64,000 nucleotides of DNA from Chloroflexota bacterium (GTDB taxonomy: Bacteria; Chloroflexota; Dehalococcoidia; Bin125). Below the pieces are notes generated by a model. The model searched no databases. It was not told where the DNA came from and saw only the letters and a program-made list of their open reading frames with translations. The position numbers were made by a program, and so were the translations under genes. Positions 1 through 64,000 of the stretch are shown one piece after another. The stretch is from assembly GCA_028874365.1 (NCBI GenBank), contig JAPPJZ010000018.1:1-64000 (forward strand), read 5' to 3'. The stretch's first letter is position 1. Each line of letters opens with the position of its first letter.

Positions 1-84
1 GGCGACGGAGAGGTCAACGTCCTGGCGGTCCGAGGAGACGCGGGCGTAGAGCGCGGCGGGAGTGCTGTTGAGCAGGTCCTTCAT
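1..84 (-). CDS. Serine recombinase, N-terminal fragment (runs off left edge)
   Basis: Only the first 28 codons are inside the window. The ATG lies 7 bases after an AAGGAG ribosome-binding site on the minus strand. The peptide contains ALYARVSSDRQ, the signature of the resolvase/invertase catalytic domain in which the serine is the nucleophile that attacks DNA. It is followed by DLSVA, which fits the start of many large serine integrases. Its likely role is integration, excision or inversion of a mobile element. Whether it is a short resolvase or a large integrase cannot be seen. Its position beside a replication-relaxation protein suggests that the left edge of the window lies in or next to a mobile element. 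Confidence 0.75.
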   Translation of the reverse strand, partial: MKDLLNSTPAALYARVSSDRQDVDLSVA

Positions 85-619
85 CTGAGATCTCCTTCTT
101 TGACTGCTCATCGCGGCGCTGCCGTCGCGGGGAGGTGAAACAGGCAGCCCGCAGGGATGTCGGAGGCATTTGATTCCGTGTTCGAAACAGCTTATCCGAT
201 TCGAGGCAGTATCGGTTCATCCCGGAGTAGCACCAATGAGCCGACGACGCGGCGACCCGCACCGGCGACACGCGAGGCGTGCAGTGGGGGACGGACCAGC
301 GATCTGACCATCAGTGAGTCAGCAGCGTGACAAGCCAGCGCGTCAACCGGCGCGGGAAGTCTGCTCACCAGGCCTCGTTCTTGAGCGATCGCGGCGCCGC
401 GCGCAGTGGTTCAGTACTGCTGCCCACGGTGTCGCGGCCACGCAGGGGAGCGTGCGGCCAACTTGTTCGCGCCCAAACGAGGGCAGATACCGACCAGATC
501 ATCCATCGCTTCCTGGGGCACGAGCCGGATGCCGACGCCTTCTTGTGCAAGTTGGGATTGAACGGGTAAGGTGGTCTCCCTCGTGCGAGGAAGTCAGACA
601 ATGGGCATTGGAGGACCGC
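85..619. other. Intergenic stretch without a supportable gene
   Basis: This stretch holds the divergent upstream regions of the recombinase (minus) and the M23-like gene (plus). Open frames cross it, but none has a ribosome-binding site or recognisable protein features. An in-frame upstream extension of the M23-like frame reads as low-complexity arginine/alanine sequence and is not believed. No clear promoter, repeat or RNA was seen. Confidence 0.5.
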
Positions 620-1240
620 ATGTCGTCGTTTGTCGTCTATCCAGGGTTGGCCGGACGGGTAAGTCAAGGTTGGCATCGAGATTGCGGAACCGGGGGTACG
701 CTGTCGGCGGTGGACATCGGAGGAGATGTAGGCGATCGCGTGTACTTTCGCGTCCGCAACACTGGCCAGACACCAATCACGTATCGCTATCGTTACGATT
801 GCGCAGGATATCCAACGGGCACGCGATCGGGCATGATGTTCATGATCGACTCGACCGCAGGCACCTACATCATTCGGTATCTGCACTTGAATCTTGATTC
901 GGGAGTGAGCAGCAGTTGGAGCGCTGCTGTTTCCGTACCGTCGGGCCAGACGCGAATCCGGTCCGTCGGCACCCTATCCGCTGTGTCTAGCAAGACAGGA
1001 ATCAAGGGCTACGATACGGACGAGGACAACTGCGACCTGATGGGTGGATTGACCGATGTCGGGGGCATTTGCAGTTCGGGGCCGCATCTTCATCAGGCAT
1101 CGTCGAACGGCCAGCTCAATCAATGCCTGCAGGCGAATCTAGCCAACAATTGCAGCTCGGGCAGTCGCTGGAGTCTTCCCGATCTCCGTGATCCATTGCC
1201 AGCGAGCGTATCCACAAGTACCGTGCTGTTCTCGAAGTGA
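620..1240 (+). CDS. LytM/M23-like peptidase-fold secreted or surface protein
   Basis: 206 residues. The start is the ATG five bases after GGAGG; the frame stays open upstream but without coding character. The YLHL segment near residue 89 and GPHLHQ near residues 154-159 match the late motifs of M23 (lysostaphin/LytM) zinc endopeptidases, which cut peptidoglycan cross-bridges; the HxH supplies a zinc ligand. The early HxxxD motif is not clean. SAVDIG gives the aspartate (about residue 32), but the place where histidine is expected four residues earlier is leucine; His19 could substitute. Four or more cysteines suggest disulfides and export, although no signal peptide is visible. The stop overlaps the next start (GTGA), so the two are probably co-translated. 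It may be catalytically weak. Confidence 0.55.
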   Translation: MSSFVVYPGLAGRVSQGWHRDCGTGGTLSAVDIGGDVGDRVYFRVRNTGQTPITYRYRYDCAGYPTGTRSGMMFMIDSTAGTYIIRYLHLNLDSGVSSSWSAAVSVPSGQTRIRSVGTLSAVSSKTGIKGYDTDEDNCDLMGGLTDVGGICSSGPHLHQASSNGQLNQCLQANLANNCSSGSRWSLPDLRDPLPASVSTSTVLFSK

Positions 1241-2172
1241 CCCTTGGCTGGCTCCTGGCGTGGGTCGTAGCTCTGCTCGTGATCGCCGCGCATTTGCCGT
1301 CCCGAGTAGTGCAATTGGAGCCAGCCTGTGATGCGGCAAACGAAGTCGTTCTGATCCCCGCCGTACCTGCGCAAATCAGGGTGCTATCGCCGGACGGTGA
1401 GCTGGTTGGTGAATGGACTGCGAGCCAGTACGGGCTGGTTCGTTGGACGACGGGTCGAGAGCGTCTGCTGTTTCTCGGGCCGGGGATGTGCGGCTTGGCA
1501 CTGATGAGCGGGTCGCCGGAAGATGGCAGGAGCACGGCCTTGGCGTATCCAGACCCGTTTTGGGGGTCTGAACTCCTGCCCGGGAGGTCGCTGGCGCGCG
1601 TCGACACCGGCGGCAGCGCGACCCTGGTTCGATTGAGCGGCCCCGTAGCAGAATCGGCGCCGCAGCTGCCTGACCTCGAGAACGGAGTCACGCTCGGGGT
1701 GGGCCAAGTGTATCTGGGAGAGCGCCCCGTGGCGACCAATCTAGGTCAGGACTTCTCCGTCCTCTGGTCGCCTTCCCGATCTTGGCTCGCGCTGATTGCG
1801 CGGCAGCCGGTGCAGACCCGGGCGATGTATCGGATCAGCACCGCTGACAGTGCATGGGAATGGGTCAGAATCGTGCCGGTCGCGGAAGCCGTGCCGGACC
1901 GAGCCGAAACGAGTTCGCCCGATGGCCTCTGGCAGATTTCGGCCAATGGACGGAACATCGTGAGGACGGGAACTGAGCCCCCGCGAGTGCGAGCGCTCTG
2001 GGCGTTGAATGGAGAACAGGCGGCGGTATTGGACGGCGAAGGCATTTGGCTGCTGGATCGCCATGCCCCGGCGCGTCTGCTCGTCGCCGGATGCTGCAGC
2101 CTAGGGCTGGTGAATTGGACTGCCGCTCACCTCTACTACACGGTGGGCCGATTCGGCGAGGGTGACAACTAG
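1237..2172 (+). CDS. Membrane-anchored protein, probably a beta-propeller-like extracytoplasmic domain
   Basis: 311 residues beginning at a GTG that overlaps the stop of the M23-like gene. Residues 4-20 form one hydrophobic segment (LGWLLAWVVALLVIAA), either a signal anchor or an uncleaved signal peptide. The rest is predicted outside the cytoplasm. It contains recurring short strand-turn units such as LSPDGELVGEW, WSPSRSWLALIA and SSPDGLWQIS, typical of WD40/TolB-like repeat propellers. No catalytic motif was recognised. Tight coupling to the M23-like gene suggests that they act together at the envelope, but the partner and role are unknown. Confidence 0.6.
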   Translation: MTLGWLLAWVVALLVIAAHLPSRVVQLEPACDAANEVVLIPAVPAQIRVLSPDGELVGEWTASQYGLVRWTTGRERLLFLGPGMCGLALMSGSPEDGRSTALAYPDPFWGSELLPGRSLARVDTGGSATLVRLSGPVAESAPQLPDLENGVTLGVGQVYLGERPVATNLGQDFSVLWSPSRSWLALIARQPVQTRAMYRISTADSAWEWVRIVPVAEAVPDRAETSSPDGLWQISANGRNIVRTGTEPPRVRALWALNGEQAAVLDGEGIWLLDRHAPARLLVAGCCSLGLVNWTAAHLYYTVGRFGEGDN

Positions 2173-2251
2173 GCCACTCTTGCCCACAGGAAGGTTTAGG
2201 AGACAGCCAATGCCAGTCGCCGAGGTCGGGACCGAAGGGGACCGATAGCAA

Positions 2252-3892
2252 TCAGGCGAATGGCCGACTAATGGTCCTTACCTGGGCGGTTCGCCAGGCG
2301 GAGCCGAGCGGTCCCTCCCGTTCCAGCGAGCGCCGGTCGCCGAAATGGATCGGCAGGCGTTCGCGACTGCGCATCGATTGTTCGCCGAGCACGCGCAGGA
2401 ACCCATCAGCGGCCAGCGGGTCGTCGAACGCGAACAGCACGAGCGGCGGGTTGCCGTGATCGTCGGTCGGGCGGTGCGTGCCGTAGTAGCGCAGGTAGGG
2501 CGCCAGCTTGGCGGCCATGGTCGAGGGCCGGATTGCGCGCCGCTCCCACTCGAGGAAGAACGGCTGATCGCGTCCGTCACATCGGAGTACGCCGAAGGCA
2601 TCGGGCTGGACGGAGCGTAAGCGGTCCTGGAAGCGGAAGTAGCGCGAAGCCCTGTGGGGCGGATCGATCTGGGCCAGCGCCCAGCCGTTCGAACGGGCCT
2701 GGTCGGCCAGCGCCGCCAGGAACCCGTGCACGGCTTCGGTGTGGACGAGGTGGCGCAGCAGCTGGCGTGTCCGGCCGCCTCGGAGGTTGCGCCAGCCACG
2801 GGGCGCCTCAGGGTCGAGCGGCTCGGCGCTCCAGCGCTTGCGCGCCGCCGCGACCGAGGCGCGGTCACGGCGCGCGAGCAAGGCCAGTCCGCGGTCGCTG
2901 AGGGCGAACCGTCGCTTGCCGTCGATCCGATGGTCGGTGAGCAGGTCGTGGCGCTCCAGGCTCGCAGTGAGATGGGAGACCCGGCGGCGTTCGACGCCGA
3001 GCAGCGCGGCCAGGTGGTCGGGCCTCACCCAGGGCCAGTCGCCGATCAGGTCGAGGCTGCGCTTCTCCGCCGGCTTGAGCCGCGCCGGGAGCAGCCAATC
3101 CGGCTCGCGCGCTGCCCTAGCGGCGGCCAGCGGCCGAGGGACGATGCTCCGTACCGGCGGCCGTTCGACTGCCCACTCGCCTTCGGCGCCCAGATAGGTG
3201 AGGGCTTCCTGGAGGCTGAGCACGGCGCTACCCGACGGCGCCCGCCAGATGCGCGCGTCGGCGGAGGCGTAGGCAGCGTCGCGCTCGAGTGCGATGAAGC
3301 AGATGAACGGCGCGTGGCGCAGCAGTCGGCGGGCGTGGCGCAGCCGAACCTCGTCCGGCACCAGCACGAGCACGCCCGAGTAGGTGGGTCCCTCGCGCAG
3401 CCGCCTGATGCGAATGGAAACGGCGGTCCGATCGGCCGTCCGGCCCCAGCGGAGGACGGCGAGCGTACGTCCGTCGGGGAGCGCGAAGGCGGCGTCGGGT
3501 GGCTGCGCGCGGTACCAGCGCAGCCGCAGCGGTCGCTGCACAGCGGCGAGGGCGGAACCCAGCCGGTAGATCACGCCGACCGAGTCCAGCCGCCGCAAGA
3601 GCGTCTGCCGCCAACGCTCGGAGACCGGATGATCGCGCAGGACCGCTTCGCGACTCGTGCCCAGGTGGAGCGCCAGTCGGGCGATCCCGTCCGCGGTAAT
3701 GAGGAACCGCCGGGTCGGGCGGATCAGCTCGGAGGCGTGAGGCAGGTCCTCGACCAGGCCAGAGCATCGCAGATCGCCCAGGCGCTGGTAGACCGCGCGC
3801 TCCGACCAATCCGAGTATGCGGCCAGCTCGAGCCGGTCGGCGAGCGGGAACTCGGCCACCAACTGAAGCAGGTCCCGTTCGATCTCGCGCAT
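2252..3892 (-). CDS. Replication-relaxation family protein (winged helices plus nuclease-like domain)
   Basis: 546 residues. The N-terminal ~75 residues look like a winged helix (RAVYQRLGDLRCSGLVEDL) and a second one lies near residues 270-340 (RRRVSHLTASLERHDLL). The C-terminal third carries PDAFGVLR (about 430) and FFLEWERR (about 445-452). This PD...ExE arrangement resembles the collapsed PD-(D/E)xK nuclease core seen in the replication-relaxation family, which is linked to plasmids and integrative elements. Family members are proposed to help replication or mobilisation of such elements. The ATG has only an adjacent AAGG as ribosome-binding site, so the exact start is uncertain. Function is inferred from family resemblance only. 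Confidence 0.55.
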   Translation of the reverse strand: MREIERDLLQLVAEFPLADRLELAAYSDWSERAVYQRLGDLRCSGLVEDLPHASELIRPTRRFLITADGIARLALHLGTSREAVLRDHPVSERWRQTLLRRLDSVGVIYRLGSALAAVQRPLRLRWYRAQPPDAAFALPDGRTLAVLRWGRTADRTAVSIRIRRLREGPTYSGVLVLVPDEVRLRHARRLLRHAPFICFIALERDAAYASADARIWRAPSGSAVLSLQEALTYLGAEGEWAVERPPVRSIVPRPLAAARAAREPDWLLPARLKPAEKRSLDLIGDWPWVRPDHLAALLGVERRRVSHLTASLERHDLLTDHRIDGKRRFALSDRGLALLARRDRASVAAARKRWSAEPLDPEAPRGWRNLRGGRTRQLLRHLVHTEAVHGFLAALADQARSNGWALAQIDPPHRASRYFRFQDRLRSVQPDAFGVLRCDGRDQPFFLEWERRAIRPSTMAAKLAPYLRYYGTHRPTDDHGNPPLVLFAFDDPLAADGFLRVLGEQSMRSRERLPIHFGDRRSLEREGPLGSAWRTAQVRTISRPFA

Positions 3893-4200
3893 CCTTAGGG
3901 CTCCGCTCTCATCCCAAAACTGTGTCTCACGACGCCCTGCATCCTATCCGAACGGGTATGCTAAGTAGACGACACTGGCCACTGCCGGATCGCAACTGTC
4001 CAGCCCGCACCACGCGACCCGTGAACAGGAAAAGGGAGCAGTGGGACAGTGGACACGGGGTCCCGGCGCCCAGTGTTCTACCGGGCGAGCGCTCTCCGTG
4101 GACAGCAATCGGGCTGAGAGATTCTGCGCGGGCTGGTCGCACGGGGTGTGGCCAGCGGCAGTAGAGCGGCAGCTTCTGCCGGACAGAGATGGAGGCGACG
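3893..4200. promoter_or_regulatory. Divergent intergenic region
   Basis: About 300 bases separate the minus-strand replication-relaxation gene from the plus-strand HTH gene, so it should hold both promoters. GTGGACA occurs twice here (within GTGGACAGTGGACAC, and again before AGCAATCGG), which could be an operator half-site. The 10-mer CTATCCGAAC lies before TATGCT and recurs at the start of the terminase promoter near 30.59 kb. No convincing -35/-10 pair was found. Confidence 0.3.
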
Positions 4201-5148
4201 ATGAGTAGCAACGAGGCCGTTGAGGAGGGGGTGGGGTTGGGCCCGGTGACGGGGGAAGGGCAGCTCTGGGCCCTCCTACAGGACCTGGTGGAGCGGGAGG
4301 GCCGGGACGCGGCGGCGGTGCGGCTGGGCTTGAGCGAGCGCACCATCCGTCGGACCCTGGCGGACCGGCACCTGAGCCGCAAGATGACCGAGGCGCTCTT
4401 GTACGAACGCGATCGACGGCGCGCGGAACAGCCGGAGCAACCGGGTGAGCCTGACGGACAGGAGTCCCCCGCCCCTCAGGAGGAGTCGCGGGGTGGCACG
4501 CTGGACCAACTGGAGCGCCGGGTCGCAGAGCTGGAACGGGAGCACAAGGAGTGGGTCCAATGCTTCGACGATGGCTTGGGGCAGGTGGAGCAGGACATCA
4601 TGACCGTGGAGCGGCGGCTGGGCTTCCGACGGGGTTCTGGCAGGGAGCAGGAGAGCGGCTCCGACGCCCCTCCGCGCGTCCATCCAGATCTGGTCACGGT
4701 CGAACCCATGCCTGACGACGGCGAGGTCTACGGCGAGGCGCTGCCTGTGGTGGCGGAGTGGCGGCGGGCGTTGCGCGCTGTGGAGAAGCCGCCGCACACC
4801 TTGGCCTGGCTCGGGGCGACGGAGCGGCTGCTGCGGCTGGAGATCCAGCTGATCGACGACCGCCGGCTGACCCTGCCGCCGGATACCTCCCCCTGGGACG
4901 ACGTGCGCCGCGACAACGAGTTGCAACTCCGTCAGCATCGGCTGCGGGAGCTGCGCCGCCAGCGGGTGTGGACTGAACCCTTGCACTGGGCTGCGCGCAT
5001 TGTCACTCTGGGGCGCTTCGGCGGGGAGGAGGAGTTGGGACGGCAGATGCAGCGCGAGTTTGAGGCGCGACGGGCCGAGTTGCTGTCGCCGAGCGGAGAG
5101 CGTCGGCATGGGCGCAGTCGGAACGTGGACGCGTCGAGCGAAGAGTGA
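4201..5148 (+). CDS. HTH protein with coiled-coil and conserved C-terminal region
   Basis: 315 residues from the ATG five bases after GGAGG; an ATG four codons upstream lacks a site of its own. Residues ~20-60 contain a helix-turn-helix-like segment (AAVRLGLSERTIRRTLADR). Next come a charged proline/glutamate-rich linker, a short coiled coil (LDQLERRVAELEREHKEW) and a C-terminal helical half rich in Arg/Leu with no known motif. It is probably a DNA-binding regulator or a replication/partition accessory of the mobile region that begins with the recombinase and the replication-relaxation protein. No enzyme motif was seen. Confidence 0.6.
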   Translation: MSSNEAVEEGVGLGPVTGEGQLWALLQDLVEREGRDAAAVRLGLSERTIRRTLADRHLSRKMTEALLYERDRRRAEQPEQPGEPDGQESPAPQEESRGGTLDQLERRVAELEREHKEWVQCFDDGLGQVEQDIMTVERRLGFRRGSGREQESGSDAPPRVHPDLVTVEPMPDDGEVYGEALPVVAEWRRALRAVEKPPHTLAWLGATERLLRLEIQLIDDRRLTLPPDTSPWDDVRRDNELQLRQHRLRELRRQRVWTEPLHWAARIVTLGRFGGEEELGRQMQREFEARRAELLSPSGERRHGRSRNVDASSEE

Positions 5149-5789
5149 CCCGATGTCGGCTGAGGCGTGGGGTGGGGAGGGCATCCTCAAGGGGCCTGGC
5201 AAAAACTTGCGTAGAAAGTCAAGGGCCGGTGAGCGGAAGTGGGGGGCCTGCGCGAACGAGTGAAGGCGCTCGACGGTCGTCCCGAACGGTGGTAGGACAG
5301 CAGGGATGCCGGGATCGATGAGGTCGTTGTGGATGCTGGAGAAGGGGTCGAATACGTGAGGTCGGTGGCCGCACTCTGCCGCCTCCTCCGCGAGCTGATC
5401 ACTGAGCAGGCGAAAGCGGATGAGGGCCGGGTGCACGGCGCGCCGACCGAACTGGTTGACGAGTGACGTGATGCCTGGGCTGAGCGTAGGGCCGCGCCGC
5501 ACGCTTGGGGCTGGCCGCGGGCCGAATGGCGGCGGCCGGAGCTGAGGCTGATCGCTGCCTCTGGTCTCACCCCACCCCGGGCCGACGTTCCTTGCCCCCA
5601 CTCGGCGCAAACGGGCGTTGGCCTGGCTCAGGCGGCTGCGCTGTCAGCTGCCCGTGGTCAGGTGGCTGCACTGGCTGCTGCGGTAGTTGACGCCGGGGCT
5701 ATGGCGCGTGATCTGGGAACTGACCGGCGGGACTCCACACATGAGCAGGATCGTTGAATGGCTCCTCGATCCTGTCGATCGAGCAGGGG
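5149..5789. other. No confident gene; possible decayed reading frame
   Basis: No intact gene is supported. One plus-strand frame from about 5237 to 5757 reads protein-like, with segments VRSVAALCRLLRELITEQ and VGLAQAAALSAARGQ. It is interrupted by TAG near 5297 and TGA near 5464 and lacks a credible start, so it may be a decayed gene or chance openness at high GC. A long antisense frame over this region and the preceding gene is proline/arginine-rich and is rejected. Confidence 0.25.
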
Positions 5790-7811
5790 TCAGGATTCGT
5801 CGGCGTCCGAATCGGAATCCGGCAGCTGCCGATGAGCGGCTGGATAGCCGGAATCGTCGCGCAGGCGGATGCCGCAGTCGGCGAGGTGCTGGCCCGACCA
5901 AGCGAAGTCGAGCCAGCGGGCGTCTGGGCTGAACCAGGGCTGGACGATTACCCGCTGCAGGGGGACGGCCAGGTCGTGAATCCAGCTGGTTGCTGAGCCC
6001 GAAAGCCAGCGCCGCTGTAGGTCGAGCACTGCATCCCTCATCTCTTCTGGGTCGAAGAGCGTTCGCAGATCGTCCAGCGACCGATCGAGGACGGGATCTG
6101 CGAACGCGCCCCAGGCTGCGGGACCGTGGGTGTGCTCGGTGCGGAGCCAGTCTCGAACGGGCAGGGCGGACTGCGGCGTCCCTCCCCAGCGCAGAAGGGC
6201 GAAGCGCTCGCCGTCCAACAACCGCTGCATCGCATGCGCCCGTTCGGCTTGTTCGAGCTCGATCGCGAGGCCGCTCGTCTGCCGGACCATGCCCGAGACC
6301 AGCTCGCCCAGTCCGGGCAGGGCGCGGGCGACCTCATCCAGGACGACGAGCTTGAGCGGGGCGACCCGCTCCCGGCCGCCGGCCGCCCCAACCAGGTCGG
6401 CGACCGCAGCCCGGGTCGCCGCGTCCGGCGCGCGGTAGCCGAGGTAGCCGAGCAGTTCATCGTCCGGCAGCGCCAACTCGGTAAACTGCGGCGCGACCGG
6501 CCCGGACGGCGTGAGCCGGACCGGCGCGCCCACGCTGCGGACCAGCTCGGGCCGGTTCACGGACCAGTTGATCGCCATTGCAATGCGCGGATCGCTGAGC
6601 GCGCCGGCGGGGTCGGGATCGCGCGGCGTGACCAGCTGCAGCGGGCGGCCGCCGATCACTTCGTAGACCTGGTGCTCGGGAAACTGCGCGGCCAGGGCAT
6701 CGATCTGGGCGTCGTCGAGCGGCGAACCGGCCAGGTCGACGTCGCCGTCGGCGAACCTCCGCATCAAATCGTCCGCGGACCCGCTGAACATCCGGATCGC
6801 GTCGAGCCGCGCCAGGCGATGCGCTGACCAGAAGTCGGGCGGCGGTTCGCTCGCCCACCAGCGATCGGAGCGGACCAGAGTGGTCTGCTCCGGCCCGTGC
6901 CCGTGCAGCCGGTAGGGTCCCGATCCATCGGTCCAGGGCTCGCCCGCCGATCCCTCAGGCCAGCGGACGCCGGCCTGCTCGATCGCTTCGGCGCTGGCGA
7001 TCCAGGAGTAGGGTCCGAAGAGCATGTCGAGCGCTGGATGTACCTCGCCCCTGTCGATCGTGAGCACGAACGGATCCTGGTACTCGGTGACCTGGTCGAA
7101 TGCTTGGAAGCGTATGGCGGCCCAGTCGCCGGGCCGACGGGGATCCTCGCCCGTGGCATCCGCGAACCCGCCGGCCGACGATAACCGCTCGATGCTCAGC
7201 CGCACATCCTCGCTCGTGGCCGGTCGTCCCTCGCCCTCCGCATCGATCTGGAAGCGGGCGCGCGGGTCCAAGTTGAACACCCAGGTCTCGAGATCGAGAA
7301 TCTCGGGCGACTCGCAGAGATCCGCCTCCCAGAAGAGCGAAGTGGATCGCTTCCAGCGGCCGATCCGGTGGTAGGTCAACGAGTGCACCCGCTGAGCGAA
7401 GGCCGAGCGGGCGCGGTGCGGGTCCCAGCTGTCGACTGCGCCGAGGCCCGCGAACTGGTGCGTGACCCGGGTGTCGGGACCGGGCATGCCGGTCTGTGAG
7501 CTCTGGTCCGGACGCGGCATCGGTGCAGGTGCTGGCTCGGCGGGCGTCGGCGGAGGCCGCGAGACCTCTGAGCGACCCTGAGCGGACGGCTGCTTCGCCG
7601 GTTGATCACCTGGGCCCGCTTCATCCACTGACCGGGTCACCGGTCGAGCGGGATCCGGCTGGGCGGAGTCGGTGGCTAGAGCCTGGTTCGCTGGCTGCGG
7701 CTCCGCTTCGTCGCCGCAGCCGACCAGCGCCAGGGCGGCGATGCCGACCCCCGCCCGCATGCTCGCTGCGAGCAGTCGGCGGCGGGTGAGCTGTCGCCGG
7801 TGGATACGCAT
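5790..7811 (-). CDS. ABC transporter substrate-binding lipoprotein, family 5 (peptide/nickel type)
   Basis: 673 residues. The start is placed at the ATG that opens an export signal: a twin-arginine stretch (RRRLLA), a hydrophobic core and the lipobox ALVGC with the lipidated cysteine at residue 32. A Pro/Gln-rich linker follows, then the SBP_bac_5 fold; its entry motif resembles WDPHRARSAFAQRVHSLTYH, and a ligand-binding core and mixed alpha/beta lobes run to the C-terminus. Such proteins capture oligopeptides or other solutes outside the membrane for an ABC importer. No permease or ATPase gene is adjacent, so the partner must be elsewhere. No strong ribosome-binding site is visible. The ligand is unknown. 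Confidence 0.75.
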   Translation of the reverse strand: MRIHRRQLTRRRLLAASMRAGVGIAALALVGCGDEAEPQPANQALATDSAQPDPARPVTRSVDEAGPGDQPAKQPSAQGRSEVSRPPPTPAEPAPAPMPRPDQSSQTGMPGPDTRVTHQFAGLGAVDSWDPHRARSAFAQRVHSLTYHRIGRWKRSTSLFWEADLCESPEILDLETWVFNLDPRARFQIDAEGEGRPATSEDVRLSIERLSSAGGFADATGEDPRRPGDWAAIRFQAFDQVTEYQDPFVLTIDRGEVHPALDMLFGPYSWIASAEAIEQAGVRWPEGSAGEPWTDGSGPYRLHGHGPEQTTLVRSDRWWASEPPPDFWSAHRLARLDAIRMFSGSADDLMRRFADGDVDLAGSPLDDAQIDALAAQFPEHQVYEVIGGRPLQLVTPRDPDPAGALSDPRIAMAINWSVNRPELVRSVGAPVRLTPSGPVAPQFTELALPDDELLGYLGYRAPDAATRAAVADLVGAAGGRERVAPLKLVVLDEVARALPGLGELVSGMVRQTSGLAIELEQAERAHAMQRLLDGERFALLRWGGTPQSALPVRDWLRTEHTHGPAAWGAFADPVLDRSLDDLRTLFDPEEMRDAVLDLQRRWLSGSATSWIHDLAVPLQRVIVQPWFSPDARWLDFAWSGQHLADCGIRLRDDSGYPAAHRQLPDSDSDADES

Positions 7812-8022
7812 GCGGTTAGCATATGCAGCTGCGCCAGGGACGGCGCGAGGGAGCGGCCGCACCACAGGGCATGGGCGATGTCACCACCCCATGAGGGCGC
7901 AGACCCAGTCTCACGCTCCCCTCTGCCGGGAACCATTGTGTCGCTGAGATCGTCTCAGTTCTGAGCGGGGCGGCGGCCGGTCGCCAACCTGCCGCCCCAC
8001 AGCTGCAGCGCAGGAGGACCAG

Positions 8023-9905
8023 ATGCACGAGCAAGAGACCCGAGCCGGAACCGGAAGGTGGACGCGCATCCTGGTGCTGCCGTTGATCATCCTGGCAGTT
8101 GCCACAGCGGCGCTGTCCGTCGCCTGCGGAGATGACGCGCAACCGGCGCAGAGCGAGCAGCCGGCGGGGGTGGAGCGCCAGGCGGAGCAAGCCGAGCGGC
8201 CTGCCGTCGCCGATGCCCAACAGGAGGTCGCTCCGGGGCAACCGAAGGCGATGGATCAGGAAGAAGTTCTCTCCCAGGAGGAAGCCGAGCAGCAACAGCA
8301 GGAGGCCATTGAGCAGCAGGCGGCAGAACAGCAAGCCGTTGCCGAGTATGAGGAGGAAGAACAGGCCGCCCAAGAAGCGATGGAGCAAGCGCAGGAACAA
8401 GCGTCCTCCGACAGCTCCCGTTCCCGGCAGCGACAGGAGCGCTCAAGCGAGGAACGTCGCACGCCCCGGCGCTCCTTGCCCGGAGCGACCAACTTCGAGG
8501 ATTACCCAACCATCGGCTGGCGCGAAACCGTCGACGATGATACTTCCACGTTCTCCCTCGACGTCGACCGCACCTCTTACTTCCTCGCCCTGAACTGGGT
8601 CGAAGCCGGATACGCGATTGAGCCTGCTTCGGTGCGGGCCGAGGAGTGGATCAACGCCTTCAGCTACAACTACGACCTGCCTGAGGTCGATGACAGCTTC
8701 GCCGTCACCACCGATATCCTCGAACACCCCCTGCACGATGATCTGCATCTCGTCCGCATCGCCACCCAGGCGCCCGAGTTCGTCGACAACACGCCGCTCA
8801 ACGTGACGCTGGTGCTCACGCATCCGGCTCGATGCAGGAAGGCAATCGTGTCGAGATCGCCCGCGCGGCGGCAGAATCGATCCGCCGCGGACTCAGCTCG
8901 GACGACCGTATTGCCGTCGTGCTCTTCTCCGACAACATCGTCGCCAGCGAGTCTCATCAGCGTCCTGACGATCGCGACATCAGGAGAATCATCGACCGGC
9001 TCGGACCAACCGGCTCAACCAATGTCCAGGCCGGCCTCAACCGTGGCGTCCGATTTGCAGATGAGATCCGTCGCGAACGACCCAACGCCCACAACTACGT
9101 GATCCTCATGTCCGACGGCGTCGCCAACGTCGACGCTACCGACCCGTTCGCCATCCTGCGGACGGCCGAGGACCGCGATGACAGCAACCCGCTCCGTCTG
9201 ATCACGGTCGGCGTCGGCATCGCCAACTACAACGACGTTCTGCTTGAGCAGCTCGCCCAGCACGGCAACGGCTGGTACCGCTACTTGCAAGATGTCGCCC
9301 AGGCTCAATCCACCTTCAGCCGCGAGAACTGGCTGGCGCTCTCGATTCCCTTCGCCGACCAGGCTCGCGCCCAGGTCCGCTGGAACAACGAGTCGATCGT
9401 CGCCTGGCGACTCGTCGGCTACGAGAACCGCGTCACTGCCGACCGTAACTTCGAGCAGGATCGCAAGGAGTTCGCAGAAATCCCGATGGGATCCGCCACC
9501 ACCATGTTCTTCGAGGTTGAGTTGAGCGACACGGCAATCCGCGATGGCGTCGTTGACCTCGGCGAGGTCGAACTGCGCTGGCTTACTCCGATGTCCGGGG
9601 AATCCAATCGCCAGCAGATTCAGATGGTTTCCGGCATTTCGCGCTTCGGCGACGACGCCATGCTGGACCTCGGCTCAGTCGTTGCGCTCGCCGCCGACCG
9701 TTACAGCTGGTTCGGACAGGCCGGCCTCAGCGAGGACACCATGCTGCTGGCCGCCGAGCACCTGGACGAGCTCTCCTGGTGGTTCGCCCACCTGCCCGCT
9801 CGCATCCTCAACAGCCAGGCCGGAGAGGACTTCGCCCGGCTGCTCGTCGCCATGGGCGACGTCGCCGAAGAGTTCGAGGCGGAGGACCCGGGCTATTCCC
9901 GCTAA
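8023..9905 (+). pseudogene. YfbK-like von Willebrand factor A lipoprotein, frameshifted at MIDAS motif
   Basis: The ATG follows GGAGG by five bases. The product starts with a lipoprotein signal (TAALSVAC, lipobox), then a Gln/Glu-rich spacer of ~80 residues. After that come the conserved block NFEDYP...STFSLDVDRTSYF and the vWA domain. Translation in the first frame reads LNVTLVL and then changes sense; the second frame resumes as ASGSMQEGN. Adding one G between 8817 and 8818 restores DASGSM, the DxSxS metal-ion adhesion motif. The remaining MIDAS elements (GSTNVQ, LMSDG) and the DUF3520-like C-terminus are intact. Restored length is about 627 residues. It is either a one-base assembly error or a very recent inactivation. 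The normal role in the family is unknown envelope binding. Confidence 0.85.
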
Positions 9906-9907
9906 GC

Positions 9908-10111
9908 ATGGGGAATCCGGGCGAAACTCAGCGCACCGATCAAGACAGCGCGAAGGCTGAGGCACAACAGGGACTCGATTGGATCGGGGACGAGTCTGGT
10001 CACCCAGTGGAGGCCGCGAGGGAGCTGATGTCCAAACTCGATCTGCGCGACCCGAGTGGGCGAACCCGGCGCGACGTAATCTCAGCCACCAACTCACTGG
10101 AGTACGGGTAG
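9908..10111 (+). CDS. Small hypothetical protein (67 aa)
   Basis: It begins two bases after the stop of the vWA gene, so it could be translated by reinitiation; no separate ribosome-binding site is visible. The product is hydrophilic and acidic/basic mixed, with no membrane segment or known motif; the C-terminal half (ARELMSKLDLRDPSGRTRR) reads protein-like. It may be a genuine small gene or the remnant of something larger. Confidence 0.35.
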   Translation: MGNPGETQRTDQDSAKAEAQQGLDWIGDESGHPVEAARELMSKLDLRDPSGRTRRDVISATNSLEYG

Positions 10112-10884
10112 CCGCATTAGGCGAATGGCGGCGGCGAGCGGCCGGCCGCGAGCGAATGGTTGCGCGGTTCCGCCACGGATCCGGCGATGGCGGCCCGCCG
10201 GGCCCCGATGCCGGCCCGGTCGATCTCACGGTCCAGCCGCTTCTCTATCGGAGGCGGCACGGAACGACACTGTGCGATCGATGCGGGCTCCCGCGGCCAA
10301 CGCCGCGCTCGGCGAAGTGCTGCCCGGCCGGACTTGGCCGCAGTCCCGCGCCGGGAGTCCGGGCGTGGCGGGTGGGGAAGAGTCGAGCAAGTCAGCGGGA
10401 TCAGGAACCAGGCGGCCTGCGAGGACGTTCTGAGTCGTATGCGGGTGTTCATCGTCTTGGTCGTTTACCTTGCCGCTGCGGCGACCTGCGCGTGCAGCGG
10501 CGACGGACCTCGTCCGTCCTCGAAACGCTAACCACAGCGCTAATACTGACGGCGTGGTCTGCCCACGAGTCTTCGAGCAGCTTGCACTCGATCCCAACGA
10601 AGTCGCAGCGTAGTGGCCGGGGGTACCGATTGAGGTGCCCTACCGCCAACGACACTCTCAGCAAGAAAGACCCGCTTGAGCGCAAGGAGAGGACTGACCC
10701 ACCGCTCACGCGCTGAAGTACGTCTTCGTACGAGCCGTCTTCGTCGCCCTTTCGCTCCGGCAACGAGTGGCCAAGGAACTATCCCAAGCAACAGGATTGA
10801 ATCAGATCATCAATGCCACGAGTATGGCTATCCTGACCGGTAGTGGGATTCTGCACACCTTGAATCAGGTGGCTGGGGCGGGCG
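10112..10884. other. Gene-poor stretch with one possible lipoprotein fragment
   Basis: Apart from a 30-codon lipoprotein-like frame (10439-10531), no gene is convincing. A minus-strand frame at 10449-10763 contains a protein-like core (PLRCDFVGIECKLLEDSW), but only a TTG start and no ribosome-binding site. A plus-strand 245-codon frame is arginine-rich throughout and is not believed. The stretch may be decayed coding DNA. Confidence 0.35.
10439..10531 (+). CDS. Possible lipoprotein signal fragment (30 aa)
   Basis: The ATG opens a textbook short lipoprotein signal: MR, a hydrophobic stretch VFIVLVVYLAAAA and TCACS as lipobox. The frame stops only ten residues after the cysteine. It may be a lysis-type mini-lipoprotein or the 5' stub of a decayed lipoprotein gene; the low coding quality around it favours the second. 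Confidence 0.3.
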   Translation: MRVFIVLVVYLAAAATCACSGDGPRPSSKR

Positions 10885-11388
10885 ATGCTCAAAAGTATCG
10901 GAATCGGTTCAGGGATTTTGATTGTGGTGGGGCTCGTTACATTGGGGGTGATGATCTGGTCGTCCGACCAAACGACAGAGGTGGTGTCCCGAGTTGAGCA
11001 AGCAAACGACCGGACAACCCAGGCAGTCACCAGGGTGGAGCAGGCGACCAGTCAGACAACCCAGGCGGTCACCAAGGTGGAACACGCGAGCAGTCAGGCG
11101 ACGCAGGCGGTCTCCAAGGTGGAGCAGGCTCTAAGGCAGAAGGAGACTCTGGAGGTGGGTGAGTTGGTCTACCCCTATTCGACCAAGATCGATGTTTTTC
11201 GAGTGGACGCTCGCGAGGACAACACCGCTGTTCTCCGCCATATTCCTAGCCCTACGGTGTTCGAACGGGCCGGATGCGACTGGGACAGGGTGCGTGACAT
11301 CAGCTCAAACCTCTCGGATTACGACTTTCGAATCGATAGCCCATACCGTGAGCCATACGACCCTGGGGAATTCGCCTGCATCCGTTGA
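10885..11388 (+). CDS. Membrane-anchored repeat protein, unknown function
   Basis: 167 residues. Residues 5-25 form one transmembrane segment (IGIGSGILIVVGLVTLGVMI). Residues 30-85 consist of four 14-residue repeats of the type TTQAVTKVEHASSQ, predicted to be a long helix or coiled coil. A C-terminal globular part (about 86-167) contains FERAGCDWDRVRD and resembles no family I recognise. The topology suggests a short cytoplasmic end and an extracytoplasmic stalk carrying a small head, or the reverse. There are no close operon partners. The upstream GGGGCGGG is at best a weak ribosome-binding site. Confidence 0.6.
   Translation: MLKSIGIGSGILIVVGLVTLGVMIWSSDQTTEVVSRVEQANDRTTQAVTRVEQATSQTTQAVTKVEHASSQATQAVSKVEQALRQKETLEVGELVYPYSTKIDVFRVDAREDNTAVLRHIPSPTVFERAGCDWDRVRDISSNLSDYDFRIDSPYREPYDPGEFACIR
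10972..11139 (+). repeat. Four 42-bp in-frame tandem repeats
   Basis: Each unit encodes 14 residues of the stalk (consensus TTQAVTKVEQATSQ). The middle two copies are most alike, as expected for recent unit duplication; the outer copies have diverged. Repeat number could vary between strains. Confidence 0.7.
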
Positions 11389-11709
11389 CTCTCGATGAGC
11401 CTGTTGCAGATGCTTCCAGTATCACCGGGACTGTTTCCTGACGCAGGTGCCTGCGATGTAGCGTCCGGCCCGGGAGATGATTCGGGCTCGAATCGACCGT
11501 AGCCCGCCCACTCGCCATCTGCTCCACTTCGACCCTATGTTCCTACAGCGTTGCGAAGACAGGTGCCGACAAGTGTCCATGCAGCTATCACACCCGATCA
11601 TCATCGGGAGGCTGCCATATGCATTTCTCCTACTCTCTATCGTCGCCGCGTTGTCCTCGGCCGTAGGACCAGTGCAGCGTATTCGTCGGTCGGGTAGTCT
11701 GGGGGTGAT
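11389..11709. other. Intergenic stretch without a supportable gene
   Basis: This separates the repeat protein from the left end of the IS21-type element. Open frames exist on both strands but lack ribosome-binding sites and known motifs. Nothing else was seen. Confidence 0.4.
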
Positions 11710-11744
11710 TGCGTCAACGTCGCTCGGAAAGTGATCCACCTCAT

Positions 11745-13380
11745 TGTTGTAGAGCAGCGACTTTGTCAGACCAACTGAGCAGCGATTCCGTCAGTGTCGC
11801 GCCGTTCCGATAAGGATGAAGCAGCGCGGATTCGGCGTCCAGGCACCCCGTTGGGACGGACGTAGTTGCTCACCGTGATGCGCGAGACCCCGAGCAGTCG
11901 AGCGGTCGCCCGCATCGAGAGGCCTTGCAGCTGCGCCTGCTGGATCGCTTTCCGGCGGGTGAGTTGGCGGGGCGTGGGCGGCCGCAGCGGGCGTCCGTTA
12001 GCGGCGGGTTCAGGAGCGGCTCCGTTGCGCGCCGCGTGGACCGAAGCGCCGTTCGGGCTGGGAGTTTCGGCAGGCCGGGGTAACGCTCCGCCGGAGCCGC
12101 GGCCCAAGACGATCCGCTCGTAGTCGGGACGGCTGGCGAGTTCGGCGCAGGCCGTCCGCAGCGTACCGGCGGGCGGCGGGGCCAGGCGCGAGGCGATAGG
12201 CGCGCCCTAATGACGGACCGAGAGCGGGCCGTCCGCTCGTTCGACCACTTCGACCCGCGACCGGGCGTAGCTGGTCCGCTCGGGCCCGGGCAGGAGTTGC
12301 AGCGTGCGCCAGCGGAACTTGACGGTGTTGTCCCGAGCGACGGTGCGGGGATGGCGGAAGGCGAGGACGGCGCCCAGGTCGAGCGTCGGCTTGAGCGGAC
12401 GGTAGGCCGGCTCGGACTGCGCCGGTTCGACCCGGAAGCGAGCATTGAAGCGCGGCAGGAAGCCGTCGAGCACGGTCTGGGCCTCGGCGATCGTCTCGGC
12501 GCCGGCGTGACGCAATTCGGTCACGAGCCGGTCCTGGAACGTGCCCGCGAAGCGTTCCACACGCCCTTTGGCCTGCAGTGAGCGGGCGAACACCTGGGTG
12601 ATCCCCAGTTCCCCGAACGCCCGCGAGAACTGGGTCGGCGGGCGTCGTCCCGTTCGTCCTATGGGGGCCTGGAAGACGCCGTGACGGTCGGTATAGAGCG
12701 CGAGCGGCAGGCCACGGCGCAGAACGACTTGCTCCAAGAGCGAGAAGTAGCCGCGGGCGTCCTCGGCCGGGCGGAACAGTGCGGAGGGCACATCGCCGGT
12801 CGCATCGTCGACCGCGAGCAGCAGGGTGAACCGCGGTCCGCGTTCTTCCAACCAGGCATGGTGGCTGCCGTCGACCTGCAGCAGCATCCCCTCGCGCGGC
12901 ATCCGCTCGCGCCGCACGCGGTGCTCGGGCGGCCGCCGCCGGCGCGGGCTGGGCATCCCGGCCGCTTCGAGGATGCGGCGGACCGTGAAGCGGCTCAGGG
13001 CGAGCCCCTCGTGCTCCCAGAGCAGCTCGCTGAGGTGCGTGTGGTTGGCGCCCGGGTAGCGCTCGCGGGCGAAGCGGACCACCGTAGCGGGCACTGAGTC
13101 CGGCACGGCGTTGTGCGGCCGTCGGCCGCAGTTGCCGTGAGCCAGGGCTGGCGCGCCCCGCGCCCGATAGGCCGCCAGCAAACGCCAGACGTGGCGCTCG
13201 CTCACGCCCAACACCTCAGCAGCCTGCGCTGCTCGCAGGCCGTCGGCGTCCACACGCTCCAGCACCAGGCGTCGAGCCGCCTCCGACTGTGATACTGTCC
13301 GTCTCCTCCCACTTACGTGTTCAGGACTGACAGAGTCGCTGCTCGCTTAGCTACTGACTGAATCGCTGCTCGTCGACAAC
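11745..13380 (-). mobile_element. ISNCY-type insertion sequence with 5-bp target duplication
   Basis: The 1636-bp element begins TGTTGTAGAGCAGCG and ends CGCTGCTCGTCGACAAC, imperfect inverted ends. Each end holds two spaced copies of GAGCAGCGAYT-GTCAG, probable transposase-binding sites. It is flanked on both sides by CTCAT (11740-11744 and 13381-13385), a clean five-base target duplication. It lies inside the left end of the IS21-type element. Its transposase gene is disrupted. Confidence 0.8.
11766..13265 (-). pseudogene. ISNCY-family DDE transposase, interrupted by an amber codon
   Basis: The protein has an N-terminal helix-turn-helix (AAEVLGVSERHVWRLLAAY) and an RNase H-like integrase core with acidic residues at LLQVDGSHH, LYTDRHG and KGRVERF. 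The frame stops at TAG (12207-12209) after PLSVRH but continues open in the same frame for ~146 codons to the element end; CAG to TAG would explain it. The extension carries a second HTH-like segment (SMRATARLLGVSRITVSNYV). Upstream of the GTG used here the frame also stays coding (SQSEAARRLVL) as far as GTATCACAG, nine bases after GGAGGAG, so the true start codon may also be lost (GTG to GTA). Probably inactive. Confidence 0.8.
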
Positions 13381-13450
13381 CTCATCGGTGAAGAAGTGAT
13401 CCACTTGGGGGTGGTGGAAGTGGTCGGGTTTGGGGTGGCTTCACCTCCGT

Positions 13451-14211
13451 TCAGGCTGTGGTCCGACGACGGGTCCGGTAGGACTGGCCTTTGGTCGTGA
13501 GGATGTGCGCGTGGTGGCCGAGGCGGTCGAGCAACGCGGTGGTCAGCTTCTCGTCGCCGAAGACCTGGACCCACTCGGAGAACGCGAGGTTGGTGGTGAC
13601 GATCGTGGAGCGGCGTTCATGGCGGTCGGCGAGGAGGTTGAAGAGCAGTTCGCCGCCGGCCCGGTCGAAGGGCACGAAGCCGAGTTCGTCGACGATCAGC
13701 AGGGCCACCCGCAGGTAACGCTGATGCAGGCGGGTGAGCATACGCTCGTCGCGGGCCTCGAGCAGTTCGCGCACGAGGTCGGCGGCGCGGATGAAGGCGA
13801 CCCGCTGGCGGCGCTGGACGGCTTCGACCCCGAGCGCGATCGCGAGATGGGTCTTGCCGGTGCCGATCGGGCCGGCGATCACGACGTCCTCACCGCGCTC
13901 GATGTAGTCGCAGGTGGCGAGCTGGGCGAGCTGCGGCCGCTCGATCCCGCGCAGCACGTCCCAGTCGAGCTGGTCCAGGGTCTTGTGGTCGGGGAAGCGG
14001 GCACAACAGCAATGGGGCGCAGGAGGCGGGCCACGGCGCCGTCGCGGCGGACCAGGACCTCGGCCTCGAGCAGCTGCAGCAGGAACTCCTCATAGTCCCA
14101 GCCGTCGTGTGCGGCCTGGCGGACCAGCTCGGGGTACTGGCGGCGCACGGTGGGCAGCTTGAGTTCGCGGCAATGGGCCTCGAGCACGGCTCGCCGCGCG
14201 GCGTCGCTCAC
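13451..14211 (-). pseudogene. istB: IstB-type AAA+ helper ATPase of IS21, frameshifted
   Basis: IstB assembles on target DNA and activates the IstA transposase. The N-terminal part (ELKLPTVRRQYPELVRQA...LLQLLEAEVL) is in one frame and the ATPase core in another, with the Walker A GPIGTGKTH, the Walker B VALLIVDELG and the sensor region STIVTTNL. Between them the expected VARLLR-ARFPDHKTL is split by about 14 extra bases (around 14003-14016, ATTGCTGTTGT on the minus strand), shifting the frame. The ATG overlaps the istA stop (ATGA), as is normal for IS21. The C-terminus seems complete. Without this ATPase, transposition is not expected. Confidence 0.85.
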
Positions 14212-15665
14212 GACGCACCTCGTTCCAGCAGTCGATCGAAGTCGGCCAGCGAAGCCTGCTCGACGCGGCAGCCGCGCAGCCGTTCCGGCACGGTCACCTC
14301 GTCCGGCGCCTGGGACGCGGCCAGTGAGCGGCGGACCGCTAACTCGTCGAAGCCGCCCTCGGCGAGACCGGCCTCCAGCGCCGCCCGCACCCGCTCCTCG
14401 CCATGTTCGGCGTCCGCCTGCAAGAGCCGCGCCAGGGCTCGGGCCGCCTCGTGACCGCCGCGTTCGTCCTCCAGCAAGTCCCAGAGCCGGTCGTAGGGCC
14501 CGCCCAGTTCGTCGACCAGCTCCGGCGCGACCTGGCGCAGGGCCTGTGGCTTGCGCGAGAGCTCGCCGAGGTAGTGGCGGTAGCGCACCCGCCGGCCGCC
14601 GAAGCGCTGGCGAGGATGGCTGACCTGCTCCGCGCCGCGCTGGAAGGCGACCTCGGAGACGCCGACCCAGGCGGTCACCCTCAGCCCGGCCCAGCGCTCC
14701 GGGACGGAGTACCAGGCCCCTTCCAGGCGGACCATGGCGCTGCGGTTGACTGAGACCGGCTGCATCCGCCGCGGCTCGAACGCGACCGCCGGCAGCGGAC
14801 GCAGCAACGGCCCTTCTGCGGCGAAACGCTCCCAGACCCGCTCGGGCGCGAGCCGGTCGACCTCCGCTTGCATCTCGTCCGAGATCTGCTGCAGCGAGTC
14901 GCCGCGCGGCAGCGGCGTCAGCACCTGCCAGCGCAGGCCCCGGCCGCGGCCCTCGACGCCGCCCTTGTCGTGTCCCTGACCGGGACGGGCGAAGCTGGGC
15001 TCGAAGGCGTAGTGACTGGCCAGCGCGGCGAAGCGCTCGGTCAGCCGGCGGCGCGGGAACTGCACCCGCCGGACCGCCGCCGAGAGGTTGTCGTAGACCA
15101 TCCGCCGGGGCACGCCGCCGAAGTGGGCGAAGGCACGCACGTGCCCGTCCAGGAAGGCGAGTTGGTCCTGGCGCTCATAGAGCCGGACGTAGTCGCGGCC
15201 CGAGTGCATCAGCCGGAACACCAGCAGCCACACCCGACGCCGCTCGCCGGCCAGGTCGACTCTGACCTCGAAGAAGTCGACCTGCGCGCTCTCGGCCGGA
15301 CGATGGACCAGCGGCGCGTAGACCTCGGCCCGCCGCCGGCGCCACTCGCGCAACTCGGCCAGGACCAGGGTCAGGCCGACCTCGTAGCCCTCCTCGCGCA
15401 ACTGCCGATGCAGTCGGCGCCCCGTGATCCGCTGCTTCGCCGTGGTCCGGTGCGACCACTCCTCCAGCAGCTGCTCCAACCGCGGCCGGACCCGGTCCAG
15501 CACCGGGCTGGAGCGTTGCCGCTCTTGTCGCTCGGGCGCCGGCGTCTCCAGGTAGCGGCGCACCGTGTCTCGCGCGACCCCCATCTCTCGGGCCACGCGG
15601 CGTTGACTCTGGCCCTCGACCAGCACCTTGCGCCGCAGCGCGTAGATATCCATCACTCCGAGCAT
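14208..15665 (-). CDS. istA: IS21 transposase IstA
   Basis: 485 residues. An N-terminal HTH (GQSQRRVAREMGVARDTVRRYL) is followed by the DDE catalytic core: aspartate at SAQVDFFEV, aspartate at VYDNLSAAV and glutamate at DKGGVEGRG. The C-terminal region (YSVPERWAGLRVTAWV) is the usual IS21 beta-barrel-like domain. The enzyme cuts and joins element ends during transposition. The reading frame is intact, but its partner istB is broken. Upstream lie the element's right-end repeats. Length is normal for the family. Confidence 0.9.
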   Translation of the reverse strand: MLGVMDIYALRRKVLVEGQSQRRVAREMGVARDTVRRYLETPAPERQERQRSSPVLDRVRPRLEQLLEEWSHRTTAKQRITGRRLHRQLREEGYEVGLTLVLAELREWRRRRAEVYAPLVHRPAESAQVDFFEVRVDLAGERRRVWLLVFRLMHSGRDYVRLYERQDQLAFLDGHVRAFAHFGGVPRRMVYDNLSAAVRRVQFPRRRLTERFAALASHYAFEPSFARPGQGHDKGGVEGRGRGLRWQVLTPLPRGDSLQQISDEMQAEVDRLAPERVWERFAAEGPLLRPLPAVAFEPRRMQPVSVNRSAMVRLEGAWYSVPERWAGLRVTAWVGVSEVAFQRGAEQVSHPRQRFGGRRVRYRHYLGELSRKPQALRQVAPELVDELGGPYDRLWDLLEDERGGHEAARALARLLQADAEHGEERVRAALEAGLAEGGFDELAVRRSLAASQAPDEVTVPERLRGCRVEQASLADFDRLLERGAS

Positions 15666-15976
15666 CCCTCTCTCCCAACCGGCGTCGGCTCACGCCGATC
15701 ACGGGTTGGGGCTTGGCCTCCAAGTGGCCGAGCTTTAGAGCGATCACTGGACGAGTTTTATAGCGATCAATGCAGTTGGGCGAGGATTGAAACCGGGATC
15801 GATGGGACGGCATGACGAAAGCCGAGCAGCCTGCGCCCGGCCTTCGGGTCGGGGGAGGTGCGCTAGCTAGGCCAACGCCGTCGCATCATCTTGGGTTGCT
15901 GCATTGTGCCTGACCACGCGGGGTGATGGCCTTTTCGCGGGGGCCGGTTCTCACACCCGCGGCGCGCCTCACACAT
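15666..15976. other. IS21 right end and short spacer
   Basis: It holds the right-end repeats of the IS21-type element (related units CTTTAGAGCGATCACTGG and TTTTATAGCGATCAATGC) followed by about 200 bases in which no gene or structured element was recognised. Confidence 0.6.
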
Positions 15977-16222
15977 CTATTGCCGCCCCCACAGGAAATC
16001 GCCGAACACCATGGGCCATCCCATCAGCAGGACGAACACCAAGGCGATGAGCAGCCGACGCCACGACAGTCTGAGGAACACGCCGGCCGTGACCAGAACC
16101 AGTCCGCCAGCGAGCGCCAGATAGGTAGTGCCGACATCGCCGAGCGCGAGATACCAAGCGATCGCCGAGACTCCGACCAGGCCGCCAATGACCATCGCCG
16201 CCGTCGAGAGTTGATTTCGCAT
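15977..16222 (-). CDS. Small integral membrane protein (81 aa)
   Basis: Nearly the whole protein is hydrophobic. Three helices are likely, around residues 8-27, 31-50 and 56-75; the second and third are separated by a basic turn (RLSWRR) that should face the cytoplasm. No family was recognised. The next gene on the same strand starts about 900 bases upstream and ends 46 bases before this one, so the two may be cotranscribed. No strong ribosome-binding site is visible. Confidence 0.55.
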   Translation of the reverse strand: MRNQLSTAAMVIGGLVGVSAIAWYLALGDVGTTYLALAGGLVLVTAGVFLRLSWRRLLIALVFVLLMGWPMVFGDFLWGRQ

Positions 16223-16268
16223 GAAGTTGGGGGAGCGCGGCCGCGAAGGACCGCGCCCGCCTATGGTC

Positions 16269-17123
16269 CTAACTACCGGTCTGACAGTAGGTGTGCTTGT
16301 GCAGGTTGGGGTACCAACCGGCGCCGGAGACCCACTTGAACCTGAAGTAACAGGTGTACGATCCGGTCCCCCTGACCCTCGTCGTCACCTTCGACTCCGC
16401 GTAGACATCTCGGTTGAGCGTCGTCGGGAAGCCGTCAGAGTGCCAATCGACCTCGTCCCAGGCGTCGTAGATCGTGTTGATGGAGTTCATATTGGTGCCC
16501 TTGACGGCCATGTGCCGGAGCCACCACTGGTTGGTGAAGCGGTCGACGGTCTGCCGGGCTGTGGAGATCGTGCCGTTCGCGTAGCTCCAGTCGACCCGCG
16601 AGTAGTGCCAGAACATCGGGATGTGGGCAACGTCGTGTCCGATTAGCCTCGAGATGGCCCACTTGCTGGTCGACGACGAAGATGCCAGAGCAATCCCTTG
16701 GTCCTCAGCAAAGGTGACCTCGGACGAAACCTCAACCCCGTCGCAGGCGCCGACGAACTCGTAGGCGACCTCCAGGCCGTCTCCGGTCATCGCCGGTGTG
16801 TAGTTGACCTGGCAGTCTGTCGGAACCTCACCTTGAGTGGTCGGAGGCGTCACCGTGAGGTAGAACTGGCAGTCGCTGTCGGTGTAGGTGGCGTTCTCGC
16901 TGCGCAGGGTGCCTACGTCTAGTACACCCTCAGCCAACCCCTCGCAGATGGCACCCCCTCGGGGATCGCCGACACTCGGCTCGTGTGCCTGGATGGTGCT
17001 GGAGGTCAGCAGAAACACAACGACCGCCACTGCTGTGGCGGCCGCCATGAACGCTCCGGGGATGAAGCGTCTACTTCGTTGACCATCGTGCTTGTGGATG
17101 AGGTGGTCGAATCGGGACTGCAT
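16269..17123 (-). CDS. Secreted protein of unknown function
   Basis: 284 residues from the ATG seven bases after AAGGAGG; an in-frame ATG 13 codons upstream lacks such a site. The basic N-terminus leads into a hydrophobic segment (FMAAATAVAVVVFLLTSS), with probable cleavage after TIQAHA-like sequence, so the protein is exported. The mature part has about six cysteines and a histidine-rich centre (RLIGHDVAHIPMFWHYSRVDW), which could bind a metal, but the spacing fits no peptidase I know. The C-terminus is beta-rich (YTCYFRFKWVSGAGWY). It may form an operon with the 33-codon gene upstream and the small membrane protein downstream. Confidence 0.6.
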   Translation of the reverse strand: MQSRFDHLIHKHDGQRSRRFIPGAFMAAATAVAVVVFLLTSSTIQAHEPSVGDPRGGAICEGLAEGVLDVGTLRSENATYTDSDCQFYLTVTPPTTQGEVPTDCQVNYTPAMTGDGLEVAYEFVGACDGVEVSSEVTFAEDQGIALASSSSTSKWAISRLIGHDVAHIPMFWHYSRVDWSYANGTISTARQTVDRFTNQWWLRHMAVKGTNMNSINTIYDAWDEVDWHSDGFPTTLNRDVYAESKVTTRVRGTGSYTCYFRFKWVSGAGWYPNLHKHTYCQTGS

Positions 17124-17225
17124 GTCGTCCCTCCTTTCGAGTTGCGAACCTCCTCTGTCCACGTCCGACTCTACGACTCTGGAATCGACCCTGCCGAAGC
17201 GTCCACCGTCTCACATAACCAATTC

Positions 17226-17327
17226 CTACCCGTCCTTCGGCTTCTTCTTTGGCGAGAACAGCGCCTTGACAAACTGTTCTGGGGACTTGCCTGTCGGGGG
17301 CACCTTGACTTCCTTCGACTCTCGCAT
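17226..17327 (-). CDS. Very small basic protein (33 aa)
   Basis: A 33-codon frame begins with ATG a few bases after GGAAGG on the minus strand and ends in TAG. The product is MRESKEV... with the core TGKSPEQFVKALFSPKKK and a strongly basic tail. A clear ribosome-binding site and a sensible composition in an otherwise empty gap support it. It lies about 100 bases upstream of the secreted protein on the same strand. Function unknown. Confidence 0.45.
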   Translation of the reverse strand: MRESKEVKVPPTGKSPEQFVKALFSPKKKPKDG

Positions 17328-17353
17328 TGTGGCCTTCCTCTCTATCACGCCCC

Positions 17354-17609
17354 TTCAACTCACCCGCTGGAAGGCGATCCAGCAGGCCCAACTGCAAGGC
17401 CTGTCGGCGTGGGCGACCGCTCGATTGCTCGGCATCTCGCGCACGACCGTGAGCACCTACGTCTACGCCAACGGCGTGCCTGGATGCCGAATCCTCGCTG
17501 CTTCATTCTTACCGGAACGGCGCGACACTGACAAAATCGCTGCTCAGTTGGACTGACAAAATCGCTGCTCTACAACAATGACTGGATCAGTTTCTAAGCG
17601 ATGAATGCA
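17354..17609 (+). mobile_element. Relic: solo ISNCY right end joined to an IS21-type end
   Basis: The first ~220 bases are closely similar, in inverse orientation, to the last part of the ISNCY transposase and its terminal repeats at 11745-11975. They encode the same LTRWKAIQQAQLQGLS...ATARLLG segment and end CTCTACAAC. Directly after it, 17577-17609 reads CTGGATCAGTTTCTAAGCG...AATGCA, closely matching the right end of the IS21-type element. The rest of both elements is gone. Confidence 0.75.
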
Positions 17610-18015
17610 CCTCGCGCAGCCGCCAGCGATTGCGCCCCACATTCACGATCTCGCCCGCCTCCTGCATGCGCTGCAGGTTGGACTGCAGGTTGGCGATCGG
17701 CTTGGCGCCCTGCGGCGCGGCGTCGCGCCGCTCGAGCTCGGCCAGGATCGCGGTCGCGTGGGCGGGTTCGGCTTGCTGGGCGAGGAACTCGCGCACCGTC
17801 CGGCTGATCAACCCGCGCGGCAGGCGGCGGCGCTTGGCCGTTCCAGCCCGTCGCGGGGCGGCCGTGCGGGTTGGCGCCGGCGTTGATGAGGCGGCGGCAT
17901 TCGATTCCAACTCCAGCAGTTCCTCGACCAGGCGGCGTCTGGCCTCGAGCCGCTCCAGCTCGGCCTGGATGACGGCCAGTTCGGCGTGCAGTTGTTCGGC
18001 AAACTGAGCGGACAC
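17587..18015 (-). CDS. Coiled-coil/winged-helix protein, C-terminus cut by an IS end
   Basis: 142 residues from a GTG eight bases after GGGAG. Residues 5-40 form a coiled coil (FAEQLHAELAVIQAELERLE), followed by a Pro/Thr/Arg linker. A winged-helix-like domain covers about 70-132 (TVREFLAQQ...HATAILAELERR...SNLQRMQEAGEIV), with the style of HARE-HTH/restriction-associated DNA-binding domains. The final residues VHSSLRN and the TGA stop are encoded by the IS21-type terminal sequence, so the original C-terminus is missing or displaced. It is divergent from the helicase gene 250 bases away and may belong to the same defence-like patch. Confidence 0.6.
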   Translation of the reverse strand: MSAQFAEQLHAELAVIQAELERLEARRRLVEELLELESNAAASSTPAPTRTAAPRRAGTAKRRRLPRGLISRTVREFLAQQAEPAHATAILAELERRDAAPQGAKPIANLQSNLQRMQEAGEIVNVGRNRWRLREVHSSLRN

Positions 18016-18267
18016 GGGCGATGCTCCCTTCGGTCGCGGCGCGGCGCCTGAGACTCGTTCGGCAGCGCAGGACTTCGCGAGCCGATACTTGTAGCCAAGG
18101 TGCCTCTACGCAGACTATGCCAGCCCGGGGACGTAGCTGGGCTCCGCGGCGACTGTCATGAGACAAGACCTTGGACAGTGGTTGTCAGAGTCCTTGGGCC
18201 ATGTTGGCGGCCACTGGCTGCTCGGACCACGAGCCGGTCTGGCGATCTCAGGCTAGAGTTTGCAGCC

Positions 18268-21171
18268 ATGGCTCCTGAACAGGGACCGCTCGGATCCGAG
18301 GTCGTCAGTGCGTCGGCTTCGGGCGCCTGGGGCCGGCTCTCGAACCTCTGGCGCTACCGCTCGATCGACGTGGACGAGATCTTCGTCGACCTGGTCCGCG
18401 CAGCCACGGGCGGCCGCAACCGTGTTCCAATCGCGGCGATCGACGCCGCTGGCTGGCAGCACGGGAGGCTCGGCGCCCGCTGTTGGCTCACGACCGGCGG
18501 CGGCCGCCGGTTCGTGGTCGGCGGGCTGTCGTCCGTAGACGCCGCTCTCGTCGCGGCCACGGTCGAGCAGCGGGCTCAGGCTCTGGCCCGCGCCCTGGAG
18601 ACACAAGGCCGGGCTATCGCTGCGCAGCTCGATCAGTGGTTCGCGGGCGCCGACTACCTGCGCGCCTCCCAGGCGCAAGCGGTTCAGCAGCAGCTGGATC
18701 GGCTGACGGGCGAGACGTTCCCGACGTCCGGCGAACTCACCCGGCGGTATCTGTCGCCCGAGAGCCAGGAGGCGTTCTCTCGATTACAGGAACTGACAGT
18801 GGAGGATGGGTTCGAGCAGGCCCGCCGGAGGACCAACGCCAGATACGTCTGGCGGGAATCGCAGCGCGCCGCTGAGGCGATGGCGCGGGTGAGCGGATTT
18901 CTGCCGATCCCGGAGCAGGCCGAGGCGGTGGCGACGGACGAGGACGTGACCCTGGTCCTGGCCGGAGCGGGCACGGGCAAGACGGCGGTGATCACGGGCA
19001 AGGTCGCGCACCTGATCGCGAATCGCGCGGTCGCGCCGGAGCGGATCCTGGTGCTGGCCTTCAATCGCCAGGCCGCCGCCGAGTTGCGCGAGCGCCTCCA
19101 GCCGGGTCACGCCGGCGTCGATGTCGCCACCTTCCACTCCTTCGCCCGGCGCGTCGTCGCCCAACGCCAGCTGGCGTCCTCGATCTCGCCGCTGGCCGAG
19201 GACGACCTCCAGTTGCGCCGATTGATCGACCAGACCCTCGAGTCGCTGCTGCGCGACCCCGAGCAGGGCTCTGCGCTGCGCCAGTTCATCCTCTACCACC
19301 TGGGCGAGTACCGCGCCGCGCACGACTTCGAGCGGCCATCGGACTACTTCGAGTACCTGCAGCGGATCGAGCTTCGCACGCTCCAGGGCGAGCGGGTGAA
19401 AAGCCTGGAGGAGCTCAAGTTGGCCAACTTCCTGGCCCTGCACCAAGTCCGCTACCGCTACGAGGCCGCCTACCCGGTGCCGACCGCGACGACGGCGCAG
19501 CGCCAGTACCAACCCGACTTCTACCTGCCCGAGCATGACCTCTACATCGAGCACTTCGGCGTCGATCGACGCGGTGAACCGCCGCCGCACTGGCCCGAAG
19601 CCGAACGCGAGGAGTACCGGCGGGGGATCGAATGGAAGCGGGCGATTCACGCCGAGCACGGCACGCTGCTGCTGGAGACTTACAGCTGGCAACACCGGAC
19701 CGGCAGCTGGCAGCACGACCTGCGGGAGCAGCTCGAGGCCTGGGGGGTCGTGCTGCAGCCGCGCCAGGCGCAGGAACTGGTCGAACGGCTCAGGCGGCTG
19801 ATGCGCAGTTCGCAGCTGAGCCGCCTGCTCGCCGCCTTCCTCCGCCACGTGACCTCCGGCGACTACGCCGAGGCGGAACTTCGGCGGCGCGCCTCAGAGG
19901 CGGCCGATCCGGAGCGTGCGCAGACGTTCATCGACCTGTTCGGGAAGGTCCACGCCGCCTACCGCAGAGCGCTAGCCGGCGCGTACGACTTCGACGACCT
20001 CATCAATCAGGCGGCTCAAACCATCCGCGAGGGCGCTTGGACCTCGCCCTACGACTGCGTCCTGGTCGACGAGTTCCAGGACATCTCGCGGGGCCGGATG
20101 AACCTCTTGGCCGCACTGAAGCGGCCGCAGACGGCTTACTTCCTGGTCGGAGACGACTGGCAGTCGATCTACCGCTTCGCCGGCAGCGATGTGGGCCTGT
20201 TGCGCGACTGCGAGCGCTGGCTGGGACCGGTGGAAGAATGCACGCTAAGCCGGACCTTCCGCTTCGCCGAAGGCATCCTCGCCCCATCGAGCGGCTTCGT
20301 CCAGCGCAATCCCGCCCAGACCACGCGCCGGTTGCTCCCGGCCCAGCGGTCACCGGACCACGGCTTGGCGCTGATCTGGACGAGCGAGGCGAACATCGGA
20401 CTCAACCAGGCCACGGCCGACCTCAATCGCCTGGGCGTGAACCGCCAGGCCTCGGTCCTCGTGCTCAGCCGCTACCGGCAGCGCCTGTCCAGCGTTCAGT
20501 TGAACGGCCGAACGCTCGAGCAGAGCACCGTCCATGCCGCCAAGGGCCGCGAGGCGGACTACGTCGTCGTGCTCAACCTCACGGGCGAGCGCCGCGGGTT
20601 CCCCTCGCAGATCGAGGACGACCCTCTGCTCGACCTGGTCGCGCCACCGCCGGAGCCGTTCGAGTATGCCGAGGAACGCCGCCTCTTCTACGTCGCGCTG
20701 ACCCGAGCCCGCCACGGGGTCTACCTGCTCGCCGACCCGCTGCGCCCCTCGCCGTTTGTCACCGAGTTGCTCGAACATGCAGAGTCGGACATCCGGCTCG
20801 TCGGCGGAGCCGCAGCGCAGCCCAGGCAGATACTCCACTGCCCGCGCTGCGAGGGCGGCCGGCTGATCCAGGCGCGGCGCGGCCGGTCTCTGCGCTGCAG
20901 CCTCGGGCCGCATTGCGACTACCGCGCCCCGCGCTGTTCCTGCGGTGCGGGGCACATCCTGGTCGGGCAGGACCTCCGGGTGCGCTGCACCAATGCTGGC
21001 TGCGGCGCGTCGCCCGAGCACTGTTCCCGCTGTCATTGGGGCGTGCTCGTCAAGCGGAACGGTCCCTATGGTGCCTTCTGGGGATGCTCCCGCTTCTCTG
21101 CCGACCCGTCCTGCGATTTCACCCGCGACCGGAGGTCCGCCAACGCTGCGCCGCGACGAGCGCGCCCATAG
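18268..21171 (+). CDS. HelD-like UvrD/Rep-family helicase with C-terminal zinc ribbons
   Basis: 967 residues. The ATG opening MAPEQGPLG is preferred because the 56 codons before it lack coding character. An N-terminal ~220-residue helical region precedes the superfamily 1 helicase core: Walker A LAGAGTGKTAV (about 232), Walker B VLVDEFQDIS, motif III LVGDDWQSIYRFAG and motif VI RRLFYVALTRARHG. The order and FLPIPEQAEAV resemble helicase IV (HelD). The last ~110 residues carry several CxxC/CxC sets (CPRCEGG, CSCGAGH, CTNAGCG, CSRCHWG) like topoisomerase I zinc ribbons. It should unwind DNA with 3'-5' polarity. Its position among TIR, DUF262 and IS relics allows a defence role, but repair is equally possible. 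Confidence 0.85.
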   Translation: MAPEQGPLGSEVVSASASGAWGRLSNLWRYRSIDVDEIFVDLVRAATGGRNRVPIAAIDAAGWQHGRLGARCWLTTGGGRRFVVGGLSSVDAALVAATVEQRAQALARALETQGRAIAAQLDQWFAGADYLRASQAQAVQQQLDRLTGETFPTSGELTRRYLSPESQEAFSRLQELTVEDGFEQARRRTNARYVWRESQRAAEAMARVSGFLPIPEQAEAVATDEDVTLVLAGAGTGKTAVITGKVAHLIANRAVAPERILVLAFNRQAAAELRERLQPGHAGVDVATFHSFARRVVAQRQLASSISPLAEDDLQLRRLIDQTLESLLRDPEQGSALRQFILYHLGEYRAAHDFERPSDYFEYLQRIELRTLQGERVKSLEELKLANFLALHQVRYRYEAAYPVPTATTAQRQYQPDFYLPEHDLYIEHFGVDRRGEPPPHWPEAEREEYRRGIEWKRAIHAEHGTLLLETYSWQHRTGSWQHDLREQLEAWGVVLQPRQAQELVERLRRLMRSSQLSRLLAAFLRHVTSGDYAEAELRRRASEAADPERAQTFIDLFGKVHAAYRRALAGAYDFDDLINQAAQTIREGAWTSPYDCVLVDEFQDISRGRMNLLAALKRPQTAYFLVGDDWQSIYRFAGSDVGLLRDCERWLGPVEECTLSRTFRFAEGILAPSSGFVQRNPAQTTRRLLPAQRSPDHGLALIWTSEANIGLNQATADLNRLGVNRQASVLVLSRYRQRLSSVQLNGRTLEQSTVHAAKGREADYVVVLNLTGERRGFPSQIEDDPLLDLVAPPPEPFEYAEERRLFYVALTRARHGVYLLADPLRPSPFVTELLEHAESDIRLVGGAAAQPRQILHCPRCEGGRLIQARRGRSLRCSLGPHCDYRAPRCSCGAGHILVGQDLRVRCTNAGCGASPEHCSRCHWGVLVKRNGPYGAFWGCSRFSADPSCDFTRDRRSANAAPRRARP

Positions 21172-21408
21172 AGGGCAAGTGTCGATCGGAGCAGCCGCGG
21201 ACGATCGCTATCGCTCCCCGGATAGTGCTCAACTGTCGTTTCCGACGCACTCATCCATCGGGCAGGACCGAGGTTTGATCCCAGCCAGTGATATGAGCAA
21301 TGAAGGGCCCGGGGCGATTCGCCGAGCGTTCTCGCCCCCGAGCTCCATCCGACGCCAACCTCTTCTAGGCGGCGGAGGGACCCGCTCTCGGCAGGGTTGG
21401 CGGAGTGG

Positions 21409-22272
21409 CTAGTCGCGTGGTTCTGACTCCGCAAAGGCACCGAAATCATCCGAGCCATCAACCTGGATGGCATATCGGAATCGGAGTTCATCGTAGTCGT
21501 CCGCCAGCGTGTCATCCTTGATGTCGAGGACCTGCAGGGCGGCGTAGAAGCCATTCGTATTGCGCAGAACTGCGACACCGCCGCTCGGTGTCGTCCTCGA
21601 CCGGGACGTGTAGTCCAGCGCCGCGGCGTTGGTCACTTCGCCGATTGACTGTCGACCCTTGGCGAGCGCGACACCGTTGATCGAGGACGGATCGTTGTAC
21701 AGGTGGATGCTGGTGCCGCTCGCCTTGCTCCACGCCGTCTCGAACTCCCATGACCCGCATCCGATCGCATAGCGACCGTTGTGGCTGCTGTAGTCGAATG
21801 CGGCTTCGCCCGTCTGCGAGGTCATTCTCGGGGGCGGCACGGCGTCCGCTTTGCGTGCGTACGGCTTGACGCCGAGCTTGTCGCAAACCATCTCCGCAAT
21901 CTTGGCCGGGCCTGCCTTGACAGCGCTTTGGTAGATTGTCGTGCTGGGCATGCCGGGCACAACGCTGTCGTCGAAACGCACCGGCAGGATGAACTCGCGT
22001 CGCTCTCGTATGGCTCGACTGAGGGCAGCGCGCTTCTCATGCTGCGGCCAGTCCCCGGCAACGTAGTCCTTGGAGACGAACATGACGACGTACGATGCGC
22101 GTTCGCTGTAGATTTCGTGCAGAATCTCTGTGCCGTCCGTGCCCCAGAGAGCGACTTTCTCGAATTCGTCATAGAAGACGGCGACTCCCCTGGCTTGCAA
22201 GATCCGCGCGACCTGTTCCACATAATCTCGCTGCGCGCCTGCGAAAGATAGGGCCACCTCGTACTGATCCAT
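21409..22272 (-). CDS. TIR-domain protein with beta-rich C-terminal domain
   Basis: 287 residues. Residues 1-150 are a bacterial TIR domain: YEVALSFAGAQRDYV at the first strand, AVFYDEFEKVALWG, YVVMFVSKDYVAGDWP and the conserved acidic position in WPQHEKRAALSRA, expected to be the NADase glutamate. A short linker follows. Residues ~160-280 form a beta-rich domain (FDYSSHNGRYAIGCG...WSKASG...SIHLYNDPSSI...FYAALQVLDIKDD) with no transmembrane segment, probably a sensor or effector-binding part. TIR enzymes of this type degrade NAD or make cyclic ADP-ribose signals in anti-phage defence. It is convergent with the helicase. The ribosome-binding site is weak. Target and trigger are unknown. Confidence 0.8.
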   Translation of the reverse strand: MDQYEVALSFAGAQRDYVEQVARILQARGVAVFYDEFEKVALWGTDGTEILHEIYSERASYVVMFVSKDYVAGDWPQHEKRAALSRAIRERREFILPVRFDDSVVPGMPSTTIYQSAVKAGPAKIAEMVCDKLGVKPYARKADAVPPPRMTSQTGEAAFDYSSHNGRYAIGCGSWEFETAWSKASGTSIHLYNDPSSINGVALAKGRQSIGEVTNAAALDYTSRSRTTPSGGVAVLRNTNGFYAALQVLDIKDDTLADDYDELRFRYAIQVDGSDDFGAFAESEPRD

Positions 22273-22298
22273 CGGCTATCCAATCCATGGCAGGATGG

Positions 22299-22613
22299 CT
22301 ATTCCCGGCCGAACCACTCGCCGGCATGAACAAACTCGTGGTGACACGTTACTGCCACCCCAGCCGTCGCGCCCTGGCGGGAGCGACGGCGCACGCAGGA
22401 ACAGGATTGGACTCCGCCCCATCTACAGGACCTGAACAGCGTCCCGTCGGGGAAAGGGCCTTCATCGCCTCGGATTGCAGCTCCGGCCGGGCCCTCCCCC
22501 GCTCCCCGCCCCAGACACGCCGGTGCACCGATTCCCGGCAACACCGATACGCTGGCGAGCAGTATTACTACCCCAGCGCCGAAGAAACAGCGTGCGAGCG
22601 ACAGGCGGGACAC
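22299..22613 (-). CDS. Possible small secreted protein
   Basis: The frame starts with GTG nine bases after GGAG. It begins with a good signal-like segment (RCFFGAGVVILLASVSVLPG) and has several cysteines downstream (SCRWGGVQSCSC). The rest is arginine/glycine-rich with no known motif. It begins 15 bases after the stop of the small membrane protein on the same strand, so the two may be cotranscribed. Coding status is uncertain beyond the signal. Confidence 0.35.
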   Translation of the reverse strand: MSRLSLARCFFGAGVVILLASVSVLPGIGAPACLGRGAGEGPAGAAIRGDEGPFPDGTLFRSCRWGGVQSCSCVRRRSRQGATAGVAVTCHHEFVHAGEWFGRE

Positions 22614-22628
22614 GGTCAGAGTCTCCGC

Positions 22629-22880
22629 CTACCAGAATGCAATCCACAACAGCCAACCGCACCCCATCACCACTCCCACGGCAAACACCATCATCCGTTC
22701 TCGGCTGTGCTCCAGCACGAATCCAATCGCGAGCATGGGCGCTGCAACTGCTGCGATCAATCCTGATTTGAGGCCCAGGCCATAGGCCGTCAAGTAGGAA
22801 GCCAGCATCGCCAGCAGGCCAACGTTGAGCAGCATCGTCCCCATGAGTTCCCGCACGGCACCCATCCTTATCCCTGCCAT
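22629..22880 (-). CDS. Small membrane protein (83 aa or 78 aa)
   Basis: Three or four hydrophobic helices are likely (about 12-30, 37-56 and 63-82): LNVGLLAMLASYLTAYGLG, SGLIAAVAAPMLAIGFVL, MMVFAVGVVMGCGWLLWIAF. Two ATGs five codons apart could start it; the second has AGGG shortly upstream. No family was recognised. It lies between the TIR gene and the IS5-family element, facing the same way as the TIR gene. Confidence 0.5.
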   Translation of the reverse strand: MAGIRMGAVRELMGTMLLNVGLLAMLASYLTAYGLGLKSGLIAAVAAPMLAIGFVLEHSRERMMVFAVGVVMGCGWLLWIAFW

Positions 22881-23104
22881 TCACGTTGACTCGATTGATG
22901 GAAGCAACCCGCGCCGGGGAGACGCGGGCTACTTGCACAGCCTCAGTGGACGAGGCAATTGTGGGTGTAGCGGAATCCAGCTATCCCACCTCGGAAGGTC
23001 GCACGGCCATAGCAGTCATAGGCGCCACCCGGCTTAGGGCCTGTTCACAGTAGCGCGTAGACATGTCAGAGTGAGGGTGCGCGGCGGCGCGGCTGGGTGA
23101 CCAG

Positions 23105-23868
23105 ATGAGATTGACTGACTCGCAATACGAGCGGATCGCGCCGTTGCTGCCGACGCCGCGCGGCAAGCTGACGGTCCCCCAGCGCCAGGTCATGGACGCG
23201 CTGTTCTACATCGCCAAAGAGGGCTGCAGTTGGCGCGGGCTGCCGCCCGAGTTCGGCCCCTGGCACACGATCTACATGCGGCTCAATCGCTGGGCCAAGG
23301 CGGGGGTATTGGAGCGCGTGGTGACCGAGTTGCAGCGCGACCAGCTAGCCGGACTGGAACTGGACGCGCTGTCGCTGGACAGCACGATCATCAAGCTGCA
23401 CGCCGATGGCGCCGGCGCGCTCAGAAAAAGGGGCGCCAGGCGATCGGCCGCTCGCGGGGCGGCCTGAGCAGCAAGTTGCACGCGCTCGTGGGCGACGAAC
23501 GCACCGCGCTGATCATCGGGCTCTCACCTGGTCAGCGTGGCGATGCGCCCGCTGGTCGCGAATTGCTGCGCCGGCTCGGACCGGTCGCGGGCAGGCCCGC
23601 GCTAATCATGGATCGCGCCTATCACGGCGACCAGACGCGCCAACTGGCCCGAGACCTCGGCTACCGACCCGTCGTCCCGCCGCCCAGCTACCGCAACCCG
23701 TCCTGGTCCTACGACCGCGACCTCTACCGTCGGCGCAACGAGGTCGAGCGCTTCTTCTGCCGGCTCAAGCGCTTCCGCCGGATCGCCACCCGCTACGACA
23801 AGCTCGACCTCATCTTCCTCAGCTTCATCCATCTCGCCCTCATCTGGGACGCGCTTCAACTACTGTGA
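23105..23868 (+). CDS. IS5-family DDE transposase, made by -1 frameshifting
   Basis: The first frame (MRLTDSQYERIAPLLP...SWRGLPPEFGPWHTIY...LDALSLDSTIIKLHADG) encodes the DUF4096-type HTH and the first catalytic aspartate (LDSTIIK). It must pass to the -1 frame at the run of five A residues (23425-23429) to continue as KKGRQAIGRSRGGLSSKLH, with the second aspartate in IMDRAYHGDQTR and the catalytic glutamate in RRNEVERFFCRLKR. This split is normal for the IS427 group, so the gene is probably intact and active rather than broken. The fused product is about 254 residues. Confidence 0.85.
23423..23433 (+). other. Probable programmed -1 frameshift site of the IS5-type transposase
   Basis: The zero-frame codons are AGA AAA AGG. 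Slippage of A-AAA-AGG by one base gives AAA AAG and joins the two transposase frames. An alternative is transcriptional slippage on the A run. Confidence 0.6.
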
Positions 23869-24378
23869 ACAGGCCCTAGGGCCTGTCGCGTTGTTCCGCA
23901 TCGCAAAGCGAAACTCCTGCTGATCGTTCTCCGAGGGCCAGACCTTGTAACCAGCCACTTCGTCGCCGCCGGTGTCGAGCTCGTCGTTCAGGACCAGCCG
24001 CTGCAGTCTGCGAGCCTCGAGTTTGTGCTCCTGTTGCTCGTAGACCTCTTGAACTGCATCTAAGAGGATCTGCAACGTTGTCAGGCGCTGCTGGCCATCG
24101 ATAACCCGGCGAATCTCGATGCTGCCCGCAGGAGTGACTTCCTGTTGAAACACCACTGCGCCAAGGAAGTGCTTCGGTGCGTCGTCTTCACTCACTTGGG
24201 TTTCGGCACCTCTGAGCAGGTCGAGGTAATCGTCCACAAGCCGCTCCACGTCTTCCCAAAGCGGCTCCCATTGGTCCTGTTCATTCCACACGTATCTTCG
24301 CTGATACGCAGGAACCACATACCGAACGGACCGTCCGAAGAGCTGCTCTGGAGTGCGAACGTTGGCGCTAATGGTCAT
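23860..24378 (-). pseudogene. DUF262/GmrS-type protein, C-terminally truncated by IS sequence
   Basis: The ATG opens MTISANVRTPEQLFG, followed by the DUF262 signature: VPAYQRRYVWNEQDQWEPLW, FLGAVVFQQ and VIDGQQRLTTLQILLDA, where the DGQQR motif forms the ParB-like nucleotide-binding site. Full-length GmrS/GmrSD proteins run several hundred residues further and often carry a DUF1524 HNH nuclease. Here only ~165 native residues remain, the last few codons and the TAG come from IS termini, and no rest of the gene lies beyond the IS. GmrSD and its relatives restrict phage with modified DNA, so this is probably a dead defence gene. Confidence 0.8.
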
Positions 24379-24388
24379 CGTTAACTCA

Positions 24389-25801
24389 CTACACCGCCGC
24401 CAGCGTCGACGCCTTGCGCAGCGCATTCGCTGCGCGCTCGAAGCTGGGGAAGGTGGCGATCCCTTCGTCCTGCAGCCTCATTCTCGCGGTGAGGGCGGCT
24501 TCTTCGAGGTGGCTGGGGTGGAGGGCGGCGAGGAACGGCTTGTCCGACTCAGCCATGAACTTCTTGAGGGAGCCGATCAGGCGGTCGAACTCCTCGGGCT
24601 TGTCCTGCCAGCGGCGGGCCATGAACGTGGCCGAGAGTTCCATGCCGACGGCGTCGATGTTCTCGTCGGCATTGAGGATGTCGAAGATCGTGTCGAGGTG
24701 CTTGGGGTCCTGGCCGATCGTGCCGGCCGCGTCGAGCGGGTTGCGGTAGCTGCCGCCGATGATGTTGAAGAACTCGGAGAGCTGGGCGTAGCTCTCGTCC
24801 GAGAGCGTCGGCACTTTCCAGCCGACCTTCTCGAAGGCGTCGGTGAGCACCACCGACTGCCCGCCGGTCATCGCGATCAGGCCAAGCCGATTGCCCTGGG
24901 TGCGCTTGGTCAGCAGCGTCGCTTTGACCACGTCGATCATCTCGTCGAGGTTATGCACCGCGACCGCGCCGACCTGCTTGATCATCGCCTCCCAGATCGC
25001 CTGGTCGCTGGCCAGCGAGGCCGTGTGCGATCGGATGGCGCGTCCACCGCCCTCGGTCTGGCCGCCCTTCCAGATGATCACCGGCTTCTTCGCCGCGACC
25101 TCTTTGAGCGTCCTGAACAGGCGTTGGCCGTCGCGCGCGCCCTCGATGTACATGCCGATTACCTCGGTTTGCGGGTCGTCGGCGAGGTATTCGAGGTAGT
25201 CGGACGCCTCGAGGATGATCCCGTTACCGAAGCTGACCAGGGTCGAGCAATAGAGGCCGTGAGCAGCGCCCGTGAGCGAGAAGTTCATCCCGTGCGTGCC
25301 CGACTGCGAGACGAAGCCGATGTTGCCCTGCACGCCGGCCGGCTGGTCGCGGTTGAAGCGCACGCCGAGACCGGGCACGTGCAGGCCCATGCAGTTGGGG
25401 CCGATCAGGGCGAGTCCGGCCGGGTCGGCGATTTCAAAGATTTTGTCCTGCAGCTCGACCCCGATGTCTTCGCCGGTCTCGGCGAAGCCGGAGGTGAACA
25501 GCGTGACGCCGCCGACATTGGCCTCGACGCAGCCCTGGACGATGAACGGCGCGACCTGTCGCGGGACGGCGCAGACGGCGAAGTCGACCTGGTCGGGGAT
25601 GTCGGTCAGAGACTTGTAGTTGGGAATGCCCAGCTCTTCGATCCCGGGGATCTCATTCTCGTCGACCTGGACGCTGTAGACGGGGCCGTCGAACTCCTTC
25701 ATCGAGCGCAGCCAGTTGTAGCCGCTTGCCTTCTTGTCGCCAATCACGGCGACCACCTTGGGCGCCAGCGCGCGGGTCAGGCGTTCACGTGTAACGGCCA
25801 T
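24389..25801 (-). CDS. ADP-forming acyl-CoA synthetase, CoA-binding (alpha-type) subunit
   Basis: 470 residues; the ATG is nine bases after AGGAG. The CoA-binding Rossmann domain (VVAVIGDKKASGYNWLRS) comes first, then the succinyl-CoA-ligase-like domains (FVSQSGTHG, ALIGPNCMG) and the region with the phosphohistidine candidate in IRSHTASLASD. With the beta subunit encoded just upstream it should interconvert an acyl-CoA plus ADP and phosphate with the free acid, ATP and CoA, giving substrate-level ATP or scavenging acids. The spacing of 33 bases from the upstream gene indicates an operon. Acetyl, phenylacetyl or other acyl specificity cannot be told. Confidence 0.85.
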   Translation of the reverse strand: MAVTRERLTRALAPKVVAVIGDKKASGYNWLRSMKEFDGPVYSVQVDENEIPGIEELGIPNYKSLTDIPDQVDFAVCAVPRQVAPFIVQGCVEANVGGVTLFTSGFAETGEDIGVELQDKIFEIADPAGLALIGPNCMGLHVPGLGVRFNRDQPAGVQGNIGFVSQSGTHGMNFSLTGAAHGLYCSTLVSFGNGIILEASDYLEYLADDPQTEVIGMYIEGARDGQRLFRTLKEVAAKKPVIIWKGGQTEGGGRAIRSHTASLASDQAIWEAMIKQVGAVAVHNLDEMIDVVKATLLTKRTQGNRLGLIAMTGGQSVVLTDAFEKVGWKVPTLSDESYAQLSEFFNIIGGSYRNPLDAAGTIGQDPKHLDTIFDILNADENIDAVGMELSATFMARRWQDKPEEFDRLIGSLKKFMAESDKPFLAALHPSHLEEAALTARMRLQDEGIATFPSFERAANALRKASTLAAV

Positions 25802-25834
25802 CGGATGTCTCCTGGGCTATCAGCGATGTCGGAT

Positions 25835-26530
25835 TCAGTCAGATGAGGTGAGGAGGATGCGGGCATCAACGGCGATCGCCCCATCCGGTCGCGCGAAGAC
25901 GGGATTGAGGTCAAGCTCCGCAATCTCCGGGTTGGCTTCCGCGAACTCCGAGAGTTGGAGGAGCATCGACTCGATCGCCTCGAGATTGGCCGCGCGCTGA
26001 CCGCGGAAGCCCTCCAGCAGCGGGAATCCCTGGATTTCGCGGATCATCTCAGCCGCGTCGCGCGGTTCGAGCGGCACGATGCGGAAGGCGACGTCCTTGA
26101 GCACCTCGACGAACACGCCGCCGAGCCCGAACATCAGCACCGGCCCGAACTGCTGGTCCTGGGTGATGCCGAGGATCACTTCCGCCCCGGGCTCGGCCAT
26201 CGGCTGCACCGAGACGCCCTGCGCCTGAGGATCCTCAACAGCCGCGGTCACCCGCTCGTGGATGCGCTGACAGGCGGCGCGAAGCGCCTCCTCGTCGGCG
26301 ACGCCCAGCTCGACGCCGCCAACGTCGGTCTTGTGCGTGATCTTGTCTGAGACGACCTTGAGCGCGACCGGGTAGCCGAGCTCGGCGGCGTGCGCGGCGG
26401 CCTCGTCGATCGAGGTGGCCAGCCGTGTCTCGGTCACATTGATTCCGGCGTCGGCGAGCAGTTGCTTGGCTTCGACCTCGGACAGGATGGTGCGGTTCGC
26501 GGCGCGCGCGGCGGCAATGACATCGGTCAT
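25835..26530 (-). CDS. ADP-forming acyl-CoA synthetase, ATP-grasp (beta-type) subunit
   Basis: 231 residues from an ATG seven bases after GGAGA. It is an ATP-grasp_5 domain: LLADAGINVTETRLA, GYPVALKVVSDKITHKTDVGG (nucleotide and lysine region), VMFGLGGVFVEVLKDV and AELDLNPVFARPDG (metal-binding end). Length equals stand-alone beta subunits of archaeal-type acetate-CoA ligases. It pairs with the downstream alpha subunit and probably receives the phosphoryl group from its phosphohistidine. Confidence 0.85.
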   Translation of the reverse strand: MTDVIAAARAANRTILSEVEAKQLLADAGINVTETRLATSIDEAAAHAAELGYPVALKVVSDKITHKTDVGGVELGVADEEALRAACQRIHERVTAAVEDPQAQGVSVQPMAEPGAEVILGITQDQQFGPVLMFGLGGVFVEVLKDVAFRIVPLEPRDAAEMIREIQGFPLLEGFRGQRAANLEAIESMLLQLSEFAEANPEIAELDLNPVFARPDGAIAVDARILLTSSD

Positions 26531-26665
26531 GGGCGTCTCCGGCGGGATTGTGCGGTCAACTGGGGGCAGAATACATGCCGATCCGGTGGGTTTCGGTGCT
26601 GAGTCTGAGGAGCCGCTATTGTGTATACGCAGTTTCGCAGTTGGGATGCGCTGAGGAGTTGGGCC

Positions 26666-26884
26666 ATGGCCGAGGGTGACCCGTTCGAGGACTGGCTGGA
26701 CATCGTCGAGGCGGCAAGAGAGCTCAACATCCACCCGCAGTCCATGCGTCGATTGATCAAGCAGGGTCGAGTCCCCGCGCGCCTCTACGGAGGCAAGTAC
26801 CTGATCGAGCGCGACCAACTCCTCATGTTCAAGTCCAACTACGACCCCCGCCCCGGCCGAAAGCGCTCGCCGCGGTTGTTGTAG
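26666..26884 (+). CDS. Small HTH/excisionase-like DNA-binding protein (72 aa)
   Basis: The ATG eight bases after GAGGAG is preferred over an upstream GTG without such a site. The core WLDIVEAARELNIHPQSMRRLIKQGRVPARLYGGKYLI fits the HTH_17 (MerR-like, excisionase-type) domain that reads DNA with one helix and a small wing. It ends with a basic tail (RPGRKRSPR). It is divergent from the acyl-CoA synthetase operon and convergent with the coiled-coil gene; it could regulate either, or be a leftover of a mobile element. Confidence 0.75.
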   Translation: MAEGDPFEDWLDIVEAARELNIHPQSMRRLIKQGRVPARLYGGKYLIERDQLLMFKSNYDPRPGRKRSPRLL

Positions 26885-26899
26885 CGGTCTTCTCCTCAC

Positions 26900-27328
26900 T
26901 TAACCGAACGCGACAAGAAGCCCCACGACTAGCGTCGTTGCCGCGAAACCGAGGCCAACGGCACCCATCACCCACTGTCGCAATCTGGCGTCTCGGTCTT
27001 CCTGATCACGAACACGTTGCCGTTCGCGCTCGTCGCGCTCTCGTTCCCGTTCATCCCGTTCACGCTCGCGCAGGATGTTCTCCCCTCGGAAATCACTGAT
27101 TTCCTTGCGAACATCGGCCATGAACTGCGCTTGCTGAGCCGTCGTGTCCGCTCTCTCCACCCGCCACTGTTCGATCAGGGCCGCAAGCGTATCCTTTCGC
27201 GCAAATGGTTCAGTTGCCTCTTCAAGCAGTTCATCCGCGAAGACTGCGAGAGGCTCTGCCATCGCTTCCGGACAAAGGCGTTGCGTGATTAGCGAATCAC
27301 GCGTCTTGAGAACGTCGATCGATGCCAT
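26900..27328 (-). CDS. Coiled-coil protein with C-terminal transmembrane helix (DUF1640-like)
   Basis: 142 residues; the ATG lies seven bases after GGAG and inside the 3' end of the small gene upstream. The N-terminal MASIDVLKTRDSLI...ATEPFARKDTLAAL resembles the start of DUF1640/CCDC90-like proteins, then comes a highly charged coiled coil made of RERERDE units (about 85-115). A single C-terminal membrane helix (VMGAVGLGFAATTLVVGLLVA) ends the protein, so most of it is likely cytoplasmic and tail-anchored. The gene at 49.0 kb encodes a relative. The translational overlap suggests it is made together with the 59-residue protein. Confidence 0.65.
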   Translation of the reverse strand: MASIDVLKTRDSLITQRLCPEAMAEPLAVFADELLEEATEPFARKDTLAALIEQWRVERADTTAQQAQFMADVRKEISDFRGENILRERERDERERERDERERQRVRDQEDRDARLRQWVMGAVGLGFAATTLVVGLLVAFG

Positions 27329-27476
27329 AGGTCTCCTCGACCTGCTCACGAACCACTGCAACCACCTGGTCGGCCTTGTCTTCTTGCACCCACCCGCGCG
27401 CGATCGCTTCTCGCCTGAAGCGCGCGAGCGTCTCTTCAACTAGGCGTTCGGGAAGCGGACCGTCCACCCGCGGCAT
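27297..27476 (-). CDS. Small hypothetical protein (59 aa), overlapping the coiled-coil gene
   Basis: The ATG lies seven bases after a perfect AGGAGG. The product (MPRVDGPLPERLVEETLARF...EDKADQVVAVVREQVEETYG) is helical and charged, with no membrane segment. Its last ten codons overlap the first codons of the coiled-coil membrane protein in another frame, a layout that usually means translational coupling and a functional pair, as in toxin-antitoxin or small regulator/membrane protein modules. No family was recognised. The strong ribosome-binding site is the main reason for calling it. Confidence 0.6.
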   Translation of the reverse strand: MPRVDGPLPERLVEETLARFRREAIARGWVQEDKADQVVAVVREQVEETYGIDRRSQDA

Positions 27477-27499
27477 CAGCTGCCTCCTGCTTCCCCATC

Positions 27500-29482
27500 T
27501 TAGTGCGCCGACGAGGCGCCCTCGATGATCTCCTCGACGACGTGGGGCTCCGCCAGCGTTGTGACGTCTCCGACGTTTTCGGGCTCGCCCTCGGCGACTT
27601 TGCGGAGGATTCGGCGCATGATTTTGCCGGAGCGGGTTTTGGGCAGGCCACCGACGAACTGAATTCGATCGGGGGTGGCGATGGGGCTGATTTCGGCTCG
27701 GACCTGGCGCTTGAGTTCGACGGCGAGGTCGGGGCCCGGATCGAAGCCGTCCTTGAGCAGCACGTAGGCGTAGATGCCCTCGCCCTTGATCTCGTGCGGG
27801 TAGCCGACGACGGCGGCCTCGGCGCAGCCGGCGTGGCCGACCAGTGCGCCCTCGATCTCAGCCGTGCCCAACCGGTGGCCGGATACGTTCAGCACGTCGT
27901 CGACGCGGCCGGTCAGCCAGTAGTAGCCGTCGTGGTCGCGGAATGAACCGTCGCCGGTGAAGTACTTGCCCGGGTACTGGATGAAGTAGGTGTTGATGAA
28001 GCGCTCATGGTCGCCGTAGACGGTGCGCATCATGCCGGGCCAGCTTCGGGCCATGCAGAGCAGACCGCTCTGCTGGTTGCCCTCGAGTTCGTTGCCGTCG
28101 GGGTCGACGAGCACCGGCTCGACGCCGAAGAAGGGCAGCGAGGCGGAGCCGGGCTTCATGTCGTTGGCGCCGGCCAGACCGGTGAGGACGTGGCCGCCGG
28201 TCTCGGTCTGCCAGTAGGTGTCGACGATTGAGCAGTGTCCGTCGCCGACGACGCCGTGATACCAGCGCCAGGCCTCGGGGTTGATCGGCTCGCCGACCGT
28301 GCCCAGGACGCGCAAGCTGGTCCGCTGGTGGACCTTGACCCACTCGTCGCCCTCGCGCATCAGCGCGCGGATCGCGGTTGGGGCCGTGTAGAGGATGTTG
28401 ATTCCCAGCCGGTCGACCATGTCCCAGTAGCGTCCCGCGTCGGGGTAGGTCGGAATCGACTCGAACATCACCGAGGTCGCGCCGTTGCCCAGCGGGCCGT
28501 AGACGATGTAGCTGTGCCCGGTAATCCAGCCGACATCCGCCGCACAGCAGTAGATGTCGCCTTCGCGGTAGTCGAAGGTGTAGCGGTGGCTGAGCATCGT
28601 GAACAGCAGGTAGCCGGCCTGCGTATGCAGCACGCCCTTGGGCTTCCCCGTCGAGCCTGAGGTGTAGAGGATGAACAGCGGATCCTCCGCGTCCATGACC
28701 TCTGGTTCGCATTCCGCCGACTGGTTGGCGACGGTCTCGTGCCACCAGACGTCGCGGCCGTCCTTCATCGTCACGTCGCCGCCCGTGTGCTGATGGCAGA
28801 TGACGAACTCGACGCAGTCGACGCCCGCCGCGTCGAGCTGGTCCATGGCGGCGTCGACGTTGGCCTTGAGCGGCACCGTGCGGCCGCCGCGCTTGCCCTC
28901 ATCCTGGGTGATGACGGCCTTGCAGAGTGAATCCTCAACGCGATCGGCGATGGCGGTCGCCGAGAAGCCGCCGAAGATGACCGAGTGGATCGCCCCGATG
29001 CGGGCGCAGGCGAGCATCGCGGCGACGACCTCGGGCGTCATGCCCATGTAGATCGCGACACGGTCGCCCTTGCCGATGCCTCGGCTGCGCAGCTCGTTGG
29101 CCAGCCGGCAGACTTCGGCGTGCAGGTCGGCGTACGTGATCGACTCGTTGTCCGCCGGTTCGTCGCCCTCCCAGAGGATCGCGGTCTGGTCGCCGCGGGT
29201 TGCGAGGTGGCGGTCGAGGCAGTTGACCGAGACGTTCAGCTTGGCGCCCAGGAACCAGGCGATCTCGCCCGCAGCCAGGTTCTCTTCCTTCAGCGTGTGC
29301 CAGGGCTCGATCAGGTCGAGATGTTCATTGGCCATCTCGGTCCAGAATGCGTCGGGCTCGTCGAGCGAGCGTCGCCAGAGCGCCTCATAGCCCTCGCGGG
29401 AGGTGACCAGCGCGCCATCGCGGACGTTGGCGGGCGGTGAGTAGGTCTCGTTGACCGGCATCGCGGCGTCGGGGGTTGTCAT
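27500..29482 (-). CDS. acs: Acetyl-CoA synthetase (AMP-forming)
   Basis: 660 residues, the normal length. It activates acetate with ATP and CoA through acetyl-AMP. The core shows the P-loop-like [15 protein letters not shown], the [16 protein letters not shown] region, the aromatic YWQTETGGH and the C-terminal [11 protein letters not shown] with the catalytic lysine that is regulated by acetylation in other bacteria. The ATG has a modest GAGG site; an internal ATG seven codons later ([10 protein letters not shown]) is possible. With the ADP-forming enzyme encoded nearby, the cell has two routes between acetate-type acids and acyl-CoA. Confidence 0.95.
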
Positions 29483-29568
29483 GTCAGCATCCTCGTCTGC
29501 ATCGGCGTGTGACTTCTGGTGCAGATGCTACCGCGCTGACCGCCCGAACCCCCCTGTTGCGCCGGGCG

Positions 29569-29796
29569 CTACGAGCCTCGGGCCAGCAACGCGCCCAGGG
29601 TTGCCAGTACCGCCGCGAACCCGATGCCGATGCCCCACATCAGCAGCTTCAGCTTCGTATCGACGTCTGCCCGCAGATCGTCAATCCGACTATTGACTTC
29701 GGAGCGCAGATCGTCGATCCGCCGGTCGATGCGCGCCAGCGCGTCGCGGACGCCGAGAGGTTCGTTGCCATCCGACGGATGCTCGGTCGTGACCAT
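29569..29796 (-). CDS. Small coiled-coil membrane protein (75 aa)
   Basis: The ATG is preceded by AAAGG. An N-terminal polar segment leads to amphipathic repeats (ALARIDRRIDDLRSEVNSRIDDLRADV) and then a single C-terminal membrane helix (LLMWGIGIGFAAVLATLGALLA). The architecture is the same as the two DUF1640-like proteins in the window, although the N-terminal motif is missing. Function unknown; oligomerising tail-anchored proteins of this type are common in GC-rich bacteria. Confidence 0.6.
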   Translation of the reverse strand: MVTTEHPSDGNEPLGVRDALARIDRRIDDLRSEVNSRIDDLRADVDTKLKLLMWGIGIGFAAVLATLGALLARGS

Positions 29797-29856
29797 GGTG
29801 ACCTTTGTCGCTGCGTTCCAGTGTGACCCAGTGTAGGCGTCGGGTCGACCGCGGGG

Positions 29857-29910
29857 AGTGCCCCCTTCTGCCTGCGGCATCTCCCCCCGCTTGCGCGGGG
29901 GGAGATGGGA
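29857..29910 (+). repeat. Intergenic palindromic repeat, copy 1
   Basis: CTGCGGCAT followed by the hairpin CTCCCCCCGC-TTGC-GCGGGGGGAG. First of ten copies in the window, all in the same orientation on the plus strand. Lies between two minus-strand genes. Confidence 0.8.
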
Positions 29911-30040
29911 TAGGGGCGTGGCTTGGGGGACCCTGCGGCCGGTTGGGGTTGGGCGGAGGGGTGTGGAGGGCTGGCCCGCTCGGAGGGCGAGGATCTTCGG
30001 CGGGGGCCCGAAAAAAACGGGGAGGCGAAGGGGACGGGTA

Positions 30041-30430
30041 TTAGAGGGGGTCGTCCTCTTCGGCGTTGGAGGCGTCTTCGTCATCGTCGGCGTCGTCGGT
30101 CTCGGCTTTCTGTGCGGCGGCTTCGGCTGCGGCTTGCTGTTCGGCTTGTTGGGCGACAGCCTTCTCGACGGCGGCTATCTGGGCATCGCGCACTTCGTCA
30201 ACGAATTCAGGGGGGAGCAGCGCCATGGCGGCCCGATCTGCGGGGTCGATCTGGCCCAGCATGGCTTCGGACTCGTAGGCGAAGAAGGCGGGATGCTTGG
30301 GTCTGGGGAAGAGATCGAGGAGCCGCGACAGGGAGTCGAGGGCGCGGACCTGAGCATAGGCGGCACCACCACTGTTGGCGAGCTCCCAGTACCGGTTGCG
30401 GATGGCTTGCGGAGTTGATTCGGCGGACAT
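30041..30430 (-). CDS. Hypothetical acidic-tailed protein (129 aa)
   Basis: The ATG is seven bases after AGGGAAG. The first ~75 residues are helical (AIRNRYWELANSGGAAYAQVRALDSLSRLLDLF) with SEAMLGQIDPADRAAMALLP. The tail is a coiled alanine/glutamine stretch ending in a strongly acidic run (DDADDDEDASNAEEDD). It is divergent from the terminase-like gene and shares its upstream region, so it could be a small-subunit-like or regulatory partner; that is inference from position only. No family was recognised. Confidence 0.55.
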   Translation of the reverse strand: MSAESTPQAIRNRYWELANSGGAAYAQVRALDSLSRLLDLFPRPKHPAFFAYESEAMLGQIDPADRAAMALLPPEFVDEVRDAQIAAVEKAVAQQAEQQAAAEAAAQKAETDDADDDEDASNAEEDDPL

Positions 30431-30581
30431 GTCTGGCTTCCCTTCGTCACCACATCTTCGTCACCACGTCGTCATGAACAGCATATATGTTCTGTCGCCG
30501 AGTGGGGGAGCTGAGCGGGAGTCAGTTGTAAGCGACGACACTCTGCGGGGGTTCCGGCGGTGTCGCGGGCGTGCGGAGGGA

Positions 30582-30610
30582 TTGATTCTCTATCCGAACC
30601 TATGTACTAT
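30582..30610 (+). promoter_or_regulatory. Probable sigma-70-type promoter of the terminase-like gene
   Basis: TTGATT and TACTAT are separated by exactly 17 bases, 59 bases before the gene's start codon. The -10 box is one mismatch from common consensus forms. Shares CTATCCGAAC with the region before the HTH gene at 4.2 kb. Confidence 0.5.
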
Positions 30611-30668
30611 CGTGTGCCATTCCCAATGAGGGAATGGTGTTGTGGACAGTTGTGTGGAGGAGGATCTG

Positions 30669-32066
30669 ATGAGGTTTCGGGTGGAGGCGGAACGGACGAT
30701 GGCGAGGCTGGCGGGCGTACACGAGTCGCGCCGGTTTGAGCCGACGGCGCGTCAGCGGAGTCTGCTGGAGGCGTTGTCGGAGGGACCGGCGGAAGGGGTG
30801 TCGCTGGTAGGCTACGGCGGCGCGATGGGAGGAGGGAAGACGCGGCTGCTGGCAGAGCTGGCGCTGGACGCAGCGCTGTTGCATCCGGGCAACAACATCC
30901 TGGTTGGTCGGCAGCATTACACGGATCTGCACACGACGACGCTGGCGGAGTTCTTGCGCGCGTGTCCGGAGCGTTTCATCCGCGAGCGCAGCGAGACGCC
31001 GAATCAGCGAGTGGCGGTGAGCGTGGCGCCGGGCATCCCGAGTTCGACGATTCACTTTCGGCACCTGTCGTCATGGACGGGCCTGGGTTCGCAGGAATAC
31101 GGCTCGGTGTTCATCGACGAGGCCGGGGAGGTGGCGGAGGATGCGGCGCGGATGCTGCTGACTCGATTGCGTCACCGGGCCCAGCGGCGGCGCTGGTTTG
31201 TGGCGGCGTCGAATCCGTGGCCAGGTTGGTTTGAGCGCTGGTTCGTGCGGCGAGAGCTGGACGAGGAGGCGCTGGAGGTGGCGGGCGGGCGCGTGATCTT
31301 CGTTCCGGCGCGGATCGAGGACAATCCGCACCTGCCAGCGCGATACGCCGATCAGCAGCGGGCGCTGCATCCGGGGGACTGGGTGGAGCGCTTCATCGAG
31401 GGTCGCTTCGACGCGTTCGCGGGGCAGGTGTACGGTCGGTTCGACGCGAAGCTGCACGCCTGGAGCGGACCGCTGCCGAGCTTCGCGCGGTACGTGGGCG
31501 GGCTCGATTTCGGCGCCCCCTCCGACGACGCCCACTTCACGGCCGGCGTGGTGGCGGGGATCACCGACTCGCGCGCTCCGTGCGGTCCGGACGTGCTGAT
31601 CCGGCTGGACGAGTTCGAGGAGCGCGGGCCGGACGTGATCCAGCGGTTGGAGGCGTGGCAGCGACGCTGCGTTGCCCAGTTCGGGCGGATTCGTTGGTGC
31701 GCCGACCGTTCGCAGAGCGCCTGGATTGACCATCAACGCCGTCAGCGGATCGCCGTGGTTCCCAGCCGCGGCGGCGAGGGATCGGTCAACTGGGGGATTT
31801 CGCTCGTGCAGGAGCGGTTGGCGGCGGATCCGCCGCGCTCGTACTACATGCCGCGAATGACGAGATTTGCGGAGCGGATGCGGGAGTATCGCTGGGCTCT
31901 GCGGGAGGGCGGTGAGCCGAAGCCAGTGAAGCGGCAGGACGACCTGCTGGACGCCGATCGTTACCTGCACGAATTGGCGCAGGAGCGGCCGCGGGCGGGG
32001 GCGCTGCCGCAGGTGATCATTTCGAATGGGCCGCGCGGGCGTATGGCGCATTGGCCGGGTCGGTGA
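30669..32066 (+). CDS. Lone terminase large-subunit-like ATPase/nuclease
   Basis: 465 residues from the ATG after GGAGGAGG; a GTG nine codons upstream is less likely. The ATPase half has Walker A YGGAMGGGKTRLL and Walker B GSVFIDEAGEV with the coupling motif VAASNPW, as in phage TerL. The C-terminal half begins GLDFGAPSD, the first acidic position of the RNase H-like nuclease, with later acidic residues in CADRS and DDLLDADRY. TerL pumps and cuts phage DNA during packaging. No portal, capsid or tail genes lie nearby, so this is a stranded or domesticated gene. A divergent 129-residue gene may be its partner. Confidence 0.75.
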   Translation: MRFRVEAERTMARLAGVHESRRFEPTARQRSLLEALSEGPAEGVSLVGYGGAMGGGKTRLLAELALDAALLHPGNNILVGRQHYTDLHTTTLAEFLRACPERFIRERSETPNQRVAVSVAPGIPSSTIHFRHLSSWTGLGSQEYGSVFIDEAGEVAEDAARMLLTRLRHRAQRRRWFVAASNPWPGWFERWFVRRELDEEALEVAGGRVIFVPARIEDNPHLPARYADQQRALHPGDWVERFIEGRFDAFAGQVYGRFDAKLHAWSGPLPSFARYVGGLDFGAPSDDAHFTAGVVAGITDSRAPCGPDVLIRLDEFEERGPDVIQRLEAWQRRCVAQFGRIRWCADRSQSAWIDHQRRQRIAVVPSRGGEGSVNWGISLVQERLAADPPRSYYMPRMTRFAERMREYRWALREGGEPKPVKRQDDLLDADRYLHELAQERPRAGALPQVIISNGPRGRMAHWPGR

Positions 32067-32113
32067 GGGTGGAGGTTGGATCGATGAGGGATGATGCGGC
32101 GGCGAGCCGGGGA

Positions 32114-32167
32114 GTGCCCCCCTCTGCCTTCGGCATCTCCCCCCGCCTGACGGCGGGGGGAGAGAGG
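32114..32167 (+). repeat. Intergenic palindromic repeat, copy 2
   Basis: TGCCTTCGGCAT small hairpin followed by CTCCCCCCGCC-TGAC-GGCGGGGGGAG. Same orientation as the other copies. Confidence 0.8.
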
Positions 32168-32173
32168 AAAGGC

Positions 32174-32210
32174 CCTCACCCTAGCCCTCTCCCTCGGGGA
32201 GAGGGGACCG
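32174..32210 (+). repeat. Second intergenic repeat type, copy A
   Basis: CCCTCACCCTAGCCCTCTCC followed by CTCGGGGAGAGGGGAC; the CTCTCCC/GGGAGAG arms form a hairpin. Related copies lie at 41689 and 42772. Confidence 0.7.
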
Positions 32211-32248
32211 GAAGCGGAGGCCGTGGGTCCCGGAACGGGGGAAGGGGA

Positions 32249-32302
32249 GTGCCCCCCTCTGCCTGCGGCATCTCCCCCCGCCTGACGGCGGGGGGAGAAG
32301 GG
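32249..32302 (+). repeat. Intergenic palindromic repeat, copy 3
   Basis: TGCCTGCGGCAT followed by CTCCCCCCGCC-TGAC-GGCGGGGGGAG, 82 bases after the end of copy 2 and the same way round. Confidence 0.8.
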
Positions 32303-32404
32303 AGTGGAGGGAGAGGGGACGGCAGGTGAGAGTGGATCGGAAGGAGGTTGGGCGGTGATACGATGCGGATGAGGGCACAGGTAGCCGAGTCGAGAGGTCG
32401 CACG

Positions 32405-32749
32405 ATGGCGCAGCAGGAACCGTTTCAGCGGATTTCGGTTGAGGAAGCGGAGGAGAAGCGACAGGCCGGCGTCACGCTGGTCGACACGCGCGAGCTGGAT
32501 GAATACCAGGACGGACACGCGGCGGGCGCGCCGCTGATGCCGCATATGTCGGTGATGACGCGGGCGGACGAACTGGAACAGATTTCGGGCGGCAAGGACG
32601 AGCCGATCATGTTCATCTGCGCCAAGGGTCAGCGCTCGGCGGTGGCCTGTGAGTTCGCGGCGGCGCTGGGTTTCACGGATCTGTACAACGTCGAGGGCGG
32701 CACCGAGGCCTGGATCGCCGCCGGTCTGCCGGTCGAGTATCCCGGCTAG
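32405..32749 (+). CDS. Rhodanese-like sulfurtransferase domain protein
   Basis: 114 residues, a single rhodanese domain. VTLVDTRELDEYQDGHAAGA is the typical entry and FICAKGQRSAVAC contains the active-site cysteine in the CxxGxR loop. It should carry sulfur as persulfide for thiosulfate or thiol transfer. The ATG follows GAGAGG by seven bases; upstream in-frame codons lack coding character. It leads a run of co-directional genes to 34.8 kb. Confidence 0.85.
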   Translation: MAQQEPFQRISVEEAEEKRQAGVTLVDTRELDEYQDGHAAGAPLMPHMSVMTRADELEQISGGKDEPIMFICAKGQRSAVACEFAAALGFTDLYNVEGGTEAWIAAGLPVEYPG

Positions 32750-32788
32750 CGTGCGCACGATCGACAGCACGTCGAGCGGCCGCGCCCC

Positions 32789-33361
32789 ATGCTGAGCAGC
32801 TTGAGCGGGACCCAGCGCTATGCGCTGTTCGTCCTGGTGGTGGTCGTGGTGGTGGTGATCTACCTGGTGGTCTCGGGCGGGCTGGATGAGTTGCTGGGCG
32901 GCGGGGAAGAGGAGGAACGGGCGCCGACTGAAGTGACGACATCGCCGGCGCTGCGGACCGTCGCGATCGAGTTCGGTCACGCGAAACTGGTCGGTCCGGT
33001 CGAGGTGACGATCGTCGGGCTGACCTTCCCCGACCAGATCCGGGCGGAAGGGTTGTGGCGAACGCCGGCGCAACGCTTCGCGGCGGTACAACTGACGATG
33101 ACGAACCGCTCGAAACAGGCGGTCGATCTGCCGCTGACGGGTCTGCAGCTTGTGACGGTGGACGGCCGCGCCTACCTGGCCGATGAGGCGCTGTCGCTGG
33201 GCGCAGCCCGCACGGCGGACGGCACGGTCTACGCGCCGCCGTTGGTCCTGCAGCCGCAACTGACGATCACGGTGGTGGCGGTCTACGACATCCCGATCGA
33301 CGCCAGTGGTCTGCAGTTGCGGGTGATGGGCGGTTGGTCGGACTTTGAGTTGTTTGAGTAG
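32789..33361 (+). CDS. Membrane-anchored protein with immunoglobulin-like (DUF4352-type) domain
   Basis: 190 residues. Residues 10-28 are a transmembrane anchor (YALFVLVVVVVVVIYLVVS), followed by an acidic linker (GGGEEEERAP). The extracytoplasmic part is a beta sandwich; FAAVQLTMTNRSKQAVDLP, LVTVDGRAYLAD and VVAVYDIPIDASGLQLRV follow the DUF4352/telokin-like pattern of proteins that decorate the envelope. No enzyme motif was seen. The position after rhodanese is probably an operon of convenience. Confidence 0.65.
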   Translation: MLSSLSGTQRYALFVLVVVVVVVIYLVVSGGLDELLGGGEEEERAPTEVTTSPALRTVAIEFGHAKLVGPVEVTIVGLTFPDQIRAEGLWRTPAQRFAAVQLTMTNRSKQAVDLPLTGLQLVTVDGRAYLADEALSLGAARTADGTVYAPPLVLQPQLTITVVAVYDIPIDASGLQLRVMGGWSDFELFE

Positions 33362-33373
33362 GGGGGAACAGGA

Positions 33374-33430
33374 GCTGCCCCCCCTCTGCCTTCGGCATCT
33401 CCCCCCACCTGACGGCGGGGGGAGAGGGGA
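33374..33430 (+). repeat. Intergenic palindromic repeat, copy 4
   Basis: TGCCTTCGGCAT then CTCCCCCCACC-TGAC-GGCGGGGGGAG, with one A mismatch in the stem. It sits immediately before the ribosome-binding region of the HAD gene. Confidence 0.8.
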
Positions 33431-33460
33431 ATGGTGTTGGCTTCGAGTCGGGAGAAACAG

Positions 33461-34120
33461 ATGACGATTTTGCTGTTTGACATTGATGGGACGCTTTCGA
33501 CGTCTCAGGGAGCGGGGACGGTGGCGATGACTCGGACGTTTCGCGAGTTGTGGGGGATTGAGCGTGCGCTGGAGGGGATGAACTTCGCCGGTCGGAGCGA
33601 TAGCTGGATCGTGCCGACGGCGCTGTCGAACCAGGGTCGGGATTGCTCGGCGGAGGATCTGGCTCGGTTCGTGGATCACTATGTGCCGAATCTGGGCAAG
33701 GCTGTGGTGGAACGGAACTCGCGGCTCTGCCCGGGGGTTGTGCCGCTGCTGGAGGCGCTGGCAGAGGAGGATGTGACGCTGGGTCTGGGGACGGGCAACT
33801 TTCGTCGGGCAGCGGAGGCGAAGCTGGCGCCGCTGGGGATCTGGGAGTACTTCGTCGACGGGGGTTTCGGGGACGATCATCCCGACCGGACGGAGTTGCT
33901 GTCGGCGGGCCTGGAGCGGTTGCGACGACATTCGAGTGACGGTGCGGAGGCGGTGGTGATTGGCGATACGGGGCACGACGTCGAGGCGGGTCACGCGATC
34001 GGGGCGAAGGTGGTGGCGGTGCGGACGGGTTACGCACAACCAGGGGAGTTGGATGGGGCGGATGTGCTGCTGGACGATCTGTCGGACCTTGGGGTCTCGA
34101 TGGCGGCGTTGCTGGGATAG
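33461..34120 (+). CDS. HAD-superfamily phosphatase
   Basis: 219 residues from the ATG after GGGAGAA. Motif I is LLFDIDGTLS (nucleophile aspartate), motif II LGLGTGNFRRAAEAKL (position of the Thr/Ser), and motif III/IV is VVIGDTGHDVEAGHAIGAK. The helical cap between motifs I and II marks a class I (PGP/beta-phosphoglucomutase-like) enzyme. It hydrolyses small phosphate esters such as phosphoglycolate or sugar phosphates; the substrate is not predictable. The next gene begins nine bases downstream. Confidence 0.85.
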   Translation: MTILLFDIDGTLSTSQGAGTVAMTRTFRELWGIERALEGMNFAGRSDSWIVPTALSNQGRDCSAEDLARFVDHYVPNLGKAVVERNSRLCPGVVPLLEALAEEDVTLGLGTGNFRRAAEAKLAPLGIWEYFVDGGFGDDHPDRTELLSAGLERLRRHSSDGAEAVVIGDTGHDVEAGHAIGAKVVAVRTGYAQPGELDGADVLLDDLSDLGVSMAALLG

Positions 34121-34129
34121 TCTGAGCGC

Positions 34130-34798
34130 ATGTCTACCGGGCTGATCGTTGGGATCATCATCATCCTGCTGGTGGTGGGGGTTCCGATCTTGCAGGCTCT
34201 GATTCGGGCGGTGCAGCGGCGTCGATCGCTGGGGGCTGCGGGGGTTATGGAGCTGCGTGCGGCGGGCTTGCGGGGTGACGAGGTGCCACGGGGGCTGGCT
34301 CGGCAGGCGGCGGAGGCGGTGACGTCGGAGGAGATTGCGCTGGCAGACGACAATCCGGAGGCGACGATTGCGCAGTTGGACGCCTCGGGTCGGGTGATTG
34401 GCTATCGCGAGAGTTTCCGCGATCCGCGCTCGCTGGGCGAGTTCATGGACTGGCTGCTGACGCAGACGATCTACCGGAGTCGGGCGCATCGCCGGGTGGA
34501 GGTCGAGTTGACCCGCTACGAGTCGGCGGAGCAGGCGTCGGAGGCGTTGGAGATGGCGCCTCAGCTTGATGCGAGCGACGGCTCGGTGGCGGTGGAAGAT
34601 GTCGGCGAGCGCGGCGGGGTGCTGGCTCGGGAATGGACGAGAACCGAAGACGGCTCGGCGGTGCAGCGGATGCTGGAGTTGCGCTGGGCGTCGGGGGACG
34701 TGGTGGCGGTGGTGCGGGGCGACTCGGAACCGTCGGGGGCGTTAGAGGATGATGAGGTTCAGCGGTTGGCGGGGTTGGTGAAGGGTCGATTGGGGTGA
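34130..34798 (+). CDS. Single-pass membrane protein of unknown function
   Basis: 222 residues. Residues 4-25 are a transmembrane helix (GLIVGIIIILLVVGVPILQALI) followed by basic residues, so the bulk is cytoplasmic. The soluble part is mixed alpha/beta, with ATIAQLDASGRVIGYRESF and a beta-rich C-terminus (MLELRWASGDVVAVVRGDS). It might be a binding domain; no family was recognised. It probably shares a transcript with the HAD phosphatase. Confidence 0.6.
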   Translation: MSTGLIVGIIIILLVVGVPILQALIRAVQRRRSLGAAGVMELRAAGLRGDEVPRGLARQAAEAVTSEEIALADDNPEATIAQLDASGRVIGYRESFRDPRSLGEFMDWLLTQTIYRSRAHRRVEVELTRYESAEQASEALEMAPQLDASDGSVAVEDVGERGGVLAREWTRTEDGSAVQRMLELRWASGDVVAVVRGDSEPSGALEDDEVQRLAGLVKGRLG

Positions 34799-34844
34799 GT
34801 TGGAGTGCGTAGTCGAAGACATCCAGCGGCATTGGTCCGGCCGA

Positions 34845-34898
34845 AGCCCCCCTCTGTCTACGGCATCTCCCCCCGCCTGACGGCGGGGGGAGAGGGGA
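34845..34898 (+). repeat. Intergenic palindromic repeat, copy 5
   Basis: TGTCTACGGCAT then CTCCCCCCGCC-TGAC-GGCGGGGGGAG; the small first hairpin is partly lost here, the large stem is perfect. Confidence 0.8.
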
Positions 34899-34920
34899 CC
34901 GGAAGGAAGGGGATTGCGTG

Positions 34921-35394
34921 ATGCGGGTTGAGGAGCGGGTGGAGTTGTTGGATCGGTTTCGGGCGGGGCCGGGGGCTTTGCGGGCTTCGGTGGCTGGGGT
35001 TTCGATGGCTCAGCTTGATGGGGCTCCGCCGGAGCCGGGGTGGACGGCTCGGGAGAACTTGCATCACGTGTCGGATGTTGCGGTGATGGGGGCGTTGCGC
35101 TTGCGGATGATGCTGCTCGATATCGAGGTGGAGATGTGGCCGATTGACGGGGACGCGATGCAGAAACGGTTGCGCAACGACAAGCGTCCGATAACTCCGG
35201 CGTTGCAGACGGTGGAGGCGCTGGTTGAGTCGGCGTCGTCGATCCTGGGAGCGTTGCGCGAGGACGAGTGGACGCAGCCGCGTCCGGTGCCGGTGGCGCG
35301 TGCGCGCAGCGTCGAGGAATGGCTTGAGGCGAGCGTGCGGCATGTTGAGGAGCACATCGAGCAGATTCGTTACGCGCTGACCGGGACCTGCTAA
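34921..35394 (+). CDS. DinB-family protein 1
   Basis: 157 residues from the ATG behind AAGGGG; a GTG one codon upstream is equally possible. It is a four-helix bundle of the DinB/YfiT type. The candidate metal ligands are histidines in ENLHHVSDV (helix 2) and in HVEEHIEQIRYALTG (helix 4). Members include metal-dependent thiol transferases (mycothiol/bacillithiol S-transferases), but many have no known activity. It is first of three adjacent DinB genes on one strand, separated by 20-27 bases. Confidence 0.75.
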   Translation: MRVEERVELLDRFRAGPGALRASVAGVSMAQLDGAPPEPGWTARENLHHVSDVAVMGALRLRMMLLDIEVEMWPIDGDAMQKRLRNDKRPITPALQTVEALVESASSILGALREDEWTQPRPVPVARARSVEEWLEASVRHVEEHIEQIRYALTGTC

Positions 35395-35414
35395 GGCACG
35401 TAAGGATTTAGCGA

Positions 35415-35882
35415 ATGAGCGAACGTCCGGCGCTGTTGGCGGAGTACCTCGAATCGACGTATGAGATCGAGGTCGTGCTGGAGGAGTTGTCGGAGTCGGA
35501 GCTGGAGGCGCGTGAGCGTCCCGAGGAGTGGTCGGTGCGGCAGATTGTGCATCACCTGGCGGATGTGGAAGTCGGCGATGCGATGCGTCTGCGGCAGATG
35601 CTGGCTCACGAGTCGCCGCTGATCGTTGCGTACGACGAGGGGCTGTTCGCTGCGGGTCTGCATTACGAGCGGGCGATTGAGACGTCGGTGGCGACGTTCT
35701 TCGCGTTGCGGGCGTCGAGCGGGGCGATACTCGAACAGATTGGGGAGCGGGACTGGTCGCGGGCGGGTCGGCACGAGGAGCACGACTTGTACACGGTTGA
35801 GATACTGGTGGGCAGGAGCATCGAGCATGACCGGCTGCACGTCGCGCAGATCAAGGGCGCGCTCCAGCGCGCGCTGGGGTGA
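35415..35882 (+). CDS. DinB-family protein 2
   Basis: 155 residues. The bundle shows the typical EWSVRQIVHHLADVEVGDAMR and a C-terminal SIEHDRLHVAQIKGALQ, which together give the three histidines of the metal site. It starts 21 bases after the first DinB stop. The sequence differs widely from its two neighbours, so this is not a recent tandem duplication. Role as above: a possible low-molecular-weight thiol or stress-linked transferase; unproven. Confidence 0.8.
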   Translation: MSERPALLAEYLESTYEIEVVLEELSESELEARERPEEWSVRQIVHHLADVEVGDAMRLRQMLAHESPLIVAYDEGLFAAGLHYERAIETSVATFFALRASSGAILEQIGERDWSRAGRHEEHDLYTVEILVGRSIEHDRLHVAQIKGALQRALG

Positions 35883-35909
35883 CCGCAGCTTGCTGAGAGG
35901 ACCAAAGCG

Positions 35910-36497
35910 ATGACGACGCCGGCGAGCTACACGAACGACGATGTCGAGGCGCTGCTGTCGAAGATGGCGCAGGAGCGCGGCAAGCTGATTCAGGCGGCGG
36001 AGGGTCTGCGGGGCGACGACGCGGACCGTGTGCCGGTCGACGCGGTCGGTGAGGAGCAATGGACGGCGAAGGAGCAGCTGGCGCACCTCTGGGAGATGGA
36101 GCGCAGCTACATCGCCTGGTGCCGGGCGGGTCAGGCCGAGAGCGGCGTCGACGCCTCGGAGATCCGCGGCGAGCCGGTCGACATCCCGATCGAGCGCGCA
36201 CCCCAGCACACGGTCCGCGAACTGCTTGATGCGCTGATCGACGAGCGAGCGAGGACCAACGACTACATCCGTTCGCTGACGCTGGGCGAGTTCGCGCATA
36301 CGGCGTCGACGCCCGGGTTCGGGGAGCTGACCCTGATGCAGTGGCTGCGTTCGTTCTACCGGCACGACCGCATGCACACGGCGCAGATCGAGGGCCGGCA
36401 GTCGGACTATCAGCCGCGCTACCAGGGCGGTCGGGAAGCGAACCAGCGTCAGATGCGGATTGACCAGGTGGCGGAGCGGCAGGGTCGGGGCGGGTAG
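35910..36497 (+). CDS. DinB-family protein 3
   Basis: 195 residues with AGGACC upstream. QWTAKEQLAHLWEMERSYI supplies the first histidine and FYRHDRMHTAQIEGRQSDY the C-terminal ones. Compared with the other two it has longer loops around RGEPVDIPIERAPQHTV and a basic glutamine-rich tail. It ends the DinB trio; a small membrane protein gene follows nine bases later, so the four genes are probably one transcript. Confidence 0.8.
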   Translation: MTTPASYTNDDVEALLSKMAQERGKLIQAAEGLRGDDADRVPVDAVGEEQWTAKEQLAHLWEMERSYIAWCRAGQAESGVDASEIRGEPVDIPIERAPQHTVRELLDALIDERARTNDYIRSLTLGEFAHTASTPGFGELTLMQWLRSFYRHDRMHTAQIEGRQSDYQPRYQGGREANQRQMRIDQVAERQGRGG

Positions 36498-36506
36498 GAT
36501 TTCGAC

Positions 36507-36932
36507 ATGACGCGACGTGACGATGAGGCGCTGGATCCGGACTCGGTGTCGGATTGGGCCGAATGGGGGCGGAAGCAGGGGAGCCGCTGGGGGAAAGAGT
36601 TCAGCGGTCGGGCTCAGGACTGGCGGAGTGAGGCGTGGTCGTGGAGCCATCCGCAGGATCGACCGCCTGCGCCGTGGTGGAGCCGGCTGTTCTGGAGCAT
36701 CTTCAACTTGCCGCTGGCGGCGATCGGCGGAGTGTTGTTGTTGGGTCTGGTGATCTGTGGGGCGGCGGCGATGCTGGTCTGCGGTGCGTTGGTGATCTGG
36801 CTGGCCTGCGGCGCGGGCGGGGCGGCGTTCGCGTCGCGTCGGGGCTGGCCGTCGCAGGTTGGGGCGTTGCTGGGCTTCGGGCTGGGGCCGACTGGGGTGT
36901 TGCTGGCTCGGAGGTTGCCGGAGCGTCGGTGA
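36507..36932 (+). CDS. Small membrane protein with two transmembrane helices (141 aa)
   Basis: A tryptophan/arginine-rich soluble N-terminus (residues 1-65) is followed by two hydrophobic helices (about 70-90 and 91-110: PLAAIGGVLLLGLVICGAAA, MLVCGALVIWLACGAGGAA) and a short glycine-rich helix ending in basic residues. No family was recognised. It ends the DinB transcription unit and is followed by a palindromic repeat that may act as its 3' end. Confidence 0.55.
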   Translation: MTRRDDEALDPDSVSDWAEWGRKQGSRWGKEFSGRAQDWRSEAWSWSHPQDRPPAPWWSRLFWSIFNLPLAAIGGVLLLGLVICGAAAMLVCGALVIWLACGAGGAAFASRRGWPSQVGALLGFGLGPTGVLLARRLPERR

Positions 36933-36968
36933 GGGGTGGGGGGTTGCGTGGGGTTAGGTGCGCTAGGA

Positions 36969-37020
36969 ATGCCCCCCTCTGCCTTCGGCATCTCCCCCCG
37001 CTGGCGCGGGGGGAGAAGGG
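36969..37020 (+). repeat. Intergenic palindromic repeat, copy 6
   Basis: TGCCTTCGGCAT then CTCCCCCCGC-TGGC-GCGGGGGGAG. Lies between convergent genes, where a bidirectional transcription stop would be useful; no T-run follows. Confidence 0.8.
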
Positions 37021-37058
37021 AATCGGCAGGGAAGGGGCGGCGAGGAGGGCACGGCGGT

Positions 37059-37478
37059 CTAGAGGCAGCCGGCGTTGGTGAGGGTCTGTCGGGTGTCGAG
37101 GCGAATGCGTTCGATGGCGCGGCGGAGTTGGGTGGCGATTTGGATGGCATTGAGGCCGAAGGCGAGGGGGTTGGCGAGTTCCTCGGGGGGATGTTTTCGG
37201 GCTTCCTCTACGACGAACTCGAGAGTCTTGAGGCTGACGCGGTGAAAGGTGGCGAGCTGCTCGGGTGGGCTAATGCTGCGGAGGCGCTCGATTGAGGGCT
37301 CGCCGAGCTGGACGAGGTCGCCCCAGGTGGTGTTTTCGGGTTCGATGAGCTCTGCGGCGGAGGCGATGCCTGCGGCGCAGAAGGCGGCGTATTCGTCGAT
37401 GGTGAGTCGGTCATCGGGGCCGCAGGCGGTGGCGAGGAGTGGGAGCAGGGCCAGGAGCGCCAGGCTGCGTCGTCGCAT
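37059..37478 (-). CDS. Small lipoprotein (139 aa)
   Basis: A basic start MRRR, a hydrophobic core and the lipobox LLATAC (cysteine 19) mark a lipoprotein. The mature part is helical, with LTIDEYAAFCAAGIASAAELIE and later SISPPEQLATFHRVSLKTLEF; the phrase PPEQLATFH is common in small extracytoplasmic helical proteins of GC-rich bacteria. Function unknown. It is divergent from the hydroxyacid dehydrogenase gene. Confidence 0.7.
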   Translation of the reverse strand: MRRRSLALLALLPLLATACGPDDRLTIDEYAAFCAAGIASAAELIEPENTTWGDLVQLGEPSIERLRSISPPEQLATFHRVSLKTLEFVVEEARKHPPEELANPLAFGLNAIQIATQLRRAIERIRLDTRQTLTNAGCL

Positions 37479-37557
37479 GGGGTTGGTGACTTTCAGATTG
37501 CCTGATCGTCAGTGGCTGTCACTCCCATTATCTTGAGCCTGAAGCGGGAGGCTGCCG

Positions 37558-38547
37558 ATGACCGCGCCGTATCGGGTGTTCGTGACTCGCGTGCTACCGG
37601 GCAATGGATTTGCCGAGCTGCTTGAGGATCCGGCGTTTGATCTCGACGTCTGGCCGGTCGACTTCCCTCCGACGCGGGACGAGTTGCTGGAGCATGTGGT
37701 CGGCGTGGACGCGCTGGTTTGCCTGATCACGGACACGATCGACAGCGCAGTGCTCAACGCGGCCGGCGAGCAGTTGAAGGTCGTGTCGCAGATGGCGGTC
37801 GGGGTCGACAACGTGGATGTGGCGGCCTGCTCGGCGCGCGGGATTCCGGTGGGGAATACGCCGGGCGTGTTGACGGAGACGACGGCGGACATGGCGTGGG
37901 CGCTGATCCTGTCGTCGGCGCGGCGCGTGGTGGAGGCGGCGGAGTACGTGAAGGACGGGGAGTGGAAGACCTGGACGCCGACGCAGATGGCCGGCGTTGA
38001 TGTGTTCGGGTCGACGCTGGGGGTTGTCGGGTTCGGCGCGATTGGCCAGGCGATTGCTCGGCGGGCTCAGGGCTTCGGGATGCGGGTGCTGTGCTGGAAT
38101 CGGACGCCGCGACCGGAGGAGGCGGCGGCCGTGGGGGCGGAGCAGTGCGGGTTTGACGATGTGCTGTCGCAATCGGACTTCGTTTGCGTCAGCATTGCCC
38201 TGACCGACGACACGCGGCAGCTGATCGACGCTCGGGCATTCGAGCTGATGAAGCCGGGAGCGATCCTGGTCAATACGGCGCGAGGGCCGATCGTTGATGA
38301 AGCGGCGCTGGTCAGCGCGCTGGAGGCGGGGCAGATTGGCGGGGCGGGGCTGGACGTGACGGCGATCGAACCGCTGGCGATGGATTCGCCGCTGCTGACG
38401 ATGCGGAACGTGGTGGTGCTGCCGCATATCGGCTCGGCCTCATTGGCGACGCGGGGCAAGATGGCGGACATCGCGGTCGCCAACCTGCGAGCGGGGCTGG
38501 CGGGCGAGCCGCTGCCGCACTCGGTGTCGTTGGCGGTGGACGGCTGA
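37558..38547 (+). CDS. D-isomer-specific 2-hydroxyacid dehydrogenase (glyoxylate/hydroxypyruvate reductase type)
   Basis: 329 residues. The NAD(P) fold shows VVGFGAIGQAIARRAQGFG, the substrate loop MAVGVDNVDVAA, and the catalytic Arg/Glu/His set appears in NTARGPIVDEAAL, DVTAIEPLAMD and VVLPHIGSAS. It reduces a 2-ketoacid such as glyoxylate or hydroxypyruvate to the D-2-hydroxyacid. The stop overlaps the start of the phosphoribosyltransferase gene (TGATG), so the two are translationally coupled. Confidence 0.9.
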   Translation: MTAPYRVFVTRVLPGNGFAELLEDPAFDLDVWPVDFPPTRDELLEHVVGVDALVCLITDTIDSAVLNAAGEQLKVVSQMAVGVDNVDVAACSARGIPVGNTPGVLTETTADMAWALILSSARRVVEAAEYVKDGEWKTWTPTQMAGVDVFGSTLGVVGFGAIGQAIARRAQGFGMRVLCWNRTPRPEEAAAVGAEQCGFDDVLSQSDFVCVSIALTDDTRQLIDARAFELMKPGAILVNTARGPIVDEAALVSALEAGQIGGAGLDVTAIEPLAMDSPLLTMRNVVVLPHIGSASLATRGKMADIAVANLRAGLAGEPLPHSVSLAVDG

Positions 38548-39224
38548 TGTCGGAACCCAGCGGTCCGGCCTGGACGCCGCAGGGCGAGGAACCGTCCAAC
38601 TTCTGGTTGGCGCGGGCATTGTGGGACTCGGGCGGGATCATGTTCGGCGATTTCGACCTGGGCGCGACGCTGGGGTCGCCGGTCTACATCAATGTGCGGC
38701 GGCTGATCGCGCACCCGTGGGCGCTGCGGCGGATCGGCGACCTGCTGAGCGACGAGACGCGGATGCTGGGCGGGATGCTGCGACCGACGATCGCACCATT
38801 CGAGTTGATCGCGGGCGTGCCGATGGGCGGATTGCACGCGGCGACGGCGTTCTCGCTTTCGAGCAACGTACCGATGATCTACGTGCACCCGCCGAGTCAG
38901 AGTCACGTGGCGGAAGAGATCGAGGGCGCGTACTATCCCGGCCAGACCGTGATCCTTGTGGACGACCTGATGACTCGGGGCGGATCGCTGGCGGAGACGG
39001 CGGACCTGCTGCGTTCGGCGGGGTTGATGGTGCATGATGCGTTCGTGCTGATTGATCGCGGTGCGGGCGGCGTGGAGCGGATGCGTCGCGAAGGAGTGAA
39101 GGTGCACTCGTTGCTGACGCTGGAGGGGTTGTTGAACTACCTGCTGGCGCGGGAGCTGATCACGGAGGCGGTCTACGCGAAGTGCCTGACGTGGCTCGAG
39201 GGCGTGCGGGGAGACGAGCGGTGA
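38547..39224 (+). CDS. Orotate phosphoribosyltransferase-like protein
   Basis: 225 residues. The PRPP-binding motif is VILVDDLMTRGGSLAETADLL, and APFELIAGVPMGGLHAATA forms the pyrophosphate loop. YINVRRLIAHPWALR is like the N-terminal segment of PyrE. The enzyme should transfer ribose-5-phosphate from PRPP to a base, most likely orotate in pyrimidine synthesis, but no other pyr gene is nearby and the family includes other bases. It lies in an overlapping gene string with the dehydrogenase before and the coiled-coil gene after. Confidence 0.75.
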   Translation: MSEPSGPAWTPQGEEPSNFWLARALWDSGGIMFGDFDLGATLGSPVYINVRRLIAHPWALRRIGDLLSDETRMLGGMLRPTIAPFELIAGVPMGGLHAATAFSLSSNVPMIYVHPPSQSHVAEEIEGAYYPGQTVILVDDLMTRGGSLAETADLLRSAGLMVHDAFVLIDRGAGGVERMRREGVKVHSLLTLEGLLNYLLARELITEAVYAKCLTWLEGVRGDER

Positions 39225-40486
39225 GGCGCAGGAATGGACAGCAGCAGCCGTTCGCCTGGCTGAAACACGTTCCATTGGGGATTTCGGTACTGATCTCGAC
39301 TACATTTGCTCTCTTGATTGCGCGGCGCGAGCGCAAGCGACAGCGCATTCTGCTGCGAGAGCGCCAGGATGTGGAAGCGGCATTTGAGCAAGGCATCGAG
39401 AGGCTGAACCGACACGAGGAGGAGTTGGAACAGCAGATCAGAGCGCTACGCCGCCAAGAGGCAGACCTTGAGACGCAGGTGCACAAGCTCGGTCAGCGCG
39501 AGGCGGAATTGGAGTCTCAGGTTAAGGGGCTTTCGGAGCGCGAGGCCGGCCTGCGTCGGCAAGAGGACGAGTTGGAGACGCAGGTTCTGCGTCTGAGCGA
39601 GCAAGAAGAGATGCTCGAAGAGCAGGTCAAACAGATACAGCAACGTGAAACCAATCTGACGCAGAACGTGGATTTCCTGCTGCAACGTGCAGCGGCCGCG
39701 GGAGATGACGATACGGAACGAACGAAAACTATCGAGCAGTTGCAACGGATGACAGAGGAACAGGAACAGCGCGAAGCAAAGCTCAGGGACGAGCACAAGG
39801 AACTGCAGAGGCAGCTTACGTTGCGGGGACAGGATCTCGACGCGCTCAAGCGAGAGCGGGTCAAACTTAGCAATGACCTCAAGGGGGAGAAGCAACGAAG
39901 TCATTCCCTACGCGATCGAATCAGGATGTTGGAGGCTGCCCACAACGCAGAATCTTCCGAGAACCCGGTCGCCGCGCACTGGTCCGAGCGAGAACCGGCG
40001 GATAACTTCGAAGACTTGATCACCCAAGCGCGGTTCATGTTCGGTGGACTTCAGATTGCGGATTCCGCGCTACAACGCGCCTCTGATCTCGACAGCGCAC
40101 TCGAAAAGGAGCGCTGGCTTCGTGATACGTGGAGTGCATTGGGCGCCTTGCACGAATACGCGGCCTCCGATCACGAGTTCGCTGGCGATTTCTTCCTTTG
40201 GAACACCAACAGTGGGAGCGCGTATGCCTGGTTCCCTGATCGCGTGGCTGCACAAGAGAGTGCCGAAACGATGAGCAGATATGGCGTCAAGCGCGCATTC
40301 GAAGTTGACGAGCGCGTCGACCCATCTGGGCAGATCGAGATGCAGGCGCACCTGAAGATCCAGAAAGGCGGCGGCCAGAACATTCCGCGGATGTTCTTCT
40401 ACGACGACACGGCAGGAAGCACCGGCAAGGTGCATATCGGGTTCATAGGCCCGCATCGGCTCGTGCCGTCCGCGAATCGTAGCTAA
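39221..40486 (+). CDS. Membrane-anchored long coiled-coil protein with C-terminal domain
   Basis: 421 residues; the GTG overlaps the stop of the phosphoribosyltransferase gene (GTGA). One transmembrane helix (about 15-35, VPLGISVLISTTFALLIA) is followed by a coiled coil (about 45-250) built of 14-residue units such as REAELESQVKGLSE. The last ~130 residues are a separate domain (WSALGALHEYAA...EMQAHLKIQKGG...MFFYDDTAGSTGKVHIGFIG). The neighbouring gene carries a recognisable relative of this domain, with WRALGAMQEYAEA and YWVDDVGGETGRMHVVGLG. The shape suggests a membrane-tethered rod carrying a ligand- or nucleic-acid-binding head. Function unknown. Confidence 0.7.
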   Translation: MRRRNGQQQPFAWLKHVPLGISVLISTTFALLIARRERKRQRILLRERQDVEAAFEQGIERLNRHEEELEQQIRALRRQEADLETQVHKLGQREAELESQVKGLSEREAGLRRQEDELETQVLRLSEQEEMLEEQVKQIQQRETNLTQNVDFLLQRAAAAGDDDTERTKTIEQLQRMTEEQEQREAKLRDEHKELQRQLTLRGQDLDALKRERVKLSNDLKGEKQRSHSLRDRIRMLEAAHNAESSENPVAAHWSEREPADNFEDLITQARFMFGGLQIADSALQRASDLDSALEKERWLRDTWSALGALHEYAASDHEFAGDFFLWNTNSGSAYAWFPDRVAAQESAETMSRYGVKRAFEVDERVDPSGQIEMQAHLKIQKGGGQNIPRMFFYDDTAGSTGKVHIGFIGPHRLVPSANRS

Positions 40487-40496
40487 GATTTCGCAG

Positions 40497-41243
40497 ATGC
40501 GAGGGTTTCTGCAGACGTTGTTGGCGTTCGTGACCGGCGTGGTGGCTGCGGTGATGTGGCTGGAGCGTCAGACGGGGCCGGAGCGGCCGCGTCCAGCTCC
40601 CGAACCTCCATCCGCGCCGGCGTCGGAGCCGGAGCGGGTGGTCGAGGAGGTGGTGGTGCCTGACCCGGAGCAGGCGGCGCGGATCGAGGCGCTGGAGGCG
40701 GAGTTGGCGGAGCAGCGGACGCTGCGGACGGAGGCGCCGGGCGACTCGCACCCGGGAGTGGACGCGATTCGGGCGGCGCGGATGCGGGCGCTGGAGCTGG
40801 AACGACAGCTCTCGCAGAACAACGTTGACGGCGGACGGCGCTGGTTTGAGATCGAGGCGCCGGCGGTGGAGGGGCTGATCGATGCGGTCGCGGAGCATTT
40901 GCCGCGGGTGGCTCTGCGGGTGCAGGCGGATGGGGTGGATGCGGTCGGGCTGTGGCGGGCGCTGGGGGCGATGCAGGAGTACGCGGAGGCGTCCGGTGGC
41001 GCCTGGTTTGAGTTCGACGGCGACTTCGCAGGTTGGTGTCGGGAGAGCGGGCATCCGCACGCGCTGGATCCGGATCAGGTGGGGGTGGACGAGGGACGGC
41101 CGGAGTTCGGGGTGGAGGTGCGGGTCAATCGGTCGGGTCGGATGGTGGTGCCGAGTTACGTGGAGGTGGGGGCGTTGCGTCTGTACTGGGTTGATGATGT
41201 CGGGGGGGAGACGGGTCGGATGCACGTGGTTGGGTTGGGATGA
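40497..41243 (+). CDS. Shorter membrane-anchored paralogue of the coiled-coil protein
   Basis: 248 residues. An N-terminal helix (FLQTLLAFVTGVVAAVMWL) leads into a proline/glutamate-rich linker, a short coiled coil (EQAARIEALEAELAEQRTL) and then the same C-terminal domain as the preceding protein. That domain has additional elements FEFDGDFAGWC and VEVRVNRSGRMVVPSYV. The start is ten bases after the previous stop. The pair probably arose by old duplication and forms a two-component membrane complex; its role is unknown. Confidence 0.7.
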   Translation: MRGFLQTLLAFVTGVVAAVMWLERQTGPERPRPAPEPPSAPASEPERVVEEVVVPDPEQAARIEALEAELAEQRTLRTEAPGDSHPGVDAIRAARMRALELERQLSQNNVDGGRRWFEIEAPAVEGLIDAVAEHLPRVALRVQADGVDAVGLWRALGAMQEYAEASGGAWFEFDGDFAGWCRESGHPHALDPDQVGVDEGRPEFGVEVRVNRSGRMVVPSYVEVGALRLYWVDDVGGETGRMHVVGLG

Positions 41244-41303
41244 GGGACAGAGCTCAGTTCCCTTAGCGGCGAGTGCGGCGCCGGATGGTCGACGTGGACA
41301 GGT

Positions 41304-41663
41304 CTACGACAACGGGCTCAGCTTGACGACTAGCAGCTCCACCGCAGTCATGTACCGCGTCACCGTCTCCTCGTCGAGCCACTCTTCGTAGTAGTTGGTA
41401 TGCAGTTCACCGGCCAGCCCAAACTGTTCGCGCATCATCTCGTCACCGGTTTCGTCCTCGAGGCGCCCGAGCGCCTGCCAGAGATGCCGGTGACTCTCGT
41501 GGCGCCAGCCGCGCGACTCCGCCGCAGCCTTGACCAACACCGCCACCGCGCCCCAGGCCTTTTCGGAGGCTTGTTTCAGATCGCCGTCGGCCAGCAACGA
41601 TCGGGCGTGGTCCAGGTACTCCGCACTCATATCGCGGTAGTGGATGACCTGCTCTGTTGTCAT
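41304..41663 (-). CDS. PaREP1/HEPN-like helical protein (119 aa)
   Basis: The pattern YRDMSAEYLDHARSLLADGDLKQASEKAWGAVA followed by LVKAAAESRGW...HRHLWQALGRL matches PaREP1-type HEPN-related proteins. HEPN proteins are often RNases or partners of minimal nucleotidyltransferase toxins, but the RxxxxH catalytic motif is not obvious (RGWRHESH could be a degenerate one). No MNT partner gene is adjacent. Function uncertain. Confidence 0.65.
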   Translation of the reverse strand: MTTEQVIHYRDMSAEYLDHARSLLADGDLKQASEKAWGAVAVLVKAAAESRGWRHESHRHLWQALGRLEDETGDEMMREQFGLAGELHTNYYEEWLDEETVTRYMTAVELLVVKLSPLS

Positions 41664-41688
41664 GCTGCTAGGTTACCGGACCGCAGTG

Positions 41689-41720
41689 TCCCTAACCCTC
41701 TTCCTCGGGGAGAGGGGAAC
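41689..41720 (+). repeat. Second intergenic repeat type, copy B
   Basis: CCCTAACCCTCTTCCTCGGG followed by GAGAGGGGAAC; a short version of the element at 32174. Confidence 0.65.
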
Positions 41721-41739
41721 GGAGCGGGGTGGCTGTGGT

Positions 41740-42012
41740 TTAGCGGCGGGGGGTGTAGACGTGGCAGGCGGGGGTTTGGGATTCGGGGCTGAGGACACCG
41801 CTGGCGGGGTGGGTGCAGGTTCCTCGGCCGGCGAGGGATTCGGCCCTGGGCGGGAGCCATTCGAGGCAGCTTCCGCACTGTTTGGGCGGGGCGGGTTTGG
41901 GCTGTTCGTCGAGGACGACGAGTTCTCGACGTTCGCGACGGGATTCCCTGCTGGAGTGGAACCTTCGCGGGCGTTGGCCGGGACGGCGGCCCTTGCGGTT
42001 GCGGCGCGGCAC
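41740..42012 (-). CDS. Small four-cysteine protein (90 aa)
   Basis: The N-terminal ~30 residues are strongly basic. Cysteines at 46, 49, 66 and 83 form the pattern C-x2-C-x16-C-x16-C within CGSCLEW...GTCTHPASG...PACHVYTPR. This spacing suits a bound zinc or an iron-sulfur cluster and resembles small HiPIP-like subunits of glycyl-radical enzymes, but no such enzyme gene is present. The C-terminus is complete. It lies 22 bases downstream of the zinc-ribbon gene on the same strand, so probably in one operon. Confidence 0.6.
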   Translation of the reverse strand: MPRRNRKGRRPGQRPRRFHSSRESRRERRELVVLDEQPKPAPPKQCGSCLEWLPPRAESLAGRGTCTHPASGVLSPESQTPACHVYTPRR

Positions 42013-42034
42013 GTCGGCGGTCCTCGTGGCTGTT

Positions 42035-42562
42035 CTAGCGCCGGGCCAGGGCGTAGCGGTCGGCGTTGAGGAGCATTTGCAGGGCGGAGAGCCAGCGGTC
42101 GCGGACGACGGTGTAGTCGCGTCCGGTGCGGCGATTGGGGTTGCGCGGGACGCGGTGTCCGTAGGGTCGGCGCAGGGCGTAGTGGGCGCCGATCCACTCG
42201 GTGCGCAGGGTGCGGTCGGCCTGGGGCGCCCAGCGGACGCGAAGCCGGGTGCGTCGGGCGCGCTTGCGGTTGGGCGGCGTCCACTTGATGACGAGGTCGC
42301 GTCCGCGCGAGGGCTTGACGTGTTCGACCGATGCGGCGGGAATGTGGACCAGGGGCCGGCCGTCCTCGCGGAGGAAGGTGACGCCGTCGACGTCGAGAAT
42401 CAGGTCGCCCTGGTGGTCGGTGAAGGGGATCGGGCTGACGAGCGTGGCGGCGTCGCGGCTGGGGAGGGCGATCGGTCGGAGTTCGGCGACGTCGGCGCCG
42501 CAGCGGTGGCAGGCGTAGCGGCCGTCGAAGGTCTCCTGGTGGCAGGCGGGACAGATTTTCAT
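42035..42562 (-). CDS. Zinc-ribbon plus PH-like domain protein
   Basis: 175 residues. MKICPACHQ...YACHRCGADV is an N-terminal zinc ribbon. The region LILDVDGVTFLREDGRPLVHIPAASVEHVKP looks like the beta strands of a PH/GRAM-like domain, after which the protein is very basic (RKRARRTRLRVRW) and ends in a helix. It could bind lipid or nucleic acid at the membrane surface. Function unknown. Confidence 0.6.
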   Translation of the reverse strand: MKICPACHQETFDGRYACHRCGADVAELRPIALPSRDAATLVSPIPFTDHQGDLILDVDGVTFLREDGRPLVHIPAASVEHVKPSRGRDLVIKWTPPNRKRARRTRLRVRWAPQADRTLRTEWIGAHYALRRPYGHRVPRNPNRRTGRDYTVVRDRWLSALQMLLNADRYALARR

Positions 42563-42646
42563 GGGTGTCGGTGGGCATTATCGCAGAGGACTGGGGAGGG
42601 CGGATGGATTGGGCCGGGTAGACCGCCGAGCGTTCGGCGTGGAGGG

Positions 42647-42705
42647 GTGCCCCCCTCTGTCGCTCCGCGACATCTCCCCCCGCTGGCGCGGGGGGAGAAA
42701 GGGGG
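42647..42705 (+). repeat. Intergenic palindromic repeat, copy 7 (variant)
   Basis: Instead of TGCCTTCGGCAT this copy has TGTCGCTCCGCGACA, a compensated hairpin of the same position and shape, followed by CTCCCCCCGC-TGGC-GCGGGGGGAG. Base changes on both arms keep the stem, so the first hairpin appears to be selected for structure. Confidence 0.75.
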
Positions 42706-42771
42706 AAGGCGACCTCAGCAGGCGGCGCTGGGAGAGAGAAGAGCGGTGATTTGCGGCAGCTGGCCCTTGCT

Positions 42772-42810
42772 GCCCTCACCCTAACCCTCTCCCAGAGGGA
42801 GAGGGGATGA
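42772..42810 (+). repeat. Second intergenic repeat type, copy C
   Basis: CCCTCACCCTAACCCTCTCC then CAGAGGGAGAGGGGATGAG. It lies 62 bases after the end of copy 7 of the longer repeat and close to the 3' end of the nitronate monooxygenase gene. Confidence 0.7.
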
Positions 42811-42835
42811 GAAGGAGGGACCCGCCAACGGCGGG

Positions 42836-43972
42836 TTAGACGCCGACGGGGGAGCCGAAGCGTTCGATGAGTTCTTCGGCCTGGCTGACCATCTGCTCGA
42901 CCACTTCTGTGGCGGGTCGGATGGCTTTGATCAGACCGGCTCCGTTGCCTGCGGGTCCGCCGACGAGTTCTTCGATGTGGGCTTCGCGTGCGCCTCGGAG
43001 GGCTTCTCCGACGAGCAGTCCCTGCAGCGGCATGGGCAGGGTGGGCGGCGCTTCGGGGCGCTCCCATGCTTCGGTCCAGGCGTTGTACATGTGGCGCATG
43101 GTCTTGCCGGAGTACATGCGGCCGATGCGGGTGTCCTCGTCGACCGCGGCGACGAGCTTGTCCCACTGGACCTTGCGGGTCCATTCGTCGGTTTCGCCGC
43201 GCTCCTCGGAGTCCTGGTAGGCCTCCCAAGTGCCGAGGAAGGCGGTGCCGCACCAGATCGCTTCGGCGCCGAGCGCGAGGGCGGCGAGCAGTCCGCGGCC
43301 GTCCATGATGCCGCCGGCGGCGATGGTCTTGGTCGGGGCGATGGCGTCGGCGACCTGGGGGACGAGGGCGAGGGTGCCGATGCGTCCGGTGTGGCCGCCG
43401 GCCTCGGTGCCCTGGGCGACGACGGCGTCGACCTTGGCGGCGGCGACGCGTCGGGCGTTGCGGGTGTTGCCGACGAGGCCGATGACCTTCATGCCCTGGG
43501 CGTGGGCGTCGTCGACCATCCAGCCGGGGCTGCCCAGGCCGGAAGCGAAGACGGGGACGTTCTCGTCGAGGATGACCTCGACCTGCTTGCGGAAGTAGTC
43601 CTGGGTGAGGGGCGGTCGGTCGAGCTGCTGCGAGGGCTCGGGGATCTCGAACTCCTGCTTGAGCTGGTCGACGAAGTGGTGGTGCTCGGCGGAGATCTCG
43701 AGCTCGAGGTCTTCGCGGTTGCCGGAGTCGGCGATCGAGGAGGGCAGCAGGAGGTCGACGCCGAAGGGCTTGTCGGTGAGTGAGCGGACCTTGGCGATCA
43801 TGCCGTGGAGTTCGTCGGGGGTGTAGCCGGTGGCGCCGACGACACCGAGTCCGCCGGCCTCGGAGACGGCGGCGGCGAGGGTTGGTCCGGCGGCGCCGCC
43901 CATGCCGGCGAGGATGACGGGGATCTCGATGCCGAGCATGTCGCAGAGTTCGGTCTTGAGTGGGGAAGCCAT
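42836..43972 (-). CDS. Nitronate monooxygenase / FMN-dependent 2-nitropropane dioxygenase family
   Basis: 378 residues. The (beta/alpha)8 FMN enzyme shows IPVILAGMGGAAGPTLAAAV, the phosphate-binding GTEAGGHTGRIGTLALVPQV (with the conserved histidine) and AAGGIMDGRGLLAALALGAEAI. Such enzymes oxidise alkyl nitronates or act as enoyl reductases of unknown substrate. The start has AAAGG upstream. A longer insertion (DLELEISAEHHHFVDQLKQE) between strands 3 and 4 is typical of the larger actinobacterial/chloroflexal subgroup, which is often linked to acyl-CoA metabolism. Confidence 0.85.
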   Translation of the reverse strand: MASPLKTELCDMLGIEIPVILAGMGGAAGPTLAAAVSEAGGLGVVGATGYTPDELHGMIAKVRSLTDKPFGVDLLLPSSIADSGNREDLELEISAEHHHFVDQLKQEFEIPEPSQQLDRPPLTQDYFRKQVEVILDENVPVFASGLGSPGWMVDDAHAQGMKVIGLVGNTRNARRVAAAKVDAVVAQGTEAGGHTGRIGTLALVPQVADAIAPTKTIAAGGIMDGRGLLAALALGAEAIWCGTAFLGTWEAYQDSEERGETDEWTRKVQWDKLVAAVDEDTRIGRMYSGKTMRHMYNAWTEAWERPEAPPTLPMPLQGLLVGEALRGAREAHIEELVGGPAGNGAGLIKAIRPATEVVEQMVSQAEELIERFGSPVGV

Positions 43973-44067
43973 ATGCGGCCTTTCGTAGGGTCGTGAGTGT
44001 GAAAAGGGTTTGGAAGTATGGTACCAGCGCCTCCCGAGCCCAATCGGAGCGTGCCTATAGTGACTTC

Positions 44068-44250
44068 ATGGAAGCCAGAGCGACGGCGACGGCCTGGTTC
44101 AAGATCGAGCAGGAGACGATCTATGCGGTCGCGCTGATCGCGGTGTGCGTGTTGGTGGCGTCGGTGGTGTTGGCGTGGTCGGCGGCGATGTCTCGAGGGA
44201 AACAGGGAGATGCGAGGGATCGGCTTGACGAGATGGTGAAAGATGACTAG
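44068..44250 (+). CDS. Small single-pass membrane protein (60 aa)
   Basis: The ATG at codon 37 of a longer frame is preferred because upstream codons lack character. A hydrophobic helix (ETIYAVALIAVCVLVASVVLAW) is flanked by a polar N-terminus and a basic/acidic cytoplasmic tail (SRGKQGDARDRLDEMVKDD). It precedes the toxin-antitoxin pair by 46 bases on the same strand. Function unknown. Confidence 0.5.
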   Translation: MEARATATAWFKIEQETIYAVALIAVCVLVASVVLAWSAAMSRGKQGDARDRLDEMVKDD

Positions 44251-44296
44251 TCTGATGACTAGTTAGATACGGTTTGAATGGAAGCGGAGGTGTGTC

Positions 44297-44602
44297 CTGG
44301 CCGACCAACATGAGGGCAGCTATGAGGGCCGGGAGCGGGAACCGACGCGGACCTGGCAGGTACAGGAGGCGAAGGCTCGGTTCAGTGAGCTGCTGGAAAC
44401 CAGCCTGCGCGAGGGACCACAGGTGGTGACCCGGCGGGGCGTGGAGACCGCGGTGATCGTACCGATCGAGGAGTGGCGCCGACTGCGGAAGCCGAAGTAC
44501 GCGAACATCAAGGAGTGGCTGCTCGCGCCGGAGGCACGGACCGAGGAACTGGTACCCCCGCGACTCGAGTGGAAACTGCGTCCACCACCGAGCTTTGATT
44601 AG
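44297..44602 (+). CDS. Phd/YefM-family antitoxin, apparent CTG start
   Basis: 101 residues. The frame WQVQEAKARFSELLETSLREG...VVTRRGVETAVIVPIEEWRRL is a standard Phd/YefM antitoxin: the N-terminal half binds DNA as a dimer and represses the operon, and the C-terminal tail (KEWLLAPEA...EELVPPRLEW) wraps the toxin. There is no in-frame ATG, GTG or TTG at the proper place. The CTG at the start lies six bases after GGAGG and is the best candidate. The stop is six bases before the toxin start. The antitoxin should neutralise the VapC-type RNase and control expression from its own operator. Confidence 0.8.
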   Translation: MADQHEGSYEGREREPTRTWQVQEAKARFSELLETSLREGPQVVTRRGVETAVIVPIEEWRRLRKPKYANIKEWLLAPEARTEELVPPRLEWKLRPPPSFD

Positions 44603-44608
44603 CTCCGG

Positions 44609-45022
44609 ATGTATCTGCTCGACACCAACGTCGTCTCGGAACTGCGACGGGCGCGCCCGGATAGGTCGGTGCTCGCCTGGTTGGACGGGGTCCCGTCCGA
44701 GGATCTGTTCTTCAGCGCCATGACGATCGCGGAGATTCAGCGCGGTATCGAGAAATGCCGGATTGACGAACCCGACCATGCGCGGGAGTTGACCGACTGG
44801 CTAGAGCGCCGTTTGCTCGTTGGTTTCGAGATCCTGCCGTTCGACTCTCGCGCGGCGCGCGAGTGGGGGCGCATGATGCACAATCAACCGGACAGGCTGG
44901 CCCAGGACGCGGTCATTGCGGCCACGGCCAGCTCTCACTCGCTGACCGTCGCGACCCGCAACGTCAAGGACTTCAGGCGTCTGGGCGCGGCCTATCTGAA
45001 CCCGTTCGCGTTCGGCCGCTGA
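44609..45022 (+). CDS. VapC-type PIN-domain ribonuclease toxin
   Basis: 137 residues. The PIN acidic tetrad is visible: MYLLDTNVVSEL (Asp5), MTIAEIQRGIEK (Glu), LAQDAVIAATA (Asp) and TRNVKDFRRL (Asp). VapC enzymes cut tRNA or rRNA with Mg2+ and arrest growth when free of antitoxin. The gene begins six bases after the antitoxin stop. VapC combined with a Phd/YefM-type antitoxin is a known arrangement. Confidence 0.9.
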   Translation: MYLLDTNVVSELRRARPDRSVLAWLDGVPSEDLFFSAMTIAEIQRGIEKCRIDEPDHARELTDWLERRLLVGFEILPFDSRAAREWGRMMHNQPDRLAQDAVIAATASSHSLTVATRNVKDFRRLGAAYLNPFAFGR

Positions 45023-45035
45023 GAGGCCCGGCGGC

Positions 45036-46259
45036 TCAGGTTCCGGCGGGGCCGACGATCGTGATTTCCTGGCCGAGGGCGGCGAGGCCGAGGGAGTGTT
45101 GGAGTTCGTCCGTTTTCCAGGCCATGACGATGCCTCCGGTGAGGTCGCGGTAGAGGCGTTCGAGGGGGTGGCCCTTGACGTAGGCGTGGGCGCCGGTGGT
45201 CTTGATGCTGATCTGGGCGACTTCCTCGGCCATGCGGCGGAGGTGATGAGTGGTGCGGACCTGCATGCGAACGAATGACTGGCGGTCGGCGTAGGCCCGG
45301 TCGACCTCGTCGACGGCGTGGTAGAGCATGGTGCGGGCGGAGGCGAGCCAGCTATCCATCTCGCCGAGCGCCATCTGGGCCCAGGCCTGCTGTGAGCGGA
45401 GTTCGTTGGTTCCGCCGAGCGGGCTGTTGGCGGAGGCGAGGTAGCCGCGGCGTTGCTGGAGATAGTCGATCGTCTCGTCGAACATGGCCTGGGCGTTGCC
45501 GAGCCAGATGGCGCAGATGCCCAGGCCGGGCAGGGCTCGGCGCTGCCACTGAAGCTGCGGGATCATCTGCTCGCCCATGCGCAGGAGCGCGAGCGGCACG
45601 ACGAAGCAGTCGGCGCGGGGAATCCGCAGGTCCTCGATCAGCATGTCGTGGGACGCCGTGGCGCGCAGGCCCATGCCGTTCCAGTTGCCTCGATTGACGA
45701 TGGCGTCGTTGTCGAGCGAAGGCAGGGCGATGACCAGATCCGGCTCGGATGGACGCTCGATCAGGGCGCCGAGCATGGCAAAGCTTGCCGCATCGGCTCC
45801 AGAGGCGAAGCCGGCGCGGCCCGAGATGATGAGGTCGGCGCCGTCCTCGACGGCGTTGAAGCCGGTTGAGGTGTTGTCGAGTTCGCGAGCGGGAATGCTG
45901 CCGGGAGCGCAGCACCAGGCGCCCTCGGCGCAGGCCGTGAGCATCCGGTCGCGGTGCGGGAAGGGCGGCAAGGCGCTGGCGATGCTGGTGACCAGCAGGT
46001 GCATGTTGAGCGCGACGGCGGTGGAGGCGTCACCGTAGGCGATCTCCTCGATCAGGCGAATGAAGGTCTCGCCGTCGGCGTCCAAGCCACCGAAGGCCTC
46101 GGAGATCAACAGGCCCGGGATGCCGAGATTGGCGAGTTCGTTGAAGTTGTCGATTGCGAGTTGGCCGTCGCGATCGGCGTCGGCGGCGCGCTCGCGAAAT
46201 GGTCCGCGAGACAGTTCGCGGACCTGTTCAATCAGCTGGGCTGATGCTTCGGTGTCCAT
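45036..46259 (-). CDS. Acyl-CoA dehydrogenase
   Basis: 407 residues. The N-terminal helical domain (FNELANLGIPGLLISEAFGG), the middle beta domain (NWNGMGLRATASHDMLIEDL) and the C-terminal domain (LERLYRDLTGGIVMAWKTDE) follow the flavoprotein acyl-CoA dehydrogenase/dibenzothiophene desulfurisation-like layout. It would oxidise an acyl-CoA to the enoyl-CoA, or be a related monooxygenase-like oxidoreductase. The usual catalytic glutamate positions were not identified with certainty. It is convergent with the toxin gene and divergent from the phosphotriesterase-like gene. Confidence 0.85.
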   Translation of the reverse strand: MDTEASAQLIEQVRELSRGPFRERAADADRDGQLAIDNFNELANLGIPGLLISEAFGGLDADGETFIRLIEEIAYGDASTAVALNMHLLVTSIASALPPFPHRDRMLTACAEGAWCCAPGSIPARELDNTSTGFNAVEDGADLIISGRAGFASGADAASFAMLGALIERPSEPDLVIALPSLDNDAIVNRGNWNGMGLRATASHDMLIEDLRIPRADCFVVPLALLRMGEQMIPQLQWQRRALPGLGICAIWLGNAQAMFDETIDYLQQRRGYLASANSPLGGTNELRSQQAWAQMALGEMDSWLASARTMLYHAVDEVDRAYADRQSFVRMQVRTTHHLRRMAEEVAQISIKTTGAHAYVKGHPLERLYRDLTGGIVMAWKTDELQHSLGLAALGQEITIVGPAGT

Positions 46260-46390
46260 GGGAGCTCCCGTGATCGAAATGGATGAGAACGCAGTCAGCG
46301 TATCGGCCTGCGTGCTGGCTTTCGGCGAGCGTTAGCATTTCGGCAGGAATGGGAGTCCTCTAGGAAGGGTCTCGAGAAAGGACCGGGCTG

Positions 46391-47344
46391 ATGCCGTCGA
46401 TCAACACGTTGCATGGAGAAGTCGATACGTCGGAACTGGGTCGGACGCTGATCCACGAGCACATTGGGATCCGCTCTCCGGGGATCTCCGAGAACTGGCC
46501 GGAGTTGTGGGACGAGGCGGGCTGCGTGGCGTCGGCCGATGAGAAGCTGAATGCGCTTCAGCAGCGCGGGGTGAGCACGGTGGTTGATCTGTCGACGGCG
46601 GACCTGGGCCGGGACATGGGATTTCTGCAGAAGGTTTCGCAGGTCACTTCGATCAACGTCGTGCTCTGTACGGGCATCTACTGGCTGCGTTCGATGTACT
46701 GGCGCGGACGGCCGGCCGAGATGATGACTGAGGTGTTCGTCCGGGACATCACTGAGGGAATCGCCGGCACGGGCGTCAGGGCCAACATCATCAAGCTGGC
46801 TTCGGACGAACAGGGCGGCGGCGTGGACAGCTACAACGAGAAGTGTCTGCGCGCCGGGGCGCGTGCGCATCGTGCGACCGGTGTGCCGATTGCGACGCAT
46901 AACGGTCCGCCGGAGCTGGGGGCGAAGCAGCAGGACATCTTCGAGGACGAGGGCTGCGACCTCTCGCGGATCGTGATCGGTCACGTCGGCGACACGGCCG
47001 ACACCGACTACTTGAAGTCGCTGATGGACCGCGGATCGTACGTCGGGCTGGACCGCTTCGGACTTGACCAGATTCTGCCGTTCGACGATCGCGTGAACAC
47101 GGTGGTCAAACTGGCTGCCGACGGTTACAGCGAGGGGATGCTGCTGGCCCACGACGCGTCGTGCTGCCTGGACTGGATTCCGGACATCGACGCGATGCGT
47201 CAGGCTCAGCCGAACTGGCACTTCAACCACATCTCGGACGATGTCGTGCCGGCGTTGCTTGAGCGCGGGGTGACGCAGGCGCAGGTCGACCAGATGTTGA
47301 TCGGCAACCCGCGGGAGCTGTTCGAGAAACAGGGCGCGTACTAG
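46391..47344 (+). CDS. Phosphotriesterase-family metal-dependent hydrolase
   Basis: 317 residues; the ATG lies eight bases after AAAGGA. The family's HxH metal motif is LIHEHIGIRSPG, the bridging carboxylated lysine is probably in ANIIKLASD, later ligands are in IATHNGPPE, IVIGHVGDTAD and LLAHDASCC. Members hydrolyse lactones and organophosphates. Despite the name most are lactonases. The start of the next gene follows its stop at once. Confidence 0.85.
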   Translation: MPSINTLHGEVDTSELGRTLIHEHIGIRSPGISENWPELWDEAGCVASADEKLNALQQRGVSTVVDLSTADLGRDMGFLQKVSQVTSINVVLCTGIYWLRSMYWRGRPAEMMTEVFVRDITEGIAGTGVRANIIKLASDEQGGGVDSYNEKCLRAGARAHRATGVPIATHNGPPELGAKQQDIFEDEGCDLSRIVIGHVGDTADTDYLKSLMDRGSYVGLDRFGLDQILPFDDRVNTVVKLAADGYSEGMLLAHDASCCLDWIPDIDAMRQAQPNWHFNHISDDVVPALLERGVTQAQVDQMLIGNPRELFEKQGAY

Positions 47345-49024
47345 GTGGCGTCGGCTGAACTGGAAGCCGCCGACATCCTGTCGGCTGGGTTGGAGGCGGC
47401 CGACGTTCTTTCGGCTGGACGCGCGGGGTTTGCCGGAGCCGCTATTGAGCAACCGCAGGGCGATGTTGGCGCCCGAGCGCGCCTGTGGCGAGCGGGCGTG
47501 GTCGTCGCGGAAGCAGAAGCGAGTGCGGGCGACGGCCTGACCGCGGCGCAGGTAGCGGGGAACGCGCTGCGGTTGGCGCTCGGCGAGGACTCAGACCAAC
47601 CGGGGGACGTGCTGGGGATCGAGGTTGAAGCAGAGCGGCAAGCACGTGAACCGGAAGGTTTGATCGGCCTGATCCAGACGCCGCTGCCGGGACGACATGG
47701 ACTCATCCTGCGCGATGGCGAATCGGTGGCTCGGGGCTGGCCGATCGATGCGCTGCGGACGGATGGCCGGACGGCGGCATGGGTGAAGCAGCTGAACCGG
47801 GAGGTGCGGCGGCCGGGGGCGCGGTTGGCGTCGAGCACGTCGGTTGAGGTGTTCACGACGGTCGAAGCGCTGGGAACGGTTGCGCCGTCGGACGGTGAAC
47901 GGATTTCGCCACGGGCCGGAGGGTTTCGGCTGGTGGATCAGGGGGAGGTCCTGCCCGACCGAGTGGCGGGGTCGGGATTGCAGGCAGCGGCGTGGCTGTT
48001 GCGGCATCAGCGTCCCGACGGCTCATTCGCTTATGAATACGCGGCACCGAGCGGCGACAAAGAGGGCGGGTGGACGCCGTACGACCAGCTCGTGCGCCAG
48101 TGCGGTTGCGCCTGGGCCGTCGCGATGGTGGCGCGCATTTCACGGGATCGCAAGATCGGCGAGGCGGCAGCGCGGGCGATCAGCGGGATACTTGAGCGTC
48201 ACTTGCGACGGGACGGCCCGGGTCGGCTGTTTTATCTCGAGGACATGTACGGAGAAGCGAAGCTGGGGGCTCCGCCGCTGCTGCTGCTTGCGATCTGCGA
48301 GCTGGGTTCGGCGCTGAGGATTCCGCGCGAGACCGTGGACCAACTGACTGCGTCACTGTTGGCAGTGCAGTCGCGAGACGGCCGCCTGGGGACCAAGGCT
48401 CGGGGGATGGAGCTTGAGGGGTCGGAGACCTACTACGCCGGGCAGATCGTGCTCGCTCTGGCGAGGATGTTTGCGATTCGCAAGCGGCCGCGTCTGCGCA
48501 CGGCGGTGGAACGGTCGCTCAAGCACTACCAGGAGCGCTGGCAGGACGCGGACGAGCGGGACCTGTCGTTCACGACCTGGATGATCCAGGCGTGCGATCA
48601 GTGGCACGCGAATGTCGGAGACGATCTGGCTCGCAACTACGCCTATGAGATGGCGGACTGGGCACTTGAGGAACAGCACGGCGAGGATTGTGAGAATCCG
48701 CTCTGGGTCGGCGCGTTCCAAAACACGCCAGGGATTGGGACGGCGGCGTACAGCGAGGGGATTGCGAGCGCGCTCTCGATCGCCCAACGCGCGGAAGACG
48801 AGGAGCGAGCGGAGCGGTACCGATCGGCGTTGCTGCTGAGTATGCGGTTCCTGCTGTCGTTGTCGCTCGACGGTCCGGAGCATGCGCTGGTCGGGGGTAG
48901 CGAACACGTAGGGGCGGTGCGTTCGGCGCTGCATCGATCGGGGTTGCGCTGCGACAACGCGCAGCACTACGTGATGTCGATGCTGCGGGCTCGCGCCCTA
49001 TGCTGGGATGCAGACGGAGAGTGA
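47345..49024 (+). CDS. Large hypothetical protein, AMMECR1-like N-terminus and alpha/alpha-barrel-like C-terminus
   Basis: 559 residues. The GTG start adjoins the preceding stop. Residues 6-25 are two nearly identical decapeptides (LEAADILSAG, LEAADVLSAG). Residues ~60-190 resemble an AMMECR1 fold (HGLILRDGESVARGWP). From ~215 the protein has alpha-helical repeats with AAWLLRHQRPDGSFAYEY and CGCAWAVAMVARI, like the six-hairpin barrel of terpene cyclases or glycosidase-type enzymes, ending with HYVMSMLRARAL. I do not know a family with exactly this composition. It may be a carbohydrate- or isoprenoid-related enzyme. Confidence 0.6.
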   Translation: MASAELEAADILSAGLEAADVLSAGRAGFAGAAIEQPQGDVGARARLWRAGVVVAEAEASAGDGLTAAQVAGNALRLALGEDSDQPGDVLGIEVEAERQAREPEGLIGLIQTPLPGRHGLILRDGESVARGWPIDALRTDGRTAAWVKQLNREVRRPGARLASSTSVEVFTTVEALGTVAPSDGERISPRAGGFRLVDQGEVLPDRVAGSGLQAAAWLLRHQRPDGSFAYEYAAPSGDKEGGWTPYDQLVRQCGCAWAVAMVARISRDRKIGEAAARAISGILERHLRRDGPGRLFYLEDMYGEAKLGAPPLLLLAICELGSALRIPRETVDQLTASLLAVQSRDGRLGTKARGMELEGSETYYAGQIVLALARMFAIRKRPRLRTAVERSLKHYQERWQDADERDLSFTTWMIQACDQWHANVGDDLARNYAYEMADWALEEQHGEDCENPLWVGAFQNTPGIGTAAYSEGIASALSIAQRAEDEERAERYRSALLLSMRFLLSLSLDGPEHALVGGSEHVGAVRSALHRSGLRCDNAQHYVMSMLRARALCWDADGE

Positions 49025-49031
49025 CCAGCTG

Positions 49032-49319
49032 ATGGCGATCATCGACACGCTGAAGTTCCGCAACATCCTCGTCAATGGGGACGTTGCCAATGAAGATGTC
49101 GCGCAGGAATTCGCGGTGGCGCTAGATGAGGCCTTTGAGGACACCACCAGCGAACTCGCGAGCAAGGACGACCTGGCTGCAATGGAAGCCAGGCTGCTGC
49201 AGGACGCGGCCGAACGCGAAGCGCGCAATGCGCGCAATCAGCTGGTCATGGTTGGAGTGAATCTCACCGCAATCGCGATTGCAACCGCGGTCATCATCGC
49301 AGTGATCACACTCACCTAA
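49032..49319 (+). CDS. DUF1640-like coiled-coil protein with C-terminal transmembrane helix (95 aa)
   Basis: The ATG opening MAIIDTLKFRNIL lies ten bases after GGAG and is preferred over one 24 bases upstream. The sequence MAIIDTLKFRN...ATSELASKDDLAAMEARL is recognisably related to the protein at 26.9-27.3 kb. A helical linker leads to a C-terminal membrane helix (VNLTAIAIATAVIIAVI). It overlaps the convergent oxidoreductase gene by four bases. Function unknown; such proteins are often tail-anchored oligomers. Confidence 0.65.
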   Translation: MAIIDTLKFRNILVNGDVANEDVAQEFAVALDEAFEDTTSELASKDDLAAMEARLLQDAAEREARNARNQLVMVGVNLTAIAIATAVIIAVITLT

Positions 49320-50218
49320 CCGCCCTTGACCTCTGGCCAGACTTCTCTCCAGGCGGTTTCGATGGTTTGCAGGTATTGGTCGACGGGGATGGCGAGTTCT
49401 CGGTCGTAGTTGGGCATTCCGATGCCGAGGCGCGTGATGCCCATGTCGCGGGCGGCGCTGAGCAGGCGCTGGGTGTTGGCCATGTCGGCGTCGAGTGGCG
49501 GGAGCCACTGGATGGGGAAGTCGTCGGGGTCGCGGTCGTTGGCCTCGAGCTGCGCGCGCAGGCGGCCGATCAGCTCCGCCAGTTGTTCCACCGTGGACTG
49601 AACGGGCGCGATCCAGCCGTCGCCGAGGCGGGCCGTACGCTCGATGGCGGCCTGGGCGAAGCCGCCGAAGAGGATCGGCGGACCGCAGGGCGTGACGGGC
49701 TTGGGCATGACGGACATCTGATCGATGTTGACGTAGCGTCCGTTGAAGGTGATCGGTTCCTCGGTCCAGCAGGCTCGGAGGACGCGGATGTACTCCTCCA
49801 TGCGGCTTGGACGCTGGCGGAAGTTGGCGGTGAGGGCGTCGAACTCCTGCCATTGCCAGCCGATGCCGATGCCGAGGCGCATGCGCCCGCCGGAGAGGAT
49901 GTCGATCTCGGCGGCCTGCTTGGCGACGAGGACGGGCTCGCGCTGGGGCAGAACGAGGACGTTGGTCTGCAGGGCGACGCGGTTGGTGATCCCTGCGAGC
50001 CAGGCCAGCGTTGTCAACACCTCGTGCTGGTTGACGTCGTCGGTGTAGGGGCCGGTCTGGGGACGGTCGTCGCGGGCGTAGGCGTAGATGATGTGGTCGG
50101 CCATGGAGATGAAGTCGCAGCCGATCGCCTCGACTCCCTGGGCCCAGTCGCGCAGTTCCGAGACGTCCCAGTGCCAGTGCCAGGCGGGAATCTGGCAGCC
50201 GAATTCGAACTGTGCCAT
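49316..50218 (-). CDS. LLM-class F420-dependent oxidoreductase
   Basis: 300 residues from the ATG eight bases after GAGGAG. The luciferase-like TIM barrel shows the typical ALQTNVLVLPQREPVLVAKQ, LGIGIGWQWQEFDAL and PPILFGGFAQAAIERTARLG segments. The N-terminus FEFGCQIPAWHWHWD and the lack of an FMN partner gene favour coenzyme F420 as cofactor, as in related mycobacterial enzymes. The substrate is unknown. F420 use is common in Actinobacteria and some Chloroflexota. Confidence 0.85.
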   Translation of the reverse strand: MAQFEFGCQIPAWHWHWDVSELRDWAQGVEAIGCDFISMADHIIYAYARDDRPQTGPYTDDVNQHEVLTTLAWLAGITNRVALQTNVLVLPQREPVLVAKQAAEIDILSGGRMRLGIGIGWQWQEFDALTANFRQRPSRMEEYIRVLRACWTEEPITFNGRYVNIDQMSVMPKPVTPCGPPILFGGFAQAAIERTARLGDGWIAPVQSTVEQLAELIGRLRAQLEANDRDPDDFPIQWLPPLDADMANTQRLLSAARDMGITRLGIGMPNYDRELAIPVDQYLQTIETAWREVWPEVKGG

Positions 50219-50319
50219 TGGTCGCTCTCCTCGAGGTTGCTTGAGGTTACTGGGGTTCAATCGTGATTGGTCAGGTGTATCCTAAGCGCATCCCGACAGC
50301 CTCTGGAGACCTGTGCGAT

Positions 50320-50559
50320 ATGGCGTTGGATGAGCGGCATGCCGGTGAAGAAGGTGTTCTACGGAGCGATATCGCGGACGTGATCGACCGCGCGGCGGCG
50401 ATGGCGGTGTATGCGTATGCGTCGGTCAATCAGGCCGGGGCGACGGAGGGTTTGCGATTGCCTCCGCAGCTGGCGGAGCATCTGGCGGAGGCGACGTATG
50501 TGGATGTGCTGCGCTACTCGTTGGACGAGTGCACGTGTCCGTGTCATCAGGAGCACTAG
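50320..50559 (+). CDS. Small hypothetical protein (79 aa)
   Basis: The ATG is nine bases after GGAG. The helical protein (IADVIDRAAAMAVYAYASVNQAG, LPPQLAEHLAEATYVDVLRY) ends CTCPCHQEH, a tight CxCxCH set that could bind zinc. No family was recognised. It lies between the F420-type oxidoreductase and a palindromic repeat. Confidence 0.5.
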   Translation: MALDERHAGEEGVLRSDIADVIDRAAAMAVYAYASVNQAGATEGLRLPPQLAEHLAEATYVDVLRYSLDECTCPCHQEH

Positions 50560-50568
50560 ATCTCCTCG

Positions 50569-50618
50569 AGCCCCCCTCTGCCTTCGGCATCTCCCCCCGC
50601 TGCGCGGGGGGAGAGAGG
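50569..50618 (+). repeat. Intergenic palindromic repeat, copy 8
   Basis: TGCCTTCGGCAT then CTCCCCCCGC-T-GCGGGGGGAG, the shortest loop of all copies. It lies between two plus-strand genes. Confidence 0.8.
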
Positions 50619-50691
50619 ATTCCAGCTACACTGCGGGTGACTGCGATTGTGCAGATTGACGTTTACGCGACGACATGAAGGAGCATGTGCG

Positions 50692-51327
50692 ATGACGACG
50701 GCGACCAAGGACTCGGTGGTGACCCGGGAGCGGTTCAAGTCGGGAATGACCTGGAACCAGTACCTGGCGTTCATCAACTCGGAGGAGAACTTCCAACGGC
50801 CGACCCCGGGCGGCGATCCACGTGGCGACGCGAACGTGGAGCGGTTCGTCCGCAACATGGGCGCCTGGCAGATCTCGGAAGCGGGGCGCGAGGCGCTGCA
50901 GTCGCTGCCGCGGCTGAAGATGCTGGTGCTGGGCGAGGACTGGTGTCCGGACGTGTATCGCGGTCTGCCGGTGCTGGCCGAGATCGCGGCGACGGCGGGC
51001 TGGGAGATTCGTATCTTCGCGCGCGACGAGAACAACGACATCATGTCGGAGTTTCTGAAGGACGGGCAGCACGAGTCGATTCCGACGGCGGTGATGTACA
51101 CGCTGGACCATGAGTACGTGGGTCACTGGATCGAGCGTCCGGCGGTGGCGAACGAGCACATGGCCAACATGCAGAAGCTGTTCAGCCGCAAAGAGGGCGA
51201 GTCGGAAGACGAGATGCGTGCTCGGATTCGGCAGGGCTACCGAGACCTGCAGTCGTCGGACGAGTGGGCGTCGTGGCGGGATGCGACGGTCGACGAGATT
51301 GTGGAGTTGGTTCGCAGCAACACGTAG
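50692..51327 (+). CDS. Thioredoxin-fold protein (Thioredoxin_9-like)
   Basis: 211 residues from the ATG eight bases after AAGGAG. The core strand LKMLVLGEDWCPDVYRGLPVLAEIA has the thioredoxin-fold position of an active site, but only a single cysteine (CPDV in place of CPDC), so classical dithiol exchange is unlikely. The C-terminal third is helical. It may act through a mixed disulfide or be structural. The family is typical of small soluble proteins of unknown role. Confidence 0.7.
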   Translation: MTTATKDSVVTRERFKSGMTWNQYLAFINSEENFQRPTPGGDPRGDANVERFVRNMGAWQISEAGREALQSLPRLKMLVLGEDWCPDVYRGLPVLAEIAATAGWEIRIFARDENNDIMSEFLKDGQHESIPTAVMYTLDHEYVGHWIERPAVANEHMANMQKLFSRKEGESEDEMRARIRQGYRDLQSSDEWASWRDATVDEIVELVRSNT

Positions 51328-51436
51328 GTCGGGCCATCAGGACTGACGGCCGGTCGGTCGATTCTGTCCTGGGAGACGGCTGGGGACTTCCCGCGCAGCG
51401 GGTCAGGTGGCTGGATCCTCCGCTGCAGGCTGGCGG

Positions 51437-51488
51437 ATGCCCCCCTCTGCCTTCGGCATCTCCCCCCGCTTGCGCGGGGGGAGAGGGA
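51437..51488 (+). repeat. Intergenic palindromic repeat, copy 9
   Basis: TGCCTTCGGCAT then CTCCCCCCGC-TTGC-GCGGGGGGAG, between convergent genes (thioredoxin-like and CDP-alcohol transferase). Confidence 0.8.
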
Positions 51489-51529
51489 TCGCGTGGAGGC
51501 GCCGGGTGTGCGCAGCTTGACCAGTTGCC

Positions 51530-52183
51530 TCAGCCTCTGGTTGACGACCCGAATGGGCTGTCGGGTGGGTCGTCGTTCTCGATGATGGGGTGGGATTGTT
51601 CGAGGGCTCGCATGGCTCGCCAGGTGATGAACCAGCGTTGGAGGGCCGTGAGGTTGGTGAGGACCGCGAGGATCCAGAGGACTGGCAGGACCTGGGCGGA
51701 GAGGAGGCCGATCGAGAGGATGAGGACGCGCTCGAGGCGGGTTCCGAGTCCGGTGCGGATGCTGATGCCGAACTCGCCGGCCTTTGAGCGGGTGTAGCTA
51801 ACCATCATGCCGCCGAAGAGGGAAATGCCGATCAGCACGATGGCGGTGCGGTCGAAGCGATCGGCGGCGCTGTACCAGATCAGGAGTCCGAAGAGCAGGG
51901 CGAAGTCGGCGAGGCGATCGGAGACAGCGTCGAAGACGGCGCCCCAGTCGGAGGCGCGGTCGGTGGCTCGGGCGACGGCGCCGTCGAGGAGGTCGAAGAA
52001 AGCGGCGGCGAGCATCGCGATGCCGGCCTGCCAGAACATGCCGTGGGCGGCGAGTGCGCCGGCGCCGCCCATGCCAAGCAGGCCGATGACGGTGAGGGCG
52101 TTGGGGGTGAGTCCAGTGCGGGCGACGGCACGTCCGAGGCGCTCGGAGATGTCGCTGGATATCGAGTGGGGGAGAAGTGACAC
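51530..52183 (-). CDS. CDP-alcohol phosphatidyltransferase, probably phosphatidylinositol-phosphate synthase
   Basis: 217 residues with five or six membrane helices. The signature D-x2-DG-x2-AR-x8-G-x3-D-x3-D is complete (Asp64, Asp67-Gly68, Ala71-Arg72, Gly81, Asp85, Asp89), which binds CDP-diacylglycerol and Mg2+. In Actinobacteria the same type joins CDP-diacylglycerol with inositol-3-phosphate to give phosphatidylinositol phosphate. Inositol-phosphate synthase and monophosphatase-like genes nearby support that substrate over glycerol-phosphate. It is followed by glycosyl- and acyltransferase genes in the same direction. Confidence 0.85.
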   Translation of the reverse strand: MSLLPHSISSDISERLGRAVARTGLTPNALTVIGLLGMGGAGALAAHGMFWQAGIAMLAAAFFDLLDGAVARATDRASDWGAVFDAVSDRLADFALLFGLLIWYSAADRFDRTAIVLIGISLFGGMMVSYTRSKAGEFGISIRTGLGTRLERVLILSIGLLSAQVLPVLWILAVLTNLTALQRWFITWRAMRALEQSHPIIENDDPPDSPFGSSTRG

Positions 52184-52249
52184 GTGGCTCTCGATCGGAG
52201 TCCGGCCGCCTTGGGGCCACTGTACACAGGGGACGGATCGGAGATCGGG

Positions 52250-53146
52250 CTAGTCGTAAAACAGTCGTTTGCCGATGAAGAAGAGGAGGATGGCGATCGG
52301 GATCGCGGCGGCGATTGCGATGACGTGGTTGAGGTTGAGGCGTTCGTAGAAGGGCTGCTGCTGGGACTCGATGTAGGGCCAGTTGAGCAGGAGGGCTCGT
52401 TCGGCGTTCTTAGTGAACTCGGAGATGAGCTTGTGCTCCGGGATGCCGTAGACCTGCTCGATGGCGTCATAGAAGGGGACGCCATCACTGACGGTCTTGA
52501 ACAGCTCGGCGAGCGCCTCCGGTCCCCAGTCCTGGATGAACCAGGAGAGCATTCCACCGGCCTGTCCGAAATACTTGTTGCGGAACTGCCACGTGGTTGG
52601 CACAATTTCCAGTTGCTCGATCGTGTAGAACTCTTCGTGATCAAGGATGACTACCGACCCCGCACGCGTCAGGAAGTAGGCCGGCATCGGTCCCTGTGAC
52701 CAGAAGCCCATCGCGAATCGCATCCAGAGCGGTATGGCGTGGGCGTACGGCGCGGTGGCGGCGTCGAGCAGGGCGTTGGTGACGGCGTTGCGAACGTCAC
52801 CGGAACTGTTGCGCGTCACGTGCAGCGTCGTGCCATCGGGACTCATGCCGTCGGGGAGCAAGGCGGGATCGGCGGGGTCGAGGCCTTGCGGCCAAACGAT
52901 TAGGTTGATGCGGTCGTCGAGCGAGACATCGATTAAGTCGCTGACGAGGTCGTAGGCACCCTGTCCGTGATCGGCGAGGGAGTCGGCGCGGAGTTGTCCC
53001 TGCGCGTGCCAGAGGGTGAGGTCGTCGCGCCTGGCGCTGGACCACTCGAGGTCGTCGGCCTGGGCGGAGAGCGTGAGCGGCGTCAGGATCGCGGCCAGCA
53101 CGGCAGTGATCAGCGCGAGCGCCGCAAGTGGAGGAGGTCTCACCAA
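52250..53146 (-). CDS. Secreted peptidase-MA-like protein with C-terminal membrane anchor
   Basis: 298 residues. An N-terminal signal (LALITAVLAAILTPLTLSAQA), then an extracytoplasmic domain with DDLTLWHAQGQLRADSLADHGQGAYDLVSDLI, and a C-terminal transmembrane segment (VIAIAAAIPIAILLFFIG) followed by basic residues. The layout corresponds to the chloroflexal peptidase-MA-like family (related to gluzincins), but the HExxH zinc motif is absent here; DHEEFYTIEQ occupies its approximate place. It is likely a non-catalytic or divergent homologue. It lies between the phosphatidyltransferase and glycosyltransferase genes. Confidence 0.55.
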   Translation of the reverse strand: MVRPPPLAALALITAVLAAILTPLTLSAQADDLEWSSARRDDLTLWHAQGQLRADSLADHGQGAYDLVSDLIDVSLDDRINLIVWPQGLDPADPALLPDGMSPDGTTLHVTRNSSGDVRNAVTNALLDAATAPYAHAIPLWMRFAMGFWSQGPMPAYFLTRAGSVVILDHEEFYTIEQLEIVPTTWQFRNKYFGQAGGMLSWFIQDWGPEALAELFKTVSDGVPFYDAIEQVYGIPEHKLISEFTKNAERALLLNWPYIESQQQPFYERLNLNHVIAIAAAIPIAILLFFIGKRLFYD

Positions 53147-53158
53147 GTCAGCGTAGGG

Positions 53159-54175
53159 TCAGAGCAGGGATCGATATAGATCGAGGTGCTGCTGCGCGAT
53201 CGCGTGTGAGTCGAAGCGTTCGGCGGTCTGACGGCCGCGGTCCGCCAGTTGTTCGCGGAGCCTGGTGTCGCTGAGCAGGCGGAGGAGGTTCGCGGCGAGG
53301 GCGTTGGGATCGCCGGGCGTGGAGAGCAGTGCGGCTGCGCCATCGCTGGTGGCGATGCGGTAGCCGTCGATGTCGGAGGCGGCGACGGGAACACCGGCGG
53401 CCATCGCTTCGACAAGTACGAGGCCGAGCGCTTCGCCGCCCGTCGCAGGAAAGGCGGCGCAGGTGGCGGTGCGCATCAGCGAGGCGATTTCGTGGTGTGG
53501 AACGGGTCCGAGGAGCGTGACTCGGCTGTTTGCATGTGCCCGAGTGGCGTCGGTGACCGGTCCGGCGACGACGAGTTGGGCGTCGGGCAGTCGTTCCAAT
53601 GCCTGTAGCAGGATCGGCAGACCCTTGCGGGGCTCGTCGCGACCGACGAAGAGGATGGTCTGCGGGTCCGGGTTGCGCTGGAGGTTGCGGAAGTTGGACA
53701 GGTCGAGGCATGGGTAGATGATGGTGGCGTCCGCTCCGGTGGCCGCATTCGCCGTCTCATGTGAGACCTCGCTGGCGCAGACGATCGCGTCGGCGCGATT
53801 GAGCAGGGGTCGGGAGACGGGACGGGTCCAGCGATAGAAGCGTCGGGCGACGGGCTCGGCCGAGTGCAGCGTGACCACGGTCGGCGGGGCGCCCGGGTGG
53901 AGCAAGGACAACGTGCCGAGCAGGGGGAGCATCGGCTCCTGGATGTGCAGGATGTCGTGTGGAGTGCGGAGGAAGCGGCGCAGGGCGAAGAGGTCGAGGG
54001 GGTGCCAGGTCAGGTCGGCGCGGGTGCCTCCGACGCCGAGTCGGACGGGCCTCGATGGGGCGAAGACGTGGGATTCGTGCCCCAGTTTGTTGAGCGCCTC
54101 GGACAGCGCCATCGTGTGGGTCTGGACGCCGCCTGGTTGCTGGGAGTCGTAGGGCAGGACGTGATGGATGCGCAC
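53159..54175 (-). CDS. GT4-family glycosyltransferase (PimA-like position)
   Basis: 338 residues from a GTG; longer in-frame codons would overlap the upstream PHP gene. The GT-B fold shows the N-terminal QQPGGVQTHTMALSEALNKLG and the C-terminal nucleotide-sugar half with TILFVGRDEPRKGLPILLQAL, HHEIASLMRTATCAAFPAT and the EX7E motif in EALGLVLVEAMAAGVPVAAS. In this setting it is a candidate for mannosylation of phosphatidylinositol, the PimA step. The donor and acceptor are inferred only from the neighbours. Confidence 0.8.
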   Translation of the reverse strand: MRIHHVLPYDSQQPGGVQTHTMALSEALNKLGHESHVFAPSRPVRLGVGGTRADLTWHPLDLFALRRFLRTPHDILHIQEPMLPLLGTLSLLHPGAPPTVVTLHSAEPVARRFYRWTRPVSRPLLNRADAIVCASEVSHETANAATGADATIIYPCLDLSNFRNLQRNPDPQTILFVGRDEPRKGLPILLQALERLPDAQLVVAGPVTDATRAHANSRVTLLGPVPHHEIASLMRTATCAAFPATGGEALGLVLVEAMAAGVPVAASDIDGYRIATSDGAAALLSTPGDPNALAANLLRLLSDTRLREQLADRGRQTAERFDSHAIAQQHLDLYRSLL

Positions 54176-54198
54176 GGGTGGGGTTTTCGGTTCCGTCG

Positions 54199-54960
54199 TC
54201 AATCGCCGGAACGGCGTCGGCGCAGGAGTGCCTTTGGTGTGGCGCTGATGCCTCGCCATTGCTGGTGGAGGAGTCGGCGGGCTCCGATATTGCGGAGCCT
54301 TGGATAGTGTCCGAGCTGGGCGTCGGTGGTTCGCGCGATGAGGGCGGCACGCAGCGCATCCTGACCCCTTCCTTCGAACGTGGTTATGGATGAGCCGACC
54401 TGTTCGTGGAAGTGGGCGTCTGAGCCGCCGGTGATGGCGAGACCCCAGCGCCGGTTGGCATCGATGACGCTATTGCGTCGCCAGCGGGCGGACGGAATCG
54501 GGTTGGCGGTCTCGACAGCGAGGACGGGCGGTTGATCGCCGGCGCGCTCGGGGGCCAAATCGCGCACCAGTCGGTCGATGTCGCGGAGGTTGAGCGCGAT
54601 CGGCATGACAGCGCAGGGATGCGCGATGATCGCGACGCCGCCCTGGTTCCAGATGGCTTGGACGGTCGCCGCCGCGCTGCGGAAGAACGGGATCGGTTCA
54701 TCGATCCAGAGCGCGAGGATGTGTCCGTGGCGGCTGGTGACCTCGCTGCCGACGATCACGTCGACCGGATGATTGGCGCGAGCGGCGGCTTCCCTGGCGA
54801 GGTGCGCACCGCGGGTCTGGTCGTGATCGGTGACGGCGATGATGTCGACTCCGCGCCGGTGGGCGGCGTCGAGGATAGTCAACGCGTCGTCCATGCCGTC
54901 GGATTGCTCGGTGTGGATCTGCAGGTCGGCACGGCCGCGGGTGTGGTTGGGCTCGGTCAT
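54199..54960 (-). CDS. PHP-domain phosphoesterase
   Basis: 253 residues. Metal-binding motifs of PHP proteins are visible: DLQIHTEQSDGMDD, IIAVTDHDQTRG, VAIIAHPCAVMPI and GLAITGGSDAHFHEQ. Such enzymes cleave phosphate monoesters or phosphodiesters. The stop lies ahead of the glycosyltransferase start, and the ATG overlaps the acyltransferase stop (ATGA), so all three belong to one operon. It may dephosphorylate phosphatidylinositol phosphate or another lipid intermediate. Confidence 0.8.
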   Translation of the reverse strand: MTEPNHTRGRADLQIHTEQSDGMDDALTILDAAHRRGVDIIAVTDHDQTRGAHLAREAAARANHPVDVIVGSEVTSRHGHILALWIDEPIPFFRSAAATVQAIWNQGGVAIIAHPCAVMPIALNLRDIDRLVRDLAPERAGDQPPVLAVETANPIPSARWRRNSVIDANRRWGLAITGGSDAHFHEQVGSSITTFEGRGQDALRAALIARTTDAQLGHYPRLRNIGARRLLHQQWRGISATPKALLRRRRSGD

Positions 54961-55895
54961 GGCTTGACTTCCGCCAGCTGGTCGCGAGGATGGGGATCGT
55001 CCCAGGGCGTGTCACGGCAGGGTGCCCAGGGCGACTCGACGACGCGCCAGAGGTGGGCGTGTCGCTGGATGATTGGCTCGAAGAGGCGTGCAAGGTTGGC
55101 GGTGTTGGTTCGCGTGTCGAGGGCTCGGTTGCCCTTGAGTAGCAGATCGATGGGCGGCAGGAAGGTGACGTCGAACTGCAGGCGGTCGGGTCCCGGTCGG
55201 CGTACCGCGTAGAGGGGAAGGACGTCCGCCTCGGCGCGGATTGCGAGGTCGACGGCGCCGACCGGGAAGCGGGCCTGACGTCCGAAGAACGGCACGCAGG
55301 ATCCACCGCCCTGCCGGTCGCGATCCCAGAGGATGCAGACCACGCCGCCGTCGCGCAGCGTGCGCAATGCCGAGGCGATGCCGGTCTGGGTTGCGGTGAG
55401 AAACTCGATGCCGATCGCGGCGCGCGCCGCGTTGACGGCCTCGAGGTGGCCCGGATCATCGAGGCGCTCGACGAGAGCCACGGCGGGGATGTCGAGCGCG
55501 GCGAGGGCCTTGACGGCGACCTCGGGATTGGAGATGTGGGCGGTGGTCAGGACGACTCCGCGGCCGGAGCGGTGGGCGTCGAGCAGGTGGTCGAGACCAG
55601 TGACGTGGAGGTGGCGGTCGAGGACGCGTTGGGGGGAGATGGAGGGCAGGATGGCGAGGTCGACGTAGTAGCGGGCGGTCTCGGCGATGACCTCGGTCGC
55701 GTCGCGGTTGAGCTGGGTCGGGGTGTGTTCAGGATGGATACGCTGGAGGTTGTTGCGGATACGGATGCGCCGGCGTTCGAGCAGGGGGAGGGCGAGGGAG
55801 GCGGCGGTCTCGGCGATGGCGTAGAGCCACTGGCGGGGGAGGAATCGGGAGAGCCAGGCGAGGGCGGTCAGGCCGTAGGCGGTGGGCATAGCCAC
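54957..55895 (-). CDS. LpxL/PatA-like membrane acyltransferase 1
   Basis: 312 residues. The acyltransferase block is VVLTTAHISNPEVAVKALAALDI (HX4E-type catalytic motif) with downstream GGVVCILWDRDRQGGG and PVGAVDLAIRAEADVLPLYA. The fold resembles lipid A acyltransferases and the mycobacterial PIM acyltransferase PatA. It should transfer a fatty acyl chain from a carrier or CoA onto a glycolipid at the inner face of the membrane. It is coupled to the PHP and glycosyltransferase genes. Confidence 0.8.
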   Translation of the reverse strand: MAMPTAYGLTALAWLSRFLPRQWLYAIAETAASLALPLLERRRIRIRNNLQRIHPEHTPTQLNRDATEVIAETARYYVDLAILPSISPQRVLDRHLHVTGLDHLLDAHRSGRGVVLTTAHISNPEVAVKALAALDIPAVALVERLDDPGHLEAVNAARAAIGIEFLTATQTGIASALRTLRDGGVVCILWDRDRQGGGSCVPFFGRQARFPVGAVDLAIRAEADVLPLYAVRRPGPDRLQFDVTFLPPIDLLLKGNRALDTRTNTANLARLFEPIIQRHAHLWRVVESPWAPCRDTPWDDPHPRDQLAEVKP

Positions 55896-55929
55896 ATCAT
55901 CGCACGGCGTCCGAGACAGTCACTCGGGC

Positions 55930-56991
55930 CTATTGCTGCGACGGCAGCGAGATCAGCGTTCCATCGGCGCCGAGCGTAATCTTCCCGCTGAAGACCTCCG
56001 CGGCGCCTTTGAGGAAGAGACGCTCCAACGCCGGGAGCGGCAGTGGCGGCGCGATGTGATAGAGGAGGAGCTGCCCGGCACCGGCTTCGGCGGCGGCCTC
56101 AGCCGCTTCCTGCGGCGTGGCATGGTAGGACTCGATGTCGCTCATGATCGCGGCCGCCCGCGTGTTGCCCACGGCCCGCGCTGCGCCGGCGATCTGCCGG
56201 GTGAGTTGTTTGCCCAACGCTTCGTGAACGAGCAGGTCGACGCCCTGCGCGTGGCGGATCACATTGGCGGATTTCGTGGTGTCGCCGCTGAGCACGACGG
56301 AGCGATCCCGGTAGTCGATGCGATAGCCGACCGCTTCCGAGACGGGATCGTGGGTGACGGCGAAGGCGCCGATACGGACGCCGTCGGCGGTCTCCAGGAC
56401 GGGATGGAGTTCCGCGTCGGTTGGCAGCGGGAAGGGGGCCGCGTCCAGTCCGGCGCCGCTGGGCGGGACGACATCGGGACCGTGATGCTCGATGCGATAG
56501 CCGGCGTCGGGCGCGTAGGCGCGATTGAATCCTGCGACGACCTCAGCGAGCACAGGAGGTCCATGGACCGTTAGCGGCCGATCAGCAGCCGCGTTGGCCC
56601 AGCGCAGCACGCCGAGTTCGCCGAGGCCGTCGATGTGGTCGGAGTGGGCATGGGTGAGCAACACCGCTTCGACGCGGCCCACGTTGACAGAGAACCGGCT
56701 CAGATTGCGCGCGCCGTTGGCGCCGGCGTCGAACACGAAGAGATGGGGTCCAGCCTGGACCGCGACGCATGGCCCGGAACGCTTGATGTCGGGCAGCGGA
56801 CTGCCGGCGCCGCAGAGCAGGACATGGATGCCGTCGGGCAGCGCAGCCAAGTCATCTCGCGTCATGCCGACGGTGATGGCGCGCTCGAGCAAGCGAAGCG
56901 TCATTCGTTCAGGGAGCCGCGCGGCCAGTCTGCTCGATATCAGGCGCGCGGTCGTTGCCGTGAGGAAACGCCTGACTCTGTTGTCGCTCAC
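55930..56991 (-). CDS. Metallo-beta-lactamase-fold hydrolase (RNase Z-like)
   Basis: 353 residues. LLTHAHSDHIDGLGEL is the HxHxDH dinuclear zinc motif; later ligands are in FAVTHDPVSEA, VVLSGDTTKSAN and LLLYHIAPPLP. An N-terminal ~50-residue helical extension (FLTATTARLISSRLAARL) precedes the fold. The family covers tRNase Z, arylsulfatase-like and cyclic-nucleotide hydrolases; the long N-terminus and the lipid-gene context suggest a non-tRNA substrate. Probably part of the lipid operon. Confidence 0.8.
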   Translation of the reverse strand: MSDNRVRRFLTATTARLISSRLAARLPERMTLRLLERAITVGMTRDDLAALPDGIHVLLCGAGSPLPDIKRSGPCVAVQAGPHLFVFDAGANGARNLSRFSVNVGRVEAVLLTHAHSDHIDGLGELGVLRWANAAADRPLTVHGPPVLAEVVAGFNRAYAPDAGYRIEHHGPDVVPPSGAGLDAAPFPLPTDAELHPVLETADGVRIGAFAVTHDPVSEAVGYRIDYRDRSVVLSGDTTKSANVIRHAQGVDLLVHEALGKQLTRQIAGAARAVGNTRAAAIMSDIESYHATPQEAAEAAAEAGAGQLLLYHIAPPLPLPALERLFLKGAAEVFSGKITLGADGTLISLPSQQ

Positions 56992-57024
56992 CGGTCGCCC
57001 TCGGTTTCTGGCTGTCGCACCACG

Positions 57025-57885
57025 TTAGTCGGCTGTCTCGGCGGGTATGAGGTCTCGGAACTGGTACCACTGGTCTGGGGCTGCCGTGAGCGGGGGCTCG
57101 AAGGCGGGGAGTAAGGAACTGTCCGGGTCGTGGTCGAGATCGAGGTGTGGGGTGAAGCGGAGGTCGTGATCCTGGCGGGTTGCGGCGAGCGGGATGAGTT
57201 TGGCGTTGGTTGCGTGGGCGATTCGGTGGATTTCGTTGGGGATGGTGACCTCGCGGCCGAAGAGGGTATCGGTGGTGGTCTGCTCGTTCGGGCGGGGCGG
57301 TCGGTCGAAGAGGATGGCGGCGGTTTCGTTGTGGTTGAGGTGGTCGACCAGCTGACGTAGACCTGGGCGGCCAGCGGCGGGGGTCATGCCGAGGCGGGCT
57401 CGCTGATCCTGGATGGCACGGTTGAGGGCCGGGTGGCCGAGGTCGTCGACGAGGACCATCGAGGGTCCGATGCGGTGGGTGTATGCGCCGCCGAGTATGT
57501 CCCAGTTTCCGAAGTGGATTGCGGCGAAGAGGACCGGACGTCGCTGGTACCACTGCTCGAGCCGGGTCCAGTGTTCGGACCAGGCCGGGTCGTGGCCGCC
57601 GACGGCTTCGAAGCACTGCGCCGGGGTCAGCTCGTCGAGTCGGACGGCATCGACGAGGTATTCGCCGTAGCGCTGGAACTGGGCTCGGGCGAGGGATGGG
57701 GCGGAGCCGTTCCAGTTGACGTGGGGGAGGAGGAATTCGGCGTTGCGTCGGGCGGCGTTGCGGCCTCGGGGCCAGGCGAGGTAGACGGCGTCCATGAGGC
57801 GGCGAGCGGCGGCGTAGGCGATGGGGCGTGGGAGGATTCGGGCTGCTCGTCCGAGGGTCTGGTATCCGATTGCGAGGGGGTGCAT
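57025..57885 (-). CDS. LpxL/PatA-like membrane acyltransferase 2
   Basis: 286 residues. The catalytic motif HX4D is in AAIHFGNWDILGGAYTHRIG and the downstream segments are TAAILFDRPPRPNEQ and LFGREVTIPNEIHRIAHATNA. It is a second, divergent member of the same family as the acyltransferase encoded 2 kb downstream. Actinobacterial loci usually have one PatA, so two could supply acylation at two positions. The start is the ATG opening MHPLAIGYQ; the ribosome-binding site is weak. Confidence 0.8.
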   Translation of the reverse strand: MHPLAIGYQTLGRAARILPRPIAYAAARRLMDAVYLAWPRGRNAARRNAEFLLPHVNWNGSAPSLARAQFQRYGEYLVDAVRLDELTPAQCFEAVGGHDPAWSEHWTRLEQWYQRRPVLFAAIHFGNWDILGGAYTHRIGPSMVLVDDLGHPALNRAIQDQRARLGMTPAAGRPGLRQLVDHLNHNETAAILFDRPPRPNEQTTTDTLFGREVTIPNEIHRIAHATNAKLIPLAATRQDHDLRFTPHLDLDHDPDSSLLPAFEPPLTAAPDQWYQFRDLIPAETAD

Positions 57886-57904
57886 GGCTAGTCGAGGCTG
57901 TGCG

Positions 57905-57954
57905 GTGCCCCCCTCTGCCTTCGGCATCTCCTCCCCTTCGCGGGGGGAGAAAGG
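57905..57954 (+). repeat. Intergenic palindromic repeat, copy 10 (divergent)
   Basis: TGCCTTCGGCAT is kept, but the large stem has drifted to CTCCTCCCC-TTCG-CGGGGGGAG. Lies between two minus-strand genes. Confidence 0.75.
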
Positions 57955-57983
57955 AACTGTGAAGGATGACGTGGGTGGAAAGT

Positions 57984-59087
<1,104 letters not shown>

Positions 59088-59289
59088 GAAGACATCCTTC
59101 CGCGGAGGCTGCGGTCGCATGGGATTGCCGAGCCGAATCGGAAGCTCACAACGTGGAGACCGCGTCGTCCATCTGCGAGTACTGCAATGTATCAGCCGAT
59201 AGGGCTGGCTGCAGTCATAGCAGACATAGATGGATGAGTGACGGTCGTCGCGATCTAGTGACGGGCTGGTGACGGGGTAGGCTGGATTC

Positions 59290-60099
59290 ATGCCGGACCC
59301 ACGCGAGCTGGTGGCGGAGACGTACCTGCAGTTCGCAGAGGACCTGGCGGACGCATCCGGCGAGGCGATCCGGCCGTGGTTTCGCAGCGAGTTGGATGTC
59401 GAACGCAAGGGCGACGGCTCGCCGGTGACGCAGGCGGATCGGTCGGCGGAGCAGGCGATCCGCGAGCGGATTTCGGATCTCTATCCGGATCATGGGGTGA
59501 TGGGCGAAGAATTCGGATCGGAGCGGACGGATTCGGAATGGGTGTGGGTGATCGATCCGATCGACGGGACCGGCGCATTCGTGTCGGGATTGCCGACCTT
59601 CGGGACGCTGATCGCACTGGTTCAGGACGGCAAGCCAGTGCTGGGCGTACTTGACCAACCGATATTGCGGGAGCGTTGGTCGGGCATGTGTTTCGCCGAT
59701 GTGAGGCCTCGTACTACACACAACTCACAGGTTGTCCACACGTCGTCAACCACGGATTTACAAGCGTCGATCGGTTTCGCGACCGATCCGACGATGTTCA
59801 AGGGCTCGGCGCGGAGTGGTTGGGAGACACTTTCATCGTCGTTCGAGCGGGTCAGGTACGGGATCGACTGTTACGCGTACGGGCTGCTGGCATCGGGCTA
59901 TGTGGACATTGTGTGCGAAGCCTCGTTGAAGTCCTGGGACTACCTGGCGCTGGCGCCGATCGTGCGCGGCGCCGGCGGGCGGATGACCGACTGGAGCGGA
60001 TCAGAGCTCACGCTGGAGTCGGGCGATCGGGTGCTGGCGAGCGCGAATGCACGACTGCATCGGGCCGCGATCTCACGGCTTGAGGCAGCGGAGGGCTAG
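59290..60099 (+). CDS. Inositol monophosphatase-family phosphatase
   Basis: 269 residues. The Li-sensitive phosphatase motifs are [27 protein letters not shown] and [18 protein letters not shown]. It removes phosphate from inositol-1(3)-phosphate; related HisN-type enzymes act on histidinol phosphate and cannot be excluded, but the divergent neighbour ino1 favours inositol. The ATG is preceded by GGGG-rich sequence with no strict ribosome-binding site. Confidence 0.85.
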
Positions 60100-60205
60100 G
60101 AACAGGTCCTGTTTTCGGTAGACATGTGGACAGCCGGTGGAATGTACTGGCCACTTCGTGGATAACGATCCGGGCGAGGAGATTGCCGGGATCTGGCGTT
60201 CCTGG

Positions 60206-60427
60206 TTAGCCGGCGGCGTCGGCGTGGGCCTTGACCTTGCGCAGGACGGGGAGCCCGGTGCGGGGATTCTCGACGATCTCGTAGCCATCGGGGACGGCAT
60301 CGATCGCACCGGGCTTCTCGGACTTGGCGAAGAAGTAGATGCGCTGCGAATGGTGGTTACGCAGTTCGATGTCGCGGGCGTGGAGGAAGTAGGTCTCGTG
60401 CCGACCGTTGGTGGTGGAAAAAGCCAT
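60206..60427 (-). CDS. Conserved small hypothetical protein (73 aa)
   Basis: The ATG lies nine bases after GGAAGG; a longer frame upstream lacks such a site. The product reads MAFSTTNGRHETYFLHARDIELR...IYFFAKSEKPGAIDAVPDGYEIVENPRTGLPVLRK. This is strand-rich and of the style of a widespread short protein with the GRHETYFLH motif, whose function is unknown to me. It is convergent with the monophosphatase gene. Confidence 0.7.
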   Translation of the reverse strand: MAFSTTNGRHETYFLHARDIELRNHHSQRIYFFAKSEKPGAIDAVPDGYEIVENPRTGLPVLRKVKAHADAAG

Positions 60428-60473
60428 GTCTGGCAGCCTTCCGATCACTTGTCGCGCTATTGATCAAGTGCCT

Positions 60474-61529
60474 ATGCCGTTACGTCATATATTCAAGCGA
60501 CTTTGGAGCGAGTTGTCAATCCAGCGAGGAATATTCGTTACGTCTAGTGTTCAGCGATTGTTGAGGATTTGGGGATGGCCACTGGCGGCGTTGATCACCG
60601 TCGGCGTTGCGTGCGGCGGTCCGGGCAACGAGCAGTCGACAACCGGGCCGCCGGACGCCGATGCGTGGACGGTCGCGCAGCGCGAGGAGGACGCTCGCTG
60701 GCTGCCGATCCTGGCCACGCAGGACCTCGCGGTCGGGGTCAAACGGATTGCGTTCACGCTCGAGGGGCTCTCGGCGAACGAGGAGCTCCCGACCGTCCGC
60801 GTGTCGCTGTTTGAGCTCGACGAGGACCGCGAGAACCCGGTCTCGGTTCAGTACGCGCGATTCATCAGTTACGACCCGAGCGTAGGGATCGTGGCGCATG
60901 GTCACGCCAATGCTTCGGTCTCGGACCGGGCACTGCCGGTCGGCCGGGGGGTGTATGTCGTGCCGGTGCGACTGAGCGCTGCGGGGTTGTGGGGGTTGCT
61001 GCTGGACATGTCATCGGATGCGGGGGCTGAGACTGTTCGGTTGCGTTTCTCGGTGCGGGAGCGGCAGGCGGCTCCTCGGGTGGGCGAGCGGGCGCCATCG
61101 GTCGAGTCGCGAACTCGCGGCGACGTTTCGGCGCTGGTGGAGCTGACATCGGATCCGGAGCCGGAGCCGGGTCTGTACGTGCTCTCGATCGCGGAAGCGC
61201 TGGCGCTGGAGCGTCCGCTGTTGCTGGCGTTTGCGACGCCGGCGTTCTGCCACTCTCGGACGTGCGCGCCGGTGCTTGAGGCGGTCAAAGCGGTGTGGCG
61301 CGAGTTCTCGACGGAGATATCTGGCATCCACGTCGAGGTGTTCGAGAATCCGGATACGCCGACGCGACTGGTTGAGGCTGAGGCATTCGTCGCGTGGCGT
61401 TTGCCGTCGGAGCCGTGGGTGTTCGTCGTCGACGCCGAGGGGGTGATTCGCTACGCGTTCGAGGGGGCGGTGACGGAGGAGGAGTTGCGGTCGGCGGTTG
61501 AGTGGGTGGTTCAGGAGGGGTCAGGCTGA
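60474..61529 (+). CDS. Lipoprotein with thioredoxin-like C-terminal domain
   Basis: About 351 residues if started at the first plausible ATG; a TTG (60513) four bases after GGAG is an alternative. The hydrophobic segment GWPLAALITVGVACGG ends in a lipobox. The middle is a beta-rich domain. The C-terminal ~140 residues look like a TlpA-type thioredoxin fold with FATPAFCHSRTCAPVLEAV (Cys-x4-Cys in place of CxxC) and WVFVVDAEGVIRYAFEGAV. It probably acts as a membrane-attached extracytoplasmic redox protein. A second thioredoxin-fold gene follows. Confidence 0.7.
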   Translation: MPLRHIFKRLWSELSIQRGIFVTSSVQRLLRIWGWPLAALITVGVACGGPGNEQSTTGPPDADAWTVAQREEDARWLPILATQDLAVGVKRIAFTLEGLSANEELPTVRVSLFELDEDRENPVSVQYARFISYDPSVGIVAHGHANASVSDRALPVGRGVYVVPVRLSAAGLWGLLLDMSSDAGAETVRLRFSVRERQAAPRVGERAPSVESRTRGDVSALVELTSDPEPEPGLYVLSIAEALALERPLLLAFATPAFCHSRTCAPVLEAVKAVWREFSTEISGIHVEVFENPDTPTRLVEAEAFVAWRLPSEPWVFVVDAEGVIRYAFEGAVTEEELRSAVEWVVQEGSG

Positions 61530-61566
61530 ACGCTAGGCTGGTAGCGAAGCGAGCGTGAGGATTGAT

Positions 61567-62433
61567 ATGGCGCTGGCGGCGTCGGAGCGGGCGCAGATTC
61601 GGCAGCAGTTTGCTGCGATCGATGGCCCGCTGAAGCTGGAGTACTACCACCAGAGCCCGCGTCGGGTGATGGTTCCGGGCCGCCCGGAGAAACCGAGCTG
61701 TGAACTGGCGAAGGAGCTGTACGAGGAACTTGCAGCGCTCTCGGACCACATTTCGTTGACCATCTATGAGCATGAGGAATCGGAGGAGCAGGCCAAACGG
61801 CGCGACATTGTCGATGTGCCCTGCGTTTTGATACGCGGGGAATTGAATCGTCCGCTGCGCTTCTACGGCGCGCCGAACGGACACCTGATGGTGGCGATGA
61901 TCCGGTCGATGGTGCTGGCTTCGACGCGACAGGCAAAGCCGGCGGTCAGGATGAAGCGGGCGCTGGGCAAGCTGCGGCGTCCGACGCGTCTGCGTCTGCT
62001 GGGTTCGGCGTCGGATCCGATCGCTGGGCAGGCGGCGTTGGCGGCGTGCTCGGTGGCTCTGCTCTCGCCGAAGCTGCAGACGGACGTGTTTGCGATCGAG
62101 GAATTCAGCGATATCGGGGCGCGGTCCGGGGTGACGGCGCTGCCGGCGTTGTTCATCGACGATCGACGGTTTGCGGCGGGTCTGGTCGACCCATTGGAGC
62201 TGGTCGAGTTCATTGGACTGTGGCAGGCGAATCCGGAGAAAGCGCAACTGAATCCGCCGCGAACGCAGCCTGGCTCGGCGACCGCGTGGCGTCCGCCGCA
62301 ACCGGCGCAGCCGCAGCGGGAGGCGGCGCCGATCGATCCGATCGCGGCCGCGGCGGGGCGGGCGCGCGAACCGGTGGGGACTCCCGAGGGCATGCGCCGC
62401 ACAGCGGGCGGCCTGATTGTGCCGAATCGGTAG
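61567..62433 (+). CDS. Double thioredoxin-fold protein (glutaredoxin/PDO-like, cysteines mostly lost)
   Basis: 288 residues from the ATG after GAGG. Residues ~1-120 and ~130-215 each look like a thioredoxin fold, as in archaeal protein disulfide oxidoreductases: ALSDHISLTIYEHEESEEQ and RLLGSASDPIAGQAALAAC with TALPALFIDDRRFAAGL. The first site keeps one cysteine (KPSCELAKEL); the second has none in the CPYC position. A proline/alanine-rich tail follows. It may be a non-redox adaptor or a monothiol enzyme. Located between a thioredoxin-like lipoprotein and prfB. Confidence 0.65.
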   Translation: MALAASERAQIRQQFAAIDGPLKLEYYHQSPRRVMVPGRPEKPSCELAKELYEELAALSDHISLTIYEHEESEEQAKRRDIVDVPCVLIRGELNRPLRFYGAPNGHLMVAMIRSMVLASTRQAKPAVRMKRALGKLRRPTRLRLLGSASDPIAGQAALAACSVALLSPKLQTDVFAIEEFSDIGARSGVTALPALFIDDRRFAAGLVDPLELVEFIGLWQANPEKAQLNPPRTQPGSATAWRPPQPAQPQREAAPIDPIAAAAGRAREPVGTPEGMRRTAGGLIVPNR

Positions 62434-62525
62434 TACGCTGATTGAGTCGGAACGGCGGACGCCGTTCGAGGCGAGATACCCGTGACGAGCGCGGGAATGC
62501 CGGTTACGTGTAGCGGAGATGCGCT

Positions 62526-63663
62526 GTGGTTGGTGTTGACGATCTGGGAGAAGCGCTGAAGGCGTTGTCGGAGCGATTGCACGACGTCCTGGAGCGTCTT
62601 TGACCTGACCTCGGTGGAGGCGGAGGCGTCGCGGCTGGAGGCCGAGTCGATGGCGTCCGGATTCTGGGACGATGCGGAGCGAGCACGCTCGGTGATGAAG
62701 AGGCTGGCCGCTCGCCAGCGCACGATCGAAACGTGGCGGGGTCTTGAAACGCGGCTGAACGAGGCGGTGGAGTTGTTGGAGTTGGCCGACGACGAGGAAC
62801 TCGCCGGTGATTTGGCCTCTGAAGCGTCCGCAATTGAGGGAGAGATTGAACGGCGCTCGTTCGAGTTGGCGTTCTCGGGTCCGTACGACGACCGCTCGGC
62901 GGTGATCGCGATCTATGCCGGGGCGGGCGGGATCGACTCGCAGGACTGGACGGAGATGCTGCTGCGGATGTATCAGCGCTGGGCCGAGCGAGCGGGCTTC
63001 GCGGTCGACCTGGTCGACCTGGTTGAAGGTGAAGAGGCGGGGTTCAAGTCGGCGACGCTCGAGGTCAAGGGCGAAGCGGACGGCGGCGGCGCGTACGGCT
63101 GGCTGCGCTCGGAACATGGGGTGCATCGATTGGTGCGGATCTCGCCGTTCGACCAGAATCATGCGCGGCATACGTCGTTCGCGCGGGTGGAGATCATGCC
63201 GGAGACCGAGGGCGCTGCGGAGGTGGAGATCGACGAGGAGGAGATCAAGATCGATGTCTACCGGGCCTCGGGTAACGGCGGTCAGAACGTGCAAAAGAAC
63301 TCGACGGCGGTACGGATTACTCATCTGCCGACGGGATTCGTCGTGAGTTGCCAGAACGAGCGCTCGCTGCGGCGCAACCGCGAGTCGGCGATGCGCGTGC
63401 TCGAGGCACGGTTGCTGATGCTGGAGGAGCAGAAGCGGGAGGAAGAGCGGCTCGCGATCCGGGGAGATCACATCGAGGCGGGCTGGGGGAATCAGATACG
63501 TTCGTACGTGTTGCAGCCGTACCGGATGGTGAAGGATTTGCGCACCCAACACGAAACCTCGGATACCGAACGGGTCCTCGACGGGGACCTGGACGAGTTC
63601 CTTCGCGCATCGCTGAAGCATCAGATTGGGCAGGATGCGGCGCGGGCGGAGGCGGTCGCGTGA
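62526..63663 (+). CDS. prfB: Peptide chain release factor 2, needs +1 frameshift
   Basis: The start frame (GTG) reads 25 codons to a TGA; after a +1 shift at CTT-TGA it continues as LDLTSVEAEASRLEAE for a total of 378 residues, the usual RF2 length. The stop-codon recognition motif SPF is in LVRISPFDQNHARH, and GGQ lies in ASGNGGQNVQKNS, which triggers peptide release. RF2 reads UGA and UAA. Low RF2 lets ribosomes pause at the in-frame TGA and shift, which raises RF2, the known autoregulation. The stop overlaps the start of the next gene (GTGA). Confidence 0.95.
62591..62604 (+). promoter_or_regulatory. Programmed +1 frameshift site of prfB
   Basis: GGAG, then CGT, CTT, TGA, C. A Shine-Dalgarno-like GGAG lies three bases before CTT, the same distance as AGGGGG in E. 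coli prfB, and TGAC is the favoured poor-context stop. The P-site leucyl-tRNA slips from CTT to TTT. Confidence 0.9.
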
Positions 63664-64000
63664 AGCGCGTAGGTCTGCTGCTGGCGACGGCCGGGATCAT
63701 TGCGGCGGCATGGACGTTCATGGCGTCGGTCTCGCCGCTGAGCGCGCAGTCGGCCGAGGAGGGTCCGACCGTACAGGGGACGCGGTTTGAGAACGCCTGG
63801 CCGGACTCGGTCACCGTGACATCGCTCGTCGGTGGAGCTGAAGATGTTGAGTCGGCGACGTTCCTGTACGCAGTGCTGCCTGAGGGGGCGCTGACGCGCG
63901 AGCCAGCCGAGGTGGCGAGCGGTGATGTGACTCGCGTCACGGCCGTGTTCCCGACCCGCGATCCGATGCTCTGGATTCCCGCCGGGGCCGACTTCGAGTG
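63660..64000 (+). CDS. Secreted protein, peptidase-MA-family-like N-terminus (runs off right edge)
   Basis: The GTG overlaps the prfB stop. The first ~113 residues are in the window: a signal peptide (LLLATAGIIAAAWTFMAS, cleavage after LSAQA-like) and a beta-rich domain with FENAWPDSVTVTSLVGG and a typical closing segment FPTRDPMLWIPAGADFEW. This N-terminal domain commonly precedes the peptidase-MA zinc protease domain in Chloroflexota-type proteins; the rest is not visible. Coupling to prfB by overlap is seen directly. Confidence 0.6.
   Translation, partial: MKRVGLLLATAGIIAAAWTFMASVSPLSAQSAEEGPTVQGTRFENAWPDSVTVTSLVGGAEDVESATFLYAVLPEGALTREPAEVASGDVTRVTAVFPTRDPMLWIPAGADFE

Follow-up and report, generated by a model that had tools for sequence, protein, structure and literature searches.

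Membrane-anchored proteins with the NsnC/HEC-07 C-terminal domain in Chloroflexota: an intact copy and its degenerate paralogue

Introduction

Menshen, a system directed against phages, has been described as a combination of a DUF262 protein and a predicted OLD nuclease (PMC10952713). HEC-07 carries in its name the HEC, i.e., the Hma-embedded candidates, several of which are antiviral (PMC12988326). Profiles in PADLOC represent both HEC-07 and NsnC, the third Menshen protein.

We analyzed two adjacent genes, A and B, in a 64,000-nucleotide stretch of DNA (the window) from a Dehalococcoidia-type Chloroflexota genome of 3.12 Mb in 82 contigs. A preliminary description of this DNA had called their shared C-terminal domain unknown. 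This holds insofar as the domain, hereafter the head, has no name in Pfam or NCBIfam and the C-termini of A and B belong to no Pfam family; the domain is, however, covered by the PADLOC profiles for NsnC and HEC-07. We propose, with a probability of about 45% for this reading as a whole, that A is a membrane-tethered member of the NsnC/HEC-07 head family and B a degenerate paralogue without coiled coil, with a probable role in genome defence.

Results

A and B are chained behind a phosphoribosyltransferase gene

Open reading frames and their translations define gene A (39221..40486, + strand, GTG start, 421 aa) and gene B (40497..41243, +, 248 aa). The start of A overlaps the TGA of the phosphoribosyltransferase (PRT) gene (38547..39224, +; Pfam PF00156, Pribosyltran, 4.1e-08) by four bases (39221–39224), and the gap between A and B is exactly ten bases, confirming the coordinates of the co-oriented, chained genes that the preliminary description had placed behind PRT. 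The tandem A-B order is likewise found in G006, G007 and G012. PRT and the D-2-hydroxyacid dehydrogenase gene before it (37558..38547, +; PF02826, 8.3e-64) are both conserved upstream neighbours, and a PaREP1/HEPN-related gene downstream of B (41304..41663, −; PF05942, 1.2e-21) occurs in some genomes only. The surroundings of A/B in the window consist of dehydrogenase, PRT, HEPN-like and zinc-ribbon genes, and no restriction gene adjoins the pair there.

Further upstream, a small lipoprotein-like gene (37059–37478, −) precedes the dehydrogenase gene and evolves as fast as B (dN/dS 0.2–0.3). Three consecutive genes of similar size lie at 34918–36497 (+); the first two are related, with about 31% identity via a relative, and all three look DinB-like.

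The head is shared with NsnC and HEC-07 proteins

The C-terminal domains of A and B, described as related from the outset, aligned in BLASTP with 57.4 bits (E 6e-14, 32% over 111 aa), and profile-profile comparison of A-family with B-family heads in hhalign was also significant (99.3%, E 2.7e-20), so this claim stands. The head of A (residues 253–421, 39977..40483, +) was assigned from the PADLOC NsnC profile, the AlphaFold model and a table of aligned residues, and the degenerate head of B (residues 115–248, 40839..41240, +) from the hhalign match and the same table.

Taken alone, the A head matched the PADLOC NsnC profile with E 4e-08, and nine of nine family heads matched it when treated in this way (best 8.1e-10). 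In full-length A, the match was confined to positions 179–312 of the 316 profile positions, i.e., the N-terminal half (1–175) was unmatched; full-length B gave no match. The HEC-07 profile matched neither A nor B, i.e., the N-terminal HEC-07 domain is absent from both. In proteins of the same genus that end in a divergent head this profile reaches the C-terminus. Moreover, actinobacterial relatives of 519–579 aa combine an HEC-07-like N-terminal part (PADLOC HEC-07) with the head studied here. Full HEC-07-type proteins with a divergent head were observed in G007, G012, G018 and G013 (L085:9269-10789, L087:7794-9266, L088:3720-5222, L089:9053-10606).

As an independent check, a head profile from which NsnC was excluded was built from A-type, C-type (see below), actinobacterial and in-genus HEC-07 heads and run on seven stretches around strong NsnA matches. 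At two loci it recovered the NsnC protein (E 5e-09 and 2e-06), and both loci are complete NsnA-NsnB-NsnC operons (PADLOC: NsnA ≤1.9e-141, NsnB ≤2.5e-104, NsnC ≤1.1e-57). The third protein of the other Menshen-like loci among the seven stretches was too divergent for this profile; two of these proteins, aligned with MAFFT, keep the His and Arg of the head. As far as homology alone is concerned, sequence comparison makes it nearly certain that the head of A and B is also the domain at the C-terminus of Menshen NsnC and HEC-07 proteins. The preliminary description knew of no named system, which remains true of the A-B pair and no longer of its domain.

By head profile, the domain is rare in Chloroflexota (6/400 genomes) and commoner in Actinomycetes, the class of a Stackebrandtia genome (22/247). 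A search of phage genomes found no homologue of A.

A polar site is intact in A and mostly lost in B

Structure prediction, which had been recommended for both heads and a complex, was of use for A. AlphaFold gave a confident model of the A head (pLDDT 92.2, pTM 0.89) with helices followed by a strand-rich C-terminal half; the model of full-length B was poor (pLDDT 62) and was left out of use. The A head had no fold match in PDB or BFVD (viral predicted structures) at E ≤0.001, and a PDB search by sequence returned nothing significant. We provisionally regard the predicted structure as a new fold in comparison with PDB and the viral predicted structures; the fold search in these two collections gave no functional clue. 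A RelE/ParE-type toxin fold, suggested by the strand pattern RIHF...VGHVGRH, was rejected after no Pfam toxin family matched up to E 10 and no PDB fold matched. We know of no experiment on this head.

For the residue table, we aligned 29 heads with four NsnC and with four HEC-07 proteins, the latter from the genus and its family, and compared them with 14 B proteins. The family signature reads Ser...His-x-Lys/Arg...Arg...Gly-x-His/Lys and is complete in A (S347, H377, K379, R390, G410, H412). In A numbering, Ser347, His377, Arg390 and Gly410 are invariant in the heads, in HEC-07 of the genus and its family, and in NsnC; position 379 holds Lys or Arg, and position 412 holds His except for Lys in two NsnC. 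All 14 B proteins have Tyr or Phe at 377 and end before 412, and hence both signature His are absent. The signature Ser is missing from 12 of the 14, as is the Lys/Arg from 12 of the 14, with the reservation that the B alignment is gapped and less sure near residues 346–358. The last hairpin of B keeps R/K, DD, G, T and H, i.e., of the signature only the Arg and parts of the hairpin are left. The site is intact in A and mostly lost in B. The head may bind a ligand, as the preliminary description suggested.

Both proteins carry a membrane helix and only A a coiled coil

From N- to C-terminus, A has its membrane helix first, then a true heptad coiled coil and last the head; in B, the membrane helix is joined by a proline-rich linker to the degenerate head. 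The N-terminal membrane helix expected for both proteins was found as one hydrophobic segment each, at residues 16–34 of A (39266..39322, +; Kyte-Doolittle 19-residue maximum 1.86), followed by RRERKRQR, and at residues 4–22 of B (40506..40562, +; maximum 2.04). Of the two coiled coils of different length that had been described, that of A was borne out: residues 45–245 (39353..39955, +) show a 3.5-residue hydrophobic periodicity that none of 2000 shuffles reached, and contain no proline. That of B was not: residues 56–112 have no heptad signal (1436/2000 shuffles scored as high), and proline is abundant in the stretch that precedes the head. Matches of A to SMC-like and similar families in Pfam, NCBIfam and PHROGs were set aside, as they were confined to the coiled coil (residues 40–250).

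The A head probably faces the cytoplasm, because positive charges cluster after the A helix and because the homologues C and HEC-07 have no membrane segment. The topology is ambiguous for B, and also for A of G012, which apparently has two membrane segments.

GC3 is 0.69 in gene A and 0.83–0.87 in B and PRT. Recent acquisition of A was considered as an explanation and is weakened: low GC3 may be a property of the gene rather than a mark of transfer, since A of G006, G007 and G012 also lies below its neighbours.

B is kept after PRT in nearly every genome of the genus, mostly without A

Of the 14 other genomes in the genus, 13 contain B; it is missing from G003, a 470-contig assembly. In most of them it directly follows PRT without A (G001, G005, G008, G009, G010, G011, G013, G014). 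In G000, G007 and G012, PRT and B are separated by an A-type gene; in G006, where the contig is short, such a gene immediately precedes B. G017, from another genus, has an A-type gene after PRT, followed by genes for a DNA methyltransferase and for another head protein; B is absent.

These arrangements bear on the suggestion of the preliminary description that the pair forms a heteromeric rod in the membrane whose head binds a ligand. In favour of such a rod, both proteins are membrane-anchored, adjacent and paralogous; B, however, offers no coiled coil to pair with and only a degenerate head, and the A-type gene of G017 does without B. Because B usually occurs without A, the pair is not an obligate heteromer, and we consider the rod highly improbable.

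A third paralogue, C, occurs in nine genomes (G003, G004, G005, G007, G008, G010, G012, G013, G014) and is missing from the window's genome. C has no membrane helix (maximum hydropathy about 1.0) and a shorter coiled coil, and its head is 37–44% identical to that of A. Where the flanks are long enough, it lies between mfd, identified by its domains, and a gene that was named peptidyl-tRNA hydrolase-like (pth) solely by its start sequence. In the tree, the B proteins form a single clade with a long stem (100/100) and the C proteins another (99/98), whereas the grouping of A is less well supported (77/81). The simplest history would start from an ancestral A next to PRT, from which B arose by duplication, and would include repeated loss of A.

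B has dN/dS values of 0.11–0.24 compared with 0.03–0.07 for PRT; these ratios are rough, dS being above 1 in many cases. Purifying selection acts on B, which nonetheless evolves several times faster than PRT. This constraint, together with the position of B directly after PRT, which it overlaps or nearly abuts in almost all genomes of the genus, and the A-type gene kept after PRT in G017, would suit a housekeeping role. B, and A with it, would then act at the membrane as partners or regulators of the PRT/dehydrogenase operon, and the relationship to NsnC would reflect no more than a reused binding domain. We regard this as rather unlikely, given that the other homologues of the head lack the PRT context, that B evolves so much faster than its neighbour, and that methyltransferase and restriction genes recur beside heads at unrelated sites.

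Methyltransferase genes recur beside the heads

At four of the 13 other B loci (G005, G006, G007, G010), a PF01555 DNA methyltransferase starts within about 140 bp of B. An HNH domain accompanies it in G005, as does a BsaWI domain in G006; in G007 it was assigned by homology to that of G010 and a PF01555 search. With 2–14 PF01555 matches per genome and genomes of about 2.4–3.7 Mb, such proximity is expected by chance in about 1% per genome or less; four of 13 is therefore far above chance, even if the events may not be independent, G006 and G007 being close relatives. Other heads are found in similar company: that of L060 adjoins a PLD-helicase and a type ISP methyltransferase, that of L158 a type I methyltransferase. 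The genes at the C locus vary and include restriction genes of GmrSD-like (L053, L096) and Mrr-like (L091) kind. Actinobacterial plasmid-borne head proteins are solitary among replication genes and genes of unknown function.

Two further clusters were noted. At the C locus of L051 and L056, an HATPase gene with a small partner lies downstream of mfd. The pair of head genes in G017 is flanked by a cluster (L095, G017:C5:232001-252000, 6421-8569) in which a ThiF (E1-like) gene is joined by two small genes, reminiscent of a ubiquitin-like conjugation operon.

The interval after B might also be a tolerated insertion site for restriction-modification cassettes, to which A and B would be functionally unrelated. 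The methyltransferases near B are of different types, most of them in convergent orientation to B, and many genomes have none beside B, as expected for such hitchhiking. We nevertheless judge it unlikely, since heads elsewhere (L060, L158, G017) show the same association and since the head belongs to families with defence profiles. Family kinship and gene neighbourhoods together point by analogy to a defence function of the head proteins, which we infer for A and B as well. B itself belongs nearly to the core genome and keeps a fixed site, which sets it apart from typical defence genes with their patchy occurrence.

A Menshen locus comprises NsnA (DUF262), NsnB (an ATPase with predicted OLD nuclease) and NsnC. 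Neither NsnA nor NsnB lies next to A/B, and the sole match to the NsnA profile in the window's genome is weak and on another contig.

Discussion

We propose that in A a membrane helix and a long coiled coil have replaced the N-terminal domain of HEC-07. The coiled coil would most likely oligomerise A on the inner face of the membrane, with the heads directed to the cytoplasm. There, the Ser/His/Lys/Arg/His site may bind or cleave a ligand during infection, presumably of nucleic-acid or nucleotide type. B, devoid of the site, could serve as partner or regulator, or in another binding role; any contact between A and B is conjectural. A more ambitious version would see a membrane-tethered branch of the NsnC/HEC-07 defence domain in which intact A is regulated by site-dead B, the two proteins forming a surveillance module at the membrane with a new fold; we consider this quite unlikely.

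The head joins three groups that are not obviously connected, i.e., Menshen NsnC, the HEC-07 candidates, and proteins from Chloroflexota and Actinobacteria that are either membrane-anchored or solo. Its confident model without a solved counterpart and its few near-invariant polar residues make the activity of NsnC-type heads testable by point mutation. Moreover, the membrane-anchored layout is a new architecture, as is the natural site-dead copy B, which provides a built-in control.

Among the known relatives, paralogue C of the same genus has a similar head, has no membrane helix and occupies another locus, between pth and mfd. Menshen NsnC has the same C-terminal domain as A, with the same signature, and the two were detected in both search directions. 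In contrast, A and B are without the N-terminal part of NsnC and without NsnA and NsnB as neighbours, and each has a membrane helix instead. With HEC-07, A shares a coiled-coil stretch followed by the same kind of head. The N-terminal HEC-07 domain of about 300 aa, however, gives way to a membrane helix in A and B, and the coiled coil of A is far longer.
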